A stretch of 64,000 bases of DNA from Plantibacter sp. Leaf314. GTDB lineage: Bacteria; Actinomycetota; Actinomycetes; Actinomycetales; Microbacteriaceae. A program made the position numbers and the translations under genes. Position 1 is the stretch's first letter, and each line of letters starts with the position of its first letter. Below, one piece after another: positions 1 to 64,000 of the stretch. The DNA is taken from assembly GCF_001423185.1 (NCBI RefSeq), contig NZ_LMOB01000003.1, forward strand, positions 325,692 through 389,691. The letters are read 5' to 3'. Under the pieces are notes generated by a model. The model made no database searches and was not told where the DNA came from. It saw only the letters and a list, made by a program, of their open reading frames with translations.

Positions 1-2
1 AG

Positions 3-821
3 TCGGCCGGTGTCGAGGTCCCGACGACCTTCGACGAGATCGTCGACGCCATCCCGAAGCTCAAGGCGGCCGGTGTCGCGCCGTTCTCCCTCGCCGGTGC
101 CTCGAAGTGGCCGTCGCTCATGTGGGAGGAGTACCTCGTCGACCGCGTCGCGGGCCCGGAGGCGTTCAACAAGATCATGGCCGGTGAGGCCGACGCGTGG
201 AGCGATCCCGGCATCATCGAGGCGAACGAGAAGATCCAGGAGCTCGTGAAGGCCGGTGCGTTCGTCGACGGCTACGCCTCGGTCACCGCGGACAGCAACG
301 CCGACGTCGCGCTCCTCTACACGGGCAAGGCGGCCATGATGCTGCAGGGCGCCTGGGTCATGACGACGTTCAAGCAGCAGGCCGCGGAGTTCGCCGAGAA
401 GGGGCTCGGCTACACGACCTTCCCGGCCGTGACCGGTGGCAAGGGCGACCCGTCGAACATCGTCGGCAACCCGTCCGGCTACTTCTCCATCTCCGCCGCG
501 GCGACGAAGGAGCAGAAGGCCAGCGCGCTGAAGTACCTCACGGACGGCGTCTTCGACAAGGGCTACATCGACCGCATGGTGAAGGCCGGCCAGGTGCCGC
601 CGATCACGGACATCGACGCGGAGATCGCGGACGCCGGCGGCGACTTCGGCACGACCGTGTACGACCTCACGAAGAACGCCAAGAACTTCCAGATGTCGTG
701 GGACCAGGCGCTCCCGCCCGCACAGGCGACCGCTCTGTTGACGAACCTCGACCAGCTGTTCAACCTGCAGATCACCCCCGAGGAGTTCTCCGACAACATG
801 AACAAGACGATCGGGCAGTGA
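3..821 (+). CDS. Sugar ABC transporter substrate-binding protein, C-terminal part
   Basis: The reading frame is open from the window edge (frame starting at base 3) to a TGA at 819-821, leaving 272 residues; the N-terminus, lipobox and promoter lie outside. The sequence resembles the C-terminal two thirds of a family-1 extracellular solute-binding protein: a segment with Met-Leu-Gln-Gly-Ala-Trp, a Gly-Asn-Pro-Ser-Gly-Tyr stretch typical of the sugar-site region, and a helical C-terminus. It should be a lipid-anchored receptor delivering a sugar or oligosaccharide to the two permeases directly downstream (7 bp gap). The substrate cannot be read from sequence; the ThuA and Gfo/Idh/MocA partners suggest a sugar processed through a keto intermediate (inference). 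Confidence 0.88.
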   Translation, partial: SAGVEVPTTFDEIVDAIPKLKAAGVAPFSLAGASKWPSLMWEEYLVDRVAGPEAFNKIMAGEADAWSDPGIIEANEKIQELVKAGAFVDGYASVTADSNADVALLYTGKAAMMLQGAWVMTTFKQQAAEFAEKGLGYTTFPAVTGGKGDPSNIVGNPSGYFSISAAATKEQKASALKYLTDGVFDKGYIDRMVKAGQVPPITDIDAEIADAGGDFGTTVYDLTKNAKNFQMSWDQALPPAQATALLTNLDQLFNLQITPEEFSDNMNKTIGQ

Positions 822-828
822 TCCTCCG

Positions 829-1755
829 ATGACTGCAACCCGTCAACTGCACGGGGCCGGAGGGGCCGGTGCGGCAGCGATGCGCCGCCGCACCGGCCCC
901 AGTGGCTGGATGGTCGCGCCGGCGCTGGGCTTCTTCCTCGTCTTCGCGATCATCCCGCTCATCGTCGCCCTGTACCTGAGCTTCACCCGCTGGGACGCCA
1001 TCACGGATCCCGCGTGGGTCGGTCTCGACAACTGGGCCTCCGTCCTCGTCGACCCGGTCGCGATCGACGCACTCGTCCTGACGCTCAAGGTCATCGTGAT
1101 CTCCTGGGTCGTCCAGACACCGATCAGCCTGCTGCTCGGCACGTGGACCGCGGGGAAGCAGCGCAACCGGGCGGTGCTCGGAGCGATCTTCTTCCTGCCG
1201 CTCCTGCTGTCGTCCGCGGCGACCGCCATCGCGTTCAAGGCGATCCTCGACCCGAACTTCGGCCTCTCGGCGTCGCTCGGCATCCCGTTCCTCAAGCAGG
1301 ACTGGCTGGGCAACCAGCAGCTCGTCCTGTTCGTGGTGATCTTCATCATCGCGTGGCAGTTCGTGCCGTTCCACACGCTCCTCTTCCAGGGCGGCGTCCG
1401 ACAGATCCCCGCGTCGCTCTACGAGGCGGCGGAGATCGACGGTGCCGGGACGATCAAGCAGTTCTTCCACATCACGCTCCCGCAACTGCGGTACACGCTC
1501 GTGACGTCGTCGACGCTCATGATCATCGGATCGCTCACCTACTTCGACGTGATCTTCGTGCTCACCGGCGGGGTCCCGAGTGCGGGCACCCGCATCCTCC
1601 CGATCCTCATGTACGTGACGGGCTTCTCCGCGAGCCAGTTCGGGCAGGCGAGTGTCATGGCGATCATCCTGGCCGTCATCGGTCTCGCCATCGCGCTGCT
1701 CCTCACCAAGCTGAGCGGCTTCGCCAAGATGGACAGTCAGCAGGAGGGCCTCTGA
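829..1755 (+). CDS. Sugar ABC transporter permease, MalF type
   Basis: 308-residue inner-membrane permease with about six hydrophobic helices. The binding-protein-dependent permease EAA loop, which contacts the ATPase, is at about residues 199-219 (EAAEIDG followed by I-x-LP). It begins 7 bp after the binding-protein stop and ends overlapping the next permease (TGATG). An alternative start is Met18, which would remove a Gly/Ala-rich lead; neither has a convincing ribosome site. No ATPase is encoded in the visible part, so a shared MsiK-like ATPase elsewhere is likely, as is usual in Actinobacteria. Confidence 0.93.
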   Translation: MTATRQLHGAGGAGAAAMRRRTGPSGWMVAPALGFFLVFAIIPLIVALYLSFTRWDAITDPAWVGLDNWASVLVDPVAIDALVLTLKVIVISWVVQTPISLLLGTWTAGKQRNRAVLGAIFFLPLLLSSAATAIAFKAILDPNFGLSASLGIPFLKQDWLGNQQLVLFVVIFIIAWQFVPFHTLLFQGGVRQIPASLYEAAEIDGAGTIKQFFHITLPQLRYTLVTSSTLMIIGSLTYFDVIFVLTGGVPSAGTRILPILMYVTGFSASQFGQASVMAIILAVIGLAIALLLTKLSGFAKMDSQQEGL

Positions 1756-2708
1756 TGTCAGCCACCAACCCACTCACGAAGCCCGGCGCCCTGCCGACGG
1801 GGAGCCTCGACACCGTCAGCGTCTCCACCGCGGGTTCGCGACGCGGTCGCCCGGCCGAGCACGAGACCAGAGGCCGACGTCCCCGTGGCGCGCGACGGAA
1901 GCCGAACATCCTCGGCGGCATCGGCGCCTGGATCTGGCTGCTCATCATCGTGCTGCCGATCTACTACATCGTCATCACGAGTGTGCGTCCGCAGGCCGGG
2001 TTCTTCTCGAGCAACCAGCTCATCCCGCCGACCGATCCGACGCTCGACGGCTACGCGCTCGTCCTGCAGAGCGACTTCTTCCTGTACCTCGGGAACAGTG
2101 TGATCATCACCGTCGCGAGCGTCGCGGTCACCGTGTTCGTCTGCCTCATGGCGTCGTACGCGATCGTGCGCACCAACTCGCGGTTCACGCGGGGAGCGTT
2201 CTCGTTCTTCCTGTTGGGGCTCGCGATCCCGCTGCAGGCGACGATCATCCCGCTGTTCTACATGCTCAGCAAGGCGGGACTGTACGACACCCTCCTGGCG
2301 CTGATCCTGCCCTCCATCGGGTTCGCGGTGCCGGTCACCGTCCTCATCCTGTCGAACTTCATCCGGGACATCCCGAAGGAACTGTTCGAGTCGATGACCG
2401 TGGACGGTGCGTCGAGCTGGCGGACCCTCGTCTCGCTCGTGCTCCCGCTGGCCCGCCCCGCGATCGTCACCGTGGCGCTCTACAACGCGCTCAACGTGTG
2501 GAACGGCTTCCTGTTCCCGCTCGTGCTGACGCAGTCGCCGAGCAACCGGGTGCTGCCGCTGTCGCTGTGGACCTTCCAGGGCTCGTTCAGCGTGAACGTG
2601 CCCGCGGTGCTCGCCGCCGTGGTGCTGTCGACGCTCCCCATCTTCATCCTGTACCTGTTCGGCAGACGGCAACTGATCAGCGGCATGACCGCCGGCTTCA
2701 GCAAGTGA
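1755..2708 (+). CDS. Sugar ABC transporter permease, MalG type
   Basis: 317-residue permease partner. The ATG overlaps the upstream stop codon (TGATG at 1753-1757), indicating translational coupling. A polar Arg-rich cytoplasmic tail of about 55 residues precedes the first membrane helix; the EAA-type loop is near residue 210 (ELFESMTVDGA followed by a conserved LP). The C-terminus ends with Ser-Gly-Met-Thr-Ala-Gly, as is usual for MalG-family members. It forms the translocation pore with the preceding protein. The frame is open upstream of this start, but that part overlaps the MalF-type gene and is not permease-like. Confidence 0.93.
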   Translation: MSATNPLTKPGALPTGSLDTVSVSTAGSRRGRPAEHETRGRRPRGARRKPNILGGIGAWIWLLIIVLPIYYIVITSVRPQAGFFSSNQLIPPTDPTLDGYALVLQSDFFLYLGNSVIITVASVAVTVFVCLMASYAIVRTNSRFTRGAFSFFLLGLAIPLQATIIPLFYMLSKAGLYDTLLALILPSIGFAVPVTVLILSNFIRDIPKELFESMTVDGASSWRTLVSLVLPLARPAIVTVALYNALNVWNGFLFPLVLTQSPSNRVLPLSLWTFQGSFSVNVPAVLAAVVLSTLPIFILYLFGRRQLISGMTAGFSK

Positions 2709-2756
2709 CGCCCGGCCGACCGACACCGAACCCGACATATCCCCCGAGAGGAATAC

Positions 2757-3452
2757 ATGACTGACAAGCAGGCCCTCGTGGTCCGAGGTGGTTGGGACGG
2801 GCACATGCCCGTCGAGACCACAGCGGCCTTCATCCCCTTCCTGGAGGCGAACGGGTTCACCGTGCGCGTCGAGGACGGGACCGCCGTCTACACCGATGCC
2901 GACTACCTCGACACCGTCGACCTCATCGTCCAGATCAACACCATGAACACCATCGAGCCTGAGGAGTTCGCGGGCCTCCAGCGGGCCGTCCTGAACGGCA
3001 CGGGGATGGCCGGTTGGCACGGCGGGATCGCGGACTCGTACCGGAACAACGCGGACTACCTCCACATGATCGGCGGGCAGTTCGCGCACCACGCCGGCAA
3101 GGATCCGGCGGAGCGCACGGGGGAGCAGTCCGACAACTACATCCCGTACACCGTGCACATCACCGAGTACGGCCGGCAGCACCCGATCACCGAGGGGATC
3201 GAGGACTTCGACCTCGTCACCGAGCAGTACTGGGTGCTGAGCGACGAGTACAACGACGTGCTCGCGACGACGACACAGGAGGTGCGGCCCTGGGACGCGT
3301 GGAACCGTCCCGTCACGGCCCCCGCCATCTGGACGCGCCACTGGGGGAAGGGCCGGATCTTCGTCTCCGCGCCCGGCCACCGCATCGAGATCGTCGAAGA
3401 ACCCAACGTCCGCACCATCATCGAACGGGGCCTGCTGTGGGCAGCACGCTGA
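2757..3452 (+). CDS. ThuA domain-containing protein
   Basis: 231 residues, matching the single-domain ThuA (trehalose utilisation) family: a class-I glutamine-amidotransferase-like fold with conserved Gly-Trp-His-Gly-Gly near residue 85, a downstream Gly-Gly-Gln-Phe-x-His-His segment, and the C-terminal region with Trp-Thr-Arg-His-Trp-Gly-Lys-Gly-Arg. Family members work with Gfo/Idh/MocA dehydrogenases on sugars or their keto derivatives, and exactly that partner follows with a 16-base overlap. A GAGAGGAAT ribosome site precedes the ATG. The precise reaction is unknown. Confidence 0.88.
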   Translation: MTDKQALVVRGGWDGHMPVETTAAFIPFLEANGFTVRVEDGTAVYTDADYLDTVDLIVQINTMNTIEPEEFAGLQRAVLNGTGMAGWHGGIADSYRNNADYLHMIGGQFAHHAGKDPAERTGEQSDNYIPYTVHITEYGRQHPITEGIEDFDLVTEQYWVLSDEYNDVLATTTQEVRPWDAWNRPVTAPAIWTRHWGKGRIFVSAPGHRIEIVEEPNVRTIIERGLLWAAR

Positions 3453-4570
3453 ACGACACACCCACGACCACCGGGGGATCGGTCCTCCGGGTCGGCGTCA
3501 TCGGCGTCGGCAACATCTCGCGGCAGTACTTCGCCGAGTTCCCCAAGTTGCCGAATCTCCGGCTCGTCGTCGTCGCCGACCTCGATCTCGCACGGGCCGC
3601 CGAGGTCGCGGCCGAGCAGGGTGTCCGGTCCTCGAGCGTCGACGAGTTGCTCGCCGACCCGGAGGTCGACGTCGTCCTGAACCTCACCATCCCGGCAGCC
3701 CACGCGGAGGTCGCCCGCCGTGCCCTCGAGGCGGGGAAGCACGTCTACGGCGAGAAGCCGCTCGCACTCTCCACGGCCGAGGCGCGACCGGTGCTCGAGC
3801 TCGCGCGCGCGAAGGGGTTGCGGGTCGGCAGCGCGCCCGACACCGTCCTCGGCTCCGGTGTCCAGACGGCGCTCGCCGTGCTCGACGCCGGTGCCATCGG
3901 TCGGCCGATCGCGGCGGCGGTCGCGTGGAGTGCGCCGGGTCACGAGCTGTGGCACCCGGCACCCGCGTTCTACTACCAGCCGGGCGGCGGTCCGCTGCTC
4001 GACATGGGGCCGTACTACCTGACGAGTCTCGTGTCGTTCTTCGGTCCCGTCGTGCGGGTGTCGGGCGCGGTCGCGCGGTCGGACCGGGAGCGGACGGTCG
4101 CCACGGGTGCGCTGGCCGGCACGCCGATCCCGGTGCACGAGCAGGTCGACACCCACGTGACGGCGATCCTGGAGCATGCGAACGGTGTCGTCTCGACGGT
4201 GACCGTGTCGTTCGAGGTGTGGGCCAGCCGGGTGCCGCTGTTCGAGGTGTACGGCACCGCCGGGACCGTCGCGGTGCCCGACCCGAACCGGTTCTCCGAT
4301 CCGGTGGAGCTCTCGACCGCGGACGACCGCACCTGGCGTGCGGTGCCCGACAGCGCCGGCTTCGTCGACGCCGGACGCGGGGTCGGGCTGTCGGACCTCG
4401 CCGAGGCGATCGAGCAGGACCGGCCACACCGGGCCTCGGGGGACCTCGCGTTCCATGTGCTGGAGATCATGGAGGCGATCATCGTCGCCGGGCGTGAGCA
4501 CCGGGTCGTGGAACTGACGAGCACCGTGGAGCGGCCCGAGCCCGTGCAGCAGACGGTGGCCGTCGGCTGA
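3437..4570 (+). CDS. Gfo/Idh/MocA family oxidoreductase
   Basis: 377-residue NAD(P)-dependent sugar dehydrogenase family member. The N-terminal Rossmann motif is GVIGVGNIS. The EKP motif (HVYGEKPL) near residue 105 supplies the family's catalytic-region lysine. The C-terminal domain has Gly-Gly-Gly-Pro-Leu-x-Asp-Met-Gly-Pro-Tyr-Tyr. I chose GTG at 3437, which overlaps the ThuA gene; the frame extends further upstream but only in antisense-like, Arg-rich sequence. It probably oxidises or reduces a ring hydroxyl of the imported sugar together with ThuA. A paralogue of the same subfamily lies at 39497-40684. Confidence 0.9.
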   Translation: MGSTLNDTPTTTGGSVLRVGVIGVGNISRQYFAEFPKLPNLRLVVVADLDLARAAEVAAEQGVRSSSVDELLADPEVDVVLNLTIPAAHAEVARRALEAGKHVYGEKPLALSTAEARPVLELARAKGLRVGSAPDTVLGSGVQTALAVLDAGAIGRPIAAAVAWSAPGHELWHPAPAFYYQPGGGPLLDMGPYYLTSLVSFFGPVVRVSGAVARSDRERTVATGALAGTPIPVHEQVDTHVTAILEHANGVVSTVTVSFEVWASRVPLFEVYGTAGTVAVPDPNRFSDPVELSTADDRTWRAVPDSAGFVDAGRGVGLSDLAEAIEQDRPHRASGDLAFHVLEIMEAIIVAGREHRVVELTSTVERPEPVQQTVAVG

Positions 4571-4596
4571 CGCCCGGTCCCTGAGCCCACGACCTC

Positions 4597-4631
4597 GGTC
4601 CCTGAGCCTGTCGACGGGCGGCTCGGGGACC
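4597..4631 (+). terminator. Hairpin after the first sugar operon, built from the CCTGAGCCTGTCGA repeat
   Basis: Arms GGTCCCTGAGCC (4597-4608) and GGCTCGGGGACC (4620-4631) pair with one G-U wobble around an 11-base loop, 27 bp after the dehydrogenase stop. There is no T-run, as is common for GC-rich actinobacterial terminators. A partial extra copy of the left arm is at 4576-4586. The motif recurs at 19834-19873 and 62017-62106. Confidence 0.6.
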
Positions 4632-4675
4632 GGTCGTGTGCGAGGATGGGCTGATCCGAGCACACATTTGGGGGA

Positions 4676-5314
4676 ATGATGTCGTTCACACGAGCACACC
4701 GACGACCGGTCTTCTCCATCCTGGCGATCGCCGCAGCCCTGGCCCTGGCCGGCTGCTCGGGCGGCGCCGGAGCCTCGACGCCGGCGCCGACCGAGACCGT
4801 GACGGTCACACCGACCGCCACCCCGACACCGACGCCCACCGGCCCCGACCTCGCGGACCCGTCGTCCTGGACCGTCGACTTCACCGGCGTCGGTCCGGTC
4901 GAGCTCGGCGCCCCGATCCTCGGGACGGCGTCGCTCATGGCGGCGTTCTCCGTGGCGACCCAGGAGGCGTGCCCGTGGGTCACCGCCTACGCCGCCGAAG
5001 GTCTGCCGTCGGTGTGGTTGCCCGATCCGCAGGACACGGGCGTGGTCGAGCAGATCGTGCTGCAGGCGTGGAGCGGTCCGGCTGCTGTCGCGGCGTCGTC
5101 GCCGAAGACGGACGCGGGTGTCGGCGTCGGTTCGACCCTCGCGGAACTCCGGGCCGCCTACCCCGCGCTCACCGAGCAGCAGGGCAAGTACGCCGTCTTC
5201 TACGCCGTCACCGACGACGCCGGGCACTGGATCAACTTCTCCGTGATGGACGACGTCGTCGAGGCGATCGTCGTGCGTGCCGAGCCGAAGATCGACAGCG
5301 AGTACTGCGGCTGA
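4676..5314 (+). CDS. Putative lipoprotein of unknown function
   Basis: 212 residues with a lipoprotein signal peptide: basic N-terminus, hydrophobic core and lipobox LALAGC with the lipidated Cys at about residue 27. A Thr/Pro-rich linker (about residues 33-55) leads to a globular extracytoplasmic domain with two further cysteines, one near the middle and one third from the end, possibly a disulfide. A GGGGGA ribosome site precedes ATGATG; Met2 is an equally good start. It ends 7 bp from the convergent phosphoesterase gene. I do not recognise the family. Confidence 0.8.
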   Translation: MMSFTRAHRRPVFSILAIAAALALAGCSGGAGASTPAPTETVTVTPTATPTPTPTGPDLADPSSWTVDFTGVGPVELGAPILGTASLMAAFSVATQEACPWVTAYAAEGLPSVWLPDPQDTGVVEQIVLQAWSGPAAVAASSPKTDAGVGVGSTLAELRAAYPALTEQQGKYAVFYAVTDDAGHWINFSVMDDVVEAIVVRAEPKIDSEYCG

Positions 5315-5321
5315 CCGTCGC

Positions 5322-5825
5322 TCAGCGGGCGACGGGGACGACCAGGACGTCCGCGAGCACGCCGTCGTCCACCCGCGCGGTCATCATCGTGCACTGCGGC
5401 TGACGGCGACGGTCCGTCGGCGAGCCGGGATTGAGCAGCCGGAGACCCGCGGGGGAGACAGTGTCCCAGGGGATGTGGCTGTGCCCGAAGACGAGCACGT
5501 CGGTGTCGGGGTAGGCCTCGTCGGCGCGCCGTTCGCGGCCGGTGGCTGCACCGGTCTCGTGGACGACGGCGAAGCGGACGCCGTCGACCTCGAACCGCGC
5601 GACCTCGGGGAGCCGCGCGCGGAGCCCCGGTCCGTCGTTGTTGCCGAAGACGCCGACGAGGCGGGTGGCTCGCTGCTCGAGGGCGTCGAGTGTCGCCTCG
5701 TCGACCCAGTCGCCGGCGTGGACGACGAGGTCGGCCGCGTCGACCGCGGCCCACACGGCGTCCGGCAGGGCCTTCGCGCGCTTGGGCAGGTGGGTGTCGG
5801 AGATGAGCAGGAGCGAGGTCGACAT
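5322..5825 (-). CDS. YfcE/MJ0936-type metallophosphoesterase
   Basis: 167-residue calcineurin-like phosphoesterase. The metal-binding motifs appear in order: DTH near residue 10, GDW near 38, GNND near 61, a lone His in VVHE, and GHSH near 113. The length matches the YfcE/MJ0936 family of small Mn2+-dependent phosphodiesterases. Cytoplasmic; the natural substrate is not known for most members. Start ATG at 5825. It is convergent with the lipoprotein gene. Confidence 0.9.
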   Translation of the reverse strand: MSTSLLLISDTHLPKRAKALPDAVWAAVDAADLVVHAGDWVDEATLDALEQRATRLVGVFGNNDGPGLRARLPEVARFEVDGVRFAVVHETGAATGRERRADEAYPDTDVLVFGHSHIPWDTVSPAGLRLLNPGSPTDRRRQPQCTMMTARVDDGVLADVLVVPVAR

Positions 5826-5929
5826 GCCTCAACGCAAGCGGATCGTCCCGGCCGCGTCAACCGGGTGGTGGTCGTGCGCCCGTCGACCGGTTCAAGTGAC
5901 GAACCGAGCCGGCACCCAGACGGGCCGAC

Positions 5930-5935
5930 TACAGT
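5930..5935 (+). promoter_or_regulatory. Leaderless -10 element (TACAGT)
   Basis: TACAGT lies 7 bases before ATG 5943, so transcription would start at or next to the start codon. No clear -35 is seen. It supports the ATG chosen for the next gene. Confidence 0.55.
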
Positions 5936-5942
5936 GGGCGGC

Positions 5943-6554
5943 ATGCCCGCAACCGACCTGCGCTTCTCCGGGAGGATCGCCGGCTACGGCACCACGGGCG
6001 GCGTCCGCATCGTCCTCGGGCTCTGGTCGACGTCACCCTTCGGGTCCTTCGCCGACGCGATGATCGAGGACTCCCGCGGCAAGCGGCTCCTCCTGGCCCC
6101 CACGCAGGAGATCGCGGACTTCATCGCCACCACGTACACCTTCGACGACATCGAGATCGGCACGGTCGGGTGGACGCGCCTCCCCACCGGCCTCCGGTTC
6201 GTCGGCGGCCCGCTCGACACGACGCTGCGCATCGGCGGCAGTTCGCCCCTGGGACGAGCGCTCCGAGCCGTCCCCAAGCCGCTCGCGGTCAACCCGCTCT
6301 GGCTCCAGACGATCGACCCCGTCGCCAGGGTGCTGCAGCCGGGTGCGCGCACGGCGGGCTCGGCCGGCAACGGACGACGCGAGTACTACGGGGTGACGGG
6401 CGCCCGCCGCATCACCGCGGCGACGGCGAGCTGGTCGGGTGCGGACCTCGGCACGCTCGCACCGCTCGCCCCGCCCGTGCGGTTCGGCTTCGGTTCGGCC
6501 CCCGCCGACCCGCACCTCGTCGACATCGTCACCACGGTCCGGCAACCCGCCTGA
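5943..6554 (+). CDS. Hypothetical protein
   Basis: 203 residues, soluble and without a signal peptide or membrane helix. Hydrophobic strands in the N-terminal half (GVRIVLGLW, RLLLAPTQEIADFIATTY) look like an alpha/beta fold, followed by a Gly/Arg-rich segment. The start is fixed by the leaderless promoter; the frame is open upstream but that stretch is antisense to the phosphoesterase. The overall look suggests a conserved hypothetical protein of Microbacteriaceae, but I do not recognise a family. It is convergent with the GNAT gene at 6662. Confidence 0.75.
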   Translation: MPATDLRFSGRIAGYGTTGGVRIVLGLWSTSPFGSFADAMIEDSRGKRLLLAPTQEIADFIATTYTFDDIEIGTVGWTRLPTGLRFVGGPLDTTLRIGGSSPLGRALRAVPKPLAVNPLWLQTIDPVARVLQPGARTAGSAGNGRREYYGVTGARRITAATASWSGADLGTLAPLAPPVRFGFGSAPADPHLVDIVTTVRQPA

Positions 6555-6661
6555 GCTGCTCCGCGGCCGCGAAGCAGCCGGAGATCCGCGCGGTGGCAGG
6601 ACCGGTTGCATCCTCACGTCCTGCTCTGGTGTCGATCCCCGCTTGCCGCGGCGCAGCGTGT

Positions 6662-7099
6662 TCAGCCCCGGCGGACCATCCACACGTCGACGTCGTCCTC
6701 GCGTTCCAGCGTGAAGCCGTGGCGCTCGTAGAGGCGACGGGCCGGGCTGCCCTGCAGCACGTTCAAGCGGAACGGGCGCGGGTCGCCGTCGTCGCGCAGC
6801 ACCTGCGCGAGGACCGCGGTACCGAGGCCGGCGCCCTGGTGCTCGGGGGCCAGGTAGAAGTGTTCCAGCCACCGTTCCTCGGGCTCCGGGCGGACCGCGA
6901 ACAGCCCGGCCGCGACACCGTCGACCACGATCACCGAGGTGTGCTCCGGCCGGTACGCGTCGAGGAACCGTCGACGCACGCGGGTCTCGTCGTAGCGCCC
7001 GAGACGCTCGAGGTCGGGGCGCATCACGACGGCGCGCACCTCGGCCATCCACGTCGCATCGTCGAGCGTGGCCGGTCGGAGTGTCCATGCGGTGGGCAT
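6662..7099 (-). CDS. GNAT family N-acetyltransferase
   Basis: 145 residues. The core GNAT features are present: an acceptor-side N-terminus (LRPATLDDATWMAEVRAVV), strand 4 ending in WLEHFYLAPEHQGAGLGTAVL, whose Q-G-A-G-L-G is the acetyl-CoA pyrophosphate loop, and a C-terminal motif with LYERHGF. I chose the ATG at 7099; the longer open frame upstream overlaps the divergent ROK gene and has atypical composition. The substrate is unknown. Confidence 0.88.
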   Translation of the reverse strand: MPTAWTLRPATLDDATWMAEVRAVVMRPDLERLGRYDETRVRRRFLDAYRPEHTSVIVVDGVAAGLFAVRPEPEERWLEHFYLAPEHQGAGLGTAVLAQVLRDDGDPRPFRLNVLQGSPARRLYERHGFTLEREDDVDVWMVRRG

Positions 7100-7195
7100 C
7101 CGTCCAGTCAACCATCCGTTCCGGTCGCTCGCGCGCGCAGGTGCCGGGGGAGCCGCCGGTGAGGGACACTGGAGGGATCGAGCAGAGGTGGGCGT

Positions 7196-8392
7196 GTGAG
7201 TGAGGCGACAGCGGGCGGAACCGCTCCGACGGGTGGTCAGGCCGCCGGGAGCGGACTCGACTCGGTGCGCCGTCGCAACCTCGGGCGGATCGTCGAGCTG
7301 GTCCACCAGGGCGGGGTACAGTCGCGGTCAGCACTCACGCGGGCGACCGGGCTCAACCGCTCGACGGTCGCCGCGCTCGTGACGGAACTCGCAGCGTCGG
7401 GAGTCGTCACGGAGTCGGTCCCGGTCGGCGGGCAGGGTGTCGGTCGTCCGTCGCCGCTCGTCTCCGCCGGCCCCCGAGCCGTCGCCTTCGCGGCGAACCC
7501 GGAGCTCGACGCGATCACCGTCGCGGCCGTCCGGCTCGGTGGCGAGGTCGTTGAACGCGTGCGTCGCGACGTCGACACGACCCCGACGGCAGGCGAGGCG
7601 ACGGCGATCATCGCGGAGCTGGTCGCCGACTTGGCCGCACGCCTGCCCGACGACGCGCAGGGTGGGGGCGGGATCGGGCTCGCGGTCCCCGGACTCGTGC
7701 GCGACGCCGATGGGGTCGTCCGGCTCGCGCCGCACCTCGGCTGGGTCGACGAGCCGCTCGTCGAACGGCTGCGTGCCGCGACCGGCCGGGCGGTGTTCGC
7801 GGCGAACGACGCGAGTCTCGGTGCCAGGGCGGAGCGGACCTTCGGGGCCGGCCGAGGCATCGACGACCTCGTCTACCTGAACGGTGGCGCGAGCGGTATC
7901 GGCGGCGGCATCATCGCCGGTGGCCGCCCCGTCGGTGGTGCGCGCGGCTACGCGGGGGAGTTCGGGCACACCTCGGCGACGGCCGCGGGTAACGCGCTCG
8001 AAGACGCCGTCCGCCGTAGTGAGCTGCTCCGCGTCGCCGGGCTCGTCGCCGGGGACGACGCGGTCCTCGAGGCGGCACTCGCCGCCGGTATCGCCGCGGA
8101 TCCGGCCGGGCCGATGCGCGAGGAGGTCGTCCGGCAGGCGAGGACGCTCGGGCGGGCGCTCGCCGGGACGGTCAACATCCTCGACCCCGAGCTCGTCGTC
8201 CTCGGCGGGCATCTCGGGATCGTGCTCGAACTGGCGTCGGAGGAGCTGCACGACGCGGTCCGTGAGCGGGCGCTCGTCCCGCCGTTCGAGGACGTCGCGA
8301 TCGTGCGTGCGGAGCTCGGGCAGGACCTCCTCCTCATCGGTGCGGCGGAACTCGCCTTCGACCGGCTCATCGCGGACCCCGCCGCCTGGTGA
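7196..8392 (+). CDS. ROK family transcriptional regulator lacking the usual zinc motif
   Basis: 398 residues. An N-terminal winged helix-turn-helix (about residues 25-70, with SRSALTRATGLNRSTVAALV) is followed by a GVGRPS linker and a ROK sugar-kinase-like domain with ANDA near the middle, a Gly-rich GASGIGGGIIAGG loop and a Gly-Glu-Phe-Gly-His segment. ROK proteins normally continue from that His into a Cys-x-Cys-Gly-x2-Gly-Cys zinc motif; here the stretch reads FGHTSATAAGNALED with no cysteines, so zinc is probably absent. It starts at GTG 7196 after an AGAGGTGG ribosome site. Likely a sugar-responsive repressor; its targets are not evident. Confidence 0.88.
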   Translation: MSEATAGGTAPTGGQAAGSGLDSVRRRNLGRIVELVHQGGVQSRSALTRATGLNRSTVAALVTELAASGVVTESVPVGGQGVGRPSPLVSAGPRAVAFAANPELDAITVAAVRLGGEVVERVRRDVDTTPTAGEATAIIAELVADLAARLPDDAQGGGGIGLAVPGLVRDADGVVRLAPHLGWVDEPLVERLRAATGRAVFAANDASLGARAERTFGAGRGIDDLVYLNGGASGIGGGIIAGGRPVGGARGYAGEFGHTSATAAGNALEDAVRRSELLRVAGLVAGDDAVLEAALAAGIAADPAGPMREEVVRQARTLGRALAGTVNILDPELVVLGGHLGIVLELASEELHDAVRERALVPPFEDVAIVRAELGQDLLLIGAAELAFDRLIADPAAW

Positions 8393-8401
8393 GTCCGTCC
8401 G

Positions 8402-8566
8402 CCGGCGCGGTGCGCTGACGTGAGACGTCCCCACCCGGCGTCAGCGCGGTGCGCTGGCATGACTCTGCGGGCATCGGCGCGACCGCGGGCTGAGCGCGTG
8501 AGCGCGGGTCTCTGGAGGGGCGCGCCCACGCGTGTGAGCCGCGCTCGCGTCAGCGCACCGCGCTGG
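8402..8566. repeat. Intergenic inverted-repeat element, copy A
   Basis: Left-end sequence GCGCGGTGCGCTGACG at 8405-8420 is repeated as GTCAGCGCGGTGCGCTGGC at 8440-8458. The right end CGTCAGCGCACCGCGCTGG is at 8548-8566. Internal blocks GAGGGGCGCGC and GAGCCGCGCTCGCGTCAGC are shared with copies B to F. It sits between the convergent ROK and LacI genes and contains no plausible coding region. Confidence 0.85.
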
Positions 8567-8598
8567 CGCCAGTCGCCAGGCACCACCGCCACCCGGGG

Positions 8599-9618
8599 TC
8601 AGAAGGCCGGGGGACCCGCGGACTTCCGCACGATGAGTTCGGGCTCGATCGTGCCCCGGTAGCCGACGGCGTCGACCTCGAGATTGCCGAGCAGATGCGC
8701 GACGCAGCGCCGCCCCAGCTCGTCGAAGTCCTGACGCACCGTCGTGAGCGGCGGCCAGAAGTGCGACGCCTCGGGGATGTCGTCGAACCCCACGATCGAC
8801 ACGTCCCGCGGCACGTCGTAGCCCTCGTCGCGGATCGCGTGGATGAGCCCGAGCGCCATCTGGTCGTTCGAGGAGAAGATCGCCGTGAAGTCGCGCACCC
8901 GCATGAGTTCGATGCCGGCGCGATACCCGAAGTCGGCCGTCCAGTCGCCGAGGATCGGCGCCGTCGTCGGCACGTCCTGCGCGCTCATCTCCGCGAGGAA
9001 CCCACGCATGCGCGCCTCCGCCTCGATCCAGTCCTGCGGACCGGCGAGGTGGTAGATGTTCCGATGCCCGAGCTCGATGAGGTGCCGCGTCGCCAAGCGT
9101 CCACCGGCGACCTGGTCGACCCCGATCGAGTGGTCGTCGAGGTCGCCGCCGGACTGCACCGCTACGAAGGGGACCCGGACCTGCAGCTCCTCGATGGCGC
9201 GGAACACCCGGACCTGCGGCGCGATCACCACGATGCCGTCGACCGACTGCGCGAGGAGGTGCTCAACGGCCGCCACGATCGACACCTCGCTGGTGTCGGG
9301 CAGGTTGGAGGTGCTGACGAGGTACCCGGCGTCCTTGCTCGCGTTCTCGATGGCCTGGATCATGCTCGCCGGACCGTACTGGGAGCGCTGGCTGGCGAGC
9401 ACGCCGATCGTCCGCGACCGACTCGTCACGAGGGCTCTGGCCGCCCGGTTCGGGCGGTAGTTGACCTCGTCCATGACGGCGAGCACGCGGTCGCGCGTGG
9501 AGTCGCGGATGCTCGGATGGTTGTTCAGCACTCGGGACACGGTCTGGTGGGAGACCCCGGCCAGGCGCGCGACATCGCGGATATTGGGGGCTCGCCCCCG
9601 TTCGGCGTCGTCGCTCAC
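8599..9618 (-). CDS. LacI family regulator, probable repressor of the ChvE-type sugar importer
   Basis: 339 residues: an N-terminal LacI helix-turn-helix (IRDVARLAGVSHQTVSRVLN, about residues 12-31), a hinge helix (YRPNRAARALV), then a periplasmic-binding-protein-like sugar-sensing domain ending with the typical GFDDIPEA and VRQD segments. Its own promoter carries an ATGTG-N6-CACAT site (9636-9651). A near-identical site lies downstream of the promoter of the importer operon at 11285, so it probably represses itself and the importer until arabinose or a related sugar binds. A serine hydrolase gene lies between. Operator matching is by eye; the effector is inferred. Confidence 0.9.
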   Translation of the reverse strand: MSDDAERGRAPNIRDVARLAGVSHQTVSRVLNNHPSIRDSTRDRVLAVMDEVNYRPNRAARALVTSRSRTIGVLASQRSQYGPASMIQAIENASKDAGYLVSTSNLPDTSEVSIVAAVEHLLAQSVDGIVVIAPQVRVFRAIEELQVRVPFVAVQSGGDLDDHSIGVDQVAGGRLATRHLIELGHRNIYHLAGPQDWIEAEARMRGFLAEMSAQDVPTTAPILGDWTADFGYRAGIELMRVRDFTAIFSSNDQMALGLIHAIRDEGYDVPRDVSIVGFDDIPEASHFWPPLTTVRQDFDELGRRCVAHLLGNLEVDAVGYRGTIEPELIVRKSAGPPAF

Positions 9619-9635
9619 GGATTCCTCGGACCTCG

Positions 9636-9671
9636 ATGTGCACGGTCACATTTCGTGCTGCACCCATTATG
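9636..9671 (-). promoter_or_regulatory. Autoregulatory operator and -10 element of the LacI gene
   Basis: On the minus strand a CATAAT -10 (9666-9671) is followed by the operator-like site ATGTGCACGGTCACAT on the plus strand (9636-9651), 18 bases ahead of the LacI start. The site matches the one at 10974-10991 outside two central bases, and its position just downstream of the expected transcription start suits repression. Confidence 0.65.
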
Positions 9672-9740
9672 CACACGCCTCAGGCCGCCGAAGGATCGGC
9701 TCCGTCGGCCTCCGTGCAGCCGCCGAGCAGCCGACGACGG

Positions 9741-9746
9741 TACCGT
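9741..9746 (+). promoter_or_regulatory. Leaderless -10 element (TACCGT)
   Basis: TACCGT ends 6 bases before ATG 9753. It gives a leaderless transcript and supports that start over an upstream in-frame ATG at 9636, which lies in the LacI operator. Confidence 0.5.
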
Positions 9747-9752
9747 TGGAGG

Positions 9753-10772
9753 ATGGACACCGCAAGCGTCGCCCGCGTCATCGAAGCCACCGACTTCTCG
9801 GGCGTCGTGCTCGTCAAGCGCGGAGACGAGACGCTCTTCGAGGTCGCACGGGGGCTCGCCTCCCGGGAGCGCGACGAGCCGATCACGCTCGACACCCGGT
9901 TCGACACGGCCTCGATCACGAAGCTGTTCACCGCGGCCGCCGTGCTGCAGCAGGTCGACGCGGGGCACATCGACCTCGACGAGTCGATCCACGAGTACGT
10001 CGACCTCGACGGCACCACCATCCGCCGCGACGTGCAGCTGATCCACCTGCTGACCCACACCTCCGGCATCGCCGACGACGCCGACGAGACCGCCGGTGAG
10101 AGCTACGAGGAGCTGTGGGCCGAGCGCCCCGCCTCGTCGATCCGCGAGACCGCCGACCTCCTGCCGCTCTTCGCCCATAAGCCGCCGCTCGCGGCACCGG
10201 GCGAGGAGGCGAACTACGTCAACGCCGGCTACGTCCTGCTCGGGCTCGCCCTCGAAGGGGTGACCGGCCTGCCGTACCGCGAGCTCATCGAGCAGCAGGT
10301 GTTCGCGCTGCTCGGCATGGACCACTCGGGCTTCGCCGACCGCCGCACGGGCGAACCGGGCCTCGCGGAGGGCGGCGACGTCGACGACGACGGGGTCTGG
10401 CACTCGAACGTCGACGCCTTCCCGCCGCTCGGCGGCCCGGACGCCGGTGCGCAGTCCACGGCGGCCGATCTCATCACCTTCCTGCGCGCGGCCCGCGACG
10501 CGAAGCTCCTCACCGCCGAGCTGACCGAGGAGTTCACCTCCCCGCAGATCGAGGTCGACGAGGAGATCTCCTACGGCTTCGGATTCGAGTTCGACGTCGA
10601 CGAGGACGGTCAGGTCCGTTCGATGTACCTCGACGGTGTCAACCCGGGTGCCAGCGGCATCGTCCGCACCTACTTCGGCCCGACGGCGGCCGACGCGATC
10701 GACGTCGTCGTGCTGTCGAACTCCGAGGACGGCGCGTGGGACGTCATCCGCGCCATCGACGCAGAACTCTAG
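9753..10772 (+). CDS. Serine hydrolase of the beta-lactamase class C/penicillin-binding family
   Basis: 339 residues. The Ser-x-x-Lys catalytic motif appears as SITK in DTASITKLFTAAAV (about residues 53-56). The Tyr-x-Asn motif is YVN in EEANYVNAGYVLLG, and the HTSG sequence typical of this family follows the first domain helix. There is no signal peptide, so it is probably cytoplasmic and an esterase or peptidase rather than a secreted beta-lactamase. A His/Lys-Thr-Gly third motif is not obvious; the C-terminal region is rich in Asp and Glu. It lies between the LacI regulator and the sugar importer but has its own promoter. Confidence 0.87.
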   Translation: MDTASVARVIEATDFSGVVLVKRGDETLFEVARGLASRERDEPITLDTRFDTASITKLFTAAAVLQQVDAGHIDLDESIHEYVDLDGTTIRRDVQLIHLLTHTSGIADDADETAGESYEELWAERPASSIRETADLLPLFAHKPPLAAPGEEANYVNAGYVLLGLALEGVTGLPYRELIEQQVFALLGMDHSGFADRRTGEPGLAEGGDVDDDGVWHSNVDAFPPLGGPDAGAQSTAADLITFLRAARDAKLLTAELTEEFTSPQIEVDEEISYGFGFEFDVDEDGQVRSMYLDGVNPGASGIVRTYFGPTAADAIDVVVLSNSEDGAWDVIRAIDAEL

Positions 10773-10933
10773 GCGACTTCCGCGCCACCACTGGGATCGG
10801 CAGCGCCGGTACCCGCCGTCCGAGCGCGTCGCGCACGGCCGCCGCGCGCAACGCGCACACCCCGGAACCACGTCGTTGAGAGCGCGACCATACCCCGACG
10901 ATCGCCGGTTATGAAAATGAGACACATCCCGAC

Positions 10934-10991
10934 TTGACATCGGGTGGAGGTCTGGGGCTATCGTGTGACACACAATGTGAACGGTCACATT
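10934..10991 (+). promoter_or_regulatory. Promoter and LacI-type operator of the sugar importer operon
   Basis: A consensus -35 TTGACA (10934-10939) precedes a -10 region GGCTAT/TATCGT (10956-10964). The near-palindromic operator AATGTGAACGGTCACATT occupies 10974-10991, just after the expected start of transcription, where a bound repressor would block initiation. It is the counterpart of the site upstream of the LacI gene. Confidence 0.75.
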
Positions 10992-11284
10992 CGGAGTGAC
11001 GAGGAAGTCGACGTGGGAACGAAGCGCAACGGAGCGAGCAGGTGGGCGATGAGCCTCCTCCCGAACCGCGGCACCGATCGAACCGACCACGACTCCCTCT
11101 CGGCCCGGCTTCCCGCCGGCCACCTCTCCCTGCACCCTCGCCGGCACCACGACGAGGCGTCCGCACCCGCACCCGCGAACGCCACGTAGCCGACGAGCGG
11201 CCTCGATGAGCTGGACACATCGACGCCGTTCGACCTGCGCATGACAACGACGTCCAAGCAACCCCCTAGGGAAGGAACCACACA
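10992..11284 (+). other. Long 5' leader of the importer mRNA, no gene seen
   Basis: About 300 bases separate the operator from the ChvE-like start. An 81-codon open frame (10944-11189) begins inside the promoter and has no ribosome site, so I do not call it. No known riboswitch class is recognisable by eye. The leader ends with the AAGGAAC ribosome site before GTG 11285. Confidence 0.4.
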
Positions 11285-12409
11285 GTGAAGAAGAGAATGC
11301 TCCTCGCCACGCTGGCCGCAGGCACGATGGTCGTGTCGCTCGCCGGCTGCTCCGGCGGCGCAAGCGGCGGATCGGGCGGCGGCGAAGGCGACGGCAAGCT
11401 CGTCGGCGTCGCGATGCCCACCAAGAGCTCCGAGCGCTGGATCCAGGACGGCAACGCCGTCAAGGAGCAGCTCGAGAAGGAGGGCTTCAAGGTCGACCTG
11501 CAGTACGCCGAGGACGACATCCCCACCCAGGTCTCGCAGATCGAGAACATGATCACCAAGGGCGCCTCCGTCCTGATCATCGCGTCGATCGACGGCACCA
11601 CGCTCACGAGCGTGCTGCAGGAGGCCAAGGACGGCGACATCCCCGTCATCGCCTACGACCGCCTCATCCGCGACAGCGAGAACGTCGACTACTACGCGTC
11701 GTTCGACAACTACAAGGTCGGCGTGCAGCAGGCCAACTCGGTCCTCAACGGCCTCGGCCTCGTCGACCTCGAGGGCAAGCCCACCGAGGGCGCACCCGCC
11801 GGTCCGTTCAACATCGAGATGTTCGCCGGCTCGCCCGACGACAACAACGCCACGTTCTTCTGGGACGGCGCGCAGGACACCCTGAAGCCGTTCATCGACG
11901 CGGGCACCCTCACGGTCGCCAGTGGCCAGACCTCCTTCGAGCAGGCTGCAACGCTCCGTTGGGACGGTGAGACCGCGCAGAAGCGCATGGAGAACATCCT
12001 CACGTCGACCTACTCCGACGGTTCCAAGGTCAACGCGGTCCTGTCGCCCTACGACGGCATCTCGCGAGGCATCATCTCGGCGCTGACCGACGCCGGCTAC
12101 TCGGTGGGCGACGGCTGGCCCGTCATCTCCGGCCAGGACGCCGAGCTCGACTCGGTCAAGGCCATCGAGTCCGGTGAGCAGTACGCGACCATCTTCAAGG
12201 ACACCCGCCAGCTGGCGAGCGAAGCCGTCAAGATGGCCGTCGCCGTCCTGAACGGTGAGAAGCCCGAGGTCAACAACACCGAGGACTACGACAACGGCAA
12301 GAAGGTCGTCCCGTCCTTCCTCCTCGAGTCGCAGATCGTCGTCAAGGACAACATCCAGGAGGTCCTCGTGGACTCCGGGTACTGGACCGAAGACGAGATC
12401 AAGGGCTAA
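11285..12409 (+). CDS. chvE: ChvE-type multiple-monosaccharide ABC transporter, substrate-binding lipoprotein
   Basis: 374 residues. The signal peptide ends in a lipobox with Cys at residue 22 (SLAGC), followed by a Gly/Ser linker. The mature part is a family-4 periplasmic binding protein closely resembling ChvE/GguC-system receptors: [17 protein letters not shown] at the N-terminus, [15 protein letters not shown], and [12 protein letters not shown] toward the C-terminus. ChvE relatives bind arabinose, galactose, xylose and glucose; the neighbouring araBDA genes favour L-arabinose here. It is followed by a strong hairpin and then the ATPase gene. Start GTG with AAGGAAC upstream. Confidence 0.92.
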
Positions 12410-12431
12410 CACCCACCGAAGTCCCCAGTCG

Positions 12432-12462
12432 GGCTCGGGGAGCGGATTCCGCTCTCCGAGCC
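12432..12462 (+). terminator. Intercistronic hairpin between binding-protein and ATPase genes
   Basis: Arms GGCTCGGGGAGCGG (12432-12445) and CCGCTCTCCGAGCC (12449-12462) pair with one G-U and a three-base loop. It lies 22 bp after the binding-protein stop, within an operon, so it more likely attenuates transcription or protects the upstream message than ends the operon. Confidence 0.7.
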
Positions 12463-12590
12463 TGTCTCGGGGCCCGGGTCCGCACCTCGACGCTTCGACC
12501 ACCTCAGTGACCATGTCCGGTCCCTGAGTCGGACGACGTGCCTGAGGTCACCGGCCAGGCTCAACGACGACCACCAGTAAGGAGACTCAG

Positions 12591-14129
12591 GTGTCAGCCG
12601 AGACGACGAGCATCCTCGAGATGCGCAACATCATCAAGACCTTCCCCGGCGTCAAAGCCCTCTCGAACGTCACCCTCGATGTGCAGCGCGGTACCGTGCA
12701 CGCCATCTGCGGCGAGAACGGTGCCGGCAAGTCCACCCTCATGAAGGTGCTGTCGGGCGTGTACCCGTTCGGGACCTACGAGGGCGACATCGTCTTCGAG
12801 GGCGAGACGATGGAGTTCAAGGACATCCGTGACTCGGAGTCCAAGGGCATCGTCATCATCCACCAGGAGCTGGCGCTCAGCCCCTACCTCTCCATCGCGG
12901 AGAACATCTTCCTCAACAACGAGCTGAAGGGGCCGCTCGGCCTCATCGACTGGAACCGCACCAACCAGGAGGCGGCAGCCTTGCTCGCCCGGGTCGGGCT
13001 GCGGGAGAACCCGACGACGAAGATCCTCGAGATCGGTGTCGGCAAGCAGCAGCTCGTCGAGATCGCGAAGGCCCTCTCGAAGCGCGTGAAGCTCCTCATC
13101 CTCGACGAGCCGACCGCCGCCTTGAACGACGAGGACTCCGACCACCTGCTCGACCTCATCCTGCACCTCAAGGAGCAGGGCATCACGTCGATCATCATCA
13201 GCCACAAGCTCAACGAGATCAAGAAGGTCGCCGACACCGTCACGGTCATCCGCGACGGCAAGACGATCGAGACGATCGTGAAGAACGACGTCACCGAAGA
13301 GCGCATCATCAAGGACATGGTCGGTCGCGACCTCGAGCACCGCTACCCGGACCACACGCCGAACATCGGTGCCGAGATCCTGCGCGTCGAGGACTGGACC
13401 GCCCACCACCCGCAGGACCCGACCCGCGTGATGGTGGACGCCGTGAACCTCAACGTCCGTGCCGGTGAGATCGTCGGCATCGCCGGCCTCATGGGCGCCG
13501 GGCGCACCGAGTTCGCGATGAGCCTCTTCGGCCAGTCGTACGGCAGCCGGATCAGCGGCAAGGTCTTCAAGAACGGCTCGGAGATCCGCACGCGCACCGT
13601 GTCGGAGGCCATCGCGAACGGCCTCGCGTACGCCACCGAGGACCGCAAGTACTACGGCCTCAACCTCATCGAGGACATCAAGCGCAACATCTCGATGGCC
13701 TCGCTGAAGAAGCTCGAACGCGGCGGACTCGTGAACGACAACGAGGAGTACAAGGTCGCCGAGGAGTACCGCAAGAGCATGAACATCAAGGCTCCCAACG
13801 TGCTCGCGAAGACCGGCAAGCTCTCGGGTGGCAACCAGCAGAAGGTCGTGCTGTCGAAGTGGATCTACTCCGACCCCGACGTCCTCATCCTCGATGAGCC
13901 CACCCGTGGGATCGACGTCGGCGCGAAGTACGAGATCTACACGATCATCAACCGCCTCGCCGCGGAGGGGAAGGGCGTCATCGTCATCTCCTCCGAGCTC
14001 CCCGAGCTCATCGGCATCTGCGACCGCATCTACGCCCTCAGCGAGGGCCGCATCACCGGCGAACTGCCGATCGAGGAAGCGAACCCCGAAGCGCTCCTCA
14101 AGCTCATGACCATGGAGAAGCCCCGCTAA
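12591..14129 (+). CDS. gguA: Multiple-monosaccharide ABC transporter ATPase (GguA/MmsA type)
   Basis: 512-residue tandem ATPase of the sugar importer. Half 1 has Walker [10 protein letters not shown] near residue 44 and Walker [12 protein letters not shown], but a degenerate signature (EIGVGKQQL). Half 2 has a degenerate Walker A (GLMGAGRTE) but an intact signature LSGGNQQK and Walker [13 protein letters not shown]. This pattern is normal for the family. Start GTG 12591 after AAGGAGACTCAG; the permease follows 31 bp after the stop. A degenerate relative of this gene lies at 15473. Confidence 0.96.
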
Positions 14130-14160
14130 GCGGGCGCGGACGGATCGAAGGAGAACCGCA

Positions 14161-15414
14161 ATGTCCGATCTGGACACCAAACCCACCGTCCCGGCAGGGG
14201 ACGGCACCGCCGCCGGCGGCCTCGTCAACCCGGCCACGAACCGGTTCACGAGCTGGCTGACCCACATCCTCAGCGACCTCGGCAAGAACGGCATCTTCAT
14301 CGCCCTCCTGCTCGTCGTCGTGTTCTTCGCCGTCATCACCGACGGCATCCTGCTGCGGCCGCAGAACATCTCCAACCTGATCGTGCAGAACGGGTACATC
14401 CTCGTCCTCGCGATCGGCATGGTGATGGTCATCATCGCCGGCCACATCGACCTGTCGGTCGGTTCCGTCGCGGCCTTCGTCGGCGCCGTCTCCGGTGTCT
14501 TCGCCGTACAGATGCAGATGCCGTGGTGGATCGCGGTCATCCTCTCGCTCGCCATCGGTGCCCTCGTCGGCGTCTGGCAGGGCTTCTGGATCGCCTACGT
14601 CGGCATCCCGGCGTTCATCGTGACGCTCGCCGGCATGCTCATCTTCCGCGGCCTCGCGCTCGTGGTCCTCGGCAACGCGAACATCGGTTCCTTCCCGGGC
14701 GAGTACCGCGCCCTCGGCAACGGCTTCCTGAACGACGTCTTCGGTGACTTCCCGATCGACCCGCTCACGCTGGGGATCGGCGTCATCGCCGTCATCGGCC
14801 TCGTCGTGCAGCAGGTCCGCACGCGCCTCGGCCGTCAGAAGTACGGCCAGGAGACCGAGCCCTTCCCGTGGTTCGTCGCCAAGCTCGTCCTGATCACCGC
14901 CGGCATCGGCTTCTTCGTCTACGCCCTCGCCGCGTACAAGGGCATCCCGGTCACGCTCATCGTGCTCGCCGTCCTGGTGCTCGTGTACGGCATCGTGATG
15001 AACCGCTCCGTCTTCGGTCGCCACATCTACGCGATCGGTGGCAACCGCCACGCGGCCGAGCTGTCCGGTATCAAGACGCGCAAGGTCGACTTCTTCCTGT
15101 TCGTCAACATGGGCTTCCTCGCGGCGCTCGCCGGCCTCATCTTCACGGCCCGCCTGAACCTCGCCGGTCCGAAGGCCGGTGACGGCTTCGAGCTCGAGGC
15201 GATCTCCGCGGCGTTCATCGGTGGAGCCGCGGTGCAGGGTGGCGTCGGAACCATCGGTGGCGCGATCATCGGTGGTCTCATCATCGGCGTCCTGAACAAC
15301 GGTATGTCGATCATCGGCCTCGGCATCGAGTGGCAGCAGGCCGTCAAGGGCCTCGTGCTCCTGCTCGCCGTCGCCTTCGACGTCTACAACAAGCGCCGCA
15401 GCGGCGGACGCTGA
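14161..15414 (+). CDS. gguB: Multiple-monosaccharide ABC transporter permease (GguB/MmsB type)
   Basis: 417-residue polytopic membrane protein of the BPD_transp_2 family. The N-terminal cytoplasmic stretch (about 40 residues) is followed by roughly ten hydrophobic helices. Conserved segments include GHIDLSVGSVAAF, GIPAFIVTLAGMLIFRG, AIGGNRHAAELSGI and GGAAVQGGVGTIGGAIIG. A GAAGGAGAAC ribosome site precedes the ATG. It forms the pore with the GguA-like ATPase and ChvE-like receptor. Confidence 0.95.
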   Translation: MSDLDTKPTVPAGDGTAAGGLVNPATNRFTSWLTHILSDLGKNGIFIALLLVVVFFAVITDGILLRPQNISNLIVQNGYILVLAIGMVMVIIAGHIDLSVGSVAAFVGAVSGVFAVQMQMPWWIAVILSLAIGALVGVWQGFWIAYVGIPAFIVTLAGMLIFRGLALVVLGNANIGSFPGEYRALGNGFLNDVFGDFPIDPLTLGIGVIAVIGLVVQQVRTRLGRQKYGQETEPFPWFVAKLVLITAGIGFFVYALAAYKGIPVTLIVLAVLVLVYGIVMNRSVFGRHIYAIGGNRHAAELSGIKTRKVDFFLFVNMGFLAALAGLIFTARLNLAGPKAGDGFELEAISAAFIGGAAVQGGVGTIGGAIIGGLIIGVLNNGMSIIGLGIEWQQAVKGLVLLLAVAFDVYNKRRSGGR

Positions 15415-15472
15415 TCCGCAGCCCCGCTCAGGCGGCGAGCTGTCCAGCACGAACGACCAGTCACCCTCAGCG

Positions 15473-17188
15473 ATGACCGCGAACCACGGAGGCGAGCGCA
15501 CCGGCGAACAGGCCGGGGCGCTCGCCTCCGTGCGTGGTCCGGGCGGTGATGCGACGGTCCCGTCGGTACCGGCACTCGAGGTGCTCGACGGTGACGAGAC
15601 GGTGCTCGCCGTCGAGGCCGGCGTCGTCCACGCGGTCGTCGGGCCCCGGTCGGCGACGCGGCGGTTCGTCGACGCCCTCTCCGGCGCCGCGGGCGGACGG
15701 CGGCGACGCAGGACCGCCGAGGTCGTGCGCATCGCGGGGACGGCCGTCGCCCTCGCTTCTCGTGCGGCGTCGAGTGCGGCCGGGATCGCCGTGGTGACCG
15801 GCGGCCAGGCGATCAGTTGGACGCAGGACGTGGGCGACAACGTCCTGCTCGGCAACGAGCACGGCTCGGGTGTCGACGGCTTCGGCGCCGCGGTCCGCGC
15901 CGCGCTCCGCTTCGGGCGCCCCGGTGGTGATACCCGTGGGAGCGACCGGGACCGCGTGGTCCGCGCGCTCGCGACGGTCGGCCTGGCGACCGAGCCGACC
16001 ACGGCGGTCGCGGAGCTGACCGCTCTGGAACGCCGACTCGTCGAGCTCGCGAGAGCGGTCGCAGCGGGAGCCGCCGTCGTGATCGTCGACGAGTCCGGAG
16101 CCGGACTGTCCACGCCGGAACGCGAGCGCTGGCAGACCGCCCTGCGCTCCGTCGCCGCCACGCCCCGGCCGTCCGGGACCGCTCCGGTGGTCCTGCTCGT
16201 CACGGGGACGGTCACCGGTCTCGCCGCCGTCGCATCGGCGGTCACCCTGCTCGGAACCGGATCCGGCGCGAACGGCCCCCGCACGCTCCCGGTGTCGGAC
16301 GCGGCCGATGAGCGGCGGGTGCTCGACGCCTTGGCAGTGGGCCTCGGGAGCGCCGCGGGTCTCCGTGGTGTGGACCGCACGAGCGACAGCGCGCGGTCCT
16401 GCCCGGATCGCGACACCCGCCCGACCGAGCGCACGGGCGGGCTGCGTGTCGAGCAGTGGCACGCGAGCCACCCCGCCGACGCCGCCAGGACCATCGTCGA
16501 CGGGGTGAGCTTCGCGTGCGCTCCCGGCGAGGTCCTCGGCCTCTTCGGTCCCCTCGACTCCGGTGTCGGCGAGGTGCTCCTCAGCCTGTTCGGCCACTCG
16601 TACGGTGCCACGGTGCGTGGAGCGGTCGCCATCGACGGCGAGACCGTCGACGTCTCGACCATGGACCGCGCTCGCGCTGCCGGACTGCTTTACACGACCG
16701 AACACCCGATCCGCTACGACCTCGCGTTCCTCGGCGGCGTGCCCTCGAGTGTGTCGCCGACGTCGCTCACCCGCATGGTCTCGACCGGGCTCGCGGACGG
16801 CCGCCGGGCGTACCCGGCGACCACCGGGGTGAACGGCCTGGCGGCGGCGCTGCCCGGTGCGCATCGCGGCCCGACCGCCGAGCAGTTCACCGAGTCACTT
16901 CGGTCGCTCCTCGACACACCGGCACGGGTGGTGCTCCTGGCCGAACCGTTCGGTGACCGCCGCGACGCCGGTGCGGCCGAACGCGTCGCCCTCATCCGGG
17001 CCATCGCCGCCTCCGGTCGGGCGGTCGTGGTGGCCGGCGACGACCCCTCGGCGCTCGTCGAGGTCTGCGACCGGGTCATCGCCGTCCGCAACGGCCGGGT
17101 GGTGGGGGAGACCCGTCCCGACCGCGACGCCAGGGGGCATCGGGACGCGGTCCTCGCCGTCCTCGACGCGATGGGCGGGCTCGCATGA
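15473..17188 (+). CDS. Degenerate paralogue of the sugar ABC-transporter ATPase, probably catalytically dead
   Basis: 571 residues that align by eye over two halves with the GguA-like protein at 12591. Where GguA has GENGAGKST this protein has GPRSATRRF, so the Walker A lysine is lost. The half-2 signature LSGGNQQK is replaced by GAHRGPTAE, and Walker B LILDEP becomes VLLAEP, losing the Asp. The scaffold is kept: VDESGAGLS in half 1, FGHSYGATVRG versus [11 protein letters not shown], and VCDRVIAVRNGRVVGE at the end. The frame is intact and not Arg-shadow-like, so it is likely expressed or only recently decaying. The start is uncertain because codons 5-20 lie inside a hairpin; GTG at 15530 is an alternative. 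Possible role: regulatory subunit of the importer (inference). Confidence 0.72.
   Translation: MTANHGGERTGEQAGALASVRGPGGDATVPSVPALEVLDGDETVLAVEAGVVHAVVGPRSATRRFVDALSGAAGGRRRRRTAEVVRIAGTAVALASRAASSAAGIAVVTGGQAISWTQDVGDNVLLGNEHGSGVDGFGAAVRAALRFGRPGGDTRGSDRDRVVRALATVGLATEPTTAVAELTALERRLVELARAVAAGAAVVIVDESGAGLSTPERERWQTALRSVAATPRPSGTAPVVLLVTGTVTGLAAVASAVTLLGTGSGANGPRTLPVSDAADERRVLDALAVGLGSAAGLRGVDRTSDSARSCPDRDTRPTERTGGLRVEQWHASHPADAARTIVDGVSFACAPGEVLGLFGPLDSGVGEVLLSLFGHSYGATVRGAVAIDGETVDVSTMDRARAAGLLYTTEHPIRYDLAFLGGVPSSVSPTSLTRMVSTGLADGRRAYPATTGVNGLAAALPGAHRGPTAEQFTESLRSLLDTPARVVLLAEPFGDRRDAGAAERVALIRAIAASGRAVVVAGDDPSALVEVCDRVIAVRNGRVVGETRPDRDARGHRDAVLAVLDAMGGLA
15485..15532 (+). terminator. Perfect 15-bp hairpin after the permease gene
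   Basis: CACGGAGGCGAGCGC (15485-15499) pairs perfectly with GCGCTCGCCTCCGTG (15518-15532) around an 18-base loop, 70 bp after the permease stop. It would act as terminator or attenuator, yet it overlaps the first codons of the degenerate ATPase frame. Confidence 0.65.
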
Positions 17189-17207
17189 GCGGCGCTGGCC
17201 AGGCCGA

Positions 17208-17225
17208 TGTACAACGTTGTACACT
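17208..17225 (+). promoter_or_regulatory. araBDA operator (CAACGTTG type) overlapping a -10
   Basis: TGTACAACGTTGTACA (17208-17223) is a perfect 16-bp palindrome. A TACACT -10 (17220-17225) overlaps its right arm, so binding would block the araB promoter. The same CAACGTTG core is found at 33382 and 34533, with a one-base variant at 34520. Its reader is probably one of the LacI paralogues at 32319 and 33436. Confidence 0.75.
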
Positions 17226-17351
17226 GGCATCGGCCCGGACGCCGTCGAACCTCCACCCGACCCCGGCCCACCCACCCCGAGCGTCCCCGGGACGCCGCAG
17301 GCTTCCGCACCACCCGACGAACCAGCACCACCAGACGAAGGAGTCCAGCCG

Positions 17352-19112
17352 GTGAACACCGAGCACACCGCAGCATCCCCCAGCGCGTCAGCCGCCTCCG
17401 GCGAGACCTACACGATCGGCGTCGACTTCGGCACCCTGTCCGGCCGGGCCGTCGTCGTCCGCGTGTCCGACGGCGCTGAGCTCGGCTCCGCGGTGCTCGA
17501 CTACCCGCACGCCGTCATGGACCGCGAACTCGCCTCGACCGGCGCCACCCTGCCGCCCGACTGGGCGCTGCAGGTCCCGGCCGACTACGTCGCGGTCATC
17601 AGGTCCGCCGTGCCCCGCGCCGTCGAGGCCGCCGGGATCGACCCGGCGGCGGTCATCGGCATCGGCACCGACTTCACGGCCTGCACGATGGTCCCCGTCA
17701 TCGCCGACGGCACCCCACTCAACGAGCTGCCCGAGTACGCCGACCGCCCGCACGCCTACGTGAAGCTGTGGAAGCACCACTCCGCGCAGCCGCAGGCCGA
17801 CCGCATCAACGAACTCGCCGCCGAGCGGGGCGAGTCCTGGCTGCCGCGCTACGGCGGACTCATCTCCAGCGAGTGGGAGTTCGCCAAGGGACTCCAGCTG
17901 CTCGAGGAGGACCCGGAGCTCTACGAGCGCATGGACCACTGGGTCGAGGCCGCCGACTGGATCATCTGGCAGCTGACCGGGCGGTACGTCCGGAACGCCT
18001 GCACCGCCGGGTACAAGGGCATCTACCAGGACGGCGCCTACCCGAGCCACGAGTTCCTCGCCGCCCTCAACCCCGCGTTCGAGCGCTTCGCCGACGACAA
18101 GGTCGAGCACGAGATCGGTGAGCTGGGCGCTGCCGCCGGCACCCTCTCCGCGGAGGCCGCGGCCTGGACCGGGCTCCGTGAGGGCATCGCCGTCGCGGTC
18201 GGGAACGTCGACGCCCACGTCGCCGCCCCCGCGGCACAGGCGGTCTCGCCCGGCCAGATGGTCGCGATCATGGGCACGTCCACCTGCCACGTCATGAACG
18301 GCGACGTCCTCCGCGAGGTCCCCGGCATGTGCGGCGTCGTCGACGGCGGCATCATCGCCGGCCTGTACGGCTACGAGGCGGGCCAGTCCGGCGTCGGCGA
18401 CATCTTCGCCTGGTACGTCGAGAACCAGGTCCCCGCCCGGTACACGGAGGAGGCGGCCGCGCGCGGCGTCAGCATCCACGAGTACCTCACCTCTCTGATC
18501 CAGGACCAGCCGGTCGGTGCCCACGGGCTCGTCGCGCTCGACTGGCACTCCGGCAACCGCTCGGTGCTCGTCGACCACGAACTCTCCGGCACGGTCCTCG
18601 GCCTGACGCTCTCCACACGCACCGAAGAGGTCTACCGGGCGCTGTTCGAGGCGACCGCCTTCGGGACGCGCAAGATCGTCGAGACGTTCAACGCTTCGGG
18701 CGTGCCCGTCACCGAGTTCATCGTCGCCGGCGGTCTGCAGCGGAACCCGTTCCTCATGCAGACCTACTCCGACATCCTGCGCCTGCCGATCTCGATCACC
18801 GCGAGCGCCCAGGGTCCCGCCCTCGGCTCCGCCATCCACGCGGCCGTCGCGGCCGGCGCCTACCCGGACGTCCCGGCGGCCAGCGCCGCGATGGGCAAGG
18901 TCGACCGCGCCGTCTACACGCCGAACGAGGCCGCGGCGGACGCGTACGACCTGCTCTACGCCGAGTACGCCACCCTCCACGACTACTTCGGTCGCGGAGC
19001 CAACGACGTCATGAAGCGGCTGAAGCGCCTCCGCCGGGCCGCCCTCGGTGGCGGCTCCGACCGCCTGCCGTCCGACACCGAGACCACCGCCCTCGAAGGA
19101 GCAACCTCGTGA
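17352..19112 (+). CDS. araB: L-ribulokinase
   Basis: 586-residue FGGY-family kinase that phosphorylates L-ribulose in arabinose breakdown. The N-terminal phosphate-binding segment is VDFGTLSGRAVVV. Family landmarks include GIGTDFTACTMVP, SEWEFAKGLQLLEEDPELY, IMGTSTCHVM and a C-terminal FIVAGGLQRNPFLMQ. Length and motifs match bacterial AraB rather than xylulokinase. Start GTG 17352 after AAGGAG. The stop overlaps the araD start (GTGA), so the two genes are coupled. Expression is likely controlled by the palindrome at 17208. Confidence 0.97.
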   Translation: MNTEHTAASPSASAASGETYTIGVDFGTLSGRAVVVRVSDGAELGSAVLDYPHAVMDRELASTGATLPPDWALQVPADYVAVIRSAVPRAVEAAGIDPAAVIGIGTDFTACTMVPVIADGTPLNELPEYADRPHAYVKLWKHHSAQPQADRINELAAERGESWLPRYGGLISSEWEFAKGLQLLEEDPELYERMDHWVEAADWIIWQLTGRYVRNACTAGYKGIYQDGAYPSHEFLAALNPAFERFADDKVEHEIGELGAAAGTLSAEAAAWTGLREGIAVAVGNVDAHVAAPAAQAVSPGQMVAIMGTSTCHVMNGDVLREVPGMCGVVDGGIIAGLYGYEAGQSGVGDIFAWYVENQVPARYTEEAAARGVSIHEYLTSLIQDQPVGAHGLVALDWHSGNRSVLVDHELSGTVLGLTLSTRTEEVYRALFEATAFGTRKIVETFNASGVPVTEFIVAGGLQRNPFLMQTYSDILRLPISITASAQGPALGSAIHAAVAAGAYPDVPAASAAMGKVDRAVYTPNEAAADAYDLLYAEYATLHDYFGRGANDVMKRLKRLRRAALGGGSDRLPSDTETTALEGATS

Positions 19113-19816
19113 ACACCTACTCACCGGAGATCGAGGTCGCGATCGCCCGCGTCCGCGCCGACGTCGCGAAGCTGCACGGCGAGCTCGTGCGCTACGGCCT
19201 CGTCATCTGGACCGGCGGCAACGTCTCCGGTCGGGTGCCCGGCGCCGAGCTGTTCGTGATCAAGCCGTCGGGCGTCGACTACGACGACCTCGCGCCCGAG
19301 AACATGATCCTCTGCGACCTCGACGGCAACGTGATCCCGGGCACGCCCGGCTCCGACCGGTCGCCCTCGAGCGACACGGCCGCGCACGCCTACGTGTACC
19401 GCCACATGCCCGAGGTCGGCGGGGTCGTGCACACGCACTCCACCTACGCCGTCGCCTGGGCTGCACGCGCCGAGCCGATCCCGTGCGTCATCACCGCCAT
19501 GGCCGACGAGTTCGGCGGGGAGGTCCCCGTCGGGCCGTTCTCGATCATCGGCGACGACTCGATCGGTCGCGGCATCGTGGAGACGCTGACCGGCCACCGG
19601 TCGCGCGCCGTCCTCATGCAGAACCACGGTCCGTTCACCATCGGCAAGGACGCGCGGGACGCCGTGAAGGCGGCCGTCATGGTCGAGGACGTGGCCCGGA
19701 CCGTGCACATCTCGCGGCAGCTGGGTGAGCCGAAGCCGATGCCGACCGAGGCGATCGACGCCCTGTTCGACCGCTACCAGAACGTCTACGGCCAGGCGCC
19801 CCAGGGCGCGCTCTAG
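19109..19816 (+). CDS. araD: L-ribulose-5-phosphate 4-epimerase
   Basis: 235-residue class-II aldolase/epimerase converting L-ribulose 5-phosphate to D-xylulose 5-phosphate. Zn ligands are visible as the HTH pair in VVHTHSTYAVAW and the later His in LMQNHGPFTIG. The substrate-binding segments TGGNVSGR and KPSGVDYDDL are typical. GTG start overlaps the araB stop; the longer open frame upstream runs inside araB and is not used. Confidence 0.96.
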   Translation: MNTYSPEIEVAIARVRADVAKLHGELVRYGLVIWTGGNVSGRVPGAELFVIKPSGVDYDDLAPENMILCDLDGNVIPGTPGSDRSPSSDTAAHAYVYRHMPEVGGVVHTHSTYAVAWAARAEPIPCVITAMADEFGGEVPVGPFSIIGDDSIGRGIVETLTGHRSRAVLMQNHGPFTIGKDARDAVKAAVMVEDVARTVHISRQLGEPKPMPTEAIDALFDRYQNVYGQAPQGAL

Positions 19817-19833
19817 GCCAGCCACCGCACCCC

Positions 19834-19873
19834 GGTCCCTCCCCATCCCTGAGCTCGTCGACGGGCAGGGACC
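19834..19873 (+). repeat. Hairpin repeat between araD and araA
   Basis: GGTCCCT (19834-19840) pairs with AGGGACC (19867-19873), enclosing CCCTGAGCTCGTCGACGGG. It belongs to the same repeat type as 4597-4631. Within an operon it may tune the relative amounts of araBD and araA message. Confidence 0.5.
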
Positions 19874-19909
19874 GCGCACACCACTCCAGACCAGAAAGCA
19901 GACCCACCC

Positions 19910-21427
19910 ATGCCGAAGCCCACCACCACCCTCGACCACTACACCGTCTGGTTCCTCACCGGCAGCCAGAACCTCTACGGCGAGGAGACCCTCCGCCAGG
20001 TCGCCGAGCAGTCACAGGCCATCGCGGCCGAGCTCGGCGCCGCCGCCGACGTCCCGGTCCGGATCGAGTGGAAGCCCGTCCTCAAGGACTCCGAGTCCAT
20101 CCGTCGCGCGATGCTCGACGCGAACGCCGACGACAGCGTCATCGGCCTCGTCACCTGGATGCACACCTTCAGCCCCGCGAAGATGTGGATCGCCGGCCTC
20201 GACGCCCTGCAGAAGCCGCTCCTGCACCTGCACACGCAGGCGAACGTCGAGCTGCCGTGGTCGGAGATCGACTTCGACTTCATGAACCTCAACCAGGCCG
20301 CCCACGGCGACCGTGAGTTCGGCTACATCCAGACCCGTCTCGGCGTCGCCCGCAAGACGGTCGTCGGGCACGTGTCGGACCCGCGGGTGCAGCGCGAGGT
20401 CGGCACCTGGCAGCGCGCCGCAGCCGGTTGGGCCGCCACGCACGAGCTGAAGCTCGCCCGCTTCGGCGACAACATGCGCTACGTCGCCGTCACCGAGGGT
20501 GACAAGACGGAGGCCGAGCTGCGGTTCGGCGTGCAGGTGAACACCTGGAGCGTCAACGAACTCGCCGAGGCCGTGCACGCCTCGACGGACGCCGACATCG
20601 ACGCGCTCGTCGCCGAGTACGAGGAGCTGTACGACGTCGTCCCCGAGCTGCGGAAGGGCGGCGAGCGGCACGAGTCGCTCCGCTACGGCGCCGCGATCGA
20701 ACTCGGCCTGCGCTCGTTCCTCGAGGCCGGCGACTTCGCCGCGTTCACGACGAGCTTCGAGGACCTCGGTGAGCTGCGCCAGCTGCCCGGTCTCGCCGTC
20801 CAGCGCCTCATGGCCGACGGTTACGGCTTCGGTGCCGAGGGTGACTGGAAGACGGCCGTCCTCGTGCGCGCCGCGTCAGTCATGGGTGCAGGCCTCCCCG
20901 GCGGCGCCTCGCTCATGGAGGACTACACGTACCACATGGAGCCCGGCAACGAGCTCATCCTCGGGGCGCACATGCTCGAGGTCAGCCCGACGCTGTCCTC
21001 CGCGCGCGCCACGCTCGAGGTGCACCCGCTCGGCATCGGCGGCAAGGAGGACCCGGTGCGCCTGGTCTTCACGGCCGACTCCGGCCCCGCCGTCGTCGTC
21101 GCCATGAGCGACATGCGCGACCGCTTCCGCCTGACGGCCAACGTCGTCGAGGTGGTCCAGCCCATCGAGGCGCTGCCGAAGCTGCCCGTCGGTCGTGCCG
21201 TGTGGAAGCCGGCTCCCGACTTCGCGACCTCGGCCGCCGCCTGGCTCACCGCGGGTGCCGCGCACCACACGGTGATGTCGACGGCCGTCGGGGTCGAGGT
21301 CTTCGCCGACTTCGCCGAGATCGCCAAGACCGAGCTGCTCGTGATCGACGAGTCGACGACCACGCGTGACTTCCAGCGTGAGGTCCGCTGGAACAACGCC
21401 TACTACCGTCTGGCCCAGGGCTTCTAA
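19910..21427 (+). CDS. araA: L-arabinose isomerase
   Basis: 505 residues, close to the usual 500. It converts L-arabinose to L-ribulose using Mn2+. The metal-binding and catalytic residues expected of the family are seen: the Glu in [14 protein letters not shown], the Glu in [13 protein letters not shown], the His in [12 protein letters not shown], and the His pair in GAAHHTVMS. The N-terminus has [14 protein letters not shown], the family hallmark. An AGAAAGCAGA ribosome site precedes the ATG. It is the last gene of araBDA and is followed by a strong terminator. Confidence 0.98.
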
Positions 21428-21445
21428 GCAACCAGCAGTCCCATG

Positions 21446-21481
21446 AGGACGGCCTCCCACCGCACGGTGGGAGGCCGTCCT
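21446..21481 (+). terminator. Terminator after araBDA
   Basis: AGGACGGCCTCCCACC (21446-21461) pairs perfectly with GGTGGGAGGCCGTCCT (21466-21481) around a GCAC loop, 18 bp after the araA stop. The stem is very stable and has no T-run. Confidence 0.9.
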
Positions 21482-21577
21482 GCGTTCCGGCGTCACCGAT
21501 CGTGCGGTGCGACGTCGGCGCTTGCTAGCCTGAGGCGAGGCGCCGGGGGTGGCGCGTGGAACGACGGGGGTCGACCG

Positions 21578-21898
21578 ATGACGGACGTGTTCGAGCAGGC
21601 CGGGGCACCGGGGCAGGACGAGGAAGCGGCGACCGGACGCACCGGGCTCGGCTGGCGGCTCGCGATCGGCGGGACCGTCCTCGTCGCCGGTGTCGGCGCG
21701 GTCCTCGCGATCGTCGCGGTGACGGGCGGGTTCGCCGCGGCGGATCCGGCGGCCGCCGAGCGGGCGATGGAACGCTGCATCGAGGAGCAGGCGAGCCGGA
21801 TCGTCGACGCCGGCGACCGCACGCCCGAGGAGGCCGCGGCGGAGGGCTGTGCACTCCAAGCCGACTCGGACACCTTCCTCGACGAGTACGGCGACTGA
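21578..21898 (+). CDS. Small single-pass membrane protein, unknown function
   Basis: 106 residues: an acidic cytoplasmic N-terminus (about 27 residues), one membrane helix (LAIGGTVLVAGVGAVLAIVAV, about residues 28-48), and an external tail with two cysteines about 27 residues apart and many Glu/Asp. The topology suggests a small anchored extracytoplasmic domain. I chose ATG 21578, because the open frame further upstream runs through the araA terminator. It is convergent with the next gene, 18 bp apart. Family not recognised. Confidence 0.65.
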   Translation: MTDVFEQAGAPGQDEEAATGRTGLGWRLAIGGTVLVAGVGAVLAIVAVTGGFAAADPAAAERAMERCIEEQASRIVDAGDRTPEEAAAEGCALQADSDTFLDEYGD

Positions 21899-21916
21899 CC
21901 GGACCGCTCGGGCCGG

Positions 21917-23014
21917 CTAACGCAGGAGCCCGAAGACCAAGCCGACGACGAAGAGTGCGAGCGCGCTCCACATGAGGATGTCGTCGAGGCTCATCCGGAC
22001 GGCGAGGCGCCGACCGCGGGTGCTGACCCGGCCGGCCGCCGTCTTCGTCGAGGCCGATTCGTCCGCCGCGGCGCTCCGTCGGTCACCTCGGGTCTCGCGC
22101 CACCGTGCCCAGCGTTCGACGCGGTCGTCGAGCGCATCGACGGCGTCGGCGATGTCCCGCCAGTCCTCCGGTCTGGTCGTGACGAGGTCCTTGGTGGTCA
22201 CGAGGAGGAGCCAGTCGTCGACGATCTCCACGTCGAAGCCCCGCACGTGGTCGAGCAGGCGTGCCATCACGTCGGGCGTGAACAGGTAGAGCGCGTCGGC
22301 CTCGTAGCCGATCGGGCAGTACAGCTGGAAGTGGCGGTCGAACCCGCCCTCGAGGCTGAGGCGCTGCGCGTCGGCCGGGGCGCCGGCACCGGTCATGCCT
22401 CGGCGGCGGCCGTCCTGGGCGCGCAGCAGGATGTGGGGGAGCGCCACGGGCATCCGGAGCGCGCAGTAGCCGCCGAAGGGGGCCGCGAGGTTCTTGCGGT
22501 TGCCGATGACCTCGTAGTTCGCCATCTCGATGCCGCGCGGCTCCCGGCTCCGGAACACCCGGTGCAGGTTCGCGGACCCGCGGCTCCACCAGGGCATGTC
22601 GCGCTGCAGGGCGATGGGACCGACCCGGTAGTCGAACCCGTTCGCCTGGGCGAAGGCCGCGAGACGGAGGTGCGTGCGTTTCAGGGTCCTGCGCGACCAG
22701 ACCCGGACCGTCATCCGGACGAGGATCACGGCGAGGAGGATCATGACCACCACGAGGGTGCCCATGCCGAAGGCGATCCCACCGGCGTTCCGGCCGCCCT
22801 GCGCGTAGGCGAGCAGGCCGACGAGTCCGAAGAAGAAGATGCCGAACAGCCCGCCCAACGCGCCGAGGGTGGTGGTGAGCCGTCGGAGTCGCCCGATGCG
22901 ATCGCGTGCGTCGCGGTCCTCCGCCACGAAGGCCGGCCACTGCGCTCGGACCTCGTGGCCGGGAAACGGTCGGGTGAGCGCACTCGTGTCGAGTGGTTCG
23001 GGGAGCGCCTGCAC
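21917..23014 (-). CDS. Membrane protein of unknown function
   Basis: 365 residues. Two membrane helices lie near residues 47-68 and 78-100, followed by a soluble domain of about 240 residues and a third helix at the extreme C-terminus (SALALFVVGLVFGLLR). The soluble part contains LRLAAFAQANGFDYRVGP and YEVIGNRKNLAAPFGGYCALRMP, and a later segment with DDWLLLVTTKDLVTTRPEDW, as in proteins that read a small ligand or form a PH-like fold. I do not recognise a specific family. It is divergent from the cyclase gene. Confidence 0.75.
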   Translation of the reverse strand: MQALPEPLDTSALTRPFPGHEVRAQWPAFVAEDRDARDRIGRLRRLTTTLGALGGLFGIFFFGLVGLLAYAQGGRNAGGIAFGMGTLVVVMILLAVILVRMTVRVWSRRTLKRTHLRLAAFAQANGFDYRVGPIALQRDMPWWSRGSANLHRVFRSREPRGIEMANYEVIGNRKNLAAPFGGYCALRMPVALPHILLRAQDGRRRGMTGAGAPADAQRLSLEGGFDRHFQLYCPIGYEADALYLFTPDVMARLLDHVRGFDVEIVDDWLLLVTTKDLVTTRPEDWRDIADAVDALDDRVERWARWRETRGDRRSAAADESASTKTAAGRVSTRGRRLAVRMSLDDILMWSALALFVVGLVFGLLR

Positions 23015-23097
23015 GTCCTTCAGCCTACTTCCGCGCTCGTGGCCGGAAATCAGCGAGGCATGGCCGGGAATCCCTCGGCGCGGCTCGGGCCACGCGC

Positions 23098-23103
23098 CAG
23101 AAT
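23098..23103 (+). promoter_or_regulatory. Leaderless -10 element (CAGAAT)
   Basis: CAGAAT ends 6 bases before ATG 23110, matching the spacing of the other leaderless promoters in the window. Confidence 0.4.
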
Positions 23104-23109
23104 GAAGGC

Positions 23110-24090
23110 ATGACCGAACAACGCGCCGTCCTCGATGCCTCCGTCAGCTTCCTGAACGGCGGTGGCCTCGCCGTCGAGGACTTCCGCCTCGACCTGCCAC
23201 CCGCCATCGCCCAGGCGAAGGGGAAGGCGCAGCAGCAGGAGGTCGGCCGGCTCCTCGTCACCCACCTCGGGCTGGCGATGGTCGGTGAGATCCGCATCAC
23301 GAAGCTCGAGATCGTGCGCGAACAGCACAAGGGCTCGCGCGGCATCCTCGCTGCAGCGGCGGCCGCGGGGCTCGAGCTCCCCGCTGAGACGACGGCTGAG
23401 ACGCAGCGGCGGCCGCGCCCGGAGGGACGGCTCGTGGAGCTGAGCCACCCGATCCGCGCCGGACTCCGCACCTACCCGGGCCTGCCGGAGCCGGTGATCC
23501 GCCCCTTCCTCACGCGCGAGGACTCACGCGCGAACTACGCGGAGGGGACCGAGTTCGCGATGGACGTCATCGAGATGATCGGCAACACCGGCACCTACCT
23601 CGACAGCCCGTTCCACCGCTACGCCGGCGGAGGCGACCTCGCGAGCCTGACGCTCGACCGACTCGTCGACCTCCCAGCCGAGGTCTTCCACCTCGAGGAC
23701 TCGTCCGAGCGCGGCATCGGCGCGAACGTGTTCCTCGACCGCGAGCTGCGCGGGACCGCCGTGCTCCTGCACACCGGCTGGGACCGGCACTTCGAGAGCG
23801 ACGCGTACCGCTCGAACGCGCCCTTCCTCGCGGAGGACGGTGTCCGACACCTCGTCGAGCAGGGCGTGGTCCTCGTCGGCATCGACTCCATCAACATCGA
23901 CGACACCGAGGCGGGTTCCGGCGGAGCGCGCCCGGCACACTCCCTCCTGCTCGACGCCGGGATCCAGGTGGTCGAGCACCTGACCGGTCTCGAGCAGCTG
24001 CCCGCGAGCGGCGCGACGTTCACCGCCACCCCACCACTCGTCGAGGGCTTCGCGACGTTCCCGGTGCGCGCCTTCGCCCGCCTGCCCTAG
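23110..24090 (+). CDS. Cyclase-family (kynurenine-formamidase-like) protein with altered metal motif and extra N-terminal domain
   Basis: 326 residues. Residues from about 105 onward match the metal-dependent cyclase fold (LVELSHPIRAGLRTYPG, VLLHTGWDRHF, GIDSINIDD). The family motif His-x-Gly-Thr-His-x-Asp-x-Pro-x-His reads NTGTYLDSPFH, so the first two metal-binding His are Asn and Tyr while Asp and the last His remain. This could mean a different metal, a shifted chemistry or a non-catalytic protein. The first 95 residues (ending in KLEIVREQHKGSRG) are not part of the cyclase fold and I cannot identify them. Start fixed by the leaderless -10. Confidence 0.8.
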   Translation: MTEQRAVLDASVSFLNGGGLAVEDFRLDLPPAIAQAKGKAQQQEVGRLLVTHLGLAMVGEIRITKLEIVREQHKGSRGILAAAAAAGLELPAETTAETQRRPRPEGRLVELSHPIRAGLRTYPGLPEPVIRPFLTREDSRANYAEGTEFAMDVIEMIGNTGTYLDSPFHRYAGGGDLASLTLDRLVDLPAEVFHLEDSSERGIGANVFLDRELRGTAVLLHTGWDRHFESDAYRSNAPFLAEDGVRHLVEQGVVLVGIDSINIDDTEAGSGGARPAHSLLLDAGIQVVEHLTGLEQLPASGATFTATPPLVEGFATFPVRAFARLP

Positions 24091-24103
24091 GCCCGGGACC
24101 GTC

Positions 24104-24140
24104 GCCGTCGGACGGGCGCTCCGGGCACCCGTCCGACGGC
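24104..24140. terminator. Bidirectional terminator
   Basis: GCCGTCGGACGGG (24104-24116) and CCCGTCCGACGGC (24128-24140) pair perfectly over 13 bp. It lies between the convergent cyclase and TPR-protein genes and can serve both. Confidence 0.85.
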
Positions 24141-24145
24141 GTCCG

Positions 24146-27055
24146 TCACTCCTCGATCTCGGCGCGCAGGAGCGCGGCGTCCGTGTGCTGCTCCAACCGC
24201 TCGTGCGCGTCGGCGAGTTCGGCCGTGACCGTCGTCCAGTCCGGTGAACCCGCAGGCAACCTCCCGCGCGCGGAACGGAACAGCTCGACCGCGCCGAGGT
24301 GGTCGTCGACCGCCGCACGTGATCGCGCCCCGAACACCTCGGCGACCGCGGCACCGTTCTCGTCACCGGCCGCCACGAACCCCGCCGCCGCGCGACGGGC
24401 GGTCGCCGTCGCGTCGTCGGCCCGTCCGAGCGCGCCGAGGGCCCTGGCTTCCGAATCGGTGATGTCCGCCACGAGCCACGCCGCCTCGTGCGCGGTCGCG
24501 AGCCCGCGGGCCTCCTCGAACCAGGGGAGCCCGGTGTCGTCGCCGAACGCCGCCCGTGCGCTCGCCGCCCGCTGGAGTGCCTGGACGAGCAGCTGCGGAT
24601 CCTCGAGACGACGCGCTGCCGCGAGGGCCTGGTCGACGACCTCGACCGCATCGTCGTCCTCGAACTGGAGGAGCAGGGTGCTCAGACCGAAGCCCGTGCG
24701 GATGACGACCTGGTCGTTCCCGACCGCGGCGGCGTCGTCGAGCGCAGCACGCCACACCCCGTACGCCATGCCGTGTTCGCCGATCATGCGCGCCGCCTCG
24801 CCCATGTTCGCGAGGAGGTCCGCGAGTTCACCGGGGGCCGCCTGCTCGCGCCGCGCCTGGTAGACCTCGTCATAGTGCTCGAGGGCCGTGGCGGCGTCGC
24901 CGGCGAACTGCAGGTACCGGGCCAGCTGCAGGGTGAGCGAATCGACGTCCTCGACCTCGGCTCGCCGAGCATGCGTGATCGCGAGCTGCATCCGGGCCGC
25001 CGCCTCGCGGTCGCGGTCGGCGTCGCTCAGGAGCGCGGCCGAGAGGGTGCAGGCCTGGATGATGCCGAGCCGGTTGCCGAGCGTGGTCTGGAGGCCGACG
25101 AGCTCGTCGGCGAGGGCGACCCCCTCGGCGAACGCCCCGGCTCCGCCGAGCATGCGGGTGCGGAGGGTCAGCGCCGGGAGCCGGACAGACGCCCGCTGCC
25201 CGGGCTCGAGGAGTGGGTCGAGGAGCTCTTCGGCCTCCTGGATCCGTCCGGTCACCGCGAAGAGGTGGGCGTGCAGCAGCCGCGCCGGTGGACCGGCCTC
25301 GCCGGGATCGTCGACGGCCGCGGCGAGGACGGCCTCGCCGGCGAGTCGGTCGGCGATCCCCATGAAGCGCTCCGCCGCCTCCTGCTCGGTCTGCTGCCCG
25401 GCGAGCTCGAAGGCATGCCGGGCGGTGATGACCAGGGTGTGGATGAGCCGGTCGGGATCGACGGGGACGAGGCGGGCCTCGTCGAGTTCCGCGAGCAGCG
25501 CCGTGAGTCGGTCCTCCGTGGCCGTGCCGAGGAGCGCTGGACCGAACCGGCCCTCGAGCTCGGCGACGGCGTTTCGGCCGGCGGCACGGAGGGCGATGCC
25601 GCGGTCGGTCCACGCAGTACCCGCGCGTCCCTCGTCGCCCTCGATGACGGCCGCTTGCGTGATCACGCCGAAGAGCCCGGCGCGGAGGTTCTCGTCCGGG
25701 TCCGACTCGTCGGCGAGCAGGGCGAGACCCTGTTCGGCCGCGACGATCGCCCCCGTGGTGTCGGCGCTCTGGAGGAGGGCCGAGGTGCGTTCGCGCCACT
25801 CGGCGGCGGAGGCCGCCGGCTCCGGTTCGACGACGGGTGCGGCGAAGCCCTCGACGGAGAGCGGGAGGTCCCAGTGCTCCGTCGCGAGCGCGCGAGCCGC
25901 CTCGAGCCGCGCGGTGCGGAAGTCGTTGCCGTTCCGTTCGTCGAACGCCCGGGCGAGCCGTTCGGCCGAGGCCCACGCCCGCTCGGCGATCGCGGCCACG
26001 GTCCAGTCCGCGTCGTCGCGCGGGGCACCGTCGGTGGCGTCGGCCGGCGCCACCCCGAGGTATCGCGCGAGCTCGGGGGCGTCGGCGCCACGCACCGGCA
26101 GCCCACCGTGGCCGGCCCGCGTGACCGCGTCGAGGAGCACGCCGACCGCGGTGAGGCCGTCGGTGTGCCCGGACAGGTTGATGGGGTCGTTGACGAGGGT
26201 AGGGAGGTGACGCTCGAGCATCGCGAGGCCACGTGCCTCGTTACCGGTGACCGCGCAGAAGATCAGGTGGTCGGCGATGATGCCGAAGCCGTCCGCGTTC
26301 GAACGCGCCACCCGGTAGCTGCGCTGGTGGGCCGCCTTGGCGTCGTCGAGTCGGCCGGCGCGCAGGTAGGGGAGCAGCGCCTGGGCCTCGCTCGTCTCCG
26401 GCTCCTCGCCGCAGCTCATGCGGTTCTCGAACATCTCGTCGTAGATCCGGATCGCCTCCTCGTCGTGCCCGCGGAGCTGATGGAACCAGGCGTCCTCGTT
26501 GCGGACGCAGGCCTCGCAGTGGCTGTACCGGTCGTCCTCGATGCTCGACCGGCGTTCGAGGAGCGTCGCCGCCTCGTCGAGCCGTCCGGTGACCGTCGCG
26601 ATGTGGAACTGCGACTGCACGACGCCGCTCATCGTGGCACCGGCCGCCGCGTACCTGGCCTGCATGTCCTGGTGCATGGCCTCGATCTGCGCGAGCGAGA
26701 AGGTCGGGTTCGTCGACAACCGTCCGGCCATCCACTTGTACTGGAAGAGGAGGTCGCAGCCGTCGACCGTGATCGGGAAGCGCTGCGGGTCGGCGTCGTG
26801 CTTGCCGACGCACCACCCGAAGGAGCTGAACATGGTGTCGGTGTCGCCCGTCATGTGGGCGGACTGGGTCAGCCGCATCCGGGTCGCGTACGCGGCCTCC
26901 TCGTCGCCGGCCGCGTCGGCGCGTCGCAGCGCCTCGTCGAGGAGCGCGCGCTCGGCGGGGCCGCACGGCAGGGTGTCGGCCTCCGCGAGGAGGTCGTCGA
27001 CACTCGCGTCGGGGTCGAGGTCGGTGGAGACGGGGGTGGTTGCGGAGTCGTTCAT
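24146..27055 (-). CDS. Large tetratricopeptide-like helical repeat protein coupled to an HSP90 homologue
   Basis: 969 residues, cytoplasmic, built almost entirely of Ala/Leu/Glu-rich helix pairs with TPR character (for example GDAATALEHYDEVYQARRE and DLLANMGEAARMIGEHGMAYGVW). No catalytic motif is visible. Residues 1-330 differ slightly: they contain several cysteines (including HCEAC) and aromatic residues. The ATG overlaps the stop of the upstream HSP90-like gene (ATGA), so the two are translationally coupled, implying a stoichiometric complex or co-chaperone role. The open frame continues upstream antisense-like through the HSP90 gene; that part is not coding. Confidence 0.88.
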   Translation of the reverse strand: MNDSATTPVSTDLDPDASVDDLLAEADTLPCGPAERALLDEALRRADAAGDEEAAYATRMRLTQSAHMTGDTDTMFSSFGWCVGKHDADPQRFPITVDGCDLLFQYKWMAGRLSTNPTFSLAQIEAMHQDMQARYAAAGATMSGVVQSQFHIATVTGRLDEAATLLERRSSIEDDRYSHCEACVRNEDAWFHQLRGHDEEAIRIYDEMFENRMSCGEEPETSEAQALLPYLRAGRLDDAKAAHQRSYRVARSNADGFGIIADHLIFCAVTGNEARGLAMLERHLPTLVNDPINLSGHTDGLTAVGVLLDAVTRAGHGGLPVRGADAPELARYLGVAPADATDGAPRDDADWTVAAIAERAWASAERLARAFDERNGNDFRTARLEAARALATEHWDLPLSVEGFAAPVVEPEPAASAAEWRERTSALLQSADTTGAIVAAEQGLALLADESDPDENLRAGLFGVITQAAVIEGDEGRAGTAWTDRGIALRAAGRNAVAELEGRFGPALLGTATEDRLTALLAELDEARLVPVDPDRLIHTLVITARHAFELAGQQTEQEAAERFMGIADRLAGEAVLAAAVDDPGEAGPPARLLHAHLFAVTGRIQEAEELLDPLLEPGQRASVRLPALTLRTRMLGGAGAFAEGVALADELVGLQTTLGNRLGIIQACTLSAALLSDADRDREAAARMQLAITHARRAEVEDVDSLTLQLARYLQFAGDAATALEHYDEVYQARREQAAPGELADLLANMGEAARMIGEHGMAYGVWRAALDDAAAVGNDQVVIRTGFGLSTLLLQFEDDDAVEVVDQALAAARRLEDPQLLVQALQRAASARAAFGDDTGLPWFEEARGLATAHEAAWLVADITDSEARALGALGRADDATATARRAAAGFVAAGDENGAAVAEVFGARSRAAVDDHLGAVELFRSARGRLPAGSPDWTTVTAELADAHERLEQHTDAALLRAEIEE

Positions 27056-28938
27056 CGGAGTTCCTTGTCGTCGAGACCGACACTGAGGCCGATCAGGTCG
27101 GTCATGGCTGCGTCGAGCATGCGGCGGTCGCGGGCCTCGAGCGGGCGGTGGCCGGCGAGGAGCGCCTGCACGTAGAGGAGTTGGATGCTGCGCTCGAACA
27201 CGAGGTCGTCGCCGAGCGTGGCCAGCCGGCGCACGAGCGCCGCGTTCCAGTTCAGGCACAGGCGTGCCGCGGCCGTCGCGTCGCCGTCGTCCGGTTTCGC
27301 CTCGGCGAGGAAGGAGTCGACCGCGCCGACGACCTGGGACCAGATGCCGGGGGCGACGGCGGCCGCACGGTGGCGTTCGAGGCGGCGGAGCACCGAGGGG
27401 TCGGCGACGTACAGGGCCGCGAGATCGTCGGGGCGGTAGCGCCTGACGGACACCCGGCACTCGACCTCGTCGAGCACGCGGCTGGCGCGGTCTTCCAAGG
27501 CGGTCGTCGTGGCGAGGTCGTCGAGGTGGGGTGGCTCGAGGTTGTCGAGCTCGTCGGCGACCGTCACCCGTTCGACCCGGACGCCGTCGATCAACGACGG
27601 CAGGCGCTCGAGGATCTCCTGGTCGTAGACGTACCCGCCGTTGACGATCGGGGAGGCCGGGGCGACGACCGCGGCGATCTGCCGGAACTCGTCCCGCGTC
27701 GCGGTGTACCGGATGACCCCGGTCTGCGAGAGGTGCTCGTCGATCGTCATGGTGCCGGCGGAGGTCTCGATCGGCAACCACCGGACCACCGCGGTCGCGA
27801 GGTCGTCGTCGTGCGCGGCGATGGCCTTGATGCCGAGCTGATGGACGCCGATGAACTCCTGCAAGCGGTGCGGGCGCTGGCGGGCGAGGTCGAGGATCCA
27901 GCGTCGGAGCGCGGCGCCGATCGCCTCCCGCGTGAACTCCAGAGCGTCGTCCTGGACGAGTTGTTCGCGCGAGGCCGTCGGGCGAAGGCCGGTGGTGTCG
28001 ACGATGCAGCGGACGAAGAACGCCCAGTCCGGCAGGAGGTCGTCGACCTGCTCGCTCAGGAGCATGCCGCCCAGGTAGACCCGGCTCGCCTGCCGTGCAC
28101 CCGGCGGCGGTGGCGAAGGCAGGACGAAGGCGGTGCCCCGGGTGTCGGTGCCGGGCACCACGATCTCGACGGCGTCGAAGGGGCGTGTGCCGAGGAGCTC
28201 CTCGCCGAACGCGAGCAGCTCCTCCCGCGGGGTGGTCGTTGGCGTGCGGAACACCGGCTCGACGTTCACCCGCGTGGTGGTCGACGTCGTCGGGTCGGCC
28301 ACATCGACGTCGAGGTCGAGGTACCGCCCGAAGCTCGTCGCCAGGCCGAGGACCGCCCCGTGCCCGAGCAGGCCGCCGTCGTGGAGCGGGCCGTCGAGGC
28401 GCGGCTCCAGCAGCACCTCCGAGCCGATCGGGCGTGCGGCGGTCGTCTGCTCGTCGAGTTCCCGGATGGTGAAGGTGCCGTCGGTGTGGCCGATCCACTC
28501 GATGGCCGGTCCGCCGCGGGCCGAGCGGCTGTGGACGGTGATGGTGTCGGCGACCATGAAGCAGCTGAGGAGTCCGATGCCGAACCGGCCCAGGTAGTCG
28601 CCGCGCTGGAGCTCGTCGAGGTCGCCGCGTTTCGAGCTGCGCCCGACCGTGGCCAGGAGTTCGGCCGCCTCGTCGCGCGTGAGCCCGATCCCGTTGTCCT
28701 GGAAGCGGAAGGGCGAGCCGGCGCCGCCGGGTGAGCCAGCCACATGCGGGGTGATGAGCAGCGCGCCGGAGGGTGCCGTCGGGTCTTCGGCGCGACGGGC
28801 GGCGACCGCGTCGCGACCGTTCTGCAGGAGTTCGCGCAGGTAGACGCGCGGGCCGGAGTAGATGTGCCGGCTCAGCAGGTCGACGACTCCGCGGAGGTCG
28901 ACCTGGAACGGCAGCGGGGCTCGGGCGTCGTCTGGCAT
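27052..28938 (-). CDS. HSP90 family protein (HtpG-like GHKL ATPase)
   Basis: 628 residues, the usual HtpG length. The GHKL ATP-binding motifs are intact: ELLQNGRDAV with Glu36, Asn40 and Asp43; DNGIGL from Asp81; and GRFGIGLLSCF near residues 117-127. The middle domain keeps GTAFVLPSPPPPGARQASRVYLGG and the catalytic-loop-like region RPTASREQLV. The C-terminal dimerisation part is divergent from HtpG. Genomic coupling to a TPR protein, the classic partner type of eukaryotic HSP90, is notable. Start ATG 28938; an upstream in-frame extension has no homology. The leader of about 100 bases carries a TAGGCT -10. Confidence 0.92.
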   Translation of the reverse strand: MPDDARAPLPFQVDLRGVVDLLSRHIYSGPRVYLRELLQNGRDAVAARRAEDPTAPSGALLITPHVAGSPGGAGSPFRFQDNGIGLTRDEAAELLATVGRSSKRGDLDELQRGDYLGRFGIGLLSCFMVADTITVHSRSARGGPAIEWIGHTDGTFTIRELDEQTTAARPIGSEVLLEPRLDGPLHDGGLLGHGAVLGLATSFGRYLDLDVDVADPTTSTTTRVNVEPVFRTPTTTPREELLAFGEELLGTRPFDAVEIVVPGTDTRGTAFVLPSPPPPGARQASRVYLGGMLLSEQVDDLLPDWAFFVRCIVDTTGLRPTASREQLVQDDALEFTREAIGAALRRWILDLARQRPHRLQEFIGVHQLGIKAIAAHDDDLATAVVRWLPIETSAGTMTIDEHLSQTGVIRYTATRDEFRQIAAVVAPASPIVNGGYVYDQEILERLPSLIDGVRVERVTVADELDNLEPPHLDDLATTTALEDRASRVLDEVECRVSVRRYRPDDLAALYVADPSVLRRLERHRAAAVAPGIWSQVVGAVDSFLAEAKPDDGDATAAARLCLNWNAALVRRLATLGDDLVFERSIQLLYVQALLAGHRPLEARDRRMLDAAMTDLIGLSVGLDDKELR

Positions 28939-29041
28939 GGCTCTCTTCCGTCGGCGGCTGCTGCGTCGGAGACCGGCGGGCCACCGGTTCCGGTCAGGCG
29001 GCTTGGCGGACGTCTCGACCGCGGTCACCTGCAGCCGGAAC

Positions 29042-29047
29042 AGCCTA
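29042..29047 (-). promoter_or_regulatory. Probable -10 (TAGGCT) of the HSP90-TPR operon
   Basis: TAGGCT on the minus strand, about 100 bases before ATG 28938, in the 342-bp divergent region shared with the transporter at 29281. Confidence 0.4.
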
Positions 29048-29197
29048 GCGGGCGTCGCGAAACGGACGCTGGGTCCCTCCTGCGGGAACGGCGCGGTCAG
29101 CCCGCCGCACAGCGGCTGTGGAGCGAGATCGCGACGGATCAGGCGTCGGATGTCGTCGCGGAACGGTGCCACCGGCTGCTAGCCTTGATCCTCGTTC

Positions 29198-29211
29198 TCG
29201 AATCGATTCGA
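29198..29211. promoter_or_regulatory. Palindromic site upstream of the MFS transporter
   Basis: TCGAATCGATTCGA is a perfect 14-bp palindrome, AT-richer than its surroundings, 70 bases before the transporter start and downstream of a TAGCCT -10 candidate (29180-29185). Probable regulator-binding site; the regulator is unknown. The rest of the 28939-29280 gap shows no gene. Confidence 0.4.
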
Positions 29212-29280
29212 CATCGGTTCCGCACCGCCTCCCGCACCGCCGCCCGCTCCACCCACACCTCGCTAGGAATCCGTACACCC

Positions 29281-30522
29281 GTGCACACCGCAGGAATCAC
29301 CGTCGTCCACCCGGGCGACTCGCTCTCAGGCCGGCAGCGCCTCGTCTACATCCTCGTGCTCGGCGCCCTCACCGCGCTCGGCCCGTTCACGATCGACCTC
29401 TACCTGCCCGCGTTCCCCATCCTCGAACAGGATCTCGACGTCCCGGTCAGCCTCATCCAGTTGACCCTCACGGGCACGACCATCGGGTTCGCGGTCGGGC
29501 AGCTCTTCATGGGGCCGTGGAGCGACAAGGTCGGTCGTCGCCTGCCGCTCATCCTCGCGACGAGCATCCACATCCTCGCCTCGGTCGGTGCGGCCTTCGC
29601 ACCCGACATCGGCTGGCTCATGGTGTTCCGGGTCCTGCAGGGTGCCGGTGCCGCAGCCGGCGGTGTCGTCGCGATGGCGATGGTCCGCGACCTCTTCGGC
29701 GGGAAGCCCCTCGTGCGGATGCTGTCGCGCCTGGCGCTCGTCAACGGCCTCGCGCCGATCGCCGCCCCGGTCATCGGGTCCCAGCTGTTGCTCGTCCTCG
29801 ACTGGCGGGGGCTGTTCGTCTTCCTCGCCGCGTACGGCCTGTTCGTCGTGGTCGCGGTGTCGCTGTGGATCGTCGAGACCCTGCCGCCGGCACGGCGTCG
29901 CGACGCCGGTCACAGCACCGTGCGCGACCGCTACCGTTCGGTGTTCAGTGACCGCGTCTTCGTCGGTGTCGCCCTCATCGGCGGCATGAGCTTCTCCGGG
30001 CTCTTCGCCTACCTGTCGAGCTCCTCGTTCCTGTTCCAGGAGGTCTACGACTTCGACGCGCAGGAGTATGGGCTCCTGTTCGCCGTGAACTCGCTCGGGA
30101 TCGTCGCCGGCGTGCAGATCTCCTCGCGCCTCATGCGCTGGTACGGTCCGCAGTGGATCCTCGCCTGCACCACGATCGTGCAGCTCATCTCCGCGCTGAC
30201 GATCGTCGCGCTCACCATGGCCGACGTCGGGTTGTTCGGGGTGCTCGTACCCCTGTTCTTCTTCATCCTCTCCTGCGGGTTCGGATTCCCGGCGGTCCAG
30301 GTCCTCGCCCTGGCGAACCACGGACACGAGGCCGGAACGGCGGCGTCGCTCCTCGGCGCGCTCAACTTCGGTCTCGCCGGGATCATCTCGCCCATCGTCG
30401 GGGTGTTCGGCATCGGCACCGCGATCCCGATGGGCACGGTCATGGCCGCCACCTCGGTCGTGTCGGTCTGCGCCCTCTGGTTCATCGTGCAGCCGAAGAA
30501 GGTCCCGGCGCTCGCCGGCTGA
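29281..30522 (+). CDS. MFS drug-efflux transporter, Bcr/CflA type
   Basis: 413 residues with twelve predicted helices. N-terminal LGALTALGPFTIDLYLPAFP is the Bcr/CflA hallmark. Motif A appears as GPWSDKVGRRLPL after helix 2, and motif C-like Gly/Pro-rich helix 5 as LVNGLAPIAAPVIGSQ. It likely exports an antibiotic or small toxic compound by proton antiport. I chose GTG 29281, with AGGA 12 bases upstream; the frame stays open upstream but is antisense-like to the HSP90 promoter region. Confidence 0.9.
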   Translation: MHTAGITVVHPGDSLSGRQRLVYILVLGALTALGPFTIDLYLPAFPILEQDLDVPVSLIQLTLTGTTIGFAVGQLFMGPWSDKVGRRLPLILATSIHILASVGAAFAPDIGWLMVFRVLQGAGAAAGGVVAMAMVRDLFGGKPLVRMLSRLALVNGLAPIAAPVIGSQLLLVLDWRGLFVFLAAYGLFVVVAVSLWIVETLPPARRRDAGHSTVRDRYRSVFSDRVFVGVALIGGMSFSGLFAYLSSSSFLFQEVYDFDAQEYGLLFAVNSLGIVAGVQISSRLMRWYGPQWILACTTIVQLISALTIVALTMADVGLFGVLVPLFFFILSCGFGFPAVQVLALANHGHEAGTAASLLGALNFGLAGIISPIVGVFGIGTAIPMGTVMAATSVVSVCALWFIVQPKKVPALAG

Positions 30523-30540
30523 CGCATCTCTTGTGCTGCG

Positions 30541-30706
30541 CCAGCGCGGTGCGCTGACGCGAGCGCGGGGCTACGGCTCGAGCGCGGTGCTCCGGAGGGG
30601 CGCGCTCACCGCGCTGACCCGCGCCGGCGCCGATCCGGGTGTGCTCGCGCCACCGCACCGCGCTGGCGCCGGTTTCGGTGTGGTCGCGTCGCCGCACCGC
30701 GCTGGA
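30541..30706. repeat. Intergenic inverted-repeat element, copy B
   Basis: Left end CCAGCGCGGTGCGCTGACG at 30541-30559. Two right-end copies follow: CACCGCACCGCGCTGGC (about 30650-30666) and CGCCGCACCGCGCTGGA (about 30689-30705). The internal CTCCGGAGGGGCGCGCTCAC block is shared with other copies. It lies between convergent genes. Confidence 0.85.
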
Positions 30707-30745
30707 GTCCCTGGCTGGACCGTGGGCTCGGGCGACGACCCCCGC

Positions 30746-31174
30746 TCATACTCCGGGGTCGATGCCGTCCACGTAGGTCCAGGCACCGGTGTCCTTCGAG
30801 AACCGGCTCCGCTCGTGCTGGCTCCCGGCGGAGCCGCGGACGCCCGGGATCTTGTGGTGCGCGACGAACTCGACCATGCCCTCGGTGTCGAGCAGACCGC
30901 CGCGTGCCGTGGCGAGGATGTCGAGTCGGTACCAGCGGAGCGTGTCGTCGAGCTCGAGCGCAGCCGGTCTCGTGCTCGGGTGCCACGTGCGGAGGAGGTA
31001 GCCGGCGTCGCCGACCGCGAACGCCGAGAAGCGCGACCGCATGAGCGCCTCCGCCGTGGCAGCCGCAGCCTCGCCGCGGTGCAGCCGTCCGCAGCAGGCG
31101 CCGTAGGTCTCGCCGGAGAGGCACGGGCATCGGGCGTCGTCCGCAAGGTGTGCGGTCGGGTCGTCGGCGGTCAT
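30746..31174 (-). CDS. YchJ family protein (SEC-C plus NTF2-like domain)
   Basis: 142 residues. An N-terminal SEC-C-like zinc motif (CPCLSGETYGACCGRLH, about residues 17-33) is followed by the conserved AEALMRSRFSAFAVGDAGYLLRTWHPSTRP and a C-terminal VEFVAHHKI, characteristic of the UPF0225/YchJ family. The function is unknown; SEC-C motifs bind zinc and are often linked to protein-quality or nucleic-acid roles. Start ATG 31174; upstream in-frame sequence overlaps the divergent PAP2 promoter. Confidence 0.9.
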   Translation of the reverse strand: MTADDPTAHLADDARCPCLSGETYGACCGRLHRGEAAAATAEALMRSRFSAFAVGDAGYLLRTWHPSTRPAALELDDTLRWYRLDILATARGGLLDTEGMVEFVAHHKIPGVRGSAGSQHERSRFSKDTGAWTYVDGIDPGV

Positions 31175-31275
31175 CGTCCCAGTATCACCCGCGCCCGCGT
31201 CCGCGTCGTGACCACGGGGTTCGTGCGGCTCCATCCGCTGGGCGCAAGCCCGCACGTGATCCATGCCGAACACGG

Positions 31276-31281
31276 CATGAT
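31276..31281 (+). promoter_or_regulatory. Leaderless -10 element (CATGAT)
   Basis: CATGAT ends 6 bases before ATG 31288. A weaker match than the TAnnnT sites, but with the same spacing. Confidence 0.4.
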
Positions 31282-31287
31282 GGGACG

Positions 31288-32073
31288 ATGACGGCACCTG
31301 ACGACCACGATGACCCCGCAGCCGGACCGGCTCCGGAGCTCCACGAGAGCGTCCCGCCGACGCTGGACGAGCAGGATGCACTCGCGATGGACCCCGATCC
31401 GTCGTCGATCCGACCCGACCCGAAGCTGGCCGCGAAGGTGTCCCGCCGGTGGCCGCTCATCAGCGGTGCCATCGCCGTGGTGCTCGTCCTCCTGCTCGGC
31501 GTCCTCCTCTTCCAGCGCGGGCCGAACGCCCCGTTCGGGTTCGACGAGGAGTGGATGCAGGAGGTGCTCGAGGAGCGTTCCCCGTGGCTCGTCCAAGCAG
31601 CGCTCGTCATGAACTGGTTGGGCGGCGGCGTCGTCGCGATCTTCATCGTGCCGCTGCTCGGGATCGCCGTGCTTCTGCTGCTGCGTCGCCCCTGGGCCGC
31701 GTTGTACTTCGGACTCGTCTCCGCGCTGAGCGCCGGTGCCGTGCAGGTCATCAAGAACATCGTCGGGCGGTCGAGGCCCGAGGACATCCTCGTGCACGCC
31801 GACTTCGGGTCGTTCCCCTCCGGCCACAGTGCCAACGCCGCGACCATCGCGGTCGCGTTCGGGATCATCTTCCCGCGCGTCTGGGTCTGGCTGATCGGGG
31901 TCGCCTACACGCTGCTCATGATGCTGTCGCGGACCTACCTCGGCGCCCACTGGGTGAGCGACACCGTCGGCGGGCTCCTCCTCGGTGCCGGCGTCGCGCT
32001 CATCGTCGCAGTCCCGCTGCTCCAACGGATGTCGGCGGAACCGAAGAAACGCGTCCCGCTGGCCGACGCCTGA
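31288..32073 (+). CDS. PAP2-family membrane phosphatase
   Basis: 261 residues with five to six membrane helices after a 55-residue acidic cytoplasmic N-terminus. The three lipid-phosphatase signatures are present: KNIVGRSRP (KX6RP), FPSGHSAN (PSGH), and SRTYLGAHWVSD (SRX5HX3D). It probably dephosphorylates undecaprenyl pyrophosphate, phosphatidylglycerol phosphate or a similar lipid on the outer face. The C-terminus ends in a Lys/Arg-rich tail. Start supported by the leaderless -10. Confidence 0.92.
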   Translation: MTAPDDHDDPAAGPAPELHESVPPTLDEQDALAMDPDPSSIRPDPKLAAKVSRRWPLISGAIAVVLVLLLGVLLFQRGPNAPFGFDEEWMQEVLEERSPWLVQAALVMNWLGGGVVAIFIVPLLGIAVLLLLRRPWAALYFGLVSALSAGAVQVIKNIVGRSRPEDILVHADFGSFPSGHSANAATIAVAFGIIFPRVWVWLIGVAYTLLMMLSRTYLGAHWVSDTVGGLLLGAGVALIVAVPLLQRMSAEPKKRVPLADA

Positions 32074-32103
32074 CGGACCCCGACTCGGCCAGCTCGCGGT
32101 CGG

Positions 32104-32230
32104 GTCAGCGCGGTGCGCCGGCCCGAAACCGACCGCACCGGCGCGAGCGCGTGGCTCCGGCGTGAGCGCACCCCTCCGGAGGGTCGCGCTCACGCCACAG
32201 GCCCGCGCTCGGTCCAGCGCACCGCGCTGG
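32104..32230. repeat. Intergenic inverted-repeat element, copy C
   Basis: Left end GTCAGCGCGGTGCGCCGG (32104-32121), right end TCCAGCGCACCGCGCTGG (32213-32230), with CCCCTCCGGAGGGTCGCGCTCACGC-like core between them. It lies between two genes in the same direction. Confidence 0.82.
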
Positions 32231-32318
32231 CGACGGCCACCATCCGCAGGCGGGTCACGCCGGGGGCGACGCCGGACGGGTAGTCTGCTGACAGCTGAGC
32301 CGGGCCGGGAGGAGACGC

Positions 32319-33392
32319 GTGTCGATCACGATGCATGACGTCGCCGCGCGCGCCGGTGTCTCCATCAAGACCGTCTCGAACGTCGTCAACGACTACCCCT
32401 ACGTCAGCGACGCGACACGCTCCAAGGTGGAGCAGGCGATCGCCGAACTCGGCTACCGGCCGAACCTCTCCGCCCGCAGCCTGCGTTCCGGTCGCTCGGG
32501 CGTCATCAGCCTCATCATCCCCGACCTCCGCAACGCCTACTTCGCCGAACTCGCGGATGCGGTCATGCGCCAGGCGCGGGCGCGCGGGCTCTCGGTCCTC
32601 ATCGAGCAGGTCGCCGGTGGTCGCGACGTCGAACTCGAGATCCTCCGCGGCCCCCGCATGCAGCTCGTCGACGGCATCCTCTACAGCCCGCTCAGCCTCG
32701 ACCGCGAGGACAGCGCCCTCCTCCCCGACGGGCCGATGGTGGTGCTCGGCGAGCAGGTCTTCGACGGCGAGCGCGACCACGTGACCATGGCGAACGTCGA
32801 CGGCGCCCGCGCGGCGACCGAACACCTGCTCGCCCTGGGGCGGCGCCGGATCGTCGCCCTCGGCACCGACCCCCACGACACCCTCGGGCCCGCGGAGCTG
32901 CGGCTGCAGGGCTACCGGGAGGCGCTCGCCGCGGCGGGCATCGAGGCCGACCCGGACTACGTCAGCACGGTCGTCAGCTGGCACCGGAGCGACGGCGCGA
33001 ACGCCATGCGTGAGGTCATCGCCTCGGGGATCCCGTTCGACGGGGTCGTGGCGTTCAACGACGCGATGGCGCTCGGCGCGATGCGGGTGCTGCAGGACGC
33101 CGGGCGGCGGATCCCCGAGGACGTCGCGATCATCGGGTTCGACGACCTCGACGAGACGCGCTACGCCCTGCCGGCCCTGTCCACGGTCGACATCGGCCGC
33201 GAGGAGATCGCCGAGCGCGCGGTCGAGCTGCTCATCGAGCGGATCGGTGAGACGGGCGAGCCGCAGGCACCGCGCGCGGTCGTCAGTGGCTTCCGCGTGG
33301 TGCCGCGGGAGTCGACGGCGCCGAGGGGCGGGGCGACGACGTCCGCGACGGACGTGGCCGGCGGCCGGAGCGGGATCCCTTCAACGTTGTAG
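32319..33392 (+). CDS. LacI family regulator, first of a tandem pair
   Basis: 357 residues. Helix-turn-helix HDVAARAGVSIKTVSNVVND, hinge YRPNLSARSLRSGRSG, then the sugar-binding domain with PDLRNAYFAELADAVM, VAFNDAMALGAMRVL and GFDDLDETRYALPALST. It is highly similar along its length to the next gene, with a nearly identical recognition helix (KTVSNVVNDYP), so both probably read CAACGTTG sites. Start GTG 32319 after GGGAGGAG; a TAGTCT -10 is at 32281-32286. The last 25 residues are low-complexity and contain the operator for the next gene. Likely arabinose or arabino-oligosaccharide responsive (inference from targets). Confidence 0.92.
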   Translation: MSITMHDVAARAGVSIKTVSNVVNDYPYVSDATRSKVEQAIAELGYRPNLSARSLRSGRSGVISLIIPDLRNAYFAELADAVMRQARARGLSVLIEQVAGGRDVELEILRGPRMQLVDGILYSPLSLDREDSALLPDGPMVVLGEQVFDGERDHVTMANVDGARAATEHLLALGRRRIVALGTDPHDTLGPAELRLQGYREALAAAGIEADPDYVSTVVSWHRSDGANAMREVIASGIPFDGVVAFNDAMALGAMRVLQDAGRRIPEDVAIIGFDDLDETRYALPALSTVDIGREEIAERAVELLIERIGETGEPQAPRAVVSGFRVVPRESTAPRGGATTSATDVAGGRSGIPSTL

Positions 33393-33395
33393 AGT
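33382..33395 (+). promoter_or_regulatory. CAACGTTG operator and -10 for the second LacI gene
   Basis: TTCAACGTTGTAGAGT: core CAACGTTG at 33382-33389 overlaps a TAGAGT -10 (33390-33395). It lies at the very end of the preceding LacI gene and would allow autoregulation of the second paralogue. Confidence 0.6.
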
Positions 33396-33435
33396 GCGTA
33401 CCGAGCGGCCGATGCGGTCGCCGCCGAGGAGGATC

Positions 33436-34452
33436 ATGGCGACCACCCTGCACGACGTGGCGAAGCTCGCCGGTGTCTCCGCCAAGACCGTCTCGAACGT
33501 CGTCAACGACTACCCGCACATCAAGGCGGCGACGAAGGAGCGGGTGCTCGCCGCGATCGCGGAACTCGGCTACCGGCCGAACCTCTCCGCCCGTGGTCTC
33601 CGCTCCGGTCGCTCCGGCGTGATCAGCCTCATCGTCCCCGACCTCCGCAACGCGTACTTCGCCGAGCTCGCCGACGCCGTCATGCGCGCGGCCGCCCGTC
33701 GCGGCCTGTCCCTGCTCATCGAGCAGAGCGGTGGAGGCCTGGCGCGCGAGGCGGACCTGCTGCGCGGGGCCCGGCTGCGGGCCGTCGACGGTGTCCTCTA
33801 CAGCGCGTTGCAGCTGAGCGACGACGACCTGGCGGTCATCGAGGACGTCTCCATCCCGATGGTGCTGCTGGGGGAGCGGATCTTCAACGCGCCGAACGAC
33901 CACGTCACCATGCGCAACACCGAGGGGGCCCGGGCCGCGACGGAGCACCTCCTGTCGATCGGGTGTCGGCGGGTCGTCGCGTTCGGCGCCCACCGCGGCG
34001 ACCTGGTCAGCTCGGCCAGTCTCCGCTTCGCCGGCTATCGCGCCGCACTCGAGGCCGCCGGTCTGCCCGTCGCCCCCGAGCTCGTGCGCGACGTCGCGGT
34101 CTGGCACCGCTTCGACGGTGCGGTCGCGATGCGGGAGATGCTCGACGAGGGCCTGCGGTTCGACGGGATCGTGGCGTTCAACGACGCTCTCGCCCTCGGA
34201 GCGATCCGGGTCCTCGCCGAGCGCGGGATCCGCATGCCGGAGGAGGTCGCCGTCATCGGCTTCGACGACATCGACGAGGGCCGGTACTCCCTGCCGTCGC
34301 TGTCCACGATCGCGCCCGGCCGCGAGCAGATCGCGTCCACCGCCGTCGACCTCCTGGTGGAGCGCATCGAATCGGCCGACGACGACGCACGGCCCGCTCG
34401 CCGGGTGTACGCCGACTTCCAGCTCGTCCAACGCGAGTCGACCACCCGCTGA
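33436..34452 (+). CDS. LacI family regulator, second of a tandem pair (AraR-like candidate)
   Basis: 338 residues. Helix-turn-helix LHDVAKLAGVSAKTVSNVVN, hinge YRPNLSARGLRSGRSG, and a sensing domain with IVAFNDALALGAIRVLAERG and GFDDIDEGRYSLPSLST. It lies directly upstream of the arabinofuranosidase gene, whose promoter carries two matching sites, so it is the best candidate repressor for the arabinofuranosidase and araBDA. Start ATG 33436 after GGAGGAT. The frame is open upstream but there it overlaps the first LacI gene in another frame. Confidence 0.92.
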   Translation: MATTLHDVAKLAGVSAKTVSNVVNDYPHIKAATKERVLAAIAELGYRPNLSARGLRSGRSGVISLIVPDLRNAYFAELADAVMRAAARRGLSLLIEQSGGGLAREADLLRGARLRAVDGVLYSALQLSDDDLAVIEDVSIPMVLLGERIFNAPNDHVTMRNTEGARAATEHLLSIGCRRVVAFGAHRGDLVSSASLRFAGYRAALEAAGLPVAPELVRDVAVWHRFDGAVAMREMLDEGLRFDGIVAFNDALALGAIRVLAERGIRMPEEVAVIGFDDIDEGRYSLPSLSTIAPGREQIASTAVDLLVERIESADDDARPARRVYADFQLVQRESTTR

Positions 34453-34483
34453 CGACCTCCCGCTCCGGCGTGCATCGTCGCGC

Positions 34484-34540
34484 TTGACAGCCCGGGGACC
34501 CGCGGGCAGACTGCAATTACAACGTTTACCTTCAACGTTG
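34484..34540 (+). promoter_or_regulatory. Promoter and double operator of the arabinofuranosidase gene
   Basis: -35 TTGACA (34484-34489), a 17-base spacer and -10 CAGACT (34507-34512). Two operator cores follow, CAACGTTT (34520-34527) and CAACGTTG (34533-34540), 13 bases apart and so one helical turn plus, covering the transcription start. Confidence 0.75.
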
Positions 34541-34575
34541 GAAAACGACGACGACGTCCATCGAAAGGACCGCCC

Positions 34576-36084
34576 ATGGTCACCGCACGCCTCGCGATCG
34601 ACCCGAACGCAACGGTCGCCCCCGTCAACCGCCGGATCTTCGGCTCGTTCGTCGAGCACCTCGGTCGGTGCGTCTACGACGGCATCTACGAGCCCGGCCA
34701 CCCCACGGCTGACGCCGACGGCTTCCGCGGCGACGTCGTGGAGCTCGTCAAGGAACTCGGCACGAGCACCATCCGCTACCCGGGCGGAAACTTCGTCTCC
34801 GGCTACCGCTGGGAGGACGGCGTCGGCCCCCGCGAGGACCGGCCTGTGCGTCGTGACCTGGCCTGGCACTCGCTCGAGACCAACCAGGTGGGCGTCGACG
34901 AGTTCGCCAGCTGGTGCAAGCTCACCGGCAGCGAGATGATGATGGCCGTCAACCTCGGTACCCGCGGGGTCCTCGAGGCGCTCGACCTCCTCGAGTACAC
35001 GAACCACCCGAGCGGCACGGCCCTGTCGGATCAACGCATCGCCAACGGCGCCCCGGAGCCCTACGGCATCCGCATGTGGTGCCTCGGCAACGAGATGGAC
35101 GGCCCGTGGCAGGTCGGCGCGATGTCCGCCGACGACTACGGCAAGCTCGCCGCCCGCACGGCGTCGGCGATGAAGATGGTGGACCCGAAGCTCGAGCTCG
35201 TCGTCTGCGGCTCGTCCAGCTCCTCCATGCCGACCTTCGGTGACTGGGAGCGCACCGTCCTCGAGCACAGCTTCGACTCGGTGGACTACATCTCCTGCCA
35301 CGCCTACTACCAGGAGCGCGACGGCGACCTCGGCTCGTTCCTCGCCTCCTCGCTCAACATGGAGTACTTCATCCGCACCGTCGTCGCGGCCGCCGACCAC
35401 GTGCAGCACAAGCGCCACTCCGACAAGCAGATCCAGCTCTCCTTCGACGAGTGGAACGTCTGGTACCTCGACGAGTGGAACGCCATCGAGGGCACGATCG
35501 AGGAGTGGGCCTACGCGCCCCGGCTCATCGAGGACGTGTACTCCGTCGCCGACGCGGTGGTGTTCGGCAACCTGCTCATCACGCTGCTGAAGCACAGCGA
35601 CCGGGTGGGTTCGGCGAGCCTCGCGCAGCTCGTGAACGTCATCGCCCCGATCATGACGGAGCCGGGCGGGGAGGCGTGGCGGCAGACCACCTTCTTCCCG
35701 TTCTCGGTCACGAGCCGGCTCGCCGCCGGTGTGGTGATCGCACCGCGCATCGAGGTCGCCAGCTACGCCACGAAGGTGCACGGCGACGCACCGCTCGTCG
35801 ACTCGGTCGCCACGTACGACGCTGAGGCGGGGACCGCTGCGGTCTTCCTCGTGAACCGCAGCCAGGACGAGGCGATCACGGTGACCGTCGACGTCTCGGC
35901 GCTCGGCGTCGGGTCCGTCGTCGAGGCGACCGGCATCCATGACGACGACGTGTACGCGAAGAACACGATCGACGACCGCGAGCGCGTCGGCCTCGTCGCC
36001 AACGAGAGCGCCGTCCTCGCCGACGGCACCCTGACGATCACGCTGCCGCCGGTGTCGTGGACGGCGGTCGCGCTCGGCGCCTGA
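34576..36084 (+). CDS. abfA: Alpha-L-arabinofuranosidase, GH51
   Basis: 502 residues, the normal size for intracellular GH51 enzymes. The catalytic acid/base is Glu173 in WCLGNEMDGPW and the nucleophile Glu292 in LSFDEWNVWY. Other conserved segments are FGSFVEHLGRCVYDGIYEP at the N-terminus and IRYPGGNFVSGYRWEDG-type residues near 75. There is no signal peptide, so it acts in the cytoplasm on imported arabino-oligosaccharides, releasing L-arabinose for AraA. Expression is under the double operator immediately upstream. Confidence 0.96.
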   Translation: MVTARLAIDPNATVAPVNRRIFGSFVEHLGRCVYDGIYEPGHPTADADGFRGDVVELVKELGTSTIRYPGGNFVSGYRWEDGVGPREDRPVRRDLAWHSLETNQVGVDEFASWCKLTGSEMMMAVNLGTRGVLEALDLLEYTNHPSGTALSDQRIANGAPEPYGIRMWCLGNEMDGPWQVGAMSADDYGKLAARTASAMKMVDPKLELVVCGSSSSSMPTFGDWERTVLEHSFDSVDYISCHAYYQERDGDLGSFLASSLNMEYFIRTVVAAADHVQHKRHSDKQIQLSFDEWNVWYLDEWNAIEGTIEEWAYAPRLIEDVYSVADAVVFGNLLITLLKHSDRVGSASLAQLVNVIAPIMTEPGGEAWRQTTFFPFSVTSRLAAGVVIAPRIEVASYATKVHGDAPLVDSVATYDAEAGTAAVFLVNRSQDEAITVTVDVSALGVGSVVEATGIHDDDVYAKNTIDDRERVGLVANESAVLADGTLTITLPPVSWTAVALGA

Positions 36085-36104
36085 CGCGTTCGGGGGTTGT
36101 GGTG

Positions 36105-36184
36105 CACAATTCAGGACGGCCGCGGCGTGGCGCCTGCCGGGGGCCGGCTCATGCACCGACGCGCCGGGCCGGTCCTGAGTTGTG
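36105..36184. repeat. Imperfect inverted repeat downstream of the arabinofuranosidase
   Basis: CACAATTCAGGAC (36105-36117) and GTCCTGAGTTGTG (36172-36184) are inverted with one mismatch, enclosing 54 GC-rich bases that also pair partly. It is unlike the other repeat families in the window; it may be the remnant of a small mobile element. Confidence 0.5.
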
Positions 36185-36203
36185 GACCTGGTCGAGGGCA
36201 CCC

Positions 36204-36238
36204 GAGGGCGACGAGTGGGGAACCCCCTCGTCGCCCTC
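36204..36238 (+). terminator. Hairpin before the TetR gene
   Basis: GAGGGCGACGAG (36204-36215) pairs with CTCGTCGCCCTC (36227-36238), with further G:C pairs inside around an AA loop. It lies 12 bp before the TetR -10 and probably ends the arabinofuranosidase message. Confidence 0.75.
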
Positions 36239-36250
36239 GTCGTGCAGCCC

Positions 36251-36256
36251 TACAAT
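36251..36256 (+). promoter_or_regulatory. Leaderless -10 element (TACAAT)
   Basis: TACAAT ends 6 bases before ATG 36263. It decides the TetR start against an in-frame GTG at 36182 that lies upstream of the hairpin. Confidence 0.6.
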
Positions 36257-36262
36257 CAGCAC

Positions 36263-36859
36263 ATGACGGCTCGGGGATCCTACGCGAAGGGCGTCGCGCG
36301 GCGGGAGGAGATCCTGCGCGTGGCCCTCGCGGTCTTCGCGCGCGAGGGGTATCGGGGCACGTCGTTGCGCGAGGTCGCCCGCGAGGTCGGGGTCAGCCTG
36401 CCCGGGCTCATGCACTACTTCGCATCGAAGGAGCATCTGTTCGCCGCGATCCTGCGGGTCCGCGACGCGGTCGATTCCGAGGAGTTCGCGGCGACCGGGT
36501 CGCAGGACGCGATCGAGGGGCTCGTCGCCGTCATGCGGCACAACAGTGACGTCCCGGGACTCGTGGAGCTCTACCTCACCATGGCCGCCGCGGCGGGTGA
36601 TCCGGCCCACCCGGCCAGGGAGTTCTTCGTCGAGCACGTCGCCGGGGTGCGGCGGAGTCTCGTCGAGGTCGTGCGTGAGCGACAGGCGGAGGGCGTCGTG
36701 CGGGCGGAGCTCGACGCCGAGCACGTGGCGCGGATCATGATCGCCATCGCGGACGGGCTGCAGGTGCAGTGGAGTCTCGATCCGTCGATCGACATGGGTG
36801 GCGACCTCGAGCGCGCCTGGCACCTCCTCGTCCGGGACGACGCCGGCGCTGTGCGCTGA
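36263..36859 (+). CDS. TetR family transcriptional regulator
   Basis: 198 residues. The TetR DNA-binding domain spans about residues 10-60, with FAREGYRGTSLREVAREVGV and LMHYFASKEHLFAAIL. The C-terminal ligand domain is Ala/Val-rich with REFFVEHVAGVRRSLVEVV. It precedes a sugar-transport and epimerase operon whose promoter is crowded with inverted repeats, and it may control it. The last codons and stop are contributed by the intergenic repeat element copy D (CTGTGCGCTGA), so the original C-terminus may have differed. Confidence 0.9.
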   Translation: MTARGSYAKGVARREEILRVALAVFAREGYRGTSLREVAREVGVSLPGLMHYFASKEHLFAAILRVRDAVDSEEFAATGSQDAIEGLVAVMRHNSDVPGLVELYLTMAAAAGDPAHPAREFFVEHVAGVRRSLVEVVRERQAEGVVRAELDAEHVARIMIAIADGLQVQWSLDPSIDMGGDLERAWHLLVRDDAGAVR

Positions 36860-37006
36860 CGCGAGCGCGGGGCTCCGGCGCGTGAGTGTTCGGGACGACG
36901 CTGGCGCGGTGCGCTGACGCGAGCGCACCCCACCTGCGCGAGCGCGGGTCTTCGGAGGGGCGCGCTCACCTCCATGACCCGCGCTCGCGTCAGCGCACCG
37001 CGCCGG
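36842..37006. repeat. Intergenic inverted-repeat element, copy D (overlaps TetR stop)
   Basis: Left end GCCGGCGCTGTGCGCTGACG (36842-36861) includes the TetR stop. A second left end CTGGCGCGGTGCGCTGACG is at 36901-36919 and the right end CGTCAGCGCACCGCGCCGG at 36988-37006. The tandem left ends resemble copy A. Confidence 0.85.
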
Positions 37007-37030
37007 CGCTCCACCACGGGTGTCGGGTGG

Positions 37031-37081
37031 ATCCGTGAAAACCTATTGACCACTCGGGTTTCATGGATATACTCAAACCCG
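37031..37081 (+). promoter_or_regulatory. Promoter of the MFS/epimerase operon with nested inverted repeats
   Basis: -35 TTGACC (37046-37051) and -10 TATACT (37068-37073) are 16 bases apart. Around them, ATCCGTGAAAACC (37031-37043) is inverted with GGGTTTCATGGAT (37057-37069, two mismatches), and CGGGTTT (37055-37061) with AAACCCG (37075-37081) spans the -10. These are probable repressor sites, perhaps for the TetR protein. Confidence 0.65.
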
Positions 37082-37169
37082 TGCAGTGATCGGTTTACCG
37101 CGATCGCGCCAGCACCGCACCATCCGTGGACCAGAGCCGGTCCGCAGCTCAGCGTTGAGAGGAATCCGG

Positions 37170-38531
37170 ATGTCCACCACCCCCCGCGGCCCCAAACCCA
37201 CCGGCCAGCGAGCCTCGAGCGGCCCCTACATCAGCCTCGTCACCGGCCCGAGCGGCCCCACGGAGCGGGCGTCGAAGCGGGTCGTCAGCACGATGGCCCT
37301 CGCCCAGTTCGGCCTGTTCGTCGCCTTGCTCGCGCCGGTCACGGTCAGCCTCGCGCTGAAGACGCAGCAGCTCGTCCCGGGCGATCAGGCCGCCGTCGTC
37401 AACGGCAACGTCCTCTCGATCGCCGCCCTGTTCGCCCTCGTCGCGAACCCGGTCATCGGCCGCCTCTCCGACCTGACGCTCTCGCGCTTCGGCCGTCGTC
37501 GTCCGTGGATGTTCCTCGGTGCGATCGGCTTCGTCGTCTCGCTCACCATCGTCGCGCTCGCGCCCAGCGTGCCGGTGCTCATCGTCGGCTGGTGCCTCGC
37601 GCAGCTTACGGGCAACGCCATCCTCGGCCCGCTGCTCACCACGATCGCCGACCAGGTGCCGCCTGAGCAGCGCGGCAGCGTCTCGGCGAACGTCGGCGTC
37701 ATGCAGAACCTCGGCATCCTCGCCGCAGCGTTCGTCGCCAGCTGGTTCGTCACGAACATGGTGCTCCTCTTCGTCGCACCCGCCGTCTTCGCGCTCATCA
37801 CCGTCTGGCTCTACTGCTTCGTCCTGCCCGACCGCCCCATCACCAAGCGTCCGGACGTCGGCGGGTGGAAGGGACTGCTCTTCACCTTCTGGGTGAACCC
37901 GCTCAAGCACCCCGACTTCGGTTGGGTCTGGCTCTCGCGGTTCCTGCTCACGCTCGCGTCCTTCCTCTTCGTCGCGTTCCGGCTGTTCTTCCTGCAGGAG
38001 GAGGTCGGGCTGACCGAGCAGGAGGCGGTCAACACCCTGACCCTGGGCGTCCTCATCTACACGATCGCGCTCGTCGTGCTCGCGAAGGTCGGCGGCTGGC
38101 TCTCCGACCGCATGCTCAACCGCAAGGTCTTCGTGATCGGCTCGACGGTCGTCTTCGCGCTGGGGCTCGTGCTGCTGGCCCACACGACGACGGTCCCGAT
38201 GTTCTACGCGGTCGAGGCGATCATGGGCGCGGCGTACGGCGTGTACGTGGCGGTCGACACGGCGCTCGTCGTGGACGTGCTCCCGAACCCGGACGACGCG
38301 GCCAAGGACCTCGGGGTGCTGAACATCGCGAACGCCCTGCCGCAGTCGCTCGCCGGAGCCGTCGGTGCGGTCCTGCTCGGGCTGGGCGGGCTCGGCAACA
38401 ACTACACGGCGCTGTTCTGGGGCGCCGGCGTCATCTGCGTCCTCGGCGCGCTGACGATCCTCCCGGTCCGGCACCGCATGATCCGCAACGCCGACGGCAC
38501 AGTGACCGGGTCCATCGCGACCCGCGGCTGA
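37170..38531 (+). CDS. MFS transporter, probable sugar or glycoside importer
   Basis: 453 residues, twelve helices. The 30-residue cytoplasmic N-terminus leads to helix 1; the motif-A-like loop is GRLSDLTLSRFGRRRPWM, as in sugar/cation (GPH/SUC-like) symporters. The second half repeats a similar loop (GGWLSDRMLNRKVFV). Helix 11 carries IANALPQSLAGAVGAVLL. Downstream epimerase and dehydrogenase genes make a sugar or sugar-acid substrate likely. Start ATG 37170 after GAGAGGAA; the leader of about 90 bases begins at the strong promoter upstream. Confidence 0.88.
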   Translation: MSTTPRGPKPTGQRASSGPYISLVTGPSGPTERASKRVVSTMALAQFGLFVALLAPVTVSLALKTQQLVPGDQAAVVNGNVLSIAALFALVANPVIGRLSDLTLSRFGRRRPWMFLGAIGFVVSLTIVALAPSVPVLIVGWCLAQLTGNAILGPLLTTIADQVPPEQRGSVSANVGVMQNLGILAAAFVASWFVTNMVLLFVAPAVFALITVWLYCFVLPDRPITKRPDVGGWKGLLFTFWVNPLKHPDFGWVWLSRFLLTLASFLFVAFRLFFLQEEVGLTEQEAVNTLTLGVLIYTIALVVLAKVGGWLSDRMLNRKVFVIGSTVVFALGLVLLAHTTTVPMFYAVEAIMGAAYGVYVAVDTALVVDVLPNPDDAAKDLGVLNIANALPQSLAGAVGAVLLGLGGLGNNYTALFWGAGVICVLGALTILPVRHRMIRNADGTVTGSIATRG

Positions 38532-38557
38532 GCGACCGCCACCAGCCTGCCCCGCGA

Positions 38558-38599
38558 CAGCACTCACGCGCCAGCACTCACGCGCCAGCACTCCCGCGA
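38558..38599 (+). repeat. Short tandem repeat, 3 x 14 bp
   Basis: CAGCACTCACGCGC twice, then CAGCACTCCCGCGA, in the gap between the transporter and epimerase genes. Non-coding spacer; copy number may vary between strains. Confidence 0.85.
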
Positions 38600-38654
38600 G
38601 ACCACCACCATCACCACAGACGCCAACGTCGGCGTCGGAACGGACGGCAACACC

Positions 38655-39497
38655 ATGACCGCACCAGCGCTCTCCGTGCAGCTCTACAGCATCAAGGAGC
38701 ACCTCGACCACGGACTCGACGCCGCGCTCGCCCGGCTGGCCGGGATGGGCCTCCGCGACGTCGAAGCCTTCGACTTCGTCTCCCGGGCCCCAGAGCTCCG
38801 CGAGGCGTTCGACCGCCACGGGCTCGCCGCCCGCACCGGCCACGCCACCCTCCTCTCCGACGAGATCCGGTTCGGCGACCAGGTGATGCCGGTCTCCTCG
38901 CAGGAGGACGTCTTCGCCGCCGCCACCGCGCTCGGCCTCGAGATCGTCATCGACTCCTTCGTGAGCCCCGACCGCTGGCTCGACGAGGCCGCGGTCGCGG
39001 ACACCGCCGCACGCCTGAACGACGCCGCCGAGCGCGCAGCCGACCACGGGCTCCGCGTCGGGTACCACAACCACTCGCAGGAGTTCGTCGCGTCCTTCGG
39101 CGGCCGGAGCGCGTTCGAGGTCTTCGCCGAGCAGTTGCGTGACGACGTCGCGCTCGAGGTCGACCTGTTCTGGGCGGCGACCGCCGGGCAGGACGTCCCG
39201 GCGCTGCTCGCCCGGCTCGGCGACCGGGTGCAGGCGCTCCACGTGAAGGACGGTCTGCTCCCCGCGGACCCCTTCGCGCCGGGGGCCGCACCGTTCGCGC
39301 CGACGAGCCTCGACCAGCGCCCGTTCGGGCAGGGCGAGGTGCCGCTGCGCGAATCCCTCGCTGCGGCACCATCGGCCCGCTTCGCCATCATCGAGTTCGA
39401 CCACTACGGCGCCGGCGACATCTTCGACGGCATCCAGGCGAGCGTGGACGCGCTCGTCGCCGAACAGCTCGTCTCGACCGAAGCGGTGGCCCGCTGA
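38655..39497 (+). CDS. Sugar phosphate isomerase/epimerase family protein (xylose-isomerase-like TIM barrel)
   Basis: 280 residues. Opens with ALSVQLYSIKEHLDHGLDAAL and GLRDVEAFDF, the standard AP-endonuclease-2/xylose-isomerase-like beginning. Metal ligands are likely in YHNHSQEF, ALEVDLFWAA and ALHVKDGLLP. It probably isomerises, epimerises or dehydrates a sugar derivative made by the adjacent dehydrogenase. The stop overlaps the next start (TGATG). Confidence 0.88.
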   Translation: MTAPALSVQLYSIKEHLDHGLDAALARLAGMGLRDVEAFDFVSRAPELREAFDRHGLAARTGHATLLSDEIRFGDQVMPVSSQEDVFAAATALGLEIVIDSFVSPDRWLDEAAVADTAARLNDAAERAADHGLRVGYHNHSQEFVASFGGRSAFEVFAEQLRDDVALEVDLFWAATAGQDVPALLARLGDRVQALHVKDGLLPADPFAPGAAPFAPTSLDQRPFGQGEVPLRESLAAAPSARFAIIEFDHYGAGDIFDGIQASVDALVAEQLVSTEAVAR

Positions 39498-40684
39498 TGC
39501 TCGCGGCAGCGGACGGCACGATGCCCACGGCAGCGGACGGCACGCGGACCCGCGCAGCGCAGGGCAGCGGCCCCGTCGGCGTCGGGTTCATCGGCACCGG
39601 CATGATCAGCGACACCTACCTCGAGCACCTCACCGCGTTCCCCGACGTGACCGTCGTCATCCTCGGCGACCTCGACGTCGACCGCGCGAAGGCGCAGGCG
39701 GAGAAGTGGGGTGTCGGCGCGTGGGGGACCGCCGCCGACGTCATCGCCCACCCGGACGTCGAGCTCGTCGTCAACCTCACGATCCCGGCCGTCCACGCGC
39801 AGGTCGCCTCCCAGGTGATCGCCGCGGGCAAGCACGTGTGGACCGAGAAGCCGATCAGTGTGGACCGGGCGAGCGGCCTGGCACTCCTCGAGCAGGCGGA
39901 CGCGGCCGGCCTCCTCGTCGGCATCGCCCCCGACACCGTGCTCGGCCCCGGCGTGCAGTCCGCGCGTCGCGCGATCGCCCGGGGCGACATCGGGCAGCCG
40001 CTCACGGCGCAGACCGTCATGCAGTACGCGGGCCCGGACATCTTCCACCCGAATCCGGAGTTCCTGTTCGCGAAGGGCGGTGGACCCCTGTTCGACATGG
40101 GCCCGTACTACCTCACGACGCTCGTGCAGGTGTTCGGGTCGGTCGCGTCGGTCTCCGCTGCGGGATCCCGTGGGCGGGCGACGCGCACGGTCCAGCAGGG
40201 CGATCGAGTCGGTACGGAGTTCGCCGTCGAGGTGCCGACGCACGTCAGTGCGATCGCCCGCTTCGTCGACGGCGGGGTGAGTCAGAGCGTGTTCAGCTTC
40301 GAGTCACCGCTCGCCAAGATGGGCGTCGTCGAGATCACCGGCACGGAGGGGACCCTCGTGATCCCCGACCCGAACATGTTCACCGGTGAGGTGCGGATCA
40401 CCCGTGCGGCACCGATGGAGCGCATGCAGCAGGAACCGGAGTGGGAGGTCGTACCGACCGAGGGGGTGCTCGCGGGCCGGGGGACGGGCGTGCTCGACCT
40501 CGCGCGCGCGATCCGCTCGGGCGGTCAGCCGCTCGCTTCGGGAGCGCTCGGGTACCACGTGCTCGACACGCTCGTGTCGATCGACGAGTCCGTCGTCTCG
40601 GGCGAGACCGTCCAGGTGGAGAGCCGGGTCGCACCGGTGCCGCTCGTGGCCGAGGACTGGGACCCGTTCGCCGCGACCCTCTGA
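39497..40684 (+). CDS. Gfo/Idh/MocA family oxidoreductase, second copy
   Basis: 395 residues. A 25-residue Ala/Thr-rich tail precedes the Rossmann motif GFIGTGMIS. EKP motif HVWTEKPI is near residue 117; the C-terminal domain has GGGPLFDMGPYYLTT. Clearly paralogous to the gene at 3437 (shared NLTIPA, APDTVLG, DMGPYYLT) but paired here with an epimerase instead of ThuA. The N-terminal tail could be trimmed if translation began later. It probably oxidises the imported sugar at one hydroxyl. Confidence 0.9.
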   Translation: MLAAADGTMPTAADGTRTRAAQGSGPVGVGFIGTGMISDTYLEHLTAFPDVTVVILGDLDVDRAKAQAEKWGVGAWGTAADVIAHPDVELVVNLTIPAVHAQVASQVIAAGKHVWTEKPISVDRASGLALLEQADAAGLLVGIAPDTVLGPGVQSARRAIARGDIGQPLTAQTVMQYAGPDIFHPNPEFLFAKGGGPLFDMGPYYLTTLVQVFGSVASVSAAGSRGRATRTVQQGDRVGTEFAVEVPTHVSAIARFVDGGVSQSVFSFESPLAKMGVVEITGTEGTLVIPDPNMFTGEVRITRAAPMERMQQEPEWEVVPTEGVLAGRGTGVLDLARAIRSGGQPLASGALGYHVLDTLVSIDESVVSGETVQVESRVAPVPLVAEDWDPFAATL

Positions 40685-40773
40685 GCTGAGCGCTGAGCGG
40701 AGCCGGGCCGGCACGGGCCGGCAGCAGAGCCCGACCGACTCGGCAAGCCCCCGGTGGTGTCCGTCGTCCCGCG

Positions 40774-40779
40774 TACCCT
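40774..40779 (+). promoter_or_regulatory. Leaderless -10 element (TACCCT)
   Basis: TACCCT ends 6 bases before ATG 40786; supports that start for the photolyase gene. Confidence 0.5.
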
Positions 40780-40785
40780 GAGGCG

Positions 40786-42300
40786 ATGGACACCACCGGT
40801 CGGCGCGTCGCCGAGCACGACGATGCAGCTGCTCCCGCTCGCCGTCGGTGGATCCTCACCGGGCAACTGGGCCCGGCGTTCGACGACGGCGGGCCGATGC
40901 TGCTCGTCGAGTCGCGGTCGACCTTCACCAAGCGACCGATGCACCGGGCGAAGGCCCACCTCTTCCTCTCGGCGATCCGGCATCGGGCCGCCGAGCTGGG
41001 CGACCGGGCCGAGTTCCACCAGGTCGACCGGTACGAGGACGTCATCGACGTCGGTGCGGACCTCGAGGTGATCGATCCGCCCTCGTGGACGGCTCGGCGG
41101 TTCGTCCGTGAGCGCGGTCTCCGGGTGCTGCCGAGTCGCGGCTTCGTGACCTCGGAGCAGGACTTCGCGGCGTGGGCGTCGACGCGGGACGGCAAGCGGC
41201 TCCTCCTCGAGGACTTCTACCGCACCGTCCGTGAGCGCACCGGCATCCTCATGCGCGGCGATCAGCCCGAGGGTGGACGCTGGAACTACGACCACGACAA
41301 CCGGAACCCGCCGCCGAAGGGCGCCGCCCGGCTCGGCCTGCCCGAGCCGTTCTGGCCGGCGGAGGACGACATCGACGCGGAGGTCCGGGAGGACCTCGAC
41401 CGGTGGCAGCGCGACGGGCTGGTCCAGCTGGTCGGCGACGACGGACCCCGACGCTTCGCGGCCACCGCGGCCGAGGCGGAGGCGGCGCTCGCGGACTTCA
41501 TCGAGACGAGGCTCGGCGACTTCGGGCCGTTCGAGGACGCCATGCTCGGCGGCGACTGGACGATGGCGCACTCCCTGCTGAGCGCGCCGCTCAACCTCGG
41601 CCTGCTCGACCCGCGCGATGCCGTCGAGACCGTGGTCGCGGAGTACCATGCCGGTCGCGCACCCCTGGCGAGCGTCGAGGGATTCACCCGACAGATCATC
41701 GGCTGGCGCGACTACGTCTGGCACCTGTACTGGCACCTCGGCGAGCCGTACCGCACGAGCCACAACGCCCTCGGAGCGCACGAGCCGCTCCCCGCTGCGT
41801 TCCGCGAACTCGACGCCGCCGCCATCCAGTCGAACTGCCTCCGCGAGACGATCGACGGCATGCGCCGCCACGGGTGGGCGCACCACATCCAGCGGCTCAT
41901 GGTGCTCGGCAATTGGGCCCTGCAGCACGGGTACGACCCGGTCGCGCTCAACGACTGGTTCATCGACATGTTCGTCGACGGCACCCCCTGGGTCATGCCG
42001 GCGAACGTGATCGGGATGTCGCAGCACGCGGACGGCGGGATCGTCGCGACGAAGCCATACGCGTCAGGTGGTGCGTACATCGACAAGATGTCCGACTACT
42101 GCGGGGGTTGCGTCTTCAACCCGAAGGTGCGGTTGGGCGACGACGCCTGTCCGTTCACCGCCGGGTACTGGGCCTTCCTCGACCGCGTCGAACCGCGCAT
42201 CCGACACAACACGCGCATGGCGCAGCCACTCGCCGGACTCCGTCGGCTGTCCGACCTGGCCGCCGTCGTCGACCAGGAGCGCACGCGCGAACAGTGGTGA
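40786..42300 (+). CDS. Iron-sulfur bacterial cryptochrome/photolyase (CryB/PhrB-like)
   Basis: 504 residues. Resembles the FeS-BCP group, including bacterial (6-4) photolyases: RWILTGQLGP at the N-terminus, GGRWNYDHDNRNPPPKG, FTRQIIGWRDYVWHLYW, and MVLGNWALQHGYDP. Four Cys suitable for the [4Fe-4S] cluster are seen in SNCLRET, DYCGGC and DDACPFT. It uses FAD and light to repair UV photoproducts, which suits an exposed leaf-surface habitat. Confidence 0.93.
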   Translation: MDTTGRRVAEHDDAAAPARRRWILTGQLGPAFDDGGPMLLVESRSTFTKRPMHRAKAHLFLSAIRHRAAELGDRAEFHQVDRYEDVIDVGADLEVIDPPSWTARRFVRERGLRVLPSRGFVTSEQDFAAWASTRDGKRLLLEDFYRTVRERTGILMRGDQPEGGRWNYDHDNRNPPPKGAARLGLPEPFWPAEDDIDAEVREDLDRWQRDGLVQLVGDDGPRRFAATAAEAEAALADFIETRLGDFGPFEDAMLGGDWTMAHSLLSAPLNLGLLDPRDAVETVVAEYHAGRAPLASVEGFTRQIIGWRDYVWHLYWHLGEPYRTSHNALGAHEPLPAAFRELDAAAIQSNCLRETIDGMRRHGWAHHIQRLMVLGNWALQHGYDPVALNDWFIDMFVDGTPWVMPANVIGMSQHADGGIVATKPYASGGAYIDKMSDYCGGCVFNPKVRLGDDACPFTAGYWAFLDRVEPRIRHNTRMAQPLAGLRRLSDLAAVVDQERTREQW

Positions 42301-42332
42301 GCGGTGCGGCCGTCCCGCCCTCGCGCGACCCC

Positions 42333-42361
42333 TCGACCGGTGGGGAGCGCGTCGCTAGGCT
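42333..42361 (+). promoter_or_regulatory. Leaderless promoter of the HerA-like gene
   Basis: -35 TCGACC (42333-42338), 17-base spacer, -10 TAGGCT (42356-42361), then 6 bases to ATG 42368. Confidence 0.55.
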
Positions 42362-42367
42362 CGGCAC

Positions 42368-44329
42368 ATGACGCCCAGTGATGCAGCATCCGACCCGCAG
42401 ATCGCCGCACTCCAGGCTGCCGCCGAGCAGGCCCAGGCCGAACTCGAAGCCGCCCAGGCGCAGGCGGCGCTCGCCGCGGCGAAGGTGAAGGCCGCCGAAG
42501 CGGCGGCGGCGCTCGCTGGAGCCGGGATCACGGCGTCGGGCGGGGCACCGGGCACTGCTCCGGCCAGCGCTCCGGGCGAGGCGCCCACCACCGTCGTCCC
42601 GTCGGCGGCGGTCGCGGCGACTGCTGAACCGCTCGCTACCGATGCGCTCCCCGCCGATGCGCTCACCTCCGACACGATCGGCCCCGGCCCCCTCGGTCTC
42701 GACGACGTGGTGCGGATCCGCGACGGCTACGTCGTGCACGGCCCGGCGCTCGAGATGGGTGCGCTGGTCAACGGAGATCCGCTTCCGGGCGTGCAGGTCC
42801 GCATCCCCCTCAGCGTCATGAACCGGCACGGCCTCGTCGCCGGCGCCACCGGCACCGGCAAGACCCGCACCCTCCAGGGGCTCGTCGAGCAGCTCTCCGC
42901 CGCGGGGGTCCCGGTGTTCGCCGCCGACATCAAAGGCGACCTCTCCGGCATCGCGACGCCGGGGGATTCGAGCCCCAAACTGCTCGACCGCACGCGCGGC
43001 ATCGGCCAGGACTGGACCCCGGCCGCCACGCCCACGGAATACTTCGCGCTCGGCGGGGTGGGCAAGGGCGTCCCCATCCGGGCGACCATCGCCGCCTTCG
43101 GCCCGCTGCTGCTGAGCAAGGTCCTCGGGTTGAACGCCACCCAGGAGTCGAGCCTCGGTCTCGTCTTCCACTACGCCGACCAGGCCGGCCTCCCGCTCCT
43201 CGACCTCAGCGACCTGCGCGCCGTCCTCACCTATCTCGCGAGCGACGACGGCAAGAGCGAGCTGAAGGACCTCGGCGGCCTGTCCGGCGCGACCGTCGGG
43301 GTGATCCTGCGCGAACTCATCACCTTCGCCGACCAGGGCGCCGACGTCTTCTTCGGGGAACCCGAGATCGACACCGCGGACTTCATCCGCCTCGACCCGA
43401 GTGGTCGGGGCATCGTCAGCCTCCTGGAGGTCCCCGGGGTCCAGGACCAGCCGGCGCTCTACTCCACGTTCCTCATGTGGTTGCTCGCCGACCTCTTCAA
43501 CACCCTGCCCGAGGTGGGCGACCCCGAGAAACCGAAGCTCGTGTTCTTCTTCGACGAGGCGCACCTGCTTTTCCGTGACGCGTCGAAGGACTTCCTCGCG
43601 CAGATCACGCAGACGGTCCGGCTCATCCGCTCGAAGGGCGTCGGGATCTTCTTCGTCACGCAGACGCCGAAGGACGTGCCGGGGGAGGTGCTCGCGCAGC
43701 TCGGTTCGCGGGTGCAGCACGCCCTCCGCGCCTTCACCCCGGACGATGCGAAGGCCCTGAAGGCGACGGTGTCGACGTACCCGACGTCCGGGTACGACCT
43801 CGGCGAAGTGCTCACCTCCCTGGGTACGGGCGAGGCGGTCGTGACGGTGATGAACGAGAAGGGTGCGCCGTCGCCGGTCGCCTGGACGAGACTGCGCGCG
43901 CCGGAGGGGCTCATGTCGCCGACACCCGATGCCGCGATCGACGCGACCATCGCTGCGTCCCCGCTCCTCGCTCGGTACGGGACGCCCGTCGACCGGGAGT
44001 CGGCGCGGGAGATCCTGACCGCGAAGCTCGAGGAGGCGAACCAGGCCGCCCTCGCCGCGGAAGCAGAGCTCGAACGTCAGCGCATCGCCGCCGAACTCGC
44101 GAAGCAGCAGGCCGCGGCGGACAAGGCGCAGGCCGCCGCCCAGCGGAAGGCGGACGCCGAGTACGAGCGGCTCCTCCGGAAGACCGCCGGGACGACGAGG
44201 CGGACGTCCACGAGGTCGACGTCGAGTTCGTCGAAGAGCCCACTCGAGGAGATCCTCGGGTCGAAGGCGACGCGTTCGATCCTCACCGGCGTGGTCGAGG
44301 GGATCTTCGGGACGCGCCGCCGCCGCTGA
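42368..44329 (+). CDS. HerA-like ATPase, DUF853/helicase HerA C-terminal family
   Basis: 653 residues. An N-terminal Ala/Gln/Glu coiled coil (about 1-60) and Ala/Pro linker precede the ATPase. Walker A GATGTGKT is at residues 159-166; IKGDLSGIA, the Walker B-type KLVFFFDEAHLLF and FVTQTPKDVP follow as in the E. coli YjgR-like family. The tail (about residues 550-600) is another Lys/Ala-rich coiled coil. Probably a hexameric DNA-associated motor of unknown role. Stand-alone gene, so no nuclease partner of defence-type HerA systems is present. Convergent, 9 bp, with the next gene. Confidence 0.92.
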   Translation: MTPSDAASDPQIAALQAAAEQAQAELEAAQAQAALAAAKVKAAEAAAALAGAGITASGGAPGTAPASAPGEAPTTVVPSAAVAATAEPLATDALPADALTSDTIGPGPLGLDDVVRIRDGYVVHGPALEMGALVNGDPLPGVQVRIPLSVMNRHGLVAGATGTGKTRTLQGLVEQLSAAGVPVFAADIKGDLSGIATPGDSSPKLLDRTRGIGQDWTPAATPTEYFALGGVGKGVPIRATIAAFGPLLLSKVLGLNATQESSLGLVFHYADQAGLPLLDLSDLRAVLTYLASDDGKSELKDLGGLSGATVGVILRELITFADQGADVFFGEPEIDTADFIRLDPSGRGIVSLLEVPGVQDQPALYSTFLMWLLADLFNTLPEVGDPEKPKLVFFFDEAHLLFRDASKDFLAQITQTVRLIRSKGVGIFFVTQTPKDVPGEVLAQLGSRVQHALRAFTPDDAKALKATVSTYPTSGYDLGEVLTSLGTGEAVVTVMNEKGAPSPVAWTRLRAPEGLMSPTPDAAIDATIAASPLLARYGTPVDRESAREILTAKLEEANQAALAAEAELERQRIAAELAKQQAAADKAQAAAQRKADAEYERLLRKTAGTTRRTSTRSTSSSSKSPLEEILGSKATRSILTGVVEGIFGTRRRR

Positions 44330-44338
44330 ACCCGGGCC

Positions 44339-45238
44339 TCAGCGAGCGGCACCGAGGGCACGCTCCGCGAGGAGACCCACCGCGATGATGTCCCGCGCAT
44401 CCTCGTCGACCCCGTCCTGGAGTGACCAGACGGCGGACAGCGCGGACCGGGCGACCGACCACGCGAGGATCGTGCTCCGGTCGACCCCGAGCGAGCGACG
44501 CAGCAGCTCCACCCGCTGCTCGAGGTGTCGGGGGTCCTGCGCCGTCGCCCGGTCCGGGTTCGCGAGCATCGCCGCCGCGTCGAACGCCCGATGGCCGACG
44601 ATGCCCTTCGGATCGATCGCCCGCCAGTCACCGGGAGCGAATTCGAGCACGTTCTCGTGGTGCAGGTCGCCGTGGAGGACCACCGTGTCGGCGGGCGTCG
44701 TGTCGTCGAGGAGGCGACGCGCGAGGATCCGCCCGCGACCGAGGAACGCGGCGCTCGCCGCATCGTCGGTCAGTGCGCCGAGTGCCGCAGCATCGGTGAG
44801 CAGCAGCGCGCGGAACCACTCGTCGAGCGAGGGGAGCTCGGTGAGGACGTCGCCCGTGTCGTGCGCCGTGGTCGCAGCGGGCGCCGGAGCCGCGACGGCC
44901 CCGTGCAGGACGCCGAGCACCGAGCCGAGCACCCCGATCGCGCCGAGGTCGTCACCCGCCCGGGTCAGCGAGGTGAGGTCGCGCCCGCCCACCGCGCGTT
45001 CCAGGATGACCGAGTGCTCGTCGGCGGCGAACACCGCCGCACACCCGACGCCACGCCAGGCGGCGAGGAGCCGCCCACCGAGCGCCTCCTCGTGGACGAG
45101 GGGGACCTTGAGCATCGCCGATCGACCGCGGTGCGTCACCGGGAGCAGATGGCTCGACGCCGTGACGATCGGGTCGCCGTCGCGGACGAGTCCCCACTGC
45201 CCGACGGCGGCGTCGACCGTCCCCGCTCGCCACTCCAT
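44339..45238 (-). CDS. Aminoglycoside/hydroxyurea resistance-type phosphotransferase
   Basis: 299 residues. Fits the APH(6)/hydroxyurea kinase family: the catalytic loop is VLHGDLHHENVL and the Asp of the metal motif is in WRAIDPKGIVGHRAFDAAAML. An N-terminal lobe with AMLKVPLVHEEALGG supplies the ATP-binding Lys. It may inactivate streptomycin-like compounds, but chromosomal family members often have unknown substrates. I chose ATG 45238 with AGGGTGG upstream; GTG 45247 is possible. Confidence 0.88.
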   Translation of the reverse strand: MEWRAGTVDAAVGQWGLVRDGDPIVTASSHLLPVTHRGRSAMLKVPLVHEEALGGRLLAAWRGVGCAAVFAADEHSVILERAVGGRDLTSLTRAGDDLGAIGVLGSVLGVLHGAVAAPAPAATTAHDTGDVLTELPSLDEWFRALLLTDAAALGALTDDAASAAFLGRGRILARRLLDDTTPADTVVLHGDLHHENVLEFAPGDWRAIDPKGIVGHRAFDAAAMLANPDRATAQDPRHLEQRVELLRRSLGVDRSTILAWSVARSALSAVWSLQDGVDEDARDIIAVGLLAERALGAAR

Positions 45239-45269
45239 GGGAGCCACCCTAGACAGCCGGGCCGGGGTC

Positions 45270-45275
45270 TAGGCT
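45270..45275 (+). promoter_or_regulatory. Leaderless -10 element (TAGGCT)
   Basis: TAGGCT ends 6 bases before GTG 45282, setting this GTG as the start. Confidence 0.55.
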
Positions 45276-45281
45276 GGCGCG

Positions 45282-45884
45282 GTGATCGAGATCCGCGCCT
45301 ACCGCCCCACCGACCGTTCCGCCGTCGCGACGATCTGCACCCGGACCGGCGACTCCGGGGCGGACGCGACCGGGCACTTCAGCACGGACGAGCTGCTGCC
45401 GGACGTCTACGCGCTGCCCTACGTCGACCACGAGCCGGAGCTGGCGCTCCTTGTCGACGCCGGTGCCGGCCCGATCGGCTACATCCTCGGGACGGCGGAC
45501 ACCGTCGCCTTCGACCGGTGGTTCGTCGAACGCTGGTGGCCGACGGTCGTCGGGAAGTATGCGGCGGCCGCATCGTCCGGCGCGGCCTCCGAGCAGGAGC
45601 GTGGGATCGTCCGCTCGGCCACGGAACGGATCGGCCTGGCGCCGGAGCTCCTCGCGCAGTACCCGGCGCATCTGCACATCGACCTCCTCCCCGAGACGCA
45701 GGGGATGGGGCTCGGGAGGCGGCTCATCGACGCGTTCTGCGGTCTGCTCGCGGAACGCGGTGTGCCGGGGGTCCACCTCGGGGTCGGCGTCTCGAACACC
45801 GGCGCACAGCGGTTCTACGAGCGGACGGGCTTCACCCGCGTCGACGGCGATTCTGGCGCGCACTGGTACGCGAAGGCGCTCTGA
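45282..45884 (+). CDS. GNAT family N-acetyltransferase
   Basis: 200 residues. IEIRAYRPTDRSAVATICTRTG opens the fold; the acetyl-CoA site is in LHIDLLPETQGMGLGRRLIDAF, and the C-terminal part has GVHLGVGVSNTGAQRFYERTGF. The HLHIDLLP form resembles acetyltransferase domains found with O-GlcNAcase-like proteins. Substrate unknown. Divergent from the phosphotransferase gene. Confidence 0.9.
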   Translation: MIEIRAYRPTDRSAVATICTRTGDSGADATGHFSTDELLPDVYALPYVDHEPELALLVDAGAGPIGYILGTADTVAFDRWFVERWWPTVVGKYAAAASSGAASEQERGIVRSATERIGLAPELLAQYPAHLHIDLLPETQGMGLGRRLIDAFCGLLAERGVPGVHLGVGVSNTGAQRFYERTGFTRVDGDSGAHWYAKAL

Positions 45885-45908
45885 CGCGAGTCGGTCCGCG
45901 GGTGCGGG

Positions 45909-46463
45909 CTAGAGCAGTTCGGCGCGCGCCCACCGCAGGCGCTCGAGCGGCGTGAGGAGACCGGGATGGTCCTCCCGGAGGTCGTCGAGTGAGACCGGCT
46001 GCCGAGGACGCTCCACCGGACCCTCGTAGGCGGCGACGACGGCCGCGATGCTGTCGTTGCCCCAGCGGCTGCTGCGCATGCGGAGCAGGGGCCGGTTCTC
46101 CGTGTCGCAGACGAAGAACTGTGCACTCGTCCGCTGGCCGCGACCACCGAACTCGAACAGCAGGCTGCGGCCGATCGCCTCACGAGAGACGAACCTTCGG
46201 CGTCCGAGGACGGGTTGCTCGATGAAGCCGTCGTGGCACACGACGATGCGTTGGCGACGCGAGAGGATCGCGAGCACGGGCAGGGCGACCAGGCCGACGA
46301 TGCCGAAGGTGACCACCCAGGTGTGCTCCATGCTCGGCCCGGGCCCGACGAGCCAGAGCGAGACGCCCCAGACGGGCAGGATGACGATGGCGGCACTGAG
46401 GACGGTGCTGAACAGGATGCGGGGATGCGGTCGGACCGTCACCGCTTCATCCCCCCGTCGCAT
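45909..46463 (-). CDS. Membrane protein of unknown function (PH-like domain possible)
   Basis: 184 residues. Two N-terminal membrane helices (about residues 17-38 and 50-66) are followed by a soluble region with RQRIVVCHDGFIEQPVLGRRRFVSREAIG and SAQFFVCDTENRPLLRMRSSRWG, a beta-rich pattern typical of bacterial PH-like domains. A good ribosome site (AAAGAGGTG) precedes ATG 46463. Family not certain. Convergent with the GNAT gene. Confidence 0.75.
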   Translation of the reverse strand: MRRGDEAVTVRPHPRILFSTVLSAAIVILPVWGVSLWLVGPGPSMEHTWVVTFGIVGLVALPVLAILSRRQRIVVCHDGFIEQPVLGRRRFVSREAIGRSLLFEFGGRGQRTSAQFFVCDTENRPLLRMRSSRWGNDSIAAVVAAYEGPVERPRQPVSLDDLREDHPGLLTPLERLRWARAELL

Positions 46464-46604
46464 CACGCGCACCTCTTTCCCCGCCGACCATCGTGGCCTG
46501 CTTTCAGTGGTGCGACAATCCGCCATCTGGGGGACAAGTAGGACGAATGTCCCACTTCGGTCGGACGTCGGGGACTCCGTCGTCGGCGGGAGGCGACCGG
46601 ACCC

Positions 46605-46640
46605 TTGACTTCGACGGCCAGCGATGTGCAATATATTGCA
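46605..46640 (+). promoter_or_regulatory. Leaderless promoter with palindrome over the GntR start codon
   Basis: -35 TTGACT (46605-46610), 16-base spacer, -10 TGCAAT (46627-46632). TGCAATATATTGCA (46627-46640) is a perfect palindrome covering the -10, the transcription start and the A of the ATG at 46640. It is the probable autoregulatory operator of the GntR protein. Confidence 0.7.
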
Positions 46641-47308
46641 TGCCCGCTCCTGCAACCGCCCAGCCGCATCGCCGAGCCCTGCTCAGGGACGACGTCTACC
46701 GCTCCCTGCGGAACGCCATCGTCGACGGCACCTTCACGCCAGGCGAGAAGCTCGTCGACACGGACCTCGAACGCTGGCTCGGCGTGAGCCGCACGCCCAT
46801 CCGGGAGGCGATCCTCCGGCTGGCACGCAGTGGGCTCGTGATCGCGAAACCCGGTCGGTCGACCGTGGTTGCCCCAGTCGACACGAGGGCGACGTTGCAG
46901 GCACAGGCCGTCGCCGCGGCCATGCACGAACTCGCCGTCCGCGAGGCGGTGCCGCACCTGACCGACGCCGACCTCGACCGCATGCGCGCGGCCAACCGAG
47001 ACTTCGAGGCCGCCCTGCAGCGGGACGACTCCGACGCCGCGCTCGAGGCGGACGACGCGTTCCACGCCGTGGCCGTCGACGTCGCCGGCAACCCCTTCGT
47101 CCGCGACGCGCTCGAAGCCGTCACGCCCCTGCTGCGCCGGGTCGAACGCCTCCGGTTCTCCTCCGTCGCCGCCCGGGGCTCGATCGCGCAGCACGACGCG
47201 CTCGTCGAACGGTGCGCCGAGGGTGACGTCGACGCCGCCGCCGCACTCGTCCGGGGCAACTGGACGACGCTCGCCGACCTCGTCGTCGCCCACCTCGACG
47301 AGGACTGA
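46640..47308 (+). CDS. GntR family (FCD subgroup) regulator upstream of ACC deaminase
   Basis: 222 residues. Winged helix with [22 protein letters not shown] and [24 protein letters not shown] (about residues 16-70), followed by an all-helical FCD ligand domain with the usual metal-binding His/Asp candidates ([13 protein letters not shown], and [16 protein letters not shown]). Start ATG 46640 is set by the leaderless promoter. It is 113 bp upstream of and co-directional with acdS, and no second operator is seen between them, so it probably regulates both as one unit. Confidence 0.9.
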
Positions 47309-47421
47309 GGAACCCGGTCCTCGGAACAGCCCGTCGCGGGCATCACCCGCCGAACCGAACAGCCGCATCGCATCGCACCGCCACCTGCACACCCGCCGCA
47401 CCACCGACCTCCAGGAGCACC

Positions 47422-48432
47422 ATGTCCCTCAGCGACTTCGCCCGCTACCCGCTCACCTTCGGGCCGAGCCCCGTCCACGAGCTCAACCGTCTGACCGCCC
47501 ACCTCGGTGGCGCGACGATCTGGGCCAAGCGCGAGGACGTCAACAGCGGTCTCGCCTACGGCGGCAACAAGACCCGCAAGCTGGAGTACCTCATCCCCGA
47601 GGCCATCGCCCAGGGGGCCGACACCCTCGTCTCGATCGGCGGGTACCAGTCGAACCACACGCGCCAGGTCGCGGCGGTCGCGGCGAAGCTCGGCATGCGG
47701 GCGGTGCTCGTGCAGGAGAACTGGGTGGATTGGCCGGACTCGGTCAACGACCGCGTCGGCAACATCATGCTGTCGCGGATCATGGGCGCCGAGGTGCGCC
47801 TCGACCCCGCCGGCTTCGGTATCGGCTTCAAGTCGAGCTGGGAGCGCGCCCTCGACGACGTGCGCGAACGCGGCGGCGTCCCCTACGCGATCCCGGCGGG
47901 TGCCTCCGACCACCGACTCGGTGGTCTCGGGTTCGCGAACTGGGCAGCCGAGGTCGAGCAGCAGGAGCGCGAGCTGGGCGTGTTCTTCGACACCATCGTG
48001 GTCTGCAGCGTCACCGGGTCGACGCACGCGGGCATGATCGCCGGGTTCGCCGGCCAGGATCGACCCCGTCGGGTCATCGGGATCGACGCCTCCGCGAAGA
48101 TCCAGGAGACCCGCGACCAGGTGGCGCGCATCGCCCGCAACACGGGGGCGCTCATCGGGCTCGACCGCGAGCTGCGCGACGACGAGATCACCGTGCTCGA
48201 GGGCTGGGCCGGCGACCTCTACGGGATCCCGGTGGAGTCGACGATGGAGGCGATCCGGCTGACGGGACGACTCGAGGGCGTCATCATCGACCCGGTCTAC
48301 GAGGGGAAGTCGATGGCGGGGCTCATCGACCTCGTGACGAGCGGTGACATCCCGGCGTCGAGCAACGTGCTCTACGCGCACCTGGGCGGGCAGCCGGCGA
48401 TCAACGCGTACAGCGCCCTCTTCCGCGACTGA
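47422..48432 (+). CDS. acdS: 1-aminocyclopropane-1-carboxylate deaminase
   Basis: 336-residue PLP enzyme splitting the plant ethylene precursor ACC to 2-oxobutyrate and ammonia. Lys50 in [11 protein letters not shown] holds PLP. Residues that distinguish true deaminases from D-cysteine desulfhydrase, Glu295 and Leu322 of the Pseudomonas enzyme, are present here as Glu294 (VYEGKSM) and Leu321 (YAHLGG). The opening [23 protein letters not shown] is typical. A CAGGAG ribosome site precedes the ATG. It is a marker of plant association; regulation is probably by the GntR protein upstream instead of the Lrp-type AcdR of Proteobacteria. Confidence 0.95.
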
Positions 48433-48595
48433 TCCCGCGGGCGCCTCGCACGGCGTCCGGTCGCCCCGCCGATCGGCCCGTCGCGCTCGCCAGATCCGGG
48501 TGATCGCCCTATCAGGGACGATCGCCCGGGTCCAGCCGCGGGATGTGGCCCGGAGTGGTGCGAAACTGGACGCATCGACGACGCGAGGAGGTCGC

Positions 48596-48640
48596 ATGCG
48601 CGCACCGATGGAACCCCGACACCAGAACCGGATCGCATGA
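48596..48640 (+). CDS. 14-residue leader peptide coupled to the acyl-CoA dehydrogenase-like gene
   Basis: ATG 48596 follows a strong GAGGAGG ribosome site. The frame encodes MRAPMEPRHQNRIA and stops in an ATGA overlap with the next start at 48637, which has no ribosome site of its own. The arrangement suggests translational coupling or a leader-peptide switch. Too short for homology. Confidence 0.5.
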   Translation: MRAPMEPRHQNRIA

Positions 48641-49659
48641 TCCGTCTGCAGTCGACCGCCTGGCCGACCAGCGGCACCACGCTCGACCTCCCGGCCCTCG
48701 ACGCTGCGGCGGCGGGCTCGATCACCGATCTCGCATCGCGGCTCGCGTTCACCCGACAGGCGGTCGAGCTCGTCGGTCCGCTCGAACAGCACACCGCGGG
48801 GCGCGTCTTCGCGGGCCTCGGAGCGATCGCCGCCGTCGACGTCACGCTCGCGCGCGTCGTGGAACCGCACCTCGACGCGCTCGCCATCCTGCGCCAGGCG
48901 GAGCTCGACCCCTCACCGGACTCCACGTGGGGGGTCTTCGCGGCCGAGGCGCCCGGTGTCCGGCTCGACGCCGTCCGCGTCGACGACGGCTGGATCCTCA
49001 GCGGGACGAAGCCGTGGTGCTCGCTCGCCTCGAGCCTCAGTGACGCCCTCGTCACCGCTCACACCGGTCCGAACGAGCGGCGACTCTTCGCGGTCTCGCT
49101 CGCCGCCCCCGGCGTCACGACCGACGACAGCGCCTGGCTCGCCCGCGGAATGCCGCTCGTCCCCAGCGCCCCCGTCGGCTTCGACGTGGTCCCCGCAGCA
49201 CCCGTCGGCGACGACGGCTGGTACCTCCGGCGCCCCGGATTCTCCTGGGGTGGCATCGGCGTCGCGGCCTGCTGGTGGGGCGGCGCGAGCACCCTCGTCG
49301 AGCGGTTGCTCACCGCGGCACGCGCACGACCCGACGCCGAGCTCCTCCTCCGCACCCTCGGATCCGCCGCCATCGACCTCGCGATCGCGGAACAGGCGAT
49401 CGCGGACGCGGCTGCTGCGATCGAAGCGGGCCTGGCCGACGGCGCTGCCGGTCCTCGTCTCGCGCAGCGCGTCCGGTCGACGGTCAGGGCCAGGGTGGAC
49501 GCGATCCGCTCCGGTGTCCTCGGCGCACTCGGACCCGGCCCGCTCACCGCGGAACCGGCCTACCTGGAGCGCATGTCCGACCTCGAGCTGTACGTACAGC
49601 AGGACCACGGCGATCGCGACCTCGCGCGCTACGGCCGCATGCTGGTGGAGGCCGACTGA
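48637..49659 (+). CDS. Acyl-CoA dehydrogenase-like flavoprotein, short form
   Basis: 340 residues, shorter than standard ACADs (about 380). The N-terminal helical part is followed by the FAD-domain strand GWILSGTKPWCSLASSLSDALVT and RLFAVSLAAPGVT. The C-terminal helical domain is shorter and Ala-rich (AIDLAIAEQAIADAAAAIE). An obvious catalytic Glu is not placed. It starts inside an ATGA overlap with the leader peptide and ends in a TGATG overlap with the deacetylase/methyltransferase gene. It belongs to a conserved-looking three-gene cassette whose product is unknown. Confidence 0.85.
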   Translation: MIRLQSTAWPTSGTTLDLPALDAAAAGSITDLASRLAFTRQAVELVGPLEQHTAGRVFAGLGAIAAVDVTLARVVEPHLDALAILRQAELDPSPDSTWGVFAAEAPGVRLDAVRVDDGWILSGTKPWCSLASSLSDALVTAHTGPNERRLFAVSLAAPGVTTDDSAWLARGMPLVPSAPVGFDVVPAAPVGDDGWYLRRPGFSWGGIGVAACWWGGASTLVERLLTAARARPDAELLLRTLGSAAIDLAIAEQAIADAAAAIEAGLADGAAGPRLAQRVRSTVRARVDAIRSGVLGALGPGPLTAEPAYLERMSDLELYVQQDHGDRDLARYGRMLVEAD

Positions 49660-51068
49660 TGCCCGCCTTCGACCACCGAGACCCCGGCACCTCAGCAGCC
49701 GCCTGGGGCACGCGCCTGCACGACCTCGACCTGCCCGTCTGGGACGGCTGGCGGCAGGCGACCGGCCTCGTGGTCCTCTCGCCCCATCCGGACGACGAGT
49801 CGCTCGGCGCCGGCGGGCTCATCGCCGCAGCCGCAGCCGCCGACATCCCCGTCACCGTCCTCCTGGTCACGCTCGGCGAGCGCTCGCACCCCGATTCGCC
49901 GACCACCACCCCGGAGGAGCTCGCTCCACGCCGGGAGGCGGAGTTCATCGAGGCCGTCACCCGGCTCGGTACCGAGGTCGCCCACGAGGTCCTGCGGGTC
50001 CCCGACGGCGGGCTCGACGCCGAACGCTCCGGCCTCGCCGCGTCCCTGCGCTCGGCGGTCGAGGCCGCCGGGACGAGGCCGCTCATCGTCGCCCCCTGGC
50101 GCGGCGACGGCCACCGCGACCACCGCATCGCCGGTGAACTCGCCGCCGCGCTCGCGACCGAGCGTGACCTCGCGCTCGTCGAGTTCCCGATCTGGCTCTG
50201 GCACTGGGCCGACACCGACGACGACACGCTGCCGTGGAACGAAGCGCGCATCGTGCCGCTCGACGCCGCGGCGCACGGGGCGAAGATCGCCGCGATGGAT
50301 GCCTACCCGTCTCAGACGGAGCCGCTGTCCGACGCCCCCGGCGACGAGGCCATCGTCGACCACCACCACCTGCAGCACTACGCGCGTCGCTTCGAGGTGC
50401 TCTTCCCGAACCAGCGGGCGCTCGACCTCACCGCGGAGCCGGACGTGCGCACGGCGGCGGTCGGGCAGGCCGACGGCTCGCGGTCGCAGGAGTCCTTCGA
50501 AGACCACTACCGCGAGCACCCCGACGGCTGGGACTTCGGGTCCTGGTACGAGGCGCGCAAGCGTCAGGTGCTCCTGGCCGCGCTGCCGCGCCAGCGATAC
50601 CGCTCGGTGCTCGAACTCGGCTGCGCCACCGGCGTGCTCACGGCCCGGCTCGCGGAACGCAGCGACCAGGTGCTCGGTGTCGACATCGCCGAGGCGCCGT
50701 TGCAGCTCGCCCGACGACACGTCCCCACCGCCCGCTTCGAACGCCGGACCGTGCCGGACGAGTGGCCGGCGGGCGAGTTCGACCTGGTGGTGCTGTCCGA
50801 GGTCGGCTACTACCTGTCCGAGGCGGACCTCGACCGGGTCATCGATCGGATCCTCGGATCGCTCACCCCGGACGGCAGTATCGTGGCGTGCCACTGGCGT
50901 CACCCCGATGACCACGCGGCGACCTCGGCCGAGCTCGTCCACCGCCGGCTGCTCGAACGCTGGCCCGGCCGTCGCTCGGTCCAACACGTCGAGGACGACT
51001 TCCTGCTCGACGTCCTCGTGCCGGCCGGTGAGGCGAGTGTCGCCGCGGTGGACGGTCTGACGTCCTGA
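49659..51068 (+). CDS. Fusion of PIG-L deacetylase and NodS-like SAM methyltransferase
   Basis: 469 residues. Residues 1-250 are a PIG-L/LmbE deacetylase: zinc motif SPHPDDESLGAGG near residue 43, then APWRGDGHRDHRIAG with the third His. Residues from about 280 are a class-I methyltransferase resembling NodS: LELGCATGVLTARLAE (SAM motif I), then DLVVLSEVGYYLSEADLD and IVACHWRHPDDHA. An acetylated amino-sugar could be deacetylated and then N-methylated by the same protein, as NodB and NodS do separately in Nod-factor synthesis (inference). Start ATG 49659; coupled at both ends. Confidence 0.88.
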   Translation: MPAFDHRDPGTSAAAWGTRLHDLDLPVWDGWRQATGLVVLSPHPDDESLGAGGLIAAAAAADIPVTVLLVTLGERSHPDSPTTTPEELAPRREAEFIEAVTRLGTEVAHEVLRVPDGGLDAERSGLAASLRSAVEAAGTRPLIVAPWRGDGHRDHRIAGELAAALATERDLALVEFPIWLWHWADTDDDTLPWNEARIVPLDAAAHGAKIAAMDAYPSQTEPLSDAPGDEAIVDHHHLQHYARRFEVLFPNQRALDLTAEPDVRTAAVGQADGSRSQESFEDHYREHPDGWDFGSWYEARKRQVLLAALPRQRYRSVLELGCATGVLTARLAERSDQVLGVDIAEAPLQLARRHVPTARFERRTVPDEWPAGEFDLVVLSEVGYYLSEADLDRVIDRILGSLTPDGSIVACHWRHPDDHAATSAELVHRRLLERWPGRRSVQHVEDDFLLDVLVPAGEASVAAVDGLTS

Positions 51069-51817
51069 TGCTGCGACGGATCGACGTCGTCGTGCCGGCC
51101 CACGACGAGGAGGAGCTGATCGGCGCCTGCCTGGACGCCCTGCTCGTCGCCTGTGCTGAGGTGCAGCGGCGTCGCCCCGGCCTGCAGGTGGGCCTCGTGG
51201 TGGTGCTCGATGATTGCCGTGACGACACGGCCCGGATCGTCGAGGAGCGTCTCGACGGCCTCGACGACGGCGACGGCGGCGGGTCCGGCCACGACGCCGG
51301 TTCAGCCGCGGCGTCCGTGGTGGTCATCGCGGAGCGCAGCGTCGGAGCGGCCCGCCGCGCGGGTGTCGACACCGCGACGCGACTCGGCGAGGCCGACCCG
51401 ACCGAGCGGTGGATCGCGAACACCGACGCCGACTCCCGCGTCCCGGCGGACTGGTTGTCCGTGCACGCCGACGCCTTCGACGCCGGTGTGGACGTCCTGC
51501 TGGGCACGGTCCGTCCCGACTTCGGCGACTTCTCCGAGCGCGACGTGGAGCGGTGGCTGGAGACGCATCCTGCCGGGCATCTGCCGGGGAACGTCCACGG
51601 GGCGAACCTCGGTGTCCGGGCCGATCGGCTCGAGGCGATCGGTGGGTTCCGCGAGTTGGCCGAGCATGAGGACGTCGACGTCGTCGAGCGGGCGCGGGCG
51701 GCCGGGTTCCGGGTCGTGCCGACGCTGGACGGCGCGGTCGAGACCTCGGGCCGCCGCCGTGGTCGCACGCCGGGTGGGTACGCGGCGTTCCTCGCCGAGA
51801 CCTACCCGATCGTCTGA
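51068..51817 (+). CDS. Family 2 glycosyltransferase
   Basis: 249 residues. N-terminal nucleotide-sugar fold IDVVVPAHDEEELIGACLDAL and LVVVLDDCRDDTARI; the metal-binding DxD-type motif is in WIANTDADSRVP. There are no membrane helices, so it is soluble or peripheral. The acceptor-side segment ANLGVRADRLEAIGGFRELAEHEDVDVVERA is typical of GT2. It overlaps the deacetylase/methyltransferase stop (TGATG) and completes the cassette. A Gly/Asp-rich loop of about 15 residues near 80-95 looks like an insertion. Confidence 0.87.
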   Translation: MLRRIDVVVPAHDEEELIGACLDALLVACAEVQRRRPGLQVGLVVVLDDCRDDTARIVEERLDGLDDGDGGGSGHDAGSAAASVVVIAERSVGAARRAGVDTATRLGEADPTERWIANTDADSRVPADWLSVHADAFDAGVDVLLGTVRPDFGDFSERDVERWLETHPAGHLPGNVHGANLGVRADRLEAIGGFRELAEHEDVDVVERARAAGFRVVPTLDGAVETSGRRRGRTPGGYAAFLAETYPIV

Positions 51818-51837
51818 GCGCTCTGATCGTCTGGCGG

Positions 51838-51862
51838 GCCCGGGTGCTTGACGTGCCCGGGC
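51838..51862. terminator. Possible bidirectional terminator
   Basis: GCCCGGG (51838-51844) and CCCGGGC (51856-51862) pair around an 11-base loop between convergent genes. Confidence 0.4.
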
Positions 51863-51875
51863 GCCTGACGCCACC

Positions 51876-52592
51876 TCACGGGGTCGTGGTCGTGCCCTCC
51901 GGGTCGACGATGACCTCGGTGACCTCGTCGAGGTCGAGCACCGGGTATCGGGAGACGGCGCCGATCTTCTCCTCGCTCGCGAGCACGTAGACCTCGGTGC
52001 TGCGCTCGGCGAGGGCGCGTTTCGTCGCGGCGTCGTCGAGTTCCCCGGTCGTGAGGCCGTGTTCCGGGTGCACCCCGGTGACGCCGAGGAAGCACGCGTC
52101 GGCACTCAGCCGTCGGATCGCCTCGGTGGCGAGGGCTCCGTTGGCGACCATCGAGTGCCGCCCCAGTTCGCCGCCGACCATGATCACGCGTGCCGGCGAA
52201 CGCTCGGCGACGGCGAGCGCGACCGCGGGGCTCGGAGTGATGACGGTGAGGGTCGGGTCGTCGGGGAGCAGGCGGGCGAGGGCGAGGGCCGTGGTGCCGG
52301 CGTCGATGATGATGGTGCTGCCCGGGCGGATGCGTGCGGCGGCGATGTGGGCGACGCGCTCCTTGCTGTCCGTCTCGAGGGAGAGGCGTTCCGCGAAGGG
52401 GCGGTCGGCCGCGGGTACCGGCAGCGCTCCGCCGTAGACGCGGATGCACTGACCGGTGTCGGCGAGGTCGCGGAGGTCCCGGCGGATCGAGTCCTCGGAC
52501 ACCCCGAGCGCGGCTGCGGCCTCCTTGGCGACGATCCGGCCGTCGCGCTCGAGGAGGTCGAGGAGGTGCGTTCGACGTTGTGCGCTCAGCAT
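51876..52592 (-). CDS. DeoR family transcriptional regulator
   Basis: 238 residues. N-terminal DeoR helix-turn-helix with RRTHLLDLLERDGRIVAKEAAAALGVSEDSIRRDLRDL (about residues 4-45) and CIRVYGGALP; then the DeoR sensor fold with IIIDAGTTALALARLL, VIMVGGELG and LGVTGVHPEHGLTT. It senses a phosphorylated sugar in characterised relatives. Start ATG 52592 is decided by AAGGAG six bases upstream. Divergent from the DUF4406-like gene, over a 56-bp shared region with TTGCACGTTTGTGCG-type half-sites. Confidence 0.92.
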   Translation of the reverse strand: MLSAQRRTHLLDLLERDGRIVAKEAAAALGVSEDSIRRDLRDLADTGQCIRVYGGALPVPAADRPFAERLSLETDSKERVAHIAAARIRPGSTIIIDAGTTALALARLLPDDPTLTVITPSPAVALAVAERSPARVIMVGGELGRHSMVANGALATEAIRRLSADACFLGVTGVHPEHGLTTGELDDAATKRALAERSTEVYVLASEEKIGAVSRYPVLDLDEVTEVIVDPEGTTTTP

Positions 52593-52610
52593 GCGTACTC
52601 CTTCACGATG

Positions 52611-52641
52611 TTGCACGTTTGTGCGTGGTTAACGCTACAGT
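52611..52641 (+). promoter_or_regulatory. Leaderless promoter of the DUF4406-like gene
   Basis: TTGCAC (52611-52616) and TACAGT (52636-52641) lie 19 bases apart; 7 bases separate the -10 from ATG 52649. The repeated TGCACG/TGTGCG half-sites may bind the divergent DeoR regulator. Confidence 0.5.
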
Positions 52642-52648
52642 GCTTGGC

Positions 52649-53014
52649 ATGAACACACCACTCCTCATCCTCATCGCCGGCCCCTACCGTTCCGGAACCG
52701 GTGGCGATCCCGCCGCCATCGCCCGCAACCTCGAACGACTCGAAGCCGCGGCGGCCCCCATCTACGCCCTCGGCCATGTCCCGATGATCGGCGAGTGGGT
52801 CGCCCTGCCGATCCTCCGAGGGATCGACGCCGGAGCCACCGCCGGCGACGGCGACGTCATGTACGAGACGGCGAGGCGCCTGCTGCAGCACTGCGACGCG
52901 GTGCTCCGGCTGCCGGGTGAGTCCTCCGGTGCCGACACCGACGTCGCGATCGCCCGCGAGCGCGGGATCCCCGTGTACGCCGACCTCGCGGAGATCCCGG
53001 CGATCGAGGGCTGA
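52649..53014 (+). CDS. DUF4406/nucleoside deoxyribosyltransferase-like small protein
   Basis: 121 residues. ILIAGPYRSGTGGDPAAIARNLERLEAAA and ALGHVPMIGEWVALP, then CDAVLRLPGESSGADTDVAIARERGIPVY, follow the nucleoside 2-deoxyribosyltransferase-like fold used in DUF4406 proteins (AGPY for the base/phosphate loop, GAD near the catalytic region). The substrate is unknown. Divergent from a DeoR regulator that may control it. Confidence 0.8.
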   Translation: MNTPLLILIAGPYRSGTGGDPAAIARNLERLEAAAAPIYALGHVPMIGEWVALPILRGIDAGATAGDGDVMYETARRLLQHCDAVLRLPGESSGADTDVAIARERGIPVYADLAEIPAIEG

Positions 53015-53046
53015 CGCCGCCGCCCGCCGAGTCGCGGCGGTCCGGC

Positions 53047-53052
53047 TAGGCT
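53047..53052 (+). promoter_or_regulatory. Leaderless -10 element (TAGGCT)
   Basis: TAGGCT ends 7 bases before GTG 53060. Confidence 0.5.
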
Positions 53053-53059
53053 GACCGGC

Positions 53060-53551
53060 GTGCTCGACGACCTCCTGATCCGCCCGTACCGCGACACCGA
53101 TGCCCGAGCGACCCGAGCAATCTTCGAACGCGCGGTGCGGGTGACCGCTGCCGCCCACTACACGGCCGAACAACGCACCGCATGGGTGCCGGACGACCCG
53201 CTGGCTGTGGTGCTCGACGACTGGGCCGCTCGACGTGCCGCGGTGACGACGTGGGTCGCTGTGATCGACGACTCGGTGGTCGGATTCACCGACTTGGACG
53301 TCGAGACCGGCTACCTCGACATGCTGTTCGTCGATCCGGACGCCGGACGACGCGGCGTCGGTTCCGCGCTCATCCGTCAGGTGCTCGACGAAGCCCGGGC
53401 GGTGGGGCTCCGGGAGGTGACCGTGCAGGCGAGTCGGACGGCGCAGCCGGTGTTCGAGCGTCACGGCTTCGTCGTGGTCCGTGAGCAGCGGGTCGAGCGT
53501 CGTGGAGTGCTCATCGAGAACGCCGCGATGCGGGTGGTCCTCGACGCGTGA
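53060..53551 (+). CDS. GNAT family N-acetyltransferase
   Basis: 163 residues. LLIRPYRDTDARATRAIFERAV at the start, VVGFTDLDVETGYLDMLFVDPDAGRRGVGSALI in the core with the acetyl-CoA loop RRGVGS, and VQASRTAQPVFERHGFVVVREQ at the end. Resembles the YafP/phosphinothricin-type putative acetyltransferases. Start GTG supported by the leaderless -10. Confidence 0.9.
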   Translation: MLDDLLIRPYRDTDARATRAIFERAVRVTAAAHYTAEQRTAWVPDDPLAVVLDDWAARRAAVTTWVAVIDDSVVGFTDLDVETGYLDMLFVDPDAGRRGVGSALIRQVLDEARAVGLREVTVQASRTAQPVFERHGFVVVREQRVERRGVLIENAAMRVVLDA

Positions 53552-53567
53552 GATCGGTGCGATCGGC

Positions 53568-53655
53568 GTGAGCGCGGGTCGCACGCTTGGGCGCGGCCCT
53601 CTGGAGACCCGCGCCCACGCGTATGACCCGCGCTCACGTCAGCGCACCGCGCTGG
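53568..53655. repeat. Intergenic inverted-repeat element, copy E (left end lost)
   Basis: The core TGGAGACCCGCGCCCACGCG and the right end CGTCAGCGCACCGCGCTGG (53637-53655) are kept; the left end is degenerate. Between convergent genes, 8 bp from the MATE stop. Confidence 0.8.
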
Positions 53656-53662
53656 CAGTCAG

Positions 53663-55174
53663 TCAGGCGTCGGTGAGTTGGGCGTCGGCTCGCTCCGGGG
53701 AGCCGGCGGCGAGCCCGCGGCCGATGGCCGCCCGCGAGCCCAGCCAGAGGAGCACGCCCACCAGGAAGACGATGACCTCCGTGACGGTCAGTGACCAGAC
53801 GATGCCCCCGAGTCCGAACCAGAGGTTGCCGAGCAGCACGATGGGGACGAACAACACCCCCTGGGTGACGGCCATGACCGTCGCGGCGAGCGCCCGCCCG
53901 GTCGCCTGGAAGAGCGAGGTGATGAGCCCGGTGAAGCCGTTGGCGATCATCGCGGTGAGCTGCGCGACGAGGATCGTGACGCCGAGCCCGAGGACGGCCG
54001 GATCGGCGATGAACGCGGAGACGATCGGCTCGCGCAGGACGAAGACGACACCGGCGAAGAGCACCGAGATCCCGCCGACCGTGAGGGCCGAGGCGCGGAG
54101 GGCCGAGCGGAGGCGCGCACCGTCACCCTTGCCGAACGCGTAGGCGAGGAGGGGGAGCACGCCGAACGTCACCCCCATGACGAGGAACTCCGGTACCTGG
54201 GCGATCCGGACCGCGACGCCCATGGCGGCGAGCGGTGCGTCTCCGTAGCCGGCGGCCAGCGTGTTCAGGACGAGCGCGGTGACGATGAGGAAGCCGGACT
54301 GCAGGAGCGTGCTGACGCCGACACTGAGGACCGGCTTGAGGATCGTCGGCGACAGCGTGAACCAGCGCGGCGCCAGGCTGACGTGCTCGCTGTTGCGCTG
54401 CAACCACGCGACGAAGTAGACGACGACACCGAGGTTGGCAAGGCCCATCGCGAGTGCCGCCCCGGCCACACCCCAGCCGAGACCGAGGATGAAGACGAGG
54501 TCGAGGACGAGGTTGGCGACGGCGGAGGCGATGAGCGCGATCATCACCTGACGGGCGGCACCCTCGGCTCGGACGAGCTGTTCCAGGCAGAACGCGGTCG
54601 CCATGACGGGGACGAATGCGAGCATGACGCCGATGAACGCGGAGGTCGCCGGGGCGGTGACCGCATCCGCCCCGAGCAGTGACACGAGAGGGCGGAGGAA
54701 GACGAGGCCGATCCCGCCCAGGACGGCACCGGTGAGGAAGGCTCCCCAGACGGCGAAGGTGGCGGCGCGTTTGATGTCACCGGCTTGCGCGGGGTCGTGT
54801 TCCGAGGCGCCGAGGAGCCTCGAGATGAGCGCGCCGCCGCCGACGCCGAACAGGTCGCCGATGGCCATGATCAATCCGAGGATCGGGGCTCCGAGCGTGA
54901 TCGCGGCGAGCAGGGTGGTGTCGTGGAGCGAACCGACGACGCCGGCGTTGATGAGGTTGTAGACGGCGCTGACGACGAGCGCGGCCGCCATCGGGACGCA
55001 CAGGTGGACCAGCGCTCGGATGATCGGGGCGGTCGAGAGGTACCAGCGGTTGCTCCCGACCGTGTCGGTGGCGGTCGTGGTGGCGGTCGGGGGAGCGGCG
55101 GCGGTCGGGGGAGCAGCGGCGTCGCGGGGGATGGACGTGTCGGCTTCGTGATCGGTGTGGTGTTCGGGGTGCAT
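53663..55174 (-). CDS. MATE family multidrug efflux transporter
   Basis: 503 residues with twelve helices in two similar halves. The N-terminal 45 residues are Ala/Thr/Pro-rich and cytoplasmic. Helix landmarks: LVHLCVPMAAALVVSAVYNLINAGVVG, GDLFGVGGGALISRLLGA, and in half 2 ILKPVLSVGVSTLLQSGFLIVTALVLN. It exports cationic drugs with Na+ or H+ in characterised relatives. It lies 258 bp downstream of and in the same direction as a MarR regulator, which likely controls it. The start has GGAG upstream. Confidence 0.93.
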   Translation of the reverse strand: MHPEHHTDHEADTSIPRDAAAPPTAAAPPTATTTATDTVGSNRWYLSTAPIIRALVHLCVPMAAALVVSAVYNLINAGVVGSLHDTTLLAAITLGAPILGLIMAIGDLFGVGGGALISRLLGASEHDPAQAGDIKRAATFAVWGAFLTGAVLGGIGLVFLRPLVSLLGADAVTAPATSAFIGVMLAFVPVMATAFCLEQLVRAEGAARQVMIALIASAVANLVLDLVFILGLGWGVAGAALAMGLANLGVVVYFVAWLQRNSEHVSLAPRWFTLSPTILKPVLSVGVSTLLQSGFLIVTALVLNTLAAGYGDAPLAAMGVAVRIAQVPEFLVMGVTFGVLPLLAYAFGKGDGARLRSALRASALTVGGISVLFAGVVFVLREPIVSAFIADPAVLGLGVTILVAQLTAMIANGFTGLITSLFQATGRALAATVMAVTQGVLFVPIVLLGNLWFGLGGIVWSLTVTEVIVFLVGVLLWLGSRAAIGRGLAAGSPERADAQLTDA

Positions 55175-55322
55175 GGAAGGCTCCGTTTCGGGCAGGTTCC
55201 GGGCGCGACGATGAGCGCCGGCGCGGCGAGGGGTGAATGGGGAAGAGGGGAACGGTCGCGGGCTGGGCGGACGAGCTCAGCGGGCGTCCGGGCGCGACGG
55301 ACAGCGCCGTCGTGGCGATGGT

Positions 55323-55346
55323 GAGCGTGATGGCGAGCGTGATGGC
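55323..55346 (-). repeat. Tandem 2 x 12 bp in the MarR-MATE gap
   Basis: GAGCGTGATGGC occurs twice in tandem (55323-55334, 55335-55346). The rest of 55175-55432 is GC-rich, has no ribosome site or plausible gene, and separates MarR from MATE. Confidence 0.6.
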
Positions 55347-55432
55347 GGTCGCGGTCGCCGTCGGCGGCGGGTGACGCGCGTGGCGAGTGGTCTCGGCGCG
55401 CGGTCAGGGAGCTCGGGTCAACCGAGCGATGG

Positions 55433-55876
55433 TCAGCGGGTCGGCTGCGGCAGGTTCGCCGTGAGCTTCGTGAGCAGAGCGTGCAGGGTGTCGCGTTCGC
55501 TCTGGTCCAGCGGGGTGAGGATGCTGTCGTCGGCGTCGGCCATCGCGGTTTCGAACCCGTCGATGAGGTCGGCGCCGAGCTGGGTGGCGAAGACGCGCTT
55601 GGTGCGCGCGTTCCCGTCCTCCGCGCGGCGTTCGATGAGGTCTCGGCGTTCGAGCCCCTGCAGCAGGCTCGAGACGCTCGCGGCGCTCGTCCGGCTGACC
55701 TCGGCGATGTCGCGTTGGATCGAGCCGGGATGTTGAACGAGGTACCCGAGGACGAAGGCCTGTTCGTGACTGAGTTCGCGGGCGCGGATCCAGTCCTCGC
55801 CGGCCTTGCGCTGTGCCCATCCGATCCAGCGGACCATCTGCAGGGTGCTGGTGAAGGCGGGTGTCTCGTCGTCCAT
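55433..55876 (-). CDS. MarR family transcriptional regulator
   Basis: 147 residues. Winged helix with LSHEQAFVLGYLVQHPGSIQRDIAEVSRTSAASVSSLLQGLERRDLIER and the wing DGNARTKRVF; flanking helices form the dimer interface. Start ATG 55876 is set by a leaderless promoter; the frame is open upstream into repeat copy F. It probably represses itself and the MATE exporter and responds to an exported compound. Confidence 0.92.
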   Translation of the reverse strand: MDDETPAFTSTLQMVRWIGWAQRKAGEDWIRARELSHEQAFVLGYLVQHPGSIQRDIAEVSRTSAASVSSLLQGLERRDLIERRAEDGNARTKRVFATQLGADLIDGFETAMADADDSILTPLDQSERDTLHALLTKLTANLPQPTR

Positions 55877-55878
55877 GA

Positions 55879-55912
55879 TTAGAACACTAACGCTTTGATC
55901 TCTAACCGTCAA
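55879..55912 (-). promoter_or_regulatory. Leaderless promoter and operator of the MarR gene
   Basis: Minus strand: -35 TTGACG (55907-55912), 17-base spacer, -10 TAGTGT (55884-55889), then 7 bases to the ATG. TTAGAACACTAA (55879-55890), written on the plus strand, is an inverted repeat over the -10 and start site. A further GTTAG copy sits in the spacer. Confidence 0.65.
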
Positions 55913-55932
55913 CCCGTGAATGGTCTGTTCTT

Positions 55933-56060
55933 GCCAGCGCGGTGCGCTGACGCGAACGGTGACCGTTCGGCCTGGACGCGGGTCTGAGCCGCGGGCGCAC
56001 CCCTCCGGAGACCCGCGCTCACGCGTGTGACCCGCGCTCACGTCAGCGCACCGCGCTGGC
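55933..56060. repeat. Intergenic inverted-repeat element, copy F (complete, perfect ends)
   Basis: The cleanest copy: GCCAGCGCGGTGCGCTGACG (55933-55952) and its exact inverse CGTCAGCGCACCGCGCTGGC (56041-56060), 128 bp end to end. The core has GGGTCTGAGCCGCGG and CTCCGGAGACCCGCGCTCACG blocks. It lies between the MarR gene and the tRNA-Ser terminator. Confidence 0.9.
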
Positions 56061-56087
56061 AACGGGCTACGGGCTACGGAAACACAG

Positions 56088-56115
56088 AACGCCCCACGCT
56101 GATGCGCAGGGCGTT
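56088..56115 (-). terminator. Terminator of tRNA-Ser
   Basis: On the minus strand AACGCCC and GGGCGTT (56109-56115 with 56088-56094) form a stem 12 bases after the tRNA 3' end. Confidence 0.6.
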
Positions 56116-56126
56116 TGTGGTGATGC

Positions 56127-56214
56127 TGGCGGAGAATGGGGGATTCGAACCCCCGAGGGCGTTAACCCAACACGCTTTCCAAGCGTGCGCCATAGGCCAC
56201 TAGGCGAATTCTCC
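56127..56214 (-). tRNA. tRNA-Ser (GGA)
   Basis: 88 nt including an encoded CCA. The acceptor stem is GGAGAAT/ATTCTCC, the anticodon loop is CTTGGAAAG (anticodon GGA), there is a long variable arm (GTTGGGTTAACGCCC region) typical of tRNA-Ser, and the T-loop is GGTTCGAATCC. A TATGCT -10 candidate lies at 56245-56250 on the minus strand. Confidence 0.97.
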
Positions 56215-56310
56215 TCGGCTGTTTGTGAAAAACGGCCAGATAGCAGCATACCTGGTTCGCGGACTCCCGCGCGCCACCTGCCGGAACCATGCACCGCTCG
56301 GCACCACGGA

Positions 56311-58788
56311 TCAGCTCGCGGCAGGGGGTCGCCAGTCGACGCGTTGGTCCCGGTGCGACACGAGCGACCGCGGGAACACCACCGACAGGACCCGTTCGAT
56401 CGGCGGGCTCACGGCGCGCAGGGCCGTCTTCGCCTCACCGAGCGCGGCCTCGACGGCGTCGGCGCTCGCCGGAGGTTCGCCGCCGGAGGGCCGGTCGGTG
56501 TCGGCCCGCGCGTAACTCTCCCGCTCGACGGCGGTGACGAGCCGCTCGATCGCGGGCGAATCGACCTGGAACTGCCCGTGCAGTCTCGCCGCGAAGCCAC
56601 GCGGCGACTCCGACGTCGTCACCGGGAACCCGAGATCCCTGGCGCTGTCGACGAACTCCGCCCACGCCCAGCCGGCCGAGGTCCCGGCGGCGTGCGCCCG
56701 TCGACGCCCGGCCGCCCGCCGGACACCGCGGGCGATCGAGGGTGTGGCGAGGAGCACGAGCACGCCGAGCAGGATCGCGAGCGGCACCAGCATGGCGGGC
56801 AGGCCACCGCCGGTCTGGGTGGCCGTCGATCCGCCGAGGGCCCCAGCCGTCGGCGTGGGCGTCGATGCCGCGGTCGGAGCCGGACGGCTGTCGGGACTCA
56901 CCGATCCACTTCCCGGTGCTGCCGCGCTCGTGTCGGTGAACTGCGTCACGACCCCGCGGCTGGCGGTCGGTTCGAACGGCACCCAGCCGACGCCCTCGAA
57001 GTACAGTTCCGGCCACGCGTGCAGCTGGTCGGAGGTCACGATGTAGGTGCCGCGATTGGACGGCGTGTTGTCGACGGTCGTGCCGGGCAGATACCCGATG
57101 GCGATGCGCGCCGGGATGCCGAGGACGCGCGACATCACGGCCATCGCGGAGGAGAAGTGGATGCAGTACCCGGCCTTGCGTTCGAGGAACGTCGCGATGA
57201 CCTCTGCGCCGCTGCCGTCGAAGCCCTCCTCCACGGGTGCCGATTCGGAGTACTCGAAGGAGCTGCGGAAGTACCGCTGCAGGGCGATCGCCCGGTCGTA
57301 GTCGGTCGAGGCGGTCGCCGTGACGTCCGCGGCGGTGTCTCGGATGATCTGCGGCAGCTCGTCGGGCAGTTCGAGGTAAGGGGCAGCGGACGCCGGGTCG
57401 GCGACGGGCGGGACGTCACGCATCTGCTGCGCCGTCGGCAGGATCGCCGTGCTCGTCGCGGTGTAGGTCTGGCCACGGGTGGATCCACGCTCCGCCATCG
57501 CCGTCAACCCGGCGGCTTCGAACCGCCAGTCACCGCGGAGCCCGTCGACCTTCTGCGTCGGATACGGCAGGGGCAGCCACGGGCTCGACAGCGAGTCCAC
57601 CGTGACGGTGGTCTCGAAGGTCTCCACGGGGATCGCCTCGCTGAGCCCGGCCGGCGCGGGGAACGCGTCGAGCGAGTTGCCGTCGTTGTAACCGGAGTTG
57701 TCGGGACCCCAGACGTTGCCCGTGAAGTCGCTGAGGTCGGTGACCTTGAGGTAGGGCGCGTCGTCGGCGGTGGTCGTGTACTCGAGCGCGGTCGTGTTCG
57801 CCGGGCGACGCAGGCTCTGGCCGAGGGAGATGAGCGGGTTAATGCCGTTGGCGAAGGGGCCGTTGCCGCGGGCGCCGGCGGTCACGTCGCGGACGGCGAG
57901 GTCGGGCAGGGCGGCCGGGGTGAGCAGGGCGACGATCACGGCGACCGCGCCGACGAGGACCGCGGGGCCGACACTGCCGAAGCGTCCCGCGATCGCCGTC
58001 GTTCCCGTCCGCCGGGTGGAGCCGGCCGCACGGGCCGAGGCGGCCTCTCGCAACCGTTCCCGGCGTCGCACGTCCTCGCGGAGCAGCCAGAGGAAGGCGA
58101 GCGCGACGGCGGCGAACACCCAGGGGTCGAGCGGGAACGACACGGCGACGGTTGGGCCGGCGTAGACCGCGAAGACGAGGACGCCCGCGAGGACCGGCGC
58201 ATGTCGGCCGAGGACGAGCCAGGCGACGGCGAGGGCGACGAGGCCACCGCCGGCGGCCATCACGAAGACGACACCGGCGTCCGTGTCGAGCGGCGCGGAC
58301 CCGTCGTGGAAGGTCTGGAACCCGGCGTCGCGGAGGCGTTCGAAGGTGGCGAGGGTGGTCGGTGTCGGCACGATGCCGAGGATGGCGGTGCCGCTCGCGA
58401 AGCCGATGGTGATGGTGAGCAGCCAGGTGATCGCGGAGCCGACCCATACGAACACCGCCGGCAGCCTGGTGCGACGGAGCAGGACGGCGCTGGCGAGGAC
58501 GATCGCGATGACGACGTTCGCCACGACCCACCAGTCGAGCGTGTCGAGCACGCGGCCGAAACCGAGGCCGCCGGTCACGAGGAGGGCGAACGCGGCGAGG
58601 GCGAGCCGGAGGTCTCCGGTGGTCGCGGACGCACGTGGGTCTTCCGGTCGACCGCTGTCGACGCCGGACCACGATCCGCCGCTGGTCCCGGCTCCGGTCG
58701 GGCGAGCCCGGTCGCGTGAGGCGGGGCCGGCGGTCGGTCGTCTCCCGTTGGCGGTCCCGGCCGCGCGACGTCCCTCAGCGACGGACAT
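56311..58788 (-). CDS. TgpA-like transglutaminase membrane protein (DUF3488)
   Basis: 825 residues. A 55-residue Arg/Gly-rich cytoplasmic tail, then six to seven membrane helices to about residue 300, then a large external transglutaminase-like domain: Cys in KAGYCIHFSSAMAVMSR, His in HAWPELYFEG, followed by WVPFEPTASRG. A Pro/Thr-rich linker leads to one more helix (LAILLGVLVLLATPSIARG) and a C-terminal cytoplasmic tail. Last gene of the MoxR/DUF58 operon; the start ATG 58788 overlaps the DUF58 gene. Probably acts on cell-envelope proteins or peptides. Confidence 0.92.
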   Translation of the reverse strand: MSVAEGRRAAGTANGRRPTAGPASRDRARPTGAGTSGGSWSGVDSGRPEDPRASATTGDLRLALAAFALLVTGGLGFGRVLDTLDWWVVANVVIAIVLASAVLLRRTRLPAVFVWVGSAITWLLTITIGFASGTAILGIVPTPTTLATFERLRDAGFQTFHDGSAPLDTDAGVVFVMAAGGGLVALAVAWLVLGRHAPVLAGVLVFAVYAGPTVAVSFPLDPWVFAAVALAFLWLLREDVRRRERLREAASARAAGSTRRTGTTAIAGRFGSVGPAVLVGAVAVIVALLTPAALPDLAVRDVTAGARGNGPFANGINPLISLGQSLRRPANTTALEYTTTADDAPYLKVTDLSDFTGNVWGPDNSGYNDGNSLDAFPAPAGLSEAIPVETFETTVTVDSLSSPWLPLPYPTQKVDGLRGDWRFEAAGLTAMAERGSTRGQTYTATSTAILPTAQQMRDVPPVADPASAAPYLELPDELPQIIRDTAADVTATASTDYDRAIALQRYFRSSFEYSESAPVEEGFDGSGAEVIATFLERKAGYCIHFSSAMAVMSRVLGIPARIAIGYLPGTTVDNTPSNRGTYIVTSDQLHAWPELYFEGVGWVPFEPTASRGVVTQFTDTSAAAPGSGSVSPDSRPAPTAASTPTPTAGALGGSTATQTGGGLPAMLVPLAILLGVLVLLATPSIARGVRRAAGRRRAHAAGTSAGWAWAEFVDSARDLGFPVTTSESPRGFAARLHGQFQVDSPAIERLVTAVERESYARADTDRPSGGEPPASADAVEAALGEAKTALRAVSPPIERVLSVVFPRSLVSHRDQRVDWRPPAAS

Positions 58789-60145
58789 ACGCACCCCCGC
58801 GACGACCTTGGCGGGCGGTCGACCGTGATGCCCCGGCGGCGCTGGTGGGGCCGCTGCTGTCGAGCCACAGCGCCGCGAACGATGCCCCGCGTTCGCCGAC
58901 GTGGCATCGCCACCCGGCGAGCTCCAGCAGCTCGACGGTCCGGCGTCGCGCGCCGGCCGGGAGCAGTGCGATCGGCAGCGGGGAGAGACGTGCGACCGCC
59001 GTCAGTTCGCCGAGGTCGCCCTCCTCCACGTCGCCGAGGATCGCGATGACGGGCTGCGTGCGACGTGCCGAGATGACGGGGGAGAGGTCGAGGAACCGGG
59101 TCGGCTCGTGCGACGGCCGCAGGAGTGCGAGGTCGAGCAGCGCGGCGTCGAGGTCGTCGTCCTCGAGGTGCTGCCCGCCGCGTTCGAGTGCGTCGCCCAT
59201 GCCGCCGACGGGGCTGGAGCGCAGGCCGTTCGCCGACGAGCCGGCGCCGACCTCGCGGGAGAGGGCTTCGCTCCCGGCGCCGACGAGGTTCACCCGGTAC
59301 TCGGCGTCGACGAGGTGCGCGGTGATCGACGCGGCGAGGGAGACGGCCTGCTCGAACGCCGGCAGGTGGGACGGGTCGTCGTCGGGCCAGGCCCAGTGGG
59401 CGGCCGCGGTGTCGAGGAGCACGGTCGCCTCGGGGTCGTTGCGCTGCTCCTCCTGCCGGACCATGAGCTCGCCGTGATGCGCGCTCGCCCGCCAGTGCAG
59501 GCGTCGGATCGCGTCGCCGGGGAGGTAGGGGCGGGCGATGACGTCGTCCTCGCCGGCGCCCGCGCGCAGGGAGGAGGGACGGGTGGAGCCGTCGCGGCTG
59601 GCGGTCAGCGCGGGGATCTCCGGCAGGACCACGACCTCCGGCAGGACGAGGACCGCGTGGGTTCCTCCGACGTTGCGTCGGCGGACGACCAGCCCGAACG
59701 GGTCGCTCACCGCCAGGCCGAGCGGTCCCAGTTCGTGTTGACCGCGTCGCAGCGCCGTCACCGTGTACTCGGCGGTCCGCTTGCGGGACCCGATGCCGGC
59801 GACGCCCGTGCTCGGGAGCGTGCCGCTCGCGTCGCCGTCGAGCCCGGACGGGATGCGGTCCTTCCACTCGGTGTGCACGTGCGGCAGGGCGCTCGTCTCG
59901 GCGATGGAGACCTCGACCGAGATACGACCGCCGACGGCGACGAGGTCCGGCCGCGTCGTGCGGTCGACCCGGAGCGAGGGGCGTTCCAGGTAGACGGCGC
60001 CGAAACTGGCGGCCACGAGGGCGATGAGGAGTCCGGCGGCGGCGAGCAGCTCCGGCGAACCGATGCCGCGGGCGAAGACGAGGCAGACGCCTGCCGCCAC
60101 GAGCACGCCGACGGCGCGCCTCGTCAGCGGGATCCGACGCCTCAT
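58775..60145 (-). CDS. DUF58 domain-containing protein
   Basis: 456 residues. Two N-terminal membrane helices (about residues 10-50), then a beta-rich domain and the DUF58 signature RPYLPGDAIRRLHWRASA near residue 205; this is related to a von Willebrand-type fold. It is the standard partner of MoxR ATPases. Overlaps the transglutaminase gene by 14 bases and follows the MoxR gene by 58 bp. Confidence 0.93.
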   Translation of the reverse strand: MRRRIPLTRRAVGVLVAAGVCLVFARGIGSPELLAAAGLLIALVAASFGAVYLERPSLRVDRTTRPDLVAVGGRISVEVSIAETSALPHVHTEWKDRIPSGLDGDASGTLPSTGVAGIGSRKRTAEYTVTALRRGQHELGPLGLAVSDPFGLVVRRRNVGGTHAVLVLPEVVVLPEIPALTASRDGSTRPSSLRAGAGEDDVIARPYLPGDAIRRLHWRASAHHGELMVRQEEQRNDPEATVLLDTAAAHWAWPDDDPSHLPAFEQAVSLAASITAHLVDAEYRVNLVGAGSEALSREVGAGSSANGLRSSPVGGMGDALERGGQHLEDDDLDAALLDLALLRPSHEPTRFLDLSPVISARRTQPVIAILGDVEEGDLGELTAVARLSPLPIALLPAGARRRTVELLELAGWRCHVGERGASFAALWLDSSGPTSAAGASRSTARQGRRGGAYVRR

Positions 60146-60203
60146 GGGCCCGGAACCTCCTGGCGCGTCACCGAGACCCGGCGATCACCGTGCTGGCGCA
60201 CGA

Positions 60204-61247
60204 TCAGGACCTCGCCTCGGCTCGGCCGGAGTGCGGCACCGGGGTCCGTTCGAGGAGTTCGACGAGCACCTCGGCGACCGCCTGCACGCCCGAGCGGTCG
60301 TGGGCGCTCACCGCGCGGCGCGTGGGGATGAGGCGATGCGCGAGCACCGGCGCGAGCAGCTGGTCGATGTCGTCGGGGAGGACGAACTCGCGGCCGTCGA
60401 GTGCGGCCAGGACCTTCGCGGCGCGGATGAGTTGCAGCGTGGCACGGGGGCTCGCCCCGAGGCGGAGCTCCGGGTGCACCCGCGTCGCCTGCACGAGCGA
60501 CACGCAGTACTGCTCCACGATCGGCGAGACGAACACGCCGCGCGCCCAGGCGATGAGGCGTTCGACGTCCCCGCGCGAGGCGACCGGACCGATCGTGTCC
60601 AGCGGGTTCACCGTGTCGCGTTGGCGCAGCATCGCGAGTTCCGCGTCGGGGTCGGGATAGCCCATGGAGATGCGCGCCATGAACCGGTCACGCTGGGCTT
60701 CCGGCAGGGCGTAGGTGCCCTCCATCTCGAGTGGGTTCTGCGTGGCGACGACGGTGAACGGTGACGGCAGCGCGTGGGTCTCGCCGTCGACCGTGACCTG
60801 GCCCTCCTCCATCGATTCGAGGAGCGCCGACTGCGTCTTCGGGGAGGAGCGGTTGATCTCGTCCGCGATGACGATGTTCGCGAACACGGCGCCCGGCTTG
60901 AACTCGAACTCGCGGTCCACCTGGTTGAAGATCGAGACGCCGGTCACGTCGGAGGGGAGCAGGTCGGGCGTGAACTGGATGCGGCGGACGGAGCTGCCGA
61001 CGGAGGCCGCGAGGGCCTTCGCGAGGACCGTCTTGCCGACACCGGGGACGTCCTCGATGAGCAGGTGCCCTTCGGCGAGCATCACGATGAGCGCCATGCG
61101 GGCGGCGAACGGTTTGCCGTCGATGACACGTTCGACGTTGTCGAGGATCCGTTCGGCGAGGAGCTGGAACTCCACGGCGGTCAACGCGGGGTTCAGTTCG
61201 GCGACGGAGTCCCTGGTGGTGCGGCCCAGACTGCTCTGCTCGGTCAT
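60204..61247 (-). CDS. MoxR family AAA+ ATPase
   Basis: 347 residues. Walker A EDVPGVGKTVLAKA near residue 65, Walker B IVIADEINRSSPKTQSALLE, sensor 1 VVATQNPLEMEGTYALPEAQRDRF, all typical of MoxR/RavA-like chaperone ATPases. It likely remodels or activates the DUF58 or transglutaminase partner encoded downstream. Start ATG 61247 overlaps the stop of the preceding membrane-protein gene (ATGA). The Arg-rich open frame upstream is not used. Confidence 0.95.
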   Translation of the reverse strand: MTEQSSLGRTTRDSVAELNPALTAVEFQLLAERILDNVERVIDGKPFAARMALIVMLAEGHLLIEDVPGVGKTVLAKALAASVGSSVRRIQFTPDLLPSDVTGVSIFNQVDREFEFKPGAVFANIVIADEINRSSPKTQSALLESMEEGQVTVDGETHALPSPFTVVATQNPLEMEGTYALPEAQRDRFMARISMGYPDPDAELAMLRQRDTVNPLDTIGPVASRGDVERLIAWARGVFVSPIVEQYCVSLVQATRVHPELRLGASPRATLQLIRAAKVLAALDGREFVLPDDIDQLLAPVLAHRLIPTRRAVSAHDRSGVQAVAEVLVELLERTPVPHSGRAEARS

Positions 61248-61813
61248 GGTCGGCTCCTGCGGTCGTGGTCGTGCAGACGCCTGAACAGCAGCGCGACGAT
61301 GGTGGCGAGCCCGACGGTCACGAGACACGGGCCGATCGCCAGGATGGTCTGGAAGACGAGGAACGCCATCGGTGGCCCGTCGCCGGTGCCGTTCCAGCCG
61401 CGGTAGCCGTTGCTCGTCGCGAACCAGATGGCGAGGCCACCGCCGACCGCGAGGACGACACCGACCGCCCACAGTGCGCGTTCCAGTTGCGCGGCCTTGG
61501 CCGATGCGGCGCCGCGGGCCTCCTCGTCCTCGTCGGCCCAGCGGGCGAGGTCCTCGGTGGACGGGCTGGCTTCCGGGGCGGCGCCGGCCGGTGCTCCCTG
61601 ACGGAAGGGCTCGACGCGGGCGCGCGGGCCGTCGTCGAAGCGGTCGTCGGTGGGCGGACGGACCGGGCGGCCGTCGGTCGGCGGCTGGATGAGCTGCGGG
61701 GCGACCTCCTCGAGGGAGGCGAGTCGGCTCCGACGGCCGGAGTCGACGGCGTTCGGGCGGGAGCGCTGATCGGTGTGTCCGCGCTGGAACGCGGGGTCGT
61801 AGCGTTGGTCCAT
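61244..61813 (-). CDS. Membrane protein, first gene of the MoxR operon
   Basis: 189 residues. A polar, Asp/Arg/Pro-rich cytoplasmic N-terminus of about 110 residues without recognisable domain, then two hydrophobic helices (ALWAVGVVLAVGGGLAIWFAT and FLVFQTILAIGPCLVTVGLATIVALLF) and a basic end. It is coupled to MoxR by ATGA. Start ATG 61813. Unknown function. Confidence 0.75.
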   Translation of the reverse strand: MDQRYDPAFQRGHTDQRSRPNAVDSGRRSRLASLEEVAPQLIQPPTDGRPVRPPTDDRFDDGPRARVEPFRQGAPAGAAPEASPSTEDLARWADEDEEARGAASAKAAQLERALWAVGVVLAVGGGLAIWFATSNGYRGWNGTGDGPPMAFLVFQTILAIGPCLVTVGLATIVALLFRRLHDHDRRSRP

Positions 61814-62111
61814 CGTCGGCCTCCGTCGCGCTGCGTGCATCGTCCGGGCCGGAACCCGTCTGCCCGATCCTAGGACTGATAACGAACAGGTAACACCCCT
61901 GGACGGGTCGCCCACAGGAACTCCATATGTGCATCACGTCGCGCACACACCGGGTCGGTACCGGTCAGGGGAGTCTTCGGAGCCGTCGGGCACATCGCTT
62001 GCGCTGCCCGTCGACGGGCTCAGGCACCAGGCCCCGGGCCGCGCGCTCCGGAAACGACGACAGGCCCGGGAACGGGGGTCCGTTCACCGAGCCTGTCGAG
62101 GAGCGCGTGTC

Positions 62112-62762
62112 CTACAGCGCCGAGAGCGCCTCGCGGATCGGGGTCTCGCCGCCGATGACCTCGAACTGCGTGCGGGAGGCCGCACCGGACTCGATCAGCG
62201 CGAACAGCACGGCGGCGACGTCGGCGCGCGGGATGGAGCCGCGGTCGGTGGTCGTCGCGGCGGTGATCGTGCCGGCGGGGGCGTCGTCGGTCAGGCCGCC
62301 CGGGCGGACGATGGTCCAGTCGAGGTCGCGGCCGCGCAGGTCGGCGTCGGCCTCGGACTTCGCCCGCAGGTAGACCTGGAAGACGTCGTCCGACTCCGGG
62401 TCGAAGTCGTCGGTGCCCATCGCGGACACCATGATGTAGCGCGGGACCTTGGCGAGTTCGGCTGCCTCGGCGAGGAGCACGGCTCCGTCGCGGTCGAGGG
62501 AGAGCTTGCGGTCGGCGCCGCTGTTCGGGCCGGCTCCGGCCGCGAACACGACGACATCGGTCCCGGCGAGTTCGTCGGCGAGTTCGGCCGGCGAGGAGTG
62601 CTCGAGGTCGAGGACGATGGCGCGGGAACCGATGCCCTGGAGTTCGCCCACCTGCTCGGGGTTGCGGATGATGCCCGCGGGGGTGTGGCCTGCTTCGGCG
62701 AGCAGTCGCTGCAGGTGGAGCGCGATCTGTCCGTGTCCTCCGGCGATGACGACGTCGGTCAT
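62112..62762 (-). CDS. NAD(P)-binding (atypical SDR, YtfG/YwnB-like) protein
   Basis: 216 residues. N-terminal dinucleotide loop VVIAGGHGQIALHL, typical of atypical short-chain dehydrogenases (SDR_a5-like), then VVFAAGAGPNSGADRKLSLD, YIMVSAMGTDDFDP and LDWTIVRPGGLTDD. The usual Tyr-x3-Lys is replaced by YLRAKSEAD, as in related stress or flavin-reductase-like proteins. Start ATG 62762 after GAGAGGACTC. Substrate unknown. Confidence 0.9.
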   Translation of the reverse strand: MTDVVIAGGHGQIALHLQRLLAEAGHTPAGIIRNPEQVGELQGIGSRAIVLDLEHSSPAELADELAGTDVVVFAAGAGPNSGADRKLSLDRDGAVLLAEAAELAKVPRYIMVSAMGTDDFDPESDDVFQVYLRAKSEADADLRGRDLDWTIVRPGGLTDDAPAGTITAATTTDRGSIPRADVAAVLFALIESGAASRTQFEVIGGETPIREALSAL

Positions 62763-62906
62763 GTGAGTCCTCTCGTTCGATGCGGTGTCGATCCTCGCGC
62801 CGCCCGTTCGTGGGAGCGGCGGTCGATCGAGGGTCTGCGGCCGGTGGCCCCAGATCCGCCAGTCAACGCCTCCGGAGGAGCGTACGCAACCCGGTCGCGG
62901 CTCGGG

Positions 62907-62912
62907 TACACT
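62907..62912 (+). promoter_or_regulatory. -10 of the SRP RNA gene (TACACT)
   Basis: TACACT ends 7 bases before the first paired base of the SRP RNA (62920). Confidence 0.6.
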
Positions 62913-62919
62913 GGGTGAC

Positions 62920-63007
62920 GGCTCCCCGCGTGGCGCCATCCAGGCCAACTCCCCCAGGGCGGAAACGCAGCAAGGGTAACCGGGCTCTGGCGGGTGCGCG
63001 GGGAGTC
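62920..63007 (+). ncRNA. ffs: Signal recognition particle RNA, small (4.5S) type
   Basis: The Ffh-binding hairpin is recognisable from the conserved loops AGGGCGGAAACGCAGCAAGG and the neighbouring GGCCAACTCCCCCA. The ends GGCTCCCCGCG and CGCGGGGAGTC close the molecule. A T-run (TTTT at 63008-63011) follows as terminator. About 88 nt, the short bacterial form. The dnaX gene, a frequent actinobacterial neighbour, is not next to it here. Confidence 0.93.
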
Positions 63008-63071
63008 TTTTCGTGCGCGCGGTGCATGCGGTGCCCGTCTCTGGCCCGGCACGATCAGGCCGTCCGCGTCA

Positions 63072-63104
63072 CAGCAGGACATCCGCCTCGCAGCAGGACA
63101 TCCG
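63072..63104 (+). repeat. Direct repeat 2 x 14 bp
   Basis: CAGCAGGACATCCG at 63072-63085 and 63091-63104, five bases apart. The 63008-63179 stretch shows no convincing gene. Confidence 0.7.
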
Positions 63105-63179
63105 AGGCCTGTTCCTCCTGTTCTCGCGCCGATCTCCTGCTCCTGCGCCGGTCTGCCGTCGACCGCGGACGCACATGAA

Positions 63180-63216
63180 AGCCCCGGAGCCCCGCACGTG
63201 GCAGGACCCCGGGGCT
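63180..63216 (-). terminator. Terminator of the surface-protein gene
   Basis: AGCCCCGG (63180-63187) and CCGGGGCT (63209-63216) pair; on the minus strand the stem ends in GGGGCTTTC, 16 bases after the gene's stop. Confidence 0.7.
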
Positions 63217-63231
63217 CGGGAGTGCGTCAGA

Positions 63232-64000
63232 TCAGCTGAGCTGTGCGCGACGCTTCCGGACGACGAGCAGTGCGGCTCCACCGAGCATCAGCAGGGCGCT
63301 GAGACCGAGGAACGCGGTGCCGTCGACACCGGTCGACGCGAGGGAGTTCCCGGCGTTGGCTGCCGGCGGCGTGGCTGCACCCGGTGCGACAGCGGCCGGA
63401 GCCGCAGCGAGGGTGAAGGACACGGGCTCGGACGGAGCCGAGATCTGGTCAGCCTCGGTGGGGGCGGGGACGGTGCTCTGGATCGCGACGGTCGTGTACG
63501 CGTTCGGTGCGAAGGCGAGCGTGACGCTCCACTGACCGTTCTCGTCGACGAGGATGTCGTCGGCGGGGTCGGCCGGCTCGGCTGCAGCGCGGGCGTTCGC
63601 GGAGACCTCGTCCAGGGCGGCGGTCGGCACGGTCAGGAGACCGATGTAGGCGCCGGGCTCGCCGGTTCCCGAGAACGTGACGCGGTCGCCGACGATCGTC
63701 TGGCCCTCGGTCGGGCTGGTGATGCTCGGAGCGCCGAGGACGGTGTTGGCCGGGAGCGTGAAGTTCACGGTCTCTTCGCCGCGGCCTGCGCCGCCGGTGA
63801 CCTGGTTGACGTTGACCGTCTGGGCGACGGCTGCGTCGTCAGCGTAGGTGCCGGTGGTGGTCCACTGGCCGTTGGTGACGACGGCGGCGGTGGTGCCGGG
63901 GACGCGGTCTCCGTTGGTGTCGAGCACGTTGACGGTGGAGCCGTCGGTGCCGGTACCGGTGAACGTGACCGTGCGAGAGTCCAGCTCCTGGCCTTCCGTC
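63232..64000 (-). CDS. Cell-wall surface protein with LAxTG sortase signal, C-terminal part
   Basis: The frame is open from the stop at 63232 past the window end, leaving 256 codons. Repeated beta-sandwich modules carry a recurrent S-x-T-E-G-Q-x-x-x-x-x-x-V-T-F-x-G-T-G pattern (copies at the window edge and about 75 residues later). The end has an Ala/Pro-rich wall-spanning linker, LASTG (class E sortase motif), a hydrophobic helix (LGLSALLMLGGAALLVV) and RKRRAQLS. It should be covalently attached to peptidoglycan by a class E sortase not encoded here. Confidence 0.9.
   Translation of the reverse strand, partial: TEGQELDSRTVTFTGTGTDGSTVNVLDTNGDRVPGTTAAVVTNGQWTTTGTYADDAAVAQTVNVNQVTGGAGRGEETVNFTLPANTVLGAPSITSPTEGQTIVGDRVTFSGTGEPGAYIGLLTVPTAALDEVSANARAAAEPADPADDILVDENGQWSVTLAFAPNAYTTVAIQSTVPAPTEADQISAPSEPVSFTLAAAPAAVAPGAATPPAANAGNSLASTGVDGTAFLGLSALLMLGGAALLVVRKRRAQLS

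Follow-up and report, generated by a model that had tools for sequence, protein, structure and literature searches.

A repeated composite palindrome in the Plantibacter genome

The stretch of DNA analysed here (the window, 64,000 nucleotides of the genome of Plantibacter sp. Leaf314, designated G000) contains six copies of a short repeat, and the proposal of an earlier note that these share a palindromic design is borne out by a 128-bp composite palindrome common to all six loci. As had also been claimed, every copy lies between gene calls and three of them in convergent gaps; these three are A, B and E, and copies C, D and F are placed between tandem genes. The gene calls come from a home-made caller and may err. 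The copies, and a seventh site at which relatives carry the element, are as follows.

Copy A, 8402..8567, minus strand: complete element carrying an additional left end, flanked by the convergent genes 7196-8392 (+) and 8599-9618 (-); in 7/7 Plantibacter genomes.
Copy B, 30540..30667, plus strand: full element, with a further right end at about 30682-30712, between convergent genes; in 6/7 genomes, absent in G003.
Copy C, 32104..32231, minus strand: complete element in a tandem-gene gap, lying 32 nt beyond the upstream stop codon; in 7/7 genomes.
Copy D, 36842..37006, plus strand: element whose extra left end is 58 bp out, in a gap between tandem genes; in 7/7 genomes.
Copy E, 53547..53656, minus strand: element that has lost its left end and occupies the whole gap between two convergent genes; full form in congeners, site in 7/7 genomes.
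Copy F, 55933..56060, minus strand: element of 128 bp, 56 nt before the next gene call; in 7/7 genomes.
Site X, 48433..48636, no strand: element-free gap in the window genome and G004; element in five congeners.

Copy F has perfect 20-bp inverted ends, and the departures from this form described earlier hold as well, with the extra left ends lying 39 bp outside the core in A (dyads at 8405 and 8444) and further out in D (36846 and 36904), the extra right end 39 bp out in B (30643 and 30682), and the left end missing from E. Within the window, exact 19-mer left ends are found at 30541 and 55934 and exact right ends of the same length at 8548, 53637 and 56041; the remaining ends were matched by the 13-mer dyad with 0–1 mismatch. 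Copy E overlaps the upstream gene call by 5 nt, and copy F lies 69 nt beyond the 3′ end of a minus-strand tRNA gene. In the segment 32309-34452 the neighbouring genes 32319-33392 and 33436-34452 are tandem paralogues, 71–89% alike in blocks, and are presumably LacI-type regulators.

The blocks of the element, in consensus orientation, are GCCAGCGCGGTGCGCTGACG, TGAGCGCGGGTC, CGTGAGCGCGGGTCTCCGGAGGGGCGCGCTCACG, GACCCGCGCTCACGCCGATTC and CTCGCGTCAGCGCACCGCGCTGGC; about 7 nt of linker separate the second from the third and about 6 nt the third from the fourth, and a variable stretch precedes the last. Each end is palindromic in itself, forming the dyad CAGCGC-GGT-GCGCTG, which CGTC adjoins on the inward side; expressed as a CGTC-tagged 15-bp dyad the consensus is CGTC-AGCGC-ACC-GCGCT-GG, present as two inverted copies per element with the tags inward, and the stem is 5–6 bp, the loop 3 and the tail GG(C). 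Between these dyads lie the inner arms, GAGCGCG / CGCGCTC, and the CTCCGGAG centre, and the linkers that join the parts drift in sequence. The central GGGTC-TCCGGA-GGGGC block is asymmetric and, as read from the consensus, is found either way round with respect to the rest of the element. Forms of 106–108 bp arise where copies are without the variable module of about 20 nt, and across the family some copies bear an additional end roughly 39 bp further out. Among 73 full-length copies the dyad is exact in 66 left ends and in 40 right ends, the right end thus being the looser; similarly, the tagged sequence CGTCAGCGC is intact in 32/73 right ends and its complement GCGCTGACG in 63/73 left ends. 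The three-base loop of the end dyad is flipped (GGT/ACC) in 3/73 copies (G004_7024, which is site A of G004, L064:3286-3411 and L066:3194-3320), and at both ends in the first of these, as if the end dyads could invert.

Taxonomic range and genomic placement

The end 13-mer SCGCGGTGCGCTG occurs 24 + 21 times in the window genome against 1 + 1 for the reversed control, and BLAST with copy F as the query returns 91 matches at E up to 1. A profile built from 32 copies and run over the fetched neighbourhoods, with hits merged, places the family at 24 intergenic loci in this 3.96-Mb genome. The earlier note would have given up the family had its copies numbered below about ten and all been orthologous in position; the number is well above this, although many of the positions are indeed orthologous.

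Among the genomes searched the family is specific to the plant-associated Plantibacter. A gapped exact pattern applied to one genome per species over 84,980 species yields 18 stretches, all in four Plantibacter genomes, and a profile of 38 copies detects the family in 7/398 Microbacteriaceae genomes, comprising 7/7 Plantibacter and 0/391 others, under stricter filters and with eight scored candidates per genome, such that weak relatives could escape. Two weak matches in an order-level relative (G033) are pieces of 27–34 nt that look coding on reading, and were taken as chance. Phages and plasmids gave no match at the sensitivities used, and viral contigs no exact 19-mer. The earlier note knew of no named family with these ends. 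At the gathering score of Rfam 15 the window contains only a tRNA and a small SRP RNA and the element is unmatched; nor did a search of open-licence PMC papers yield a description of such a repeat in Plantibacter or Microbacteriaceae. End dyads in the window clade are about half as numerous (26 + 23 in G000, 22 + 21 in G004) as in the congeners other than G005 and G006 (48 + 47, 61 + 58 and 51 + 49).

The loci are concentrated at gene ends. Convergent gaps hold 12/24 loci in G000 against 18% expected by intergenic length (P 4e-4) and 15/38 in G003 against 16% (P 5e-4), and divergent gaps are depleted, with 1/24 (P 0.003) and 5/38 (P 0.02), respectively, against 31% expected; loci are common to the two genomes by descent, so these placement tests are not independent. 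One G003 copy, at 371075, is called divergent, yet the alignment puts it after a reading frame ending in TAG. Tandem copies are closer to the upstream stop in 9/11 cases in G000 (P 0.065) and 15/18 in G003 (P 0.0075), and the median distance to the nearest stop codon is 22 nt and 23 nt, respectively. Orientation relative to the upstream gene is mixed, 8 of the 11 tandem copies having the same orientation and 3 the opposite.

On a larger scale, the 38 exact-end clusters of G003:C1 avoid the origin and terminus: 1/38 lies at most 300 kb from the parS cluster (0.764–0.769 Mb), and a 1.32-Mb gap between clusters spans the pole opposite parS. The two largest gaps total 1.89 Mb, which was equalled in 0/20,000 uniform placements, a statistic that was picked after the list was seen and with the origin inferred from parS. 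We also note a 1.2-kb gap without a called gene in G000 (L059:3158-3744, C1 about 1253157-1253743), inside which two elements are separated by an apparent decayed reading frame; G003 has a called gene beside the matching copies, and the ORF list suggests no transposase within the gap.

Descent, constraint and folding

The region orthologous to the window contains seven sites, of which A, C, D, E and F are occupied throughout, B in all genomes except G003, where the site resembles a deletion larger than the element, and X in 5/7. For 44/45 copies of known site the nearest relative in another genome is the ortholog (A and its neighbour A2 being treated as one site), and mean copy identity is 0.86 within sites and 0.76 between sites; copies are therefore not visibly exchanged or renewed. 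Elsewhere, the 36 G003 hits outside the window region include 15 that are crossed by one G000 alignment (element presence in G000 was not confirmed one by one), 12 without a G000 element, and nine that are unplaceable. Eleven of the 12 G003-only sites were inspected, the one at 225970 being left out, and no scars of element ends at the element-free G000 sites beat shuffles at the 5% level (lowest 0.09). Past gain or loss of loci is thus supported by the differences between species, and the vertical descent of the copies speaks against present mobility.

Two signatures of transposition that the earlier note had suggested looking for are missing from the places searched. An exact match of at least 4 nt, as a target duplication would leave, accompanies 6/72 copies and 5/72 in the shifted control, and no Y1/RAYT transposase (PF01797, Y1_Tnp) was detected in any of the 7 Plantibacter genomes at E 0.01, in a search whose controls were positive in 6/14 and in which Y1_Tnp was the sole transposase family. 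Together with the orthologous nearest relatives these results led us to reject active transposition, and current mobility is not supported. Of the earlier description of the repeat as mobile or REP-type, the second half survives, with palindromic CGTC ends, inverted pairs, gene-end location and genus-wide occurrence, and present MITE mobility does not. The best explanation of its history would be that the family was acquired by, or arose on, the Plantibacter stem, and was then inherited vertically with some gain and loss of loci.

The ends of the element are constrained. In cross-clade comparisons at the six shared sites (the window and G004 versus the other five species) the ends are 0.959 identical (1266/1320), compared with 0.765 for the inner part, 0.674 for the flanks and 0.664–0.667 for fourfold sites, the last from the window versus G001, G003 and G005 only; positions opposite a gap number 0 in the ends, 2 in the inner part and 494 in the flanks. 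These estimates are made without the rearranged copies (D and E of the window, site A in G002 and G004) and site X, and count only sites kept in both clades, which favours conserved copies; with rearranged copies retained and gaps scored as differences, the six-site values are 0.88 for ends, 0.73 for the inner part and 0.575 for flanks. With 96% identity in the ends and 67% in flanks and at fourfold sites, differences in the ends are about one-eighth as frequent as at neutral sites (4% versus 33%); the constraint at the six shared sites shows, at the level of sequence comparison, an element held by purifying selection. Block identities run from 0.95 in the left end, 0.96 in the next arm, 0.91 in the central left arm and 0.84 in the centre to 0.78 in the central right arm, 0.77 in the right arm and 0.89 in the right end, with 0.55–0.72 in the linkers and variable stretch; the lowest-conservation blocks are mainly columns unpaired in the model. 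Judged from these alignments, end conservation is of sequence, and more than pairing alone would demand.

The earlier suggestion of a long RNA hairpin stands as far as the predicted fold is concerned, the predicted energy of copy F being -89 kcal/mol for RNA (z -6.3) and -59 kcal/mol for DNA (z -7.3), with 0/200 shuffles as good in either case, but support from covariation is weak. In a sample of 38 rows at <85% identity, taken from 86 full-length hits of which some are one copy in overlapping loci, paired cells amount to 90.5% versus 90.4% in shuffles (147/500 shuffles as high), pairs changed on both sides number 11 versus 7.4 (19/500 as high), and the RNAalifold covariation term is -0.03, so that compensatory RNA evolution is weak. 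The inner helix is often broken, columns 29–30 being unpaired in 13–14/38. A role as a terminator, also raised previously, is made plausible by position; against it, four consecutive T (or A) within 12 nt of the stem occur in 0/18 inspected full-length copies from the genome itself. The variable linker does not behave as a separate hairpin (mean energy -5.11 versus -5.09 ± 0.26 for mononucleotide shuffles of 68 segments).

At two sites an absent element coincides with another hairpin. Site X has an ordinary long stem-loop (48493-48532), with z -3.9 and -2.3 for 108-nt pieces of the gap in the window and G004, whereas such a structure is missing from the matching flank of two carriers, G001 and G003 (z +0.3 and +0.9), and the element-free site B of G003 has a hairpin with z -2.6. 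The idea that other hairpins replace absent elements, hinted at by these two sites, failed at the 11 inspected sites with the element in G003 but not in G000, where 10/11 have no significant substitute and one has z < -2.

Interpretation and relation to known repeats

Classification of the family as a REP/BIME-like repeat is well supported, and we think that it probably functions as an inherited gene-end signal and is not actively jumping. With moderate confidence we favour a REP/BIME-like element domesticated as an orientation-independent 3′-end stem-loop or transcription barrier. Where transcription overran the stop codon, the RNA would fold into an extended stem, which would assist termination or protect the RNA 3′ end; because RNA from either strand would form the stem, the element would work in both orientations and could shield convergent neighbours from one another. 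Gene-end position, use in either orientation and the strong fold all point this way, but weak covariation, the lack of a T-run, the 10/11 empty sites without a substitute and the breaks in the inner helix argue against a simple RNA hairpin. The first three of these make a sequence-reading partner, acting on RNA or DNA, a serious alternative or addition.

The strongest competitor, which we regard as possible but clearly less likely, is a DNA-level site, in which a nucleoid protein, gyrase or some other factor would recognise the dyads and arms as double-stranded DNA, with gene ends being useful or tolerated positions. The conservation of ends and arms as sequence (0.89–0.96) while linkers drift, the weak covariation, the mixed orientation and the uneven distribution along the G003 chromosome are all consistent with this, as is the reported binding of gyrase to E. 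coli REPs (PMC3733652). However, enrichment at gene ends and in convergent gaps is more directly explained by transcript ends, and no partner protein is known. More speculatively, and we consider this doubtful, the two readings might be combined in a transposase-less REP-like repeat domesticated genus-wide, whose dyad ends would form a sequence-specific site for a putative Plantibacter factor that ends transcription (or marks the DNA) at gene ends, chiefly along the chromosome arms that separate the origin region from the terminus region.

It is unlikely that the family is simply a non-autonomous mobile element (MITE or REPIN) that was spread in the past by a putative transposase and is now mostly fixed. 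Terminal inverted repeats, tens of copies, the tandem extra ends and the 12/36 G003 hits without an element at the G000 place would fit such an origin, but target duplications are not above control, Y1_Tnp (the one family searched) is absent, and the copies are vertically inherited with strongly constrained ends. Neutral relics without present function seem very improbable: a missing locus need not be replaced by another hairpin, E has lost an end and B is missing from G003, but the ends, at 0.959 identity where neutral sites have about 0.67 and with almost no gap-opposed positions at the shared sites, are hard to reconcile with neutrality. Ordinary intrinsic terminators that arose independently and are alike by chance would account for gene-end location and a stable fold, but are scarcely credible given an anatomy common to 24 loci, confinement to one genus among those searched, and 18/18 inspected copies without a T-run. 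Integron attC sites were considered and dropped in view of the mixed orientation, no such core motif having been seen.

Whether REP-type repeats serve their host is an old question. The Plantibacter repeats form an actinobacterial, genus-wide, REP-like family with no RAYT in sight and ends at about one-eighth of neutral divergence, and the constrained ends, along with gene gaps that occur in nature both with and without the element, make the question directly testable. The broad features of REPs and BIMEs are present, namely repeated short extragenic palindromes, a preference for 3′ ends and for convergent or unidirectional gaps, and inverted pairs able to form a larger stem-loop. Like E. coli-type REP/BIMEs (GTAG REPs, PMC3733652), the family is a genus-restricted 3′-end mosaic of inverted palindromes in a few tens to hundreds of copies; the E. 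coli type, however, has a GTAG tag and a RAYT, whereas Plantibacter has CGTC, no RAYT that we could find, and a largely fixed unit of 106–128 bp. REPINs (Bertels and Rainey 2011, PMC3116915) are similarly inverted REP doublets predicted as one hairpin, but accompany RAYT transposases, of which none was seen in Plantibacter. The MITEs ERIC, NEMIS and RUP (PMC3733652) share a length of 70–300 bp, terminal inverted repeats, a non-coding nature and proximity to genes, and differ from the Plantibacter repeat in that the latter has no excess of target duplications, self-palindromic ends, and strong cross-species constraint. The available text of the RepRanger paper (PMC12306157) contains no mention of 'actinobacter' or 'RAYT'.

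CGTC-tagged REPs (Di Nocera et al. 2013, PMC3733652) resemble the Plantibacter repeat in having CGTC beside a small palindrome, inverted dimers with spacers of 20–100 bp, and a location near gene 3′ ends and in convergent or unidirectional gaps; they have no dedicated transposase, and in Plantibacter the search for Y1_Tnp likewise gave none. In families 1–4, however, the stem is 8–9 bp, the loop 4–5 and the tail mostly CCA, compared with 5–6, 3 and GG(C) here, and HH dimers with tags outward predominate, whereas the inward tags of Plantibacter correspond to the TT type that is rare for CGTC; in addition, the available part of that source lists five phyla for CGTC repeats, and Actinobacteria are not among its phyla with GTAG or CGTC repeats. 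Because of these differences in stem, loop, tail, dimer type and phylum we file the family as REP/BIME-like and not within CGTC families 1–4, although by tag, dimer habit, gene-end location and apparent lack of a dedicated transposase, CGTC-tagged REPs are the nearest of the described kinds.
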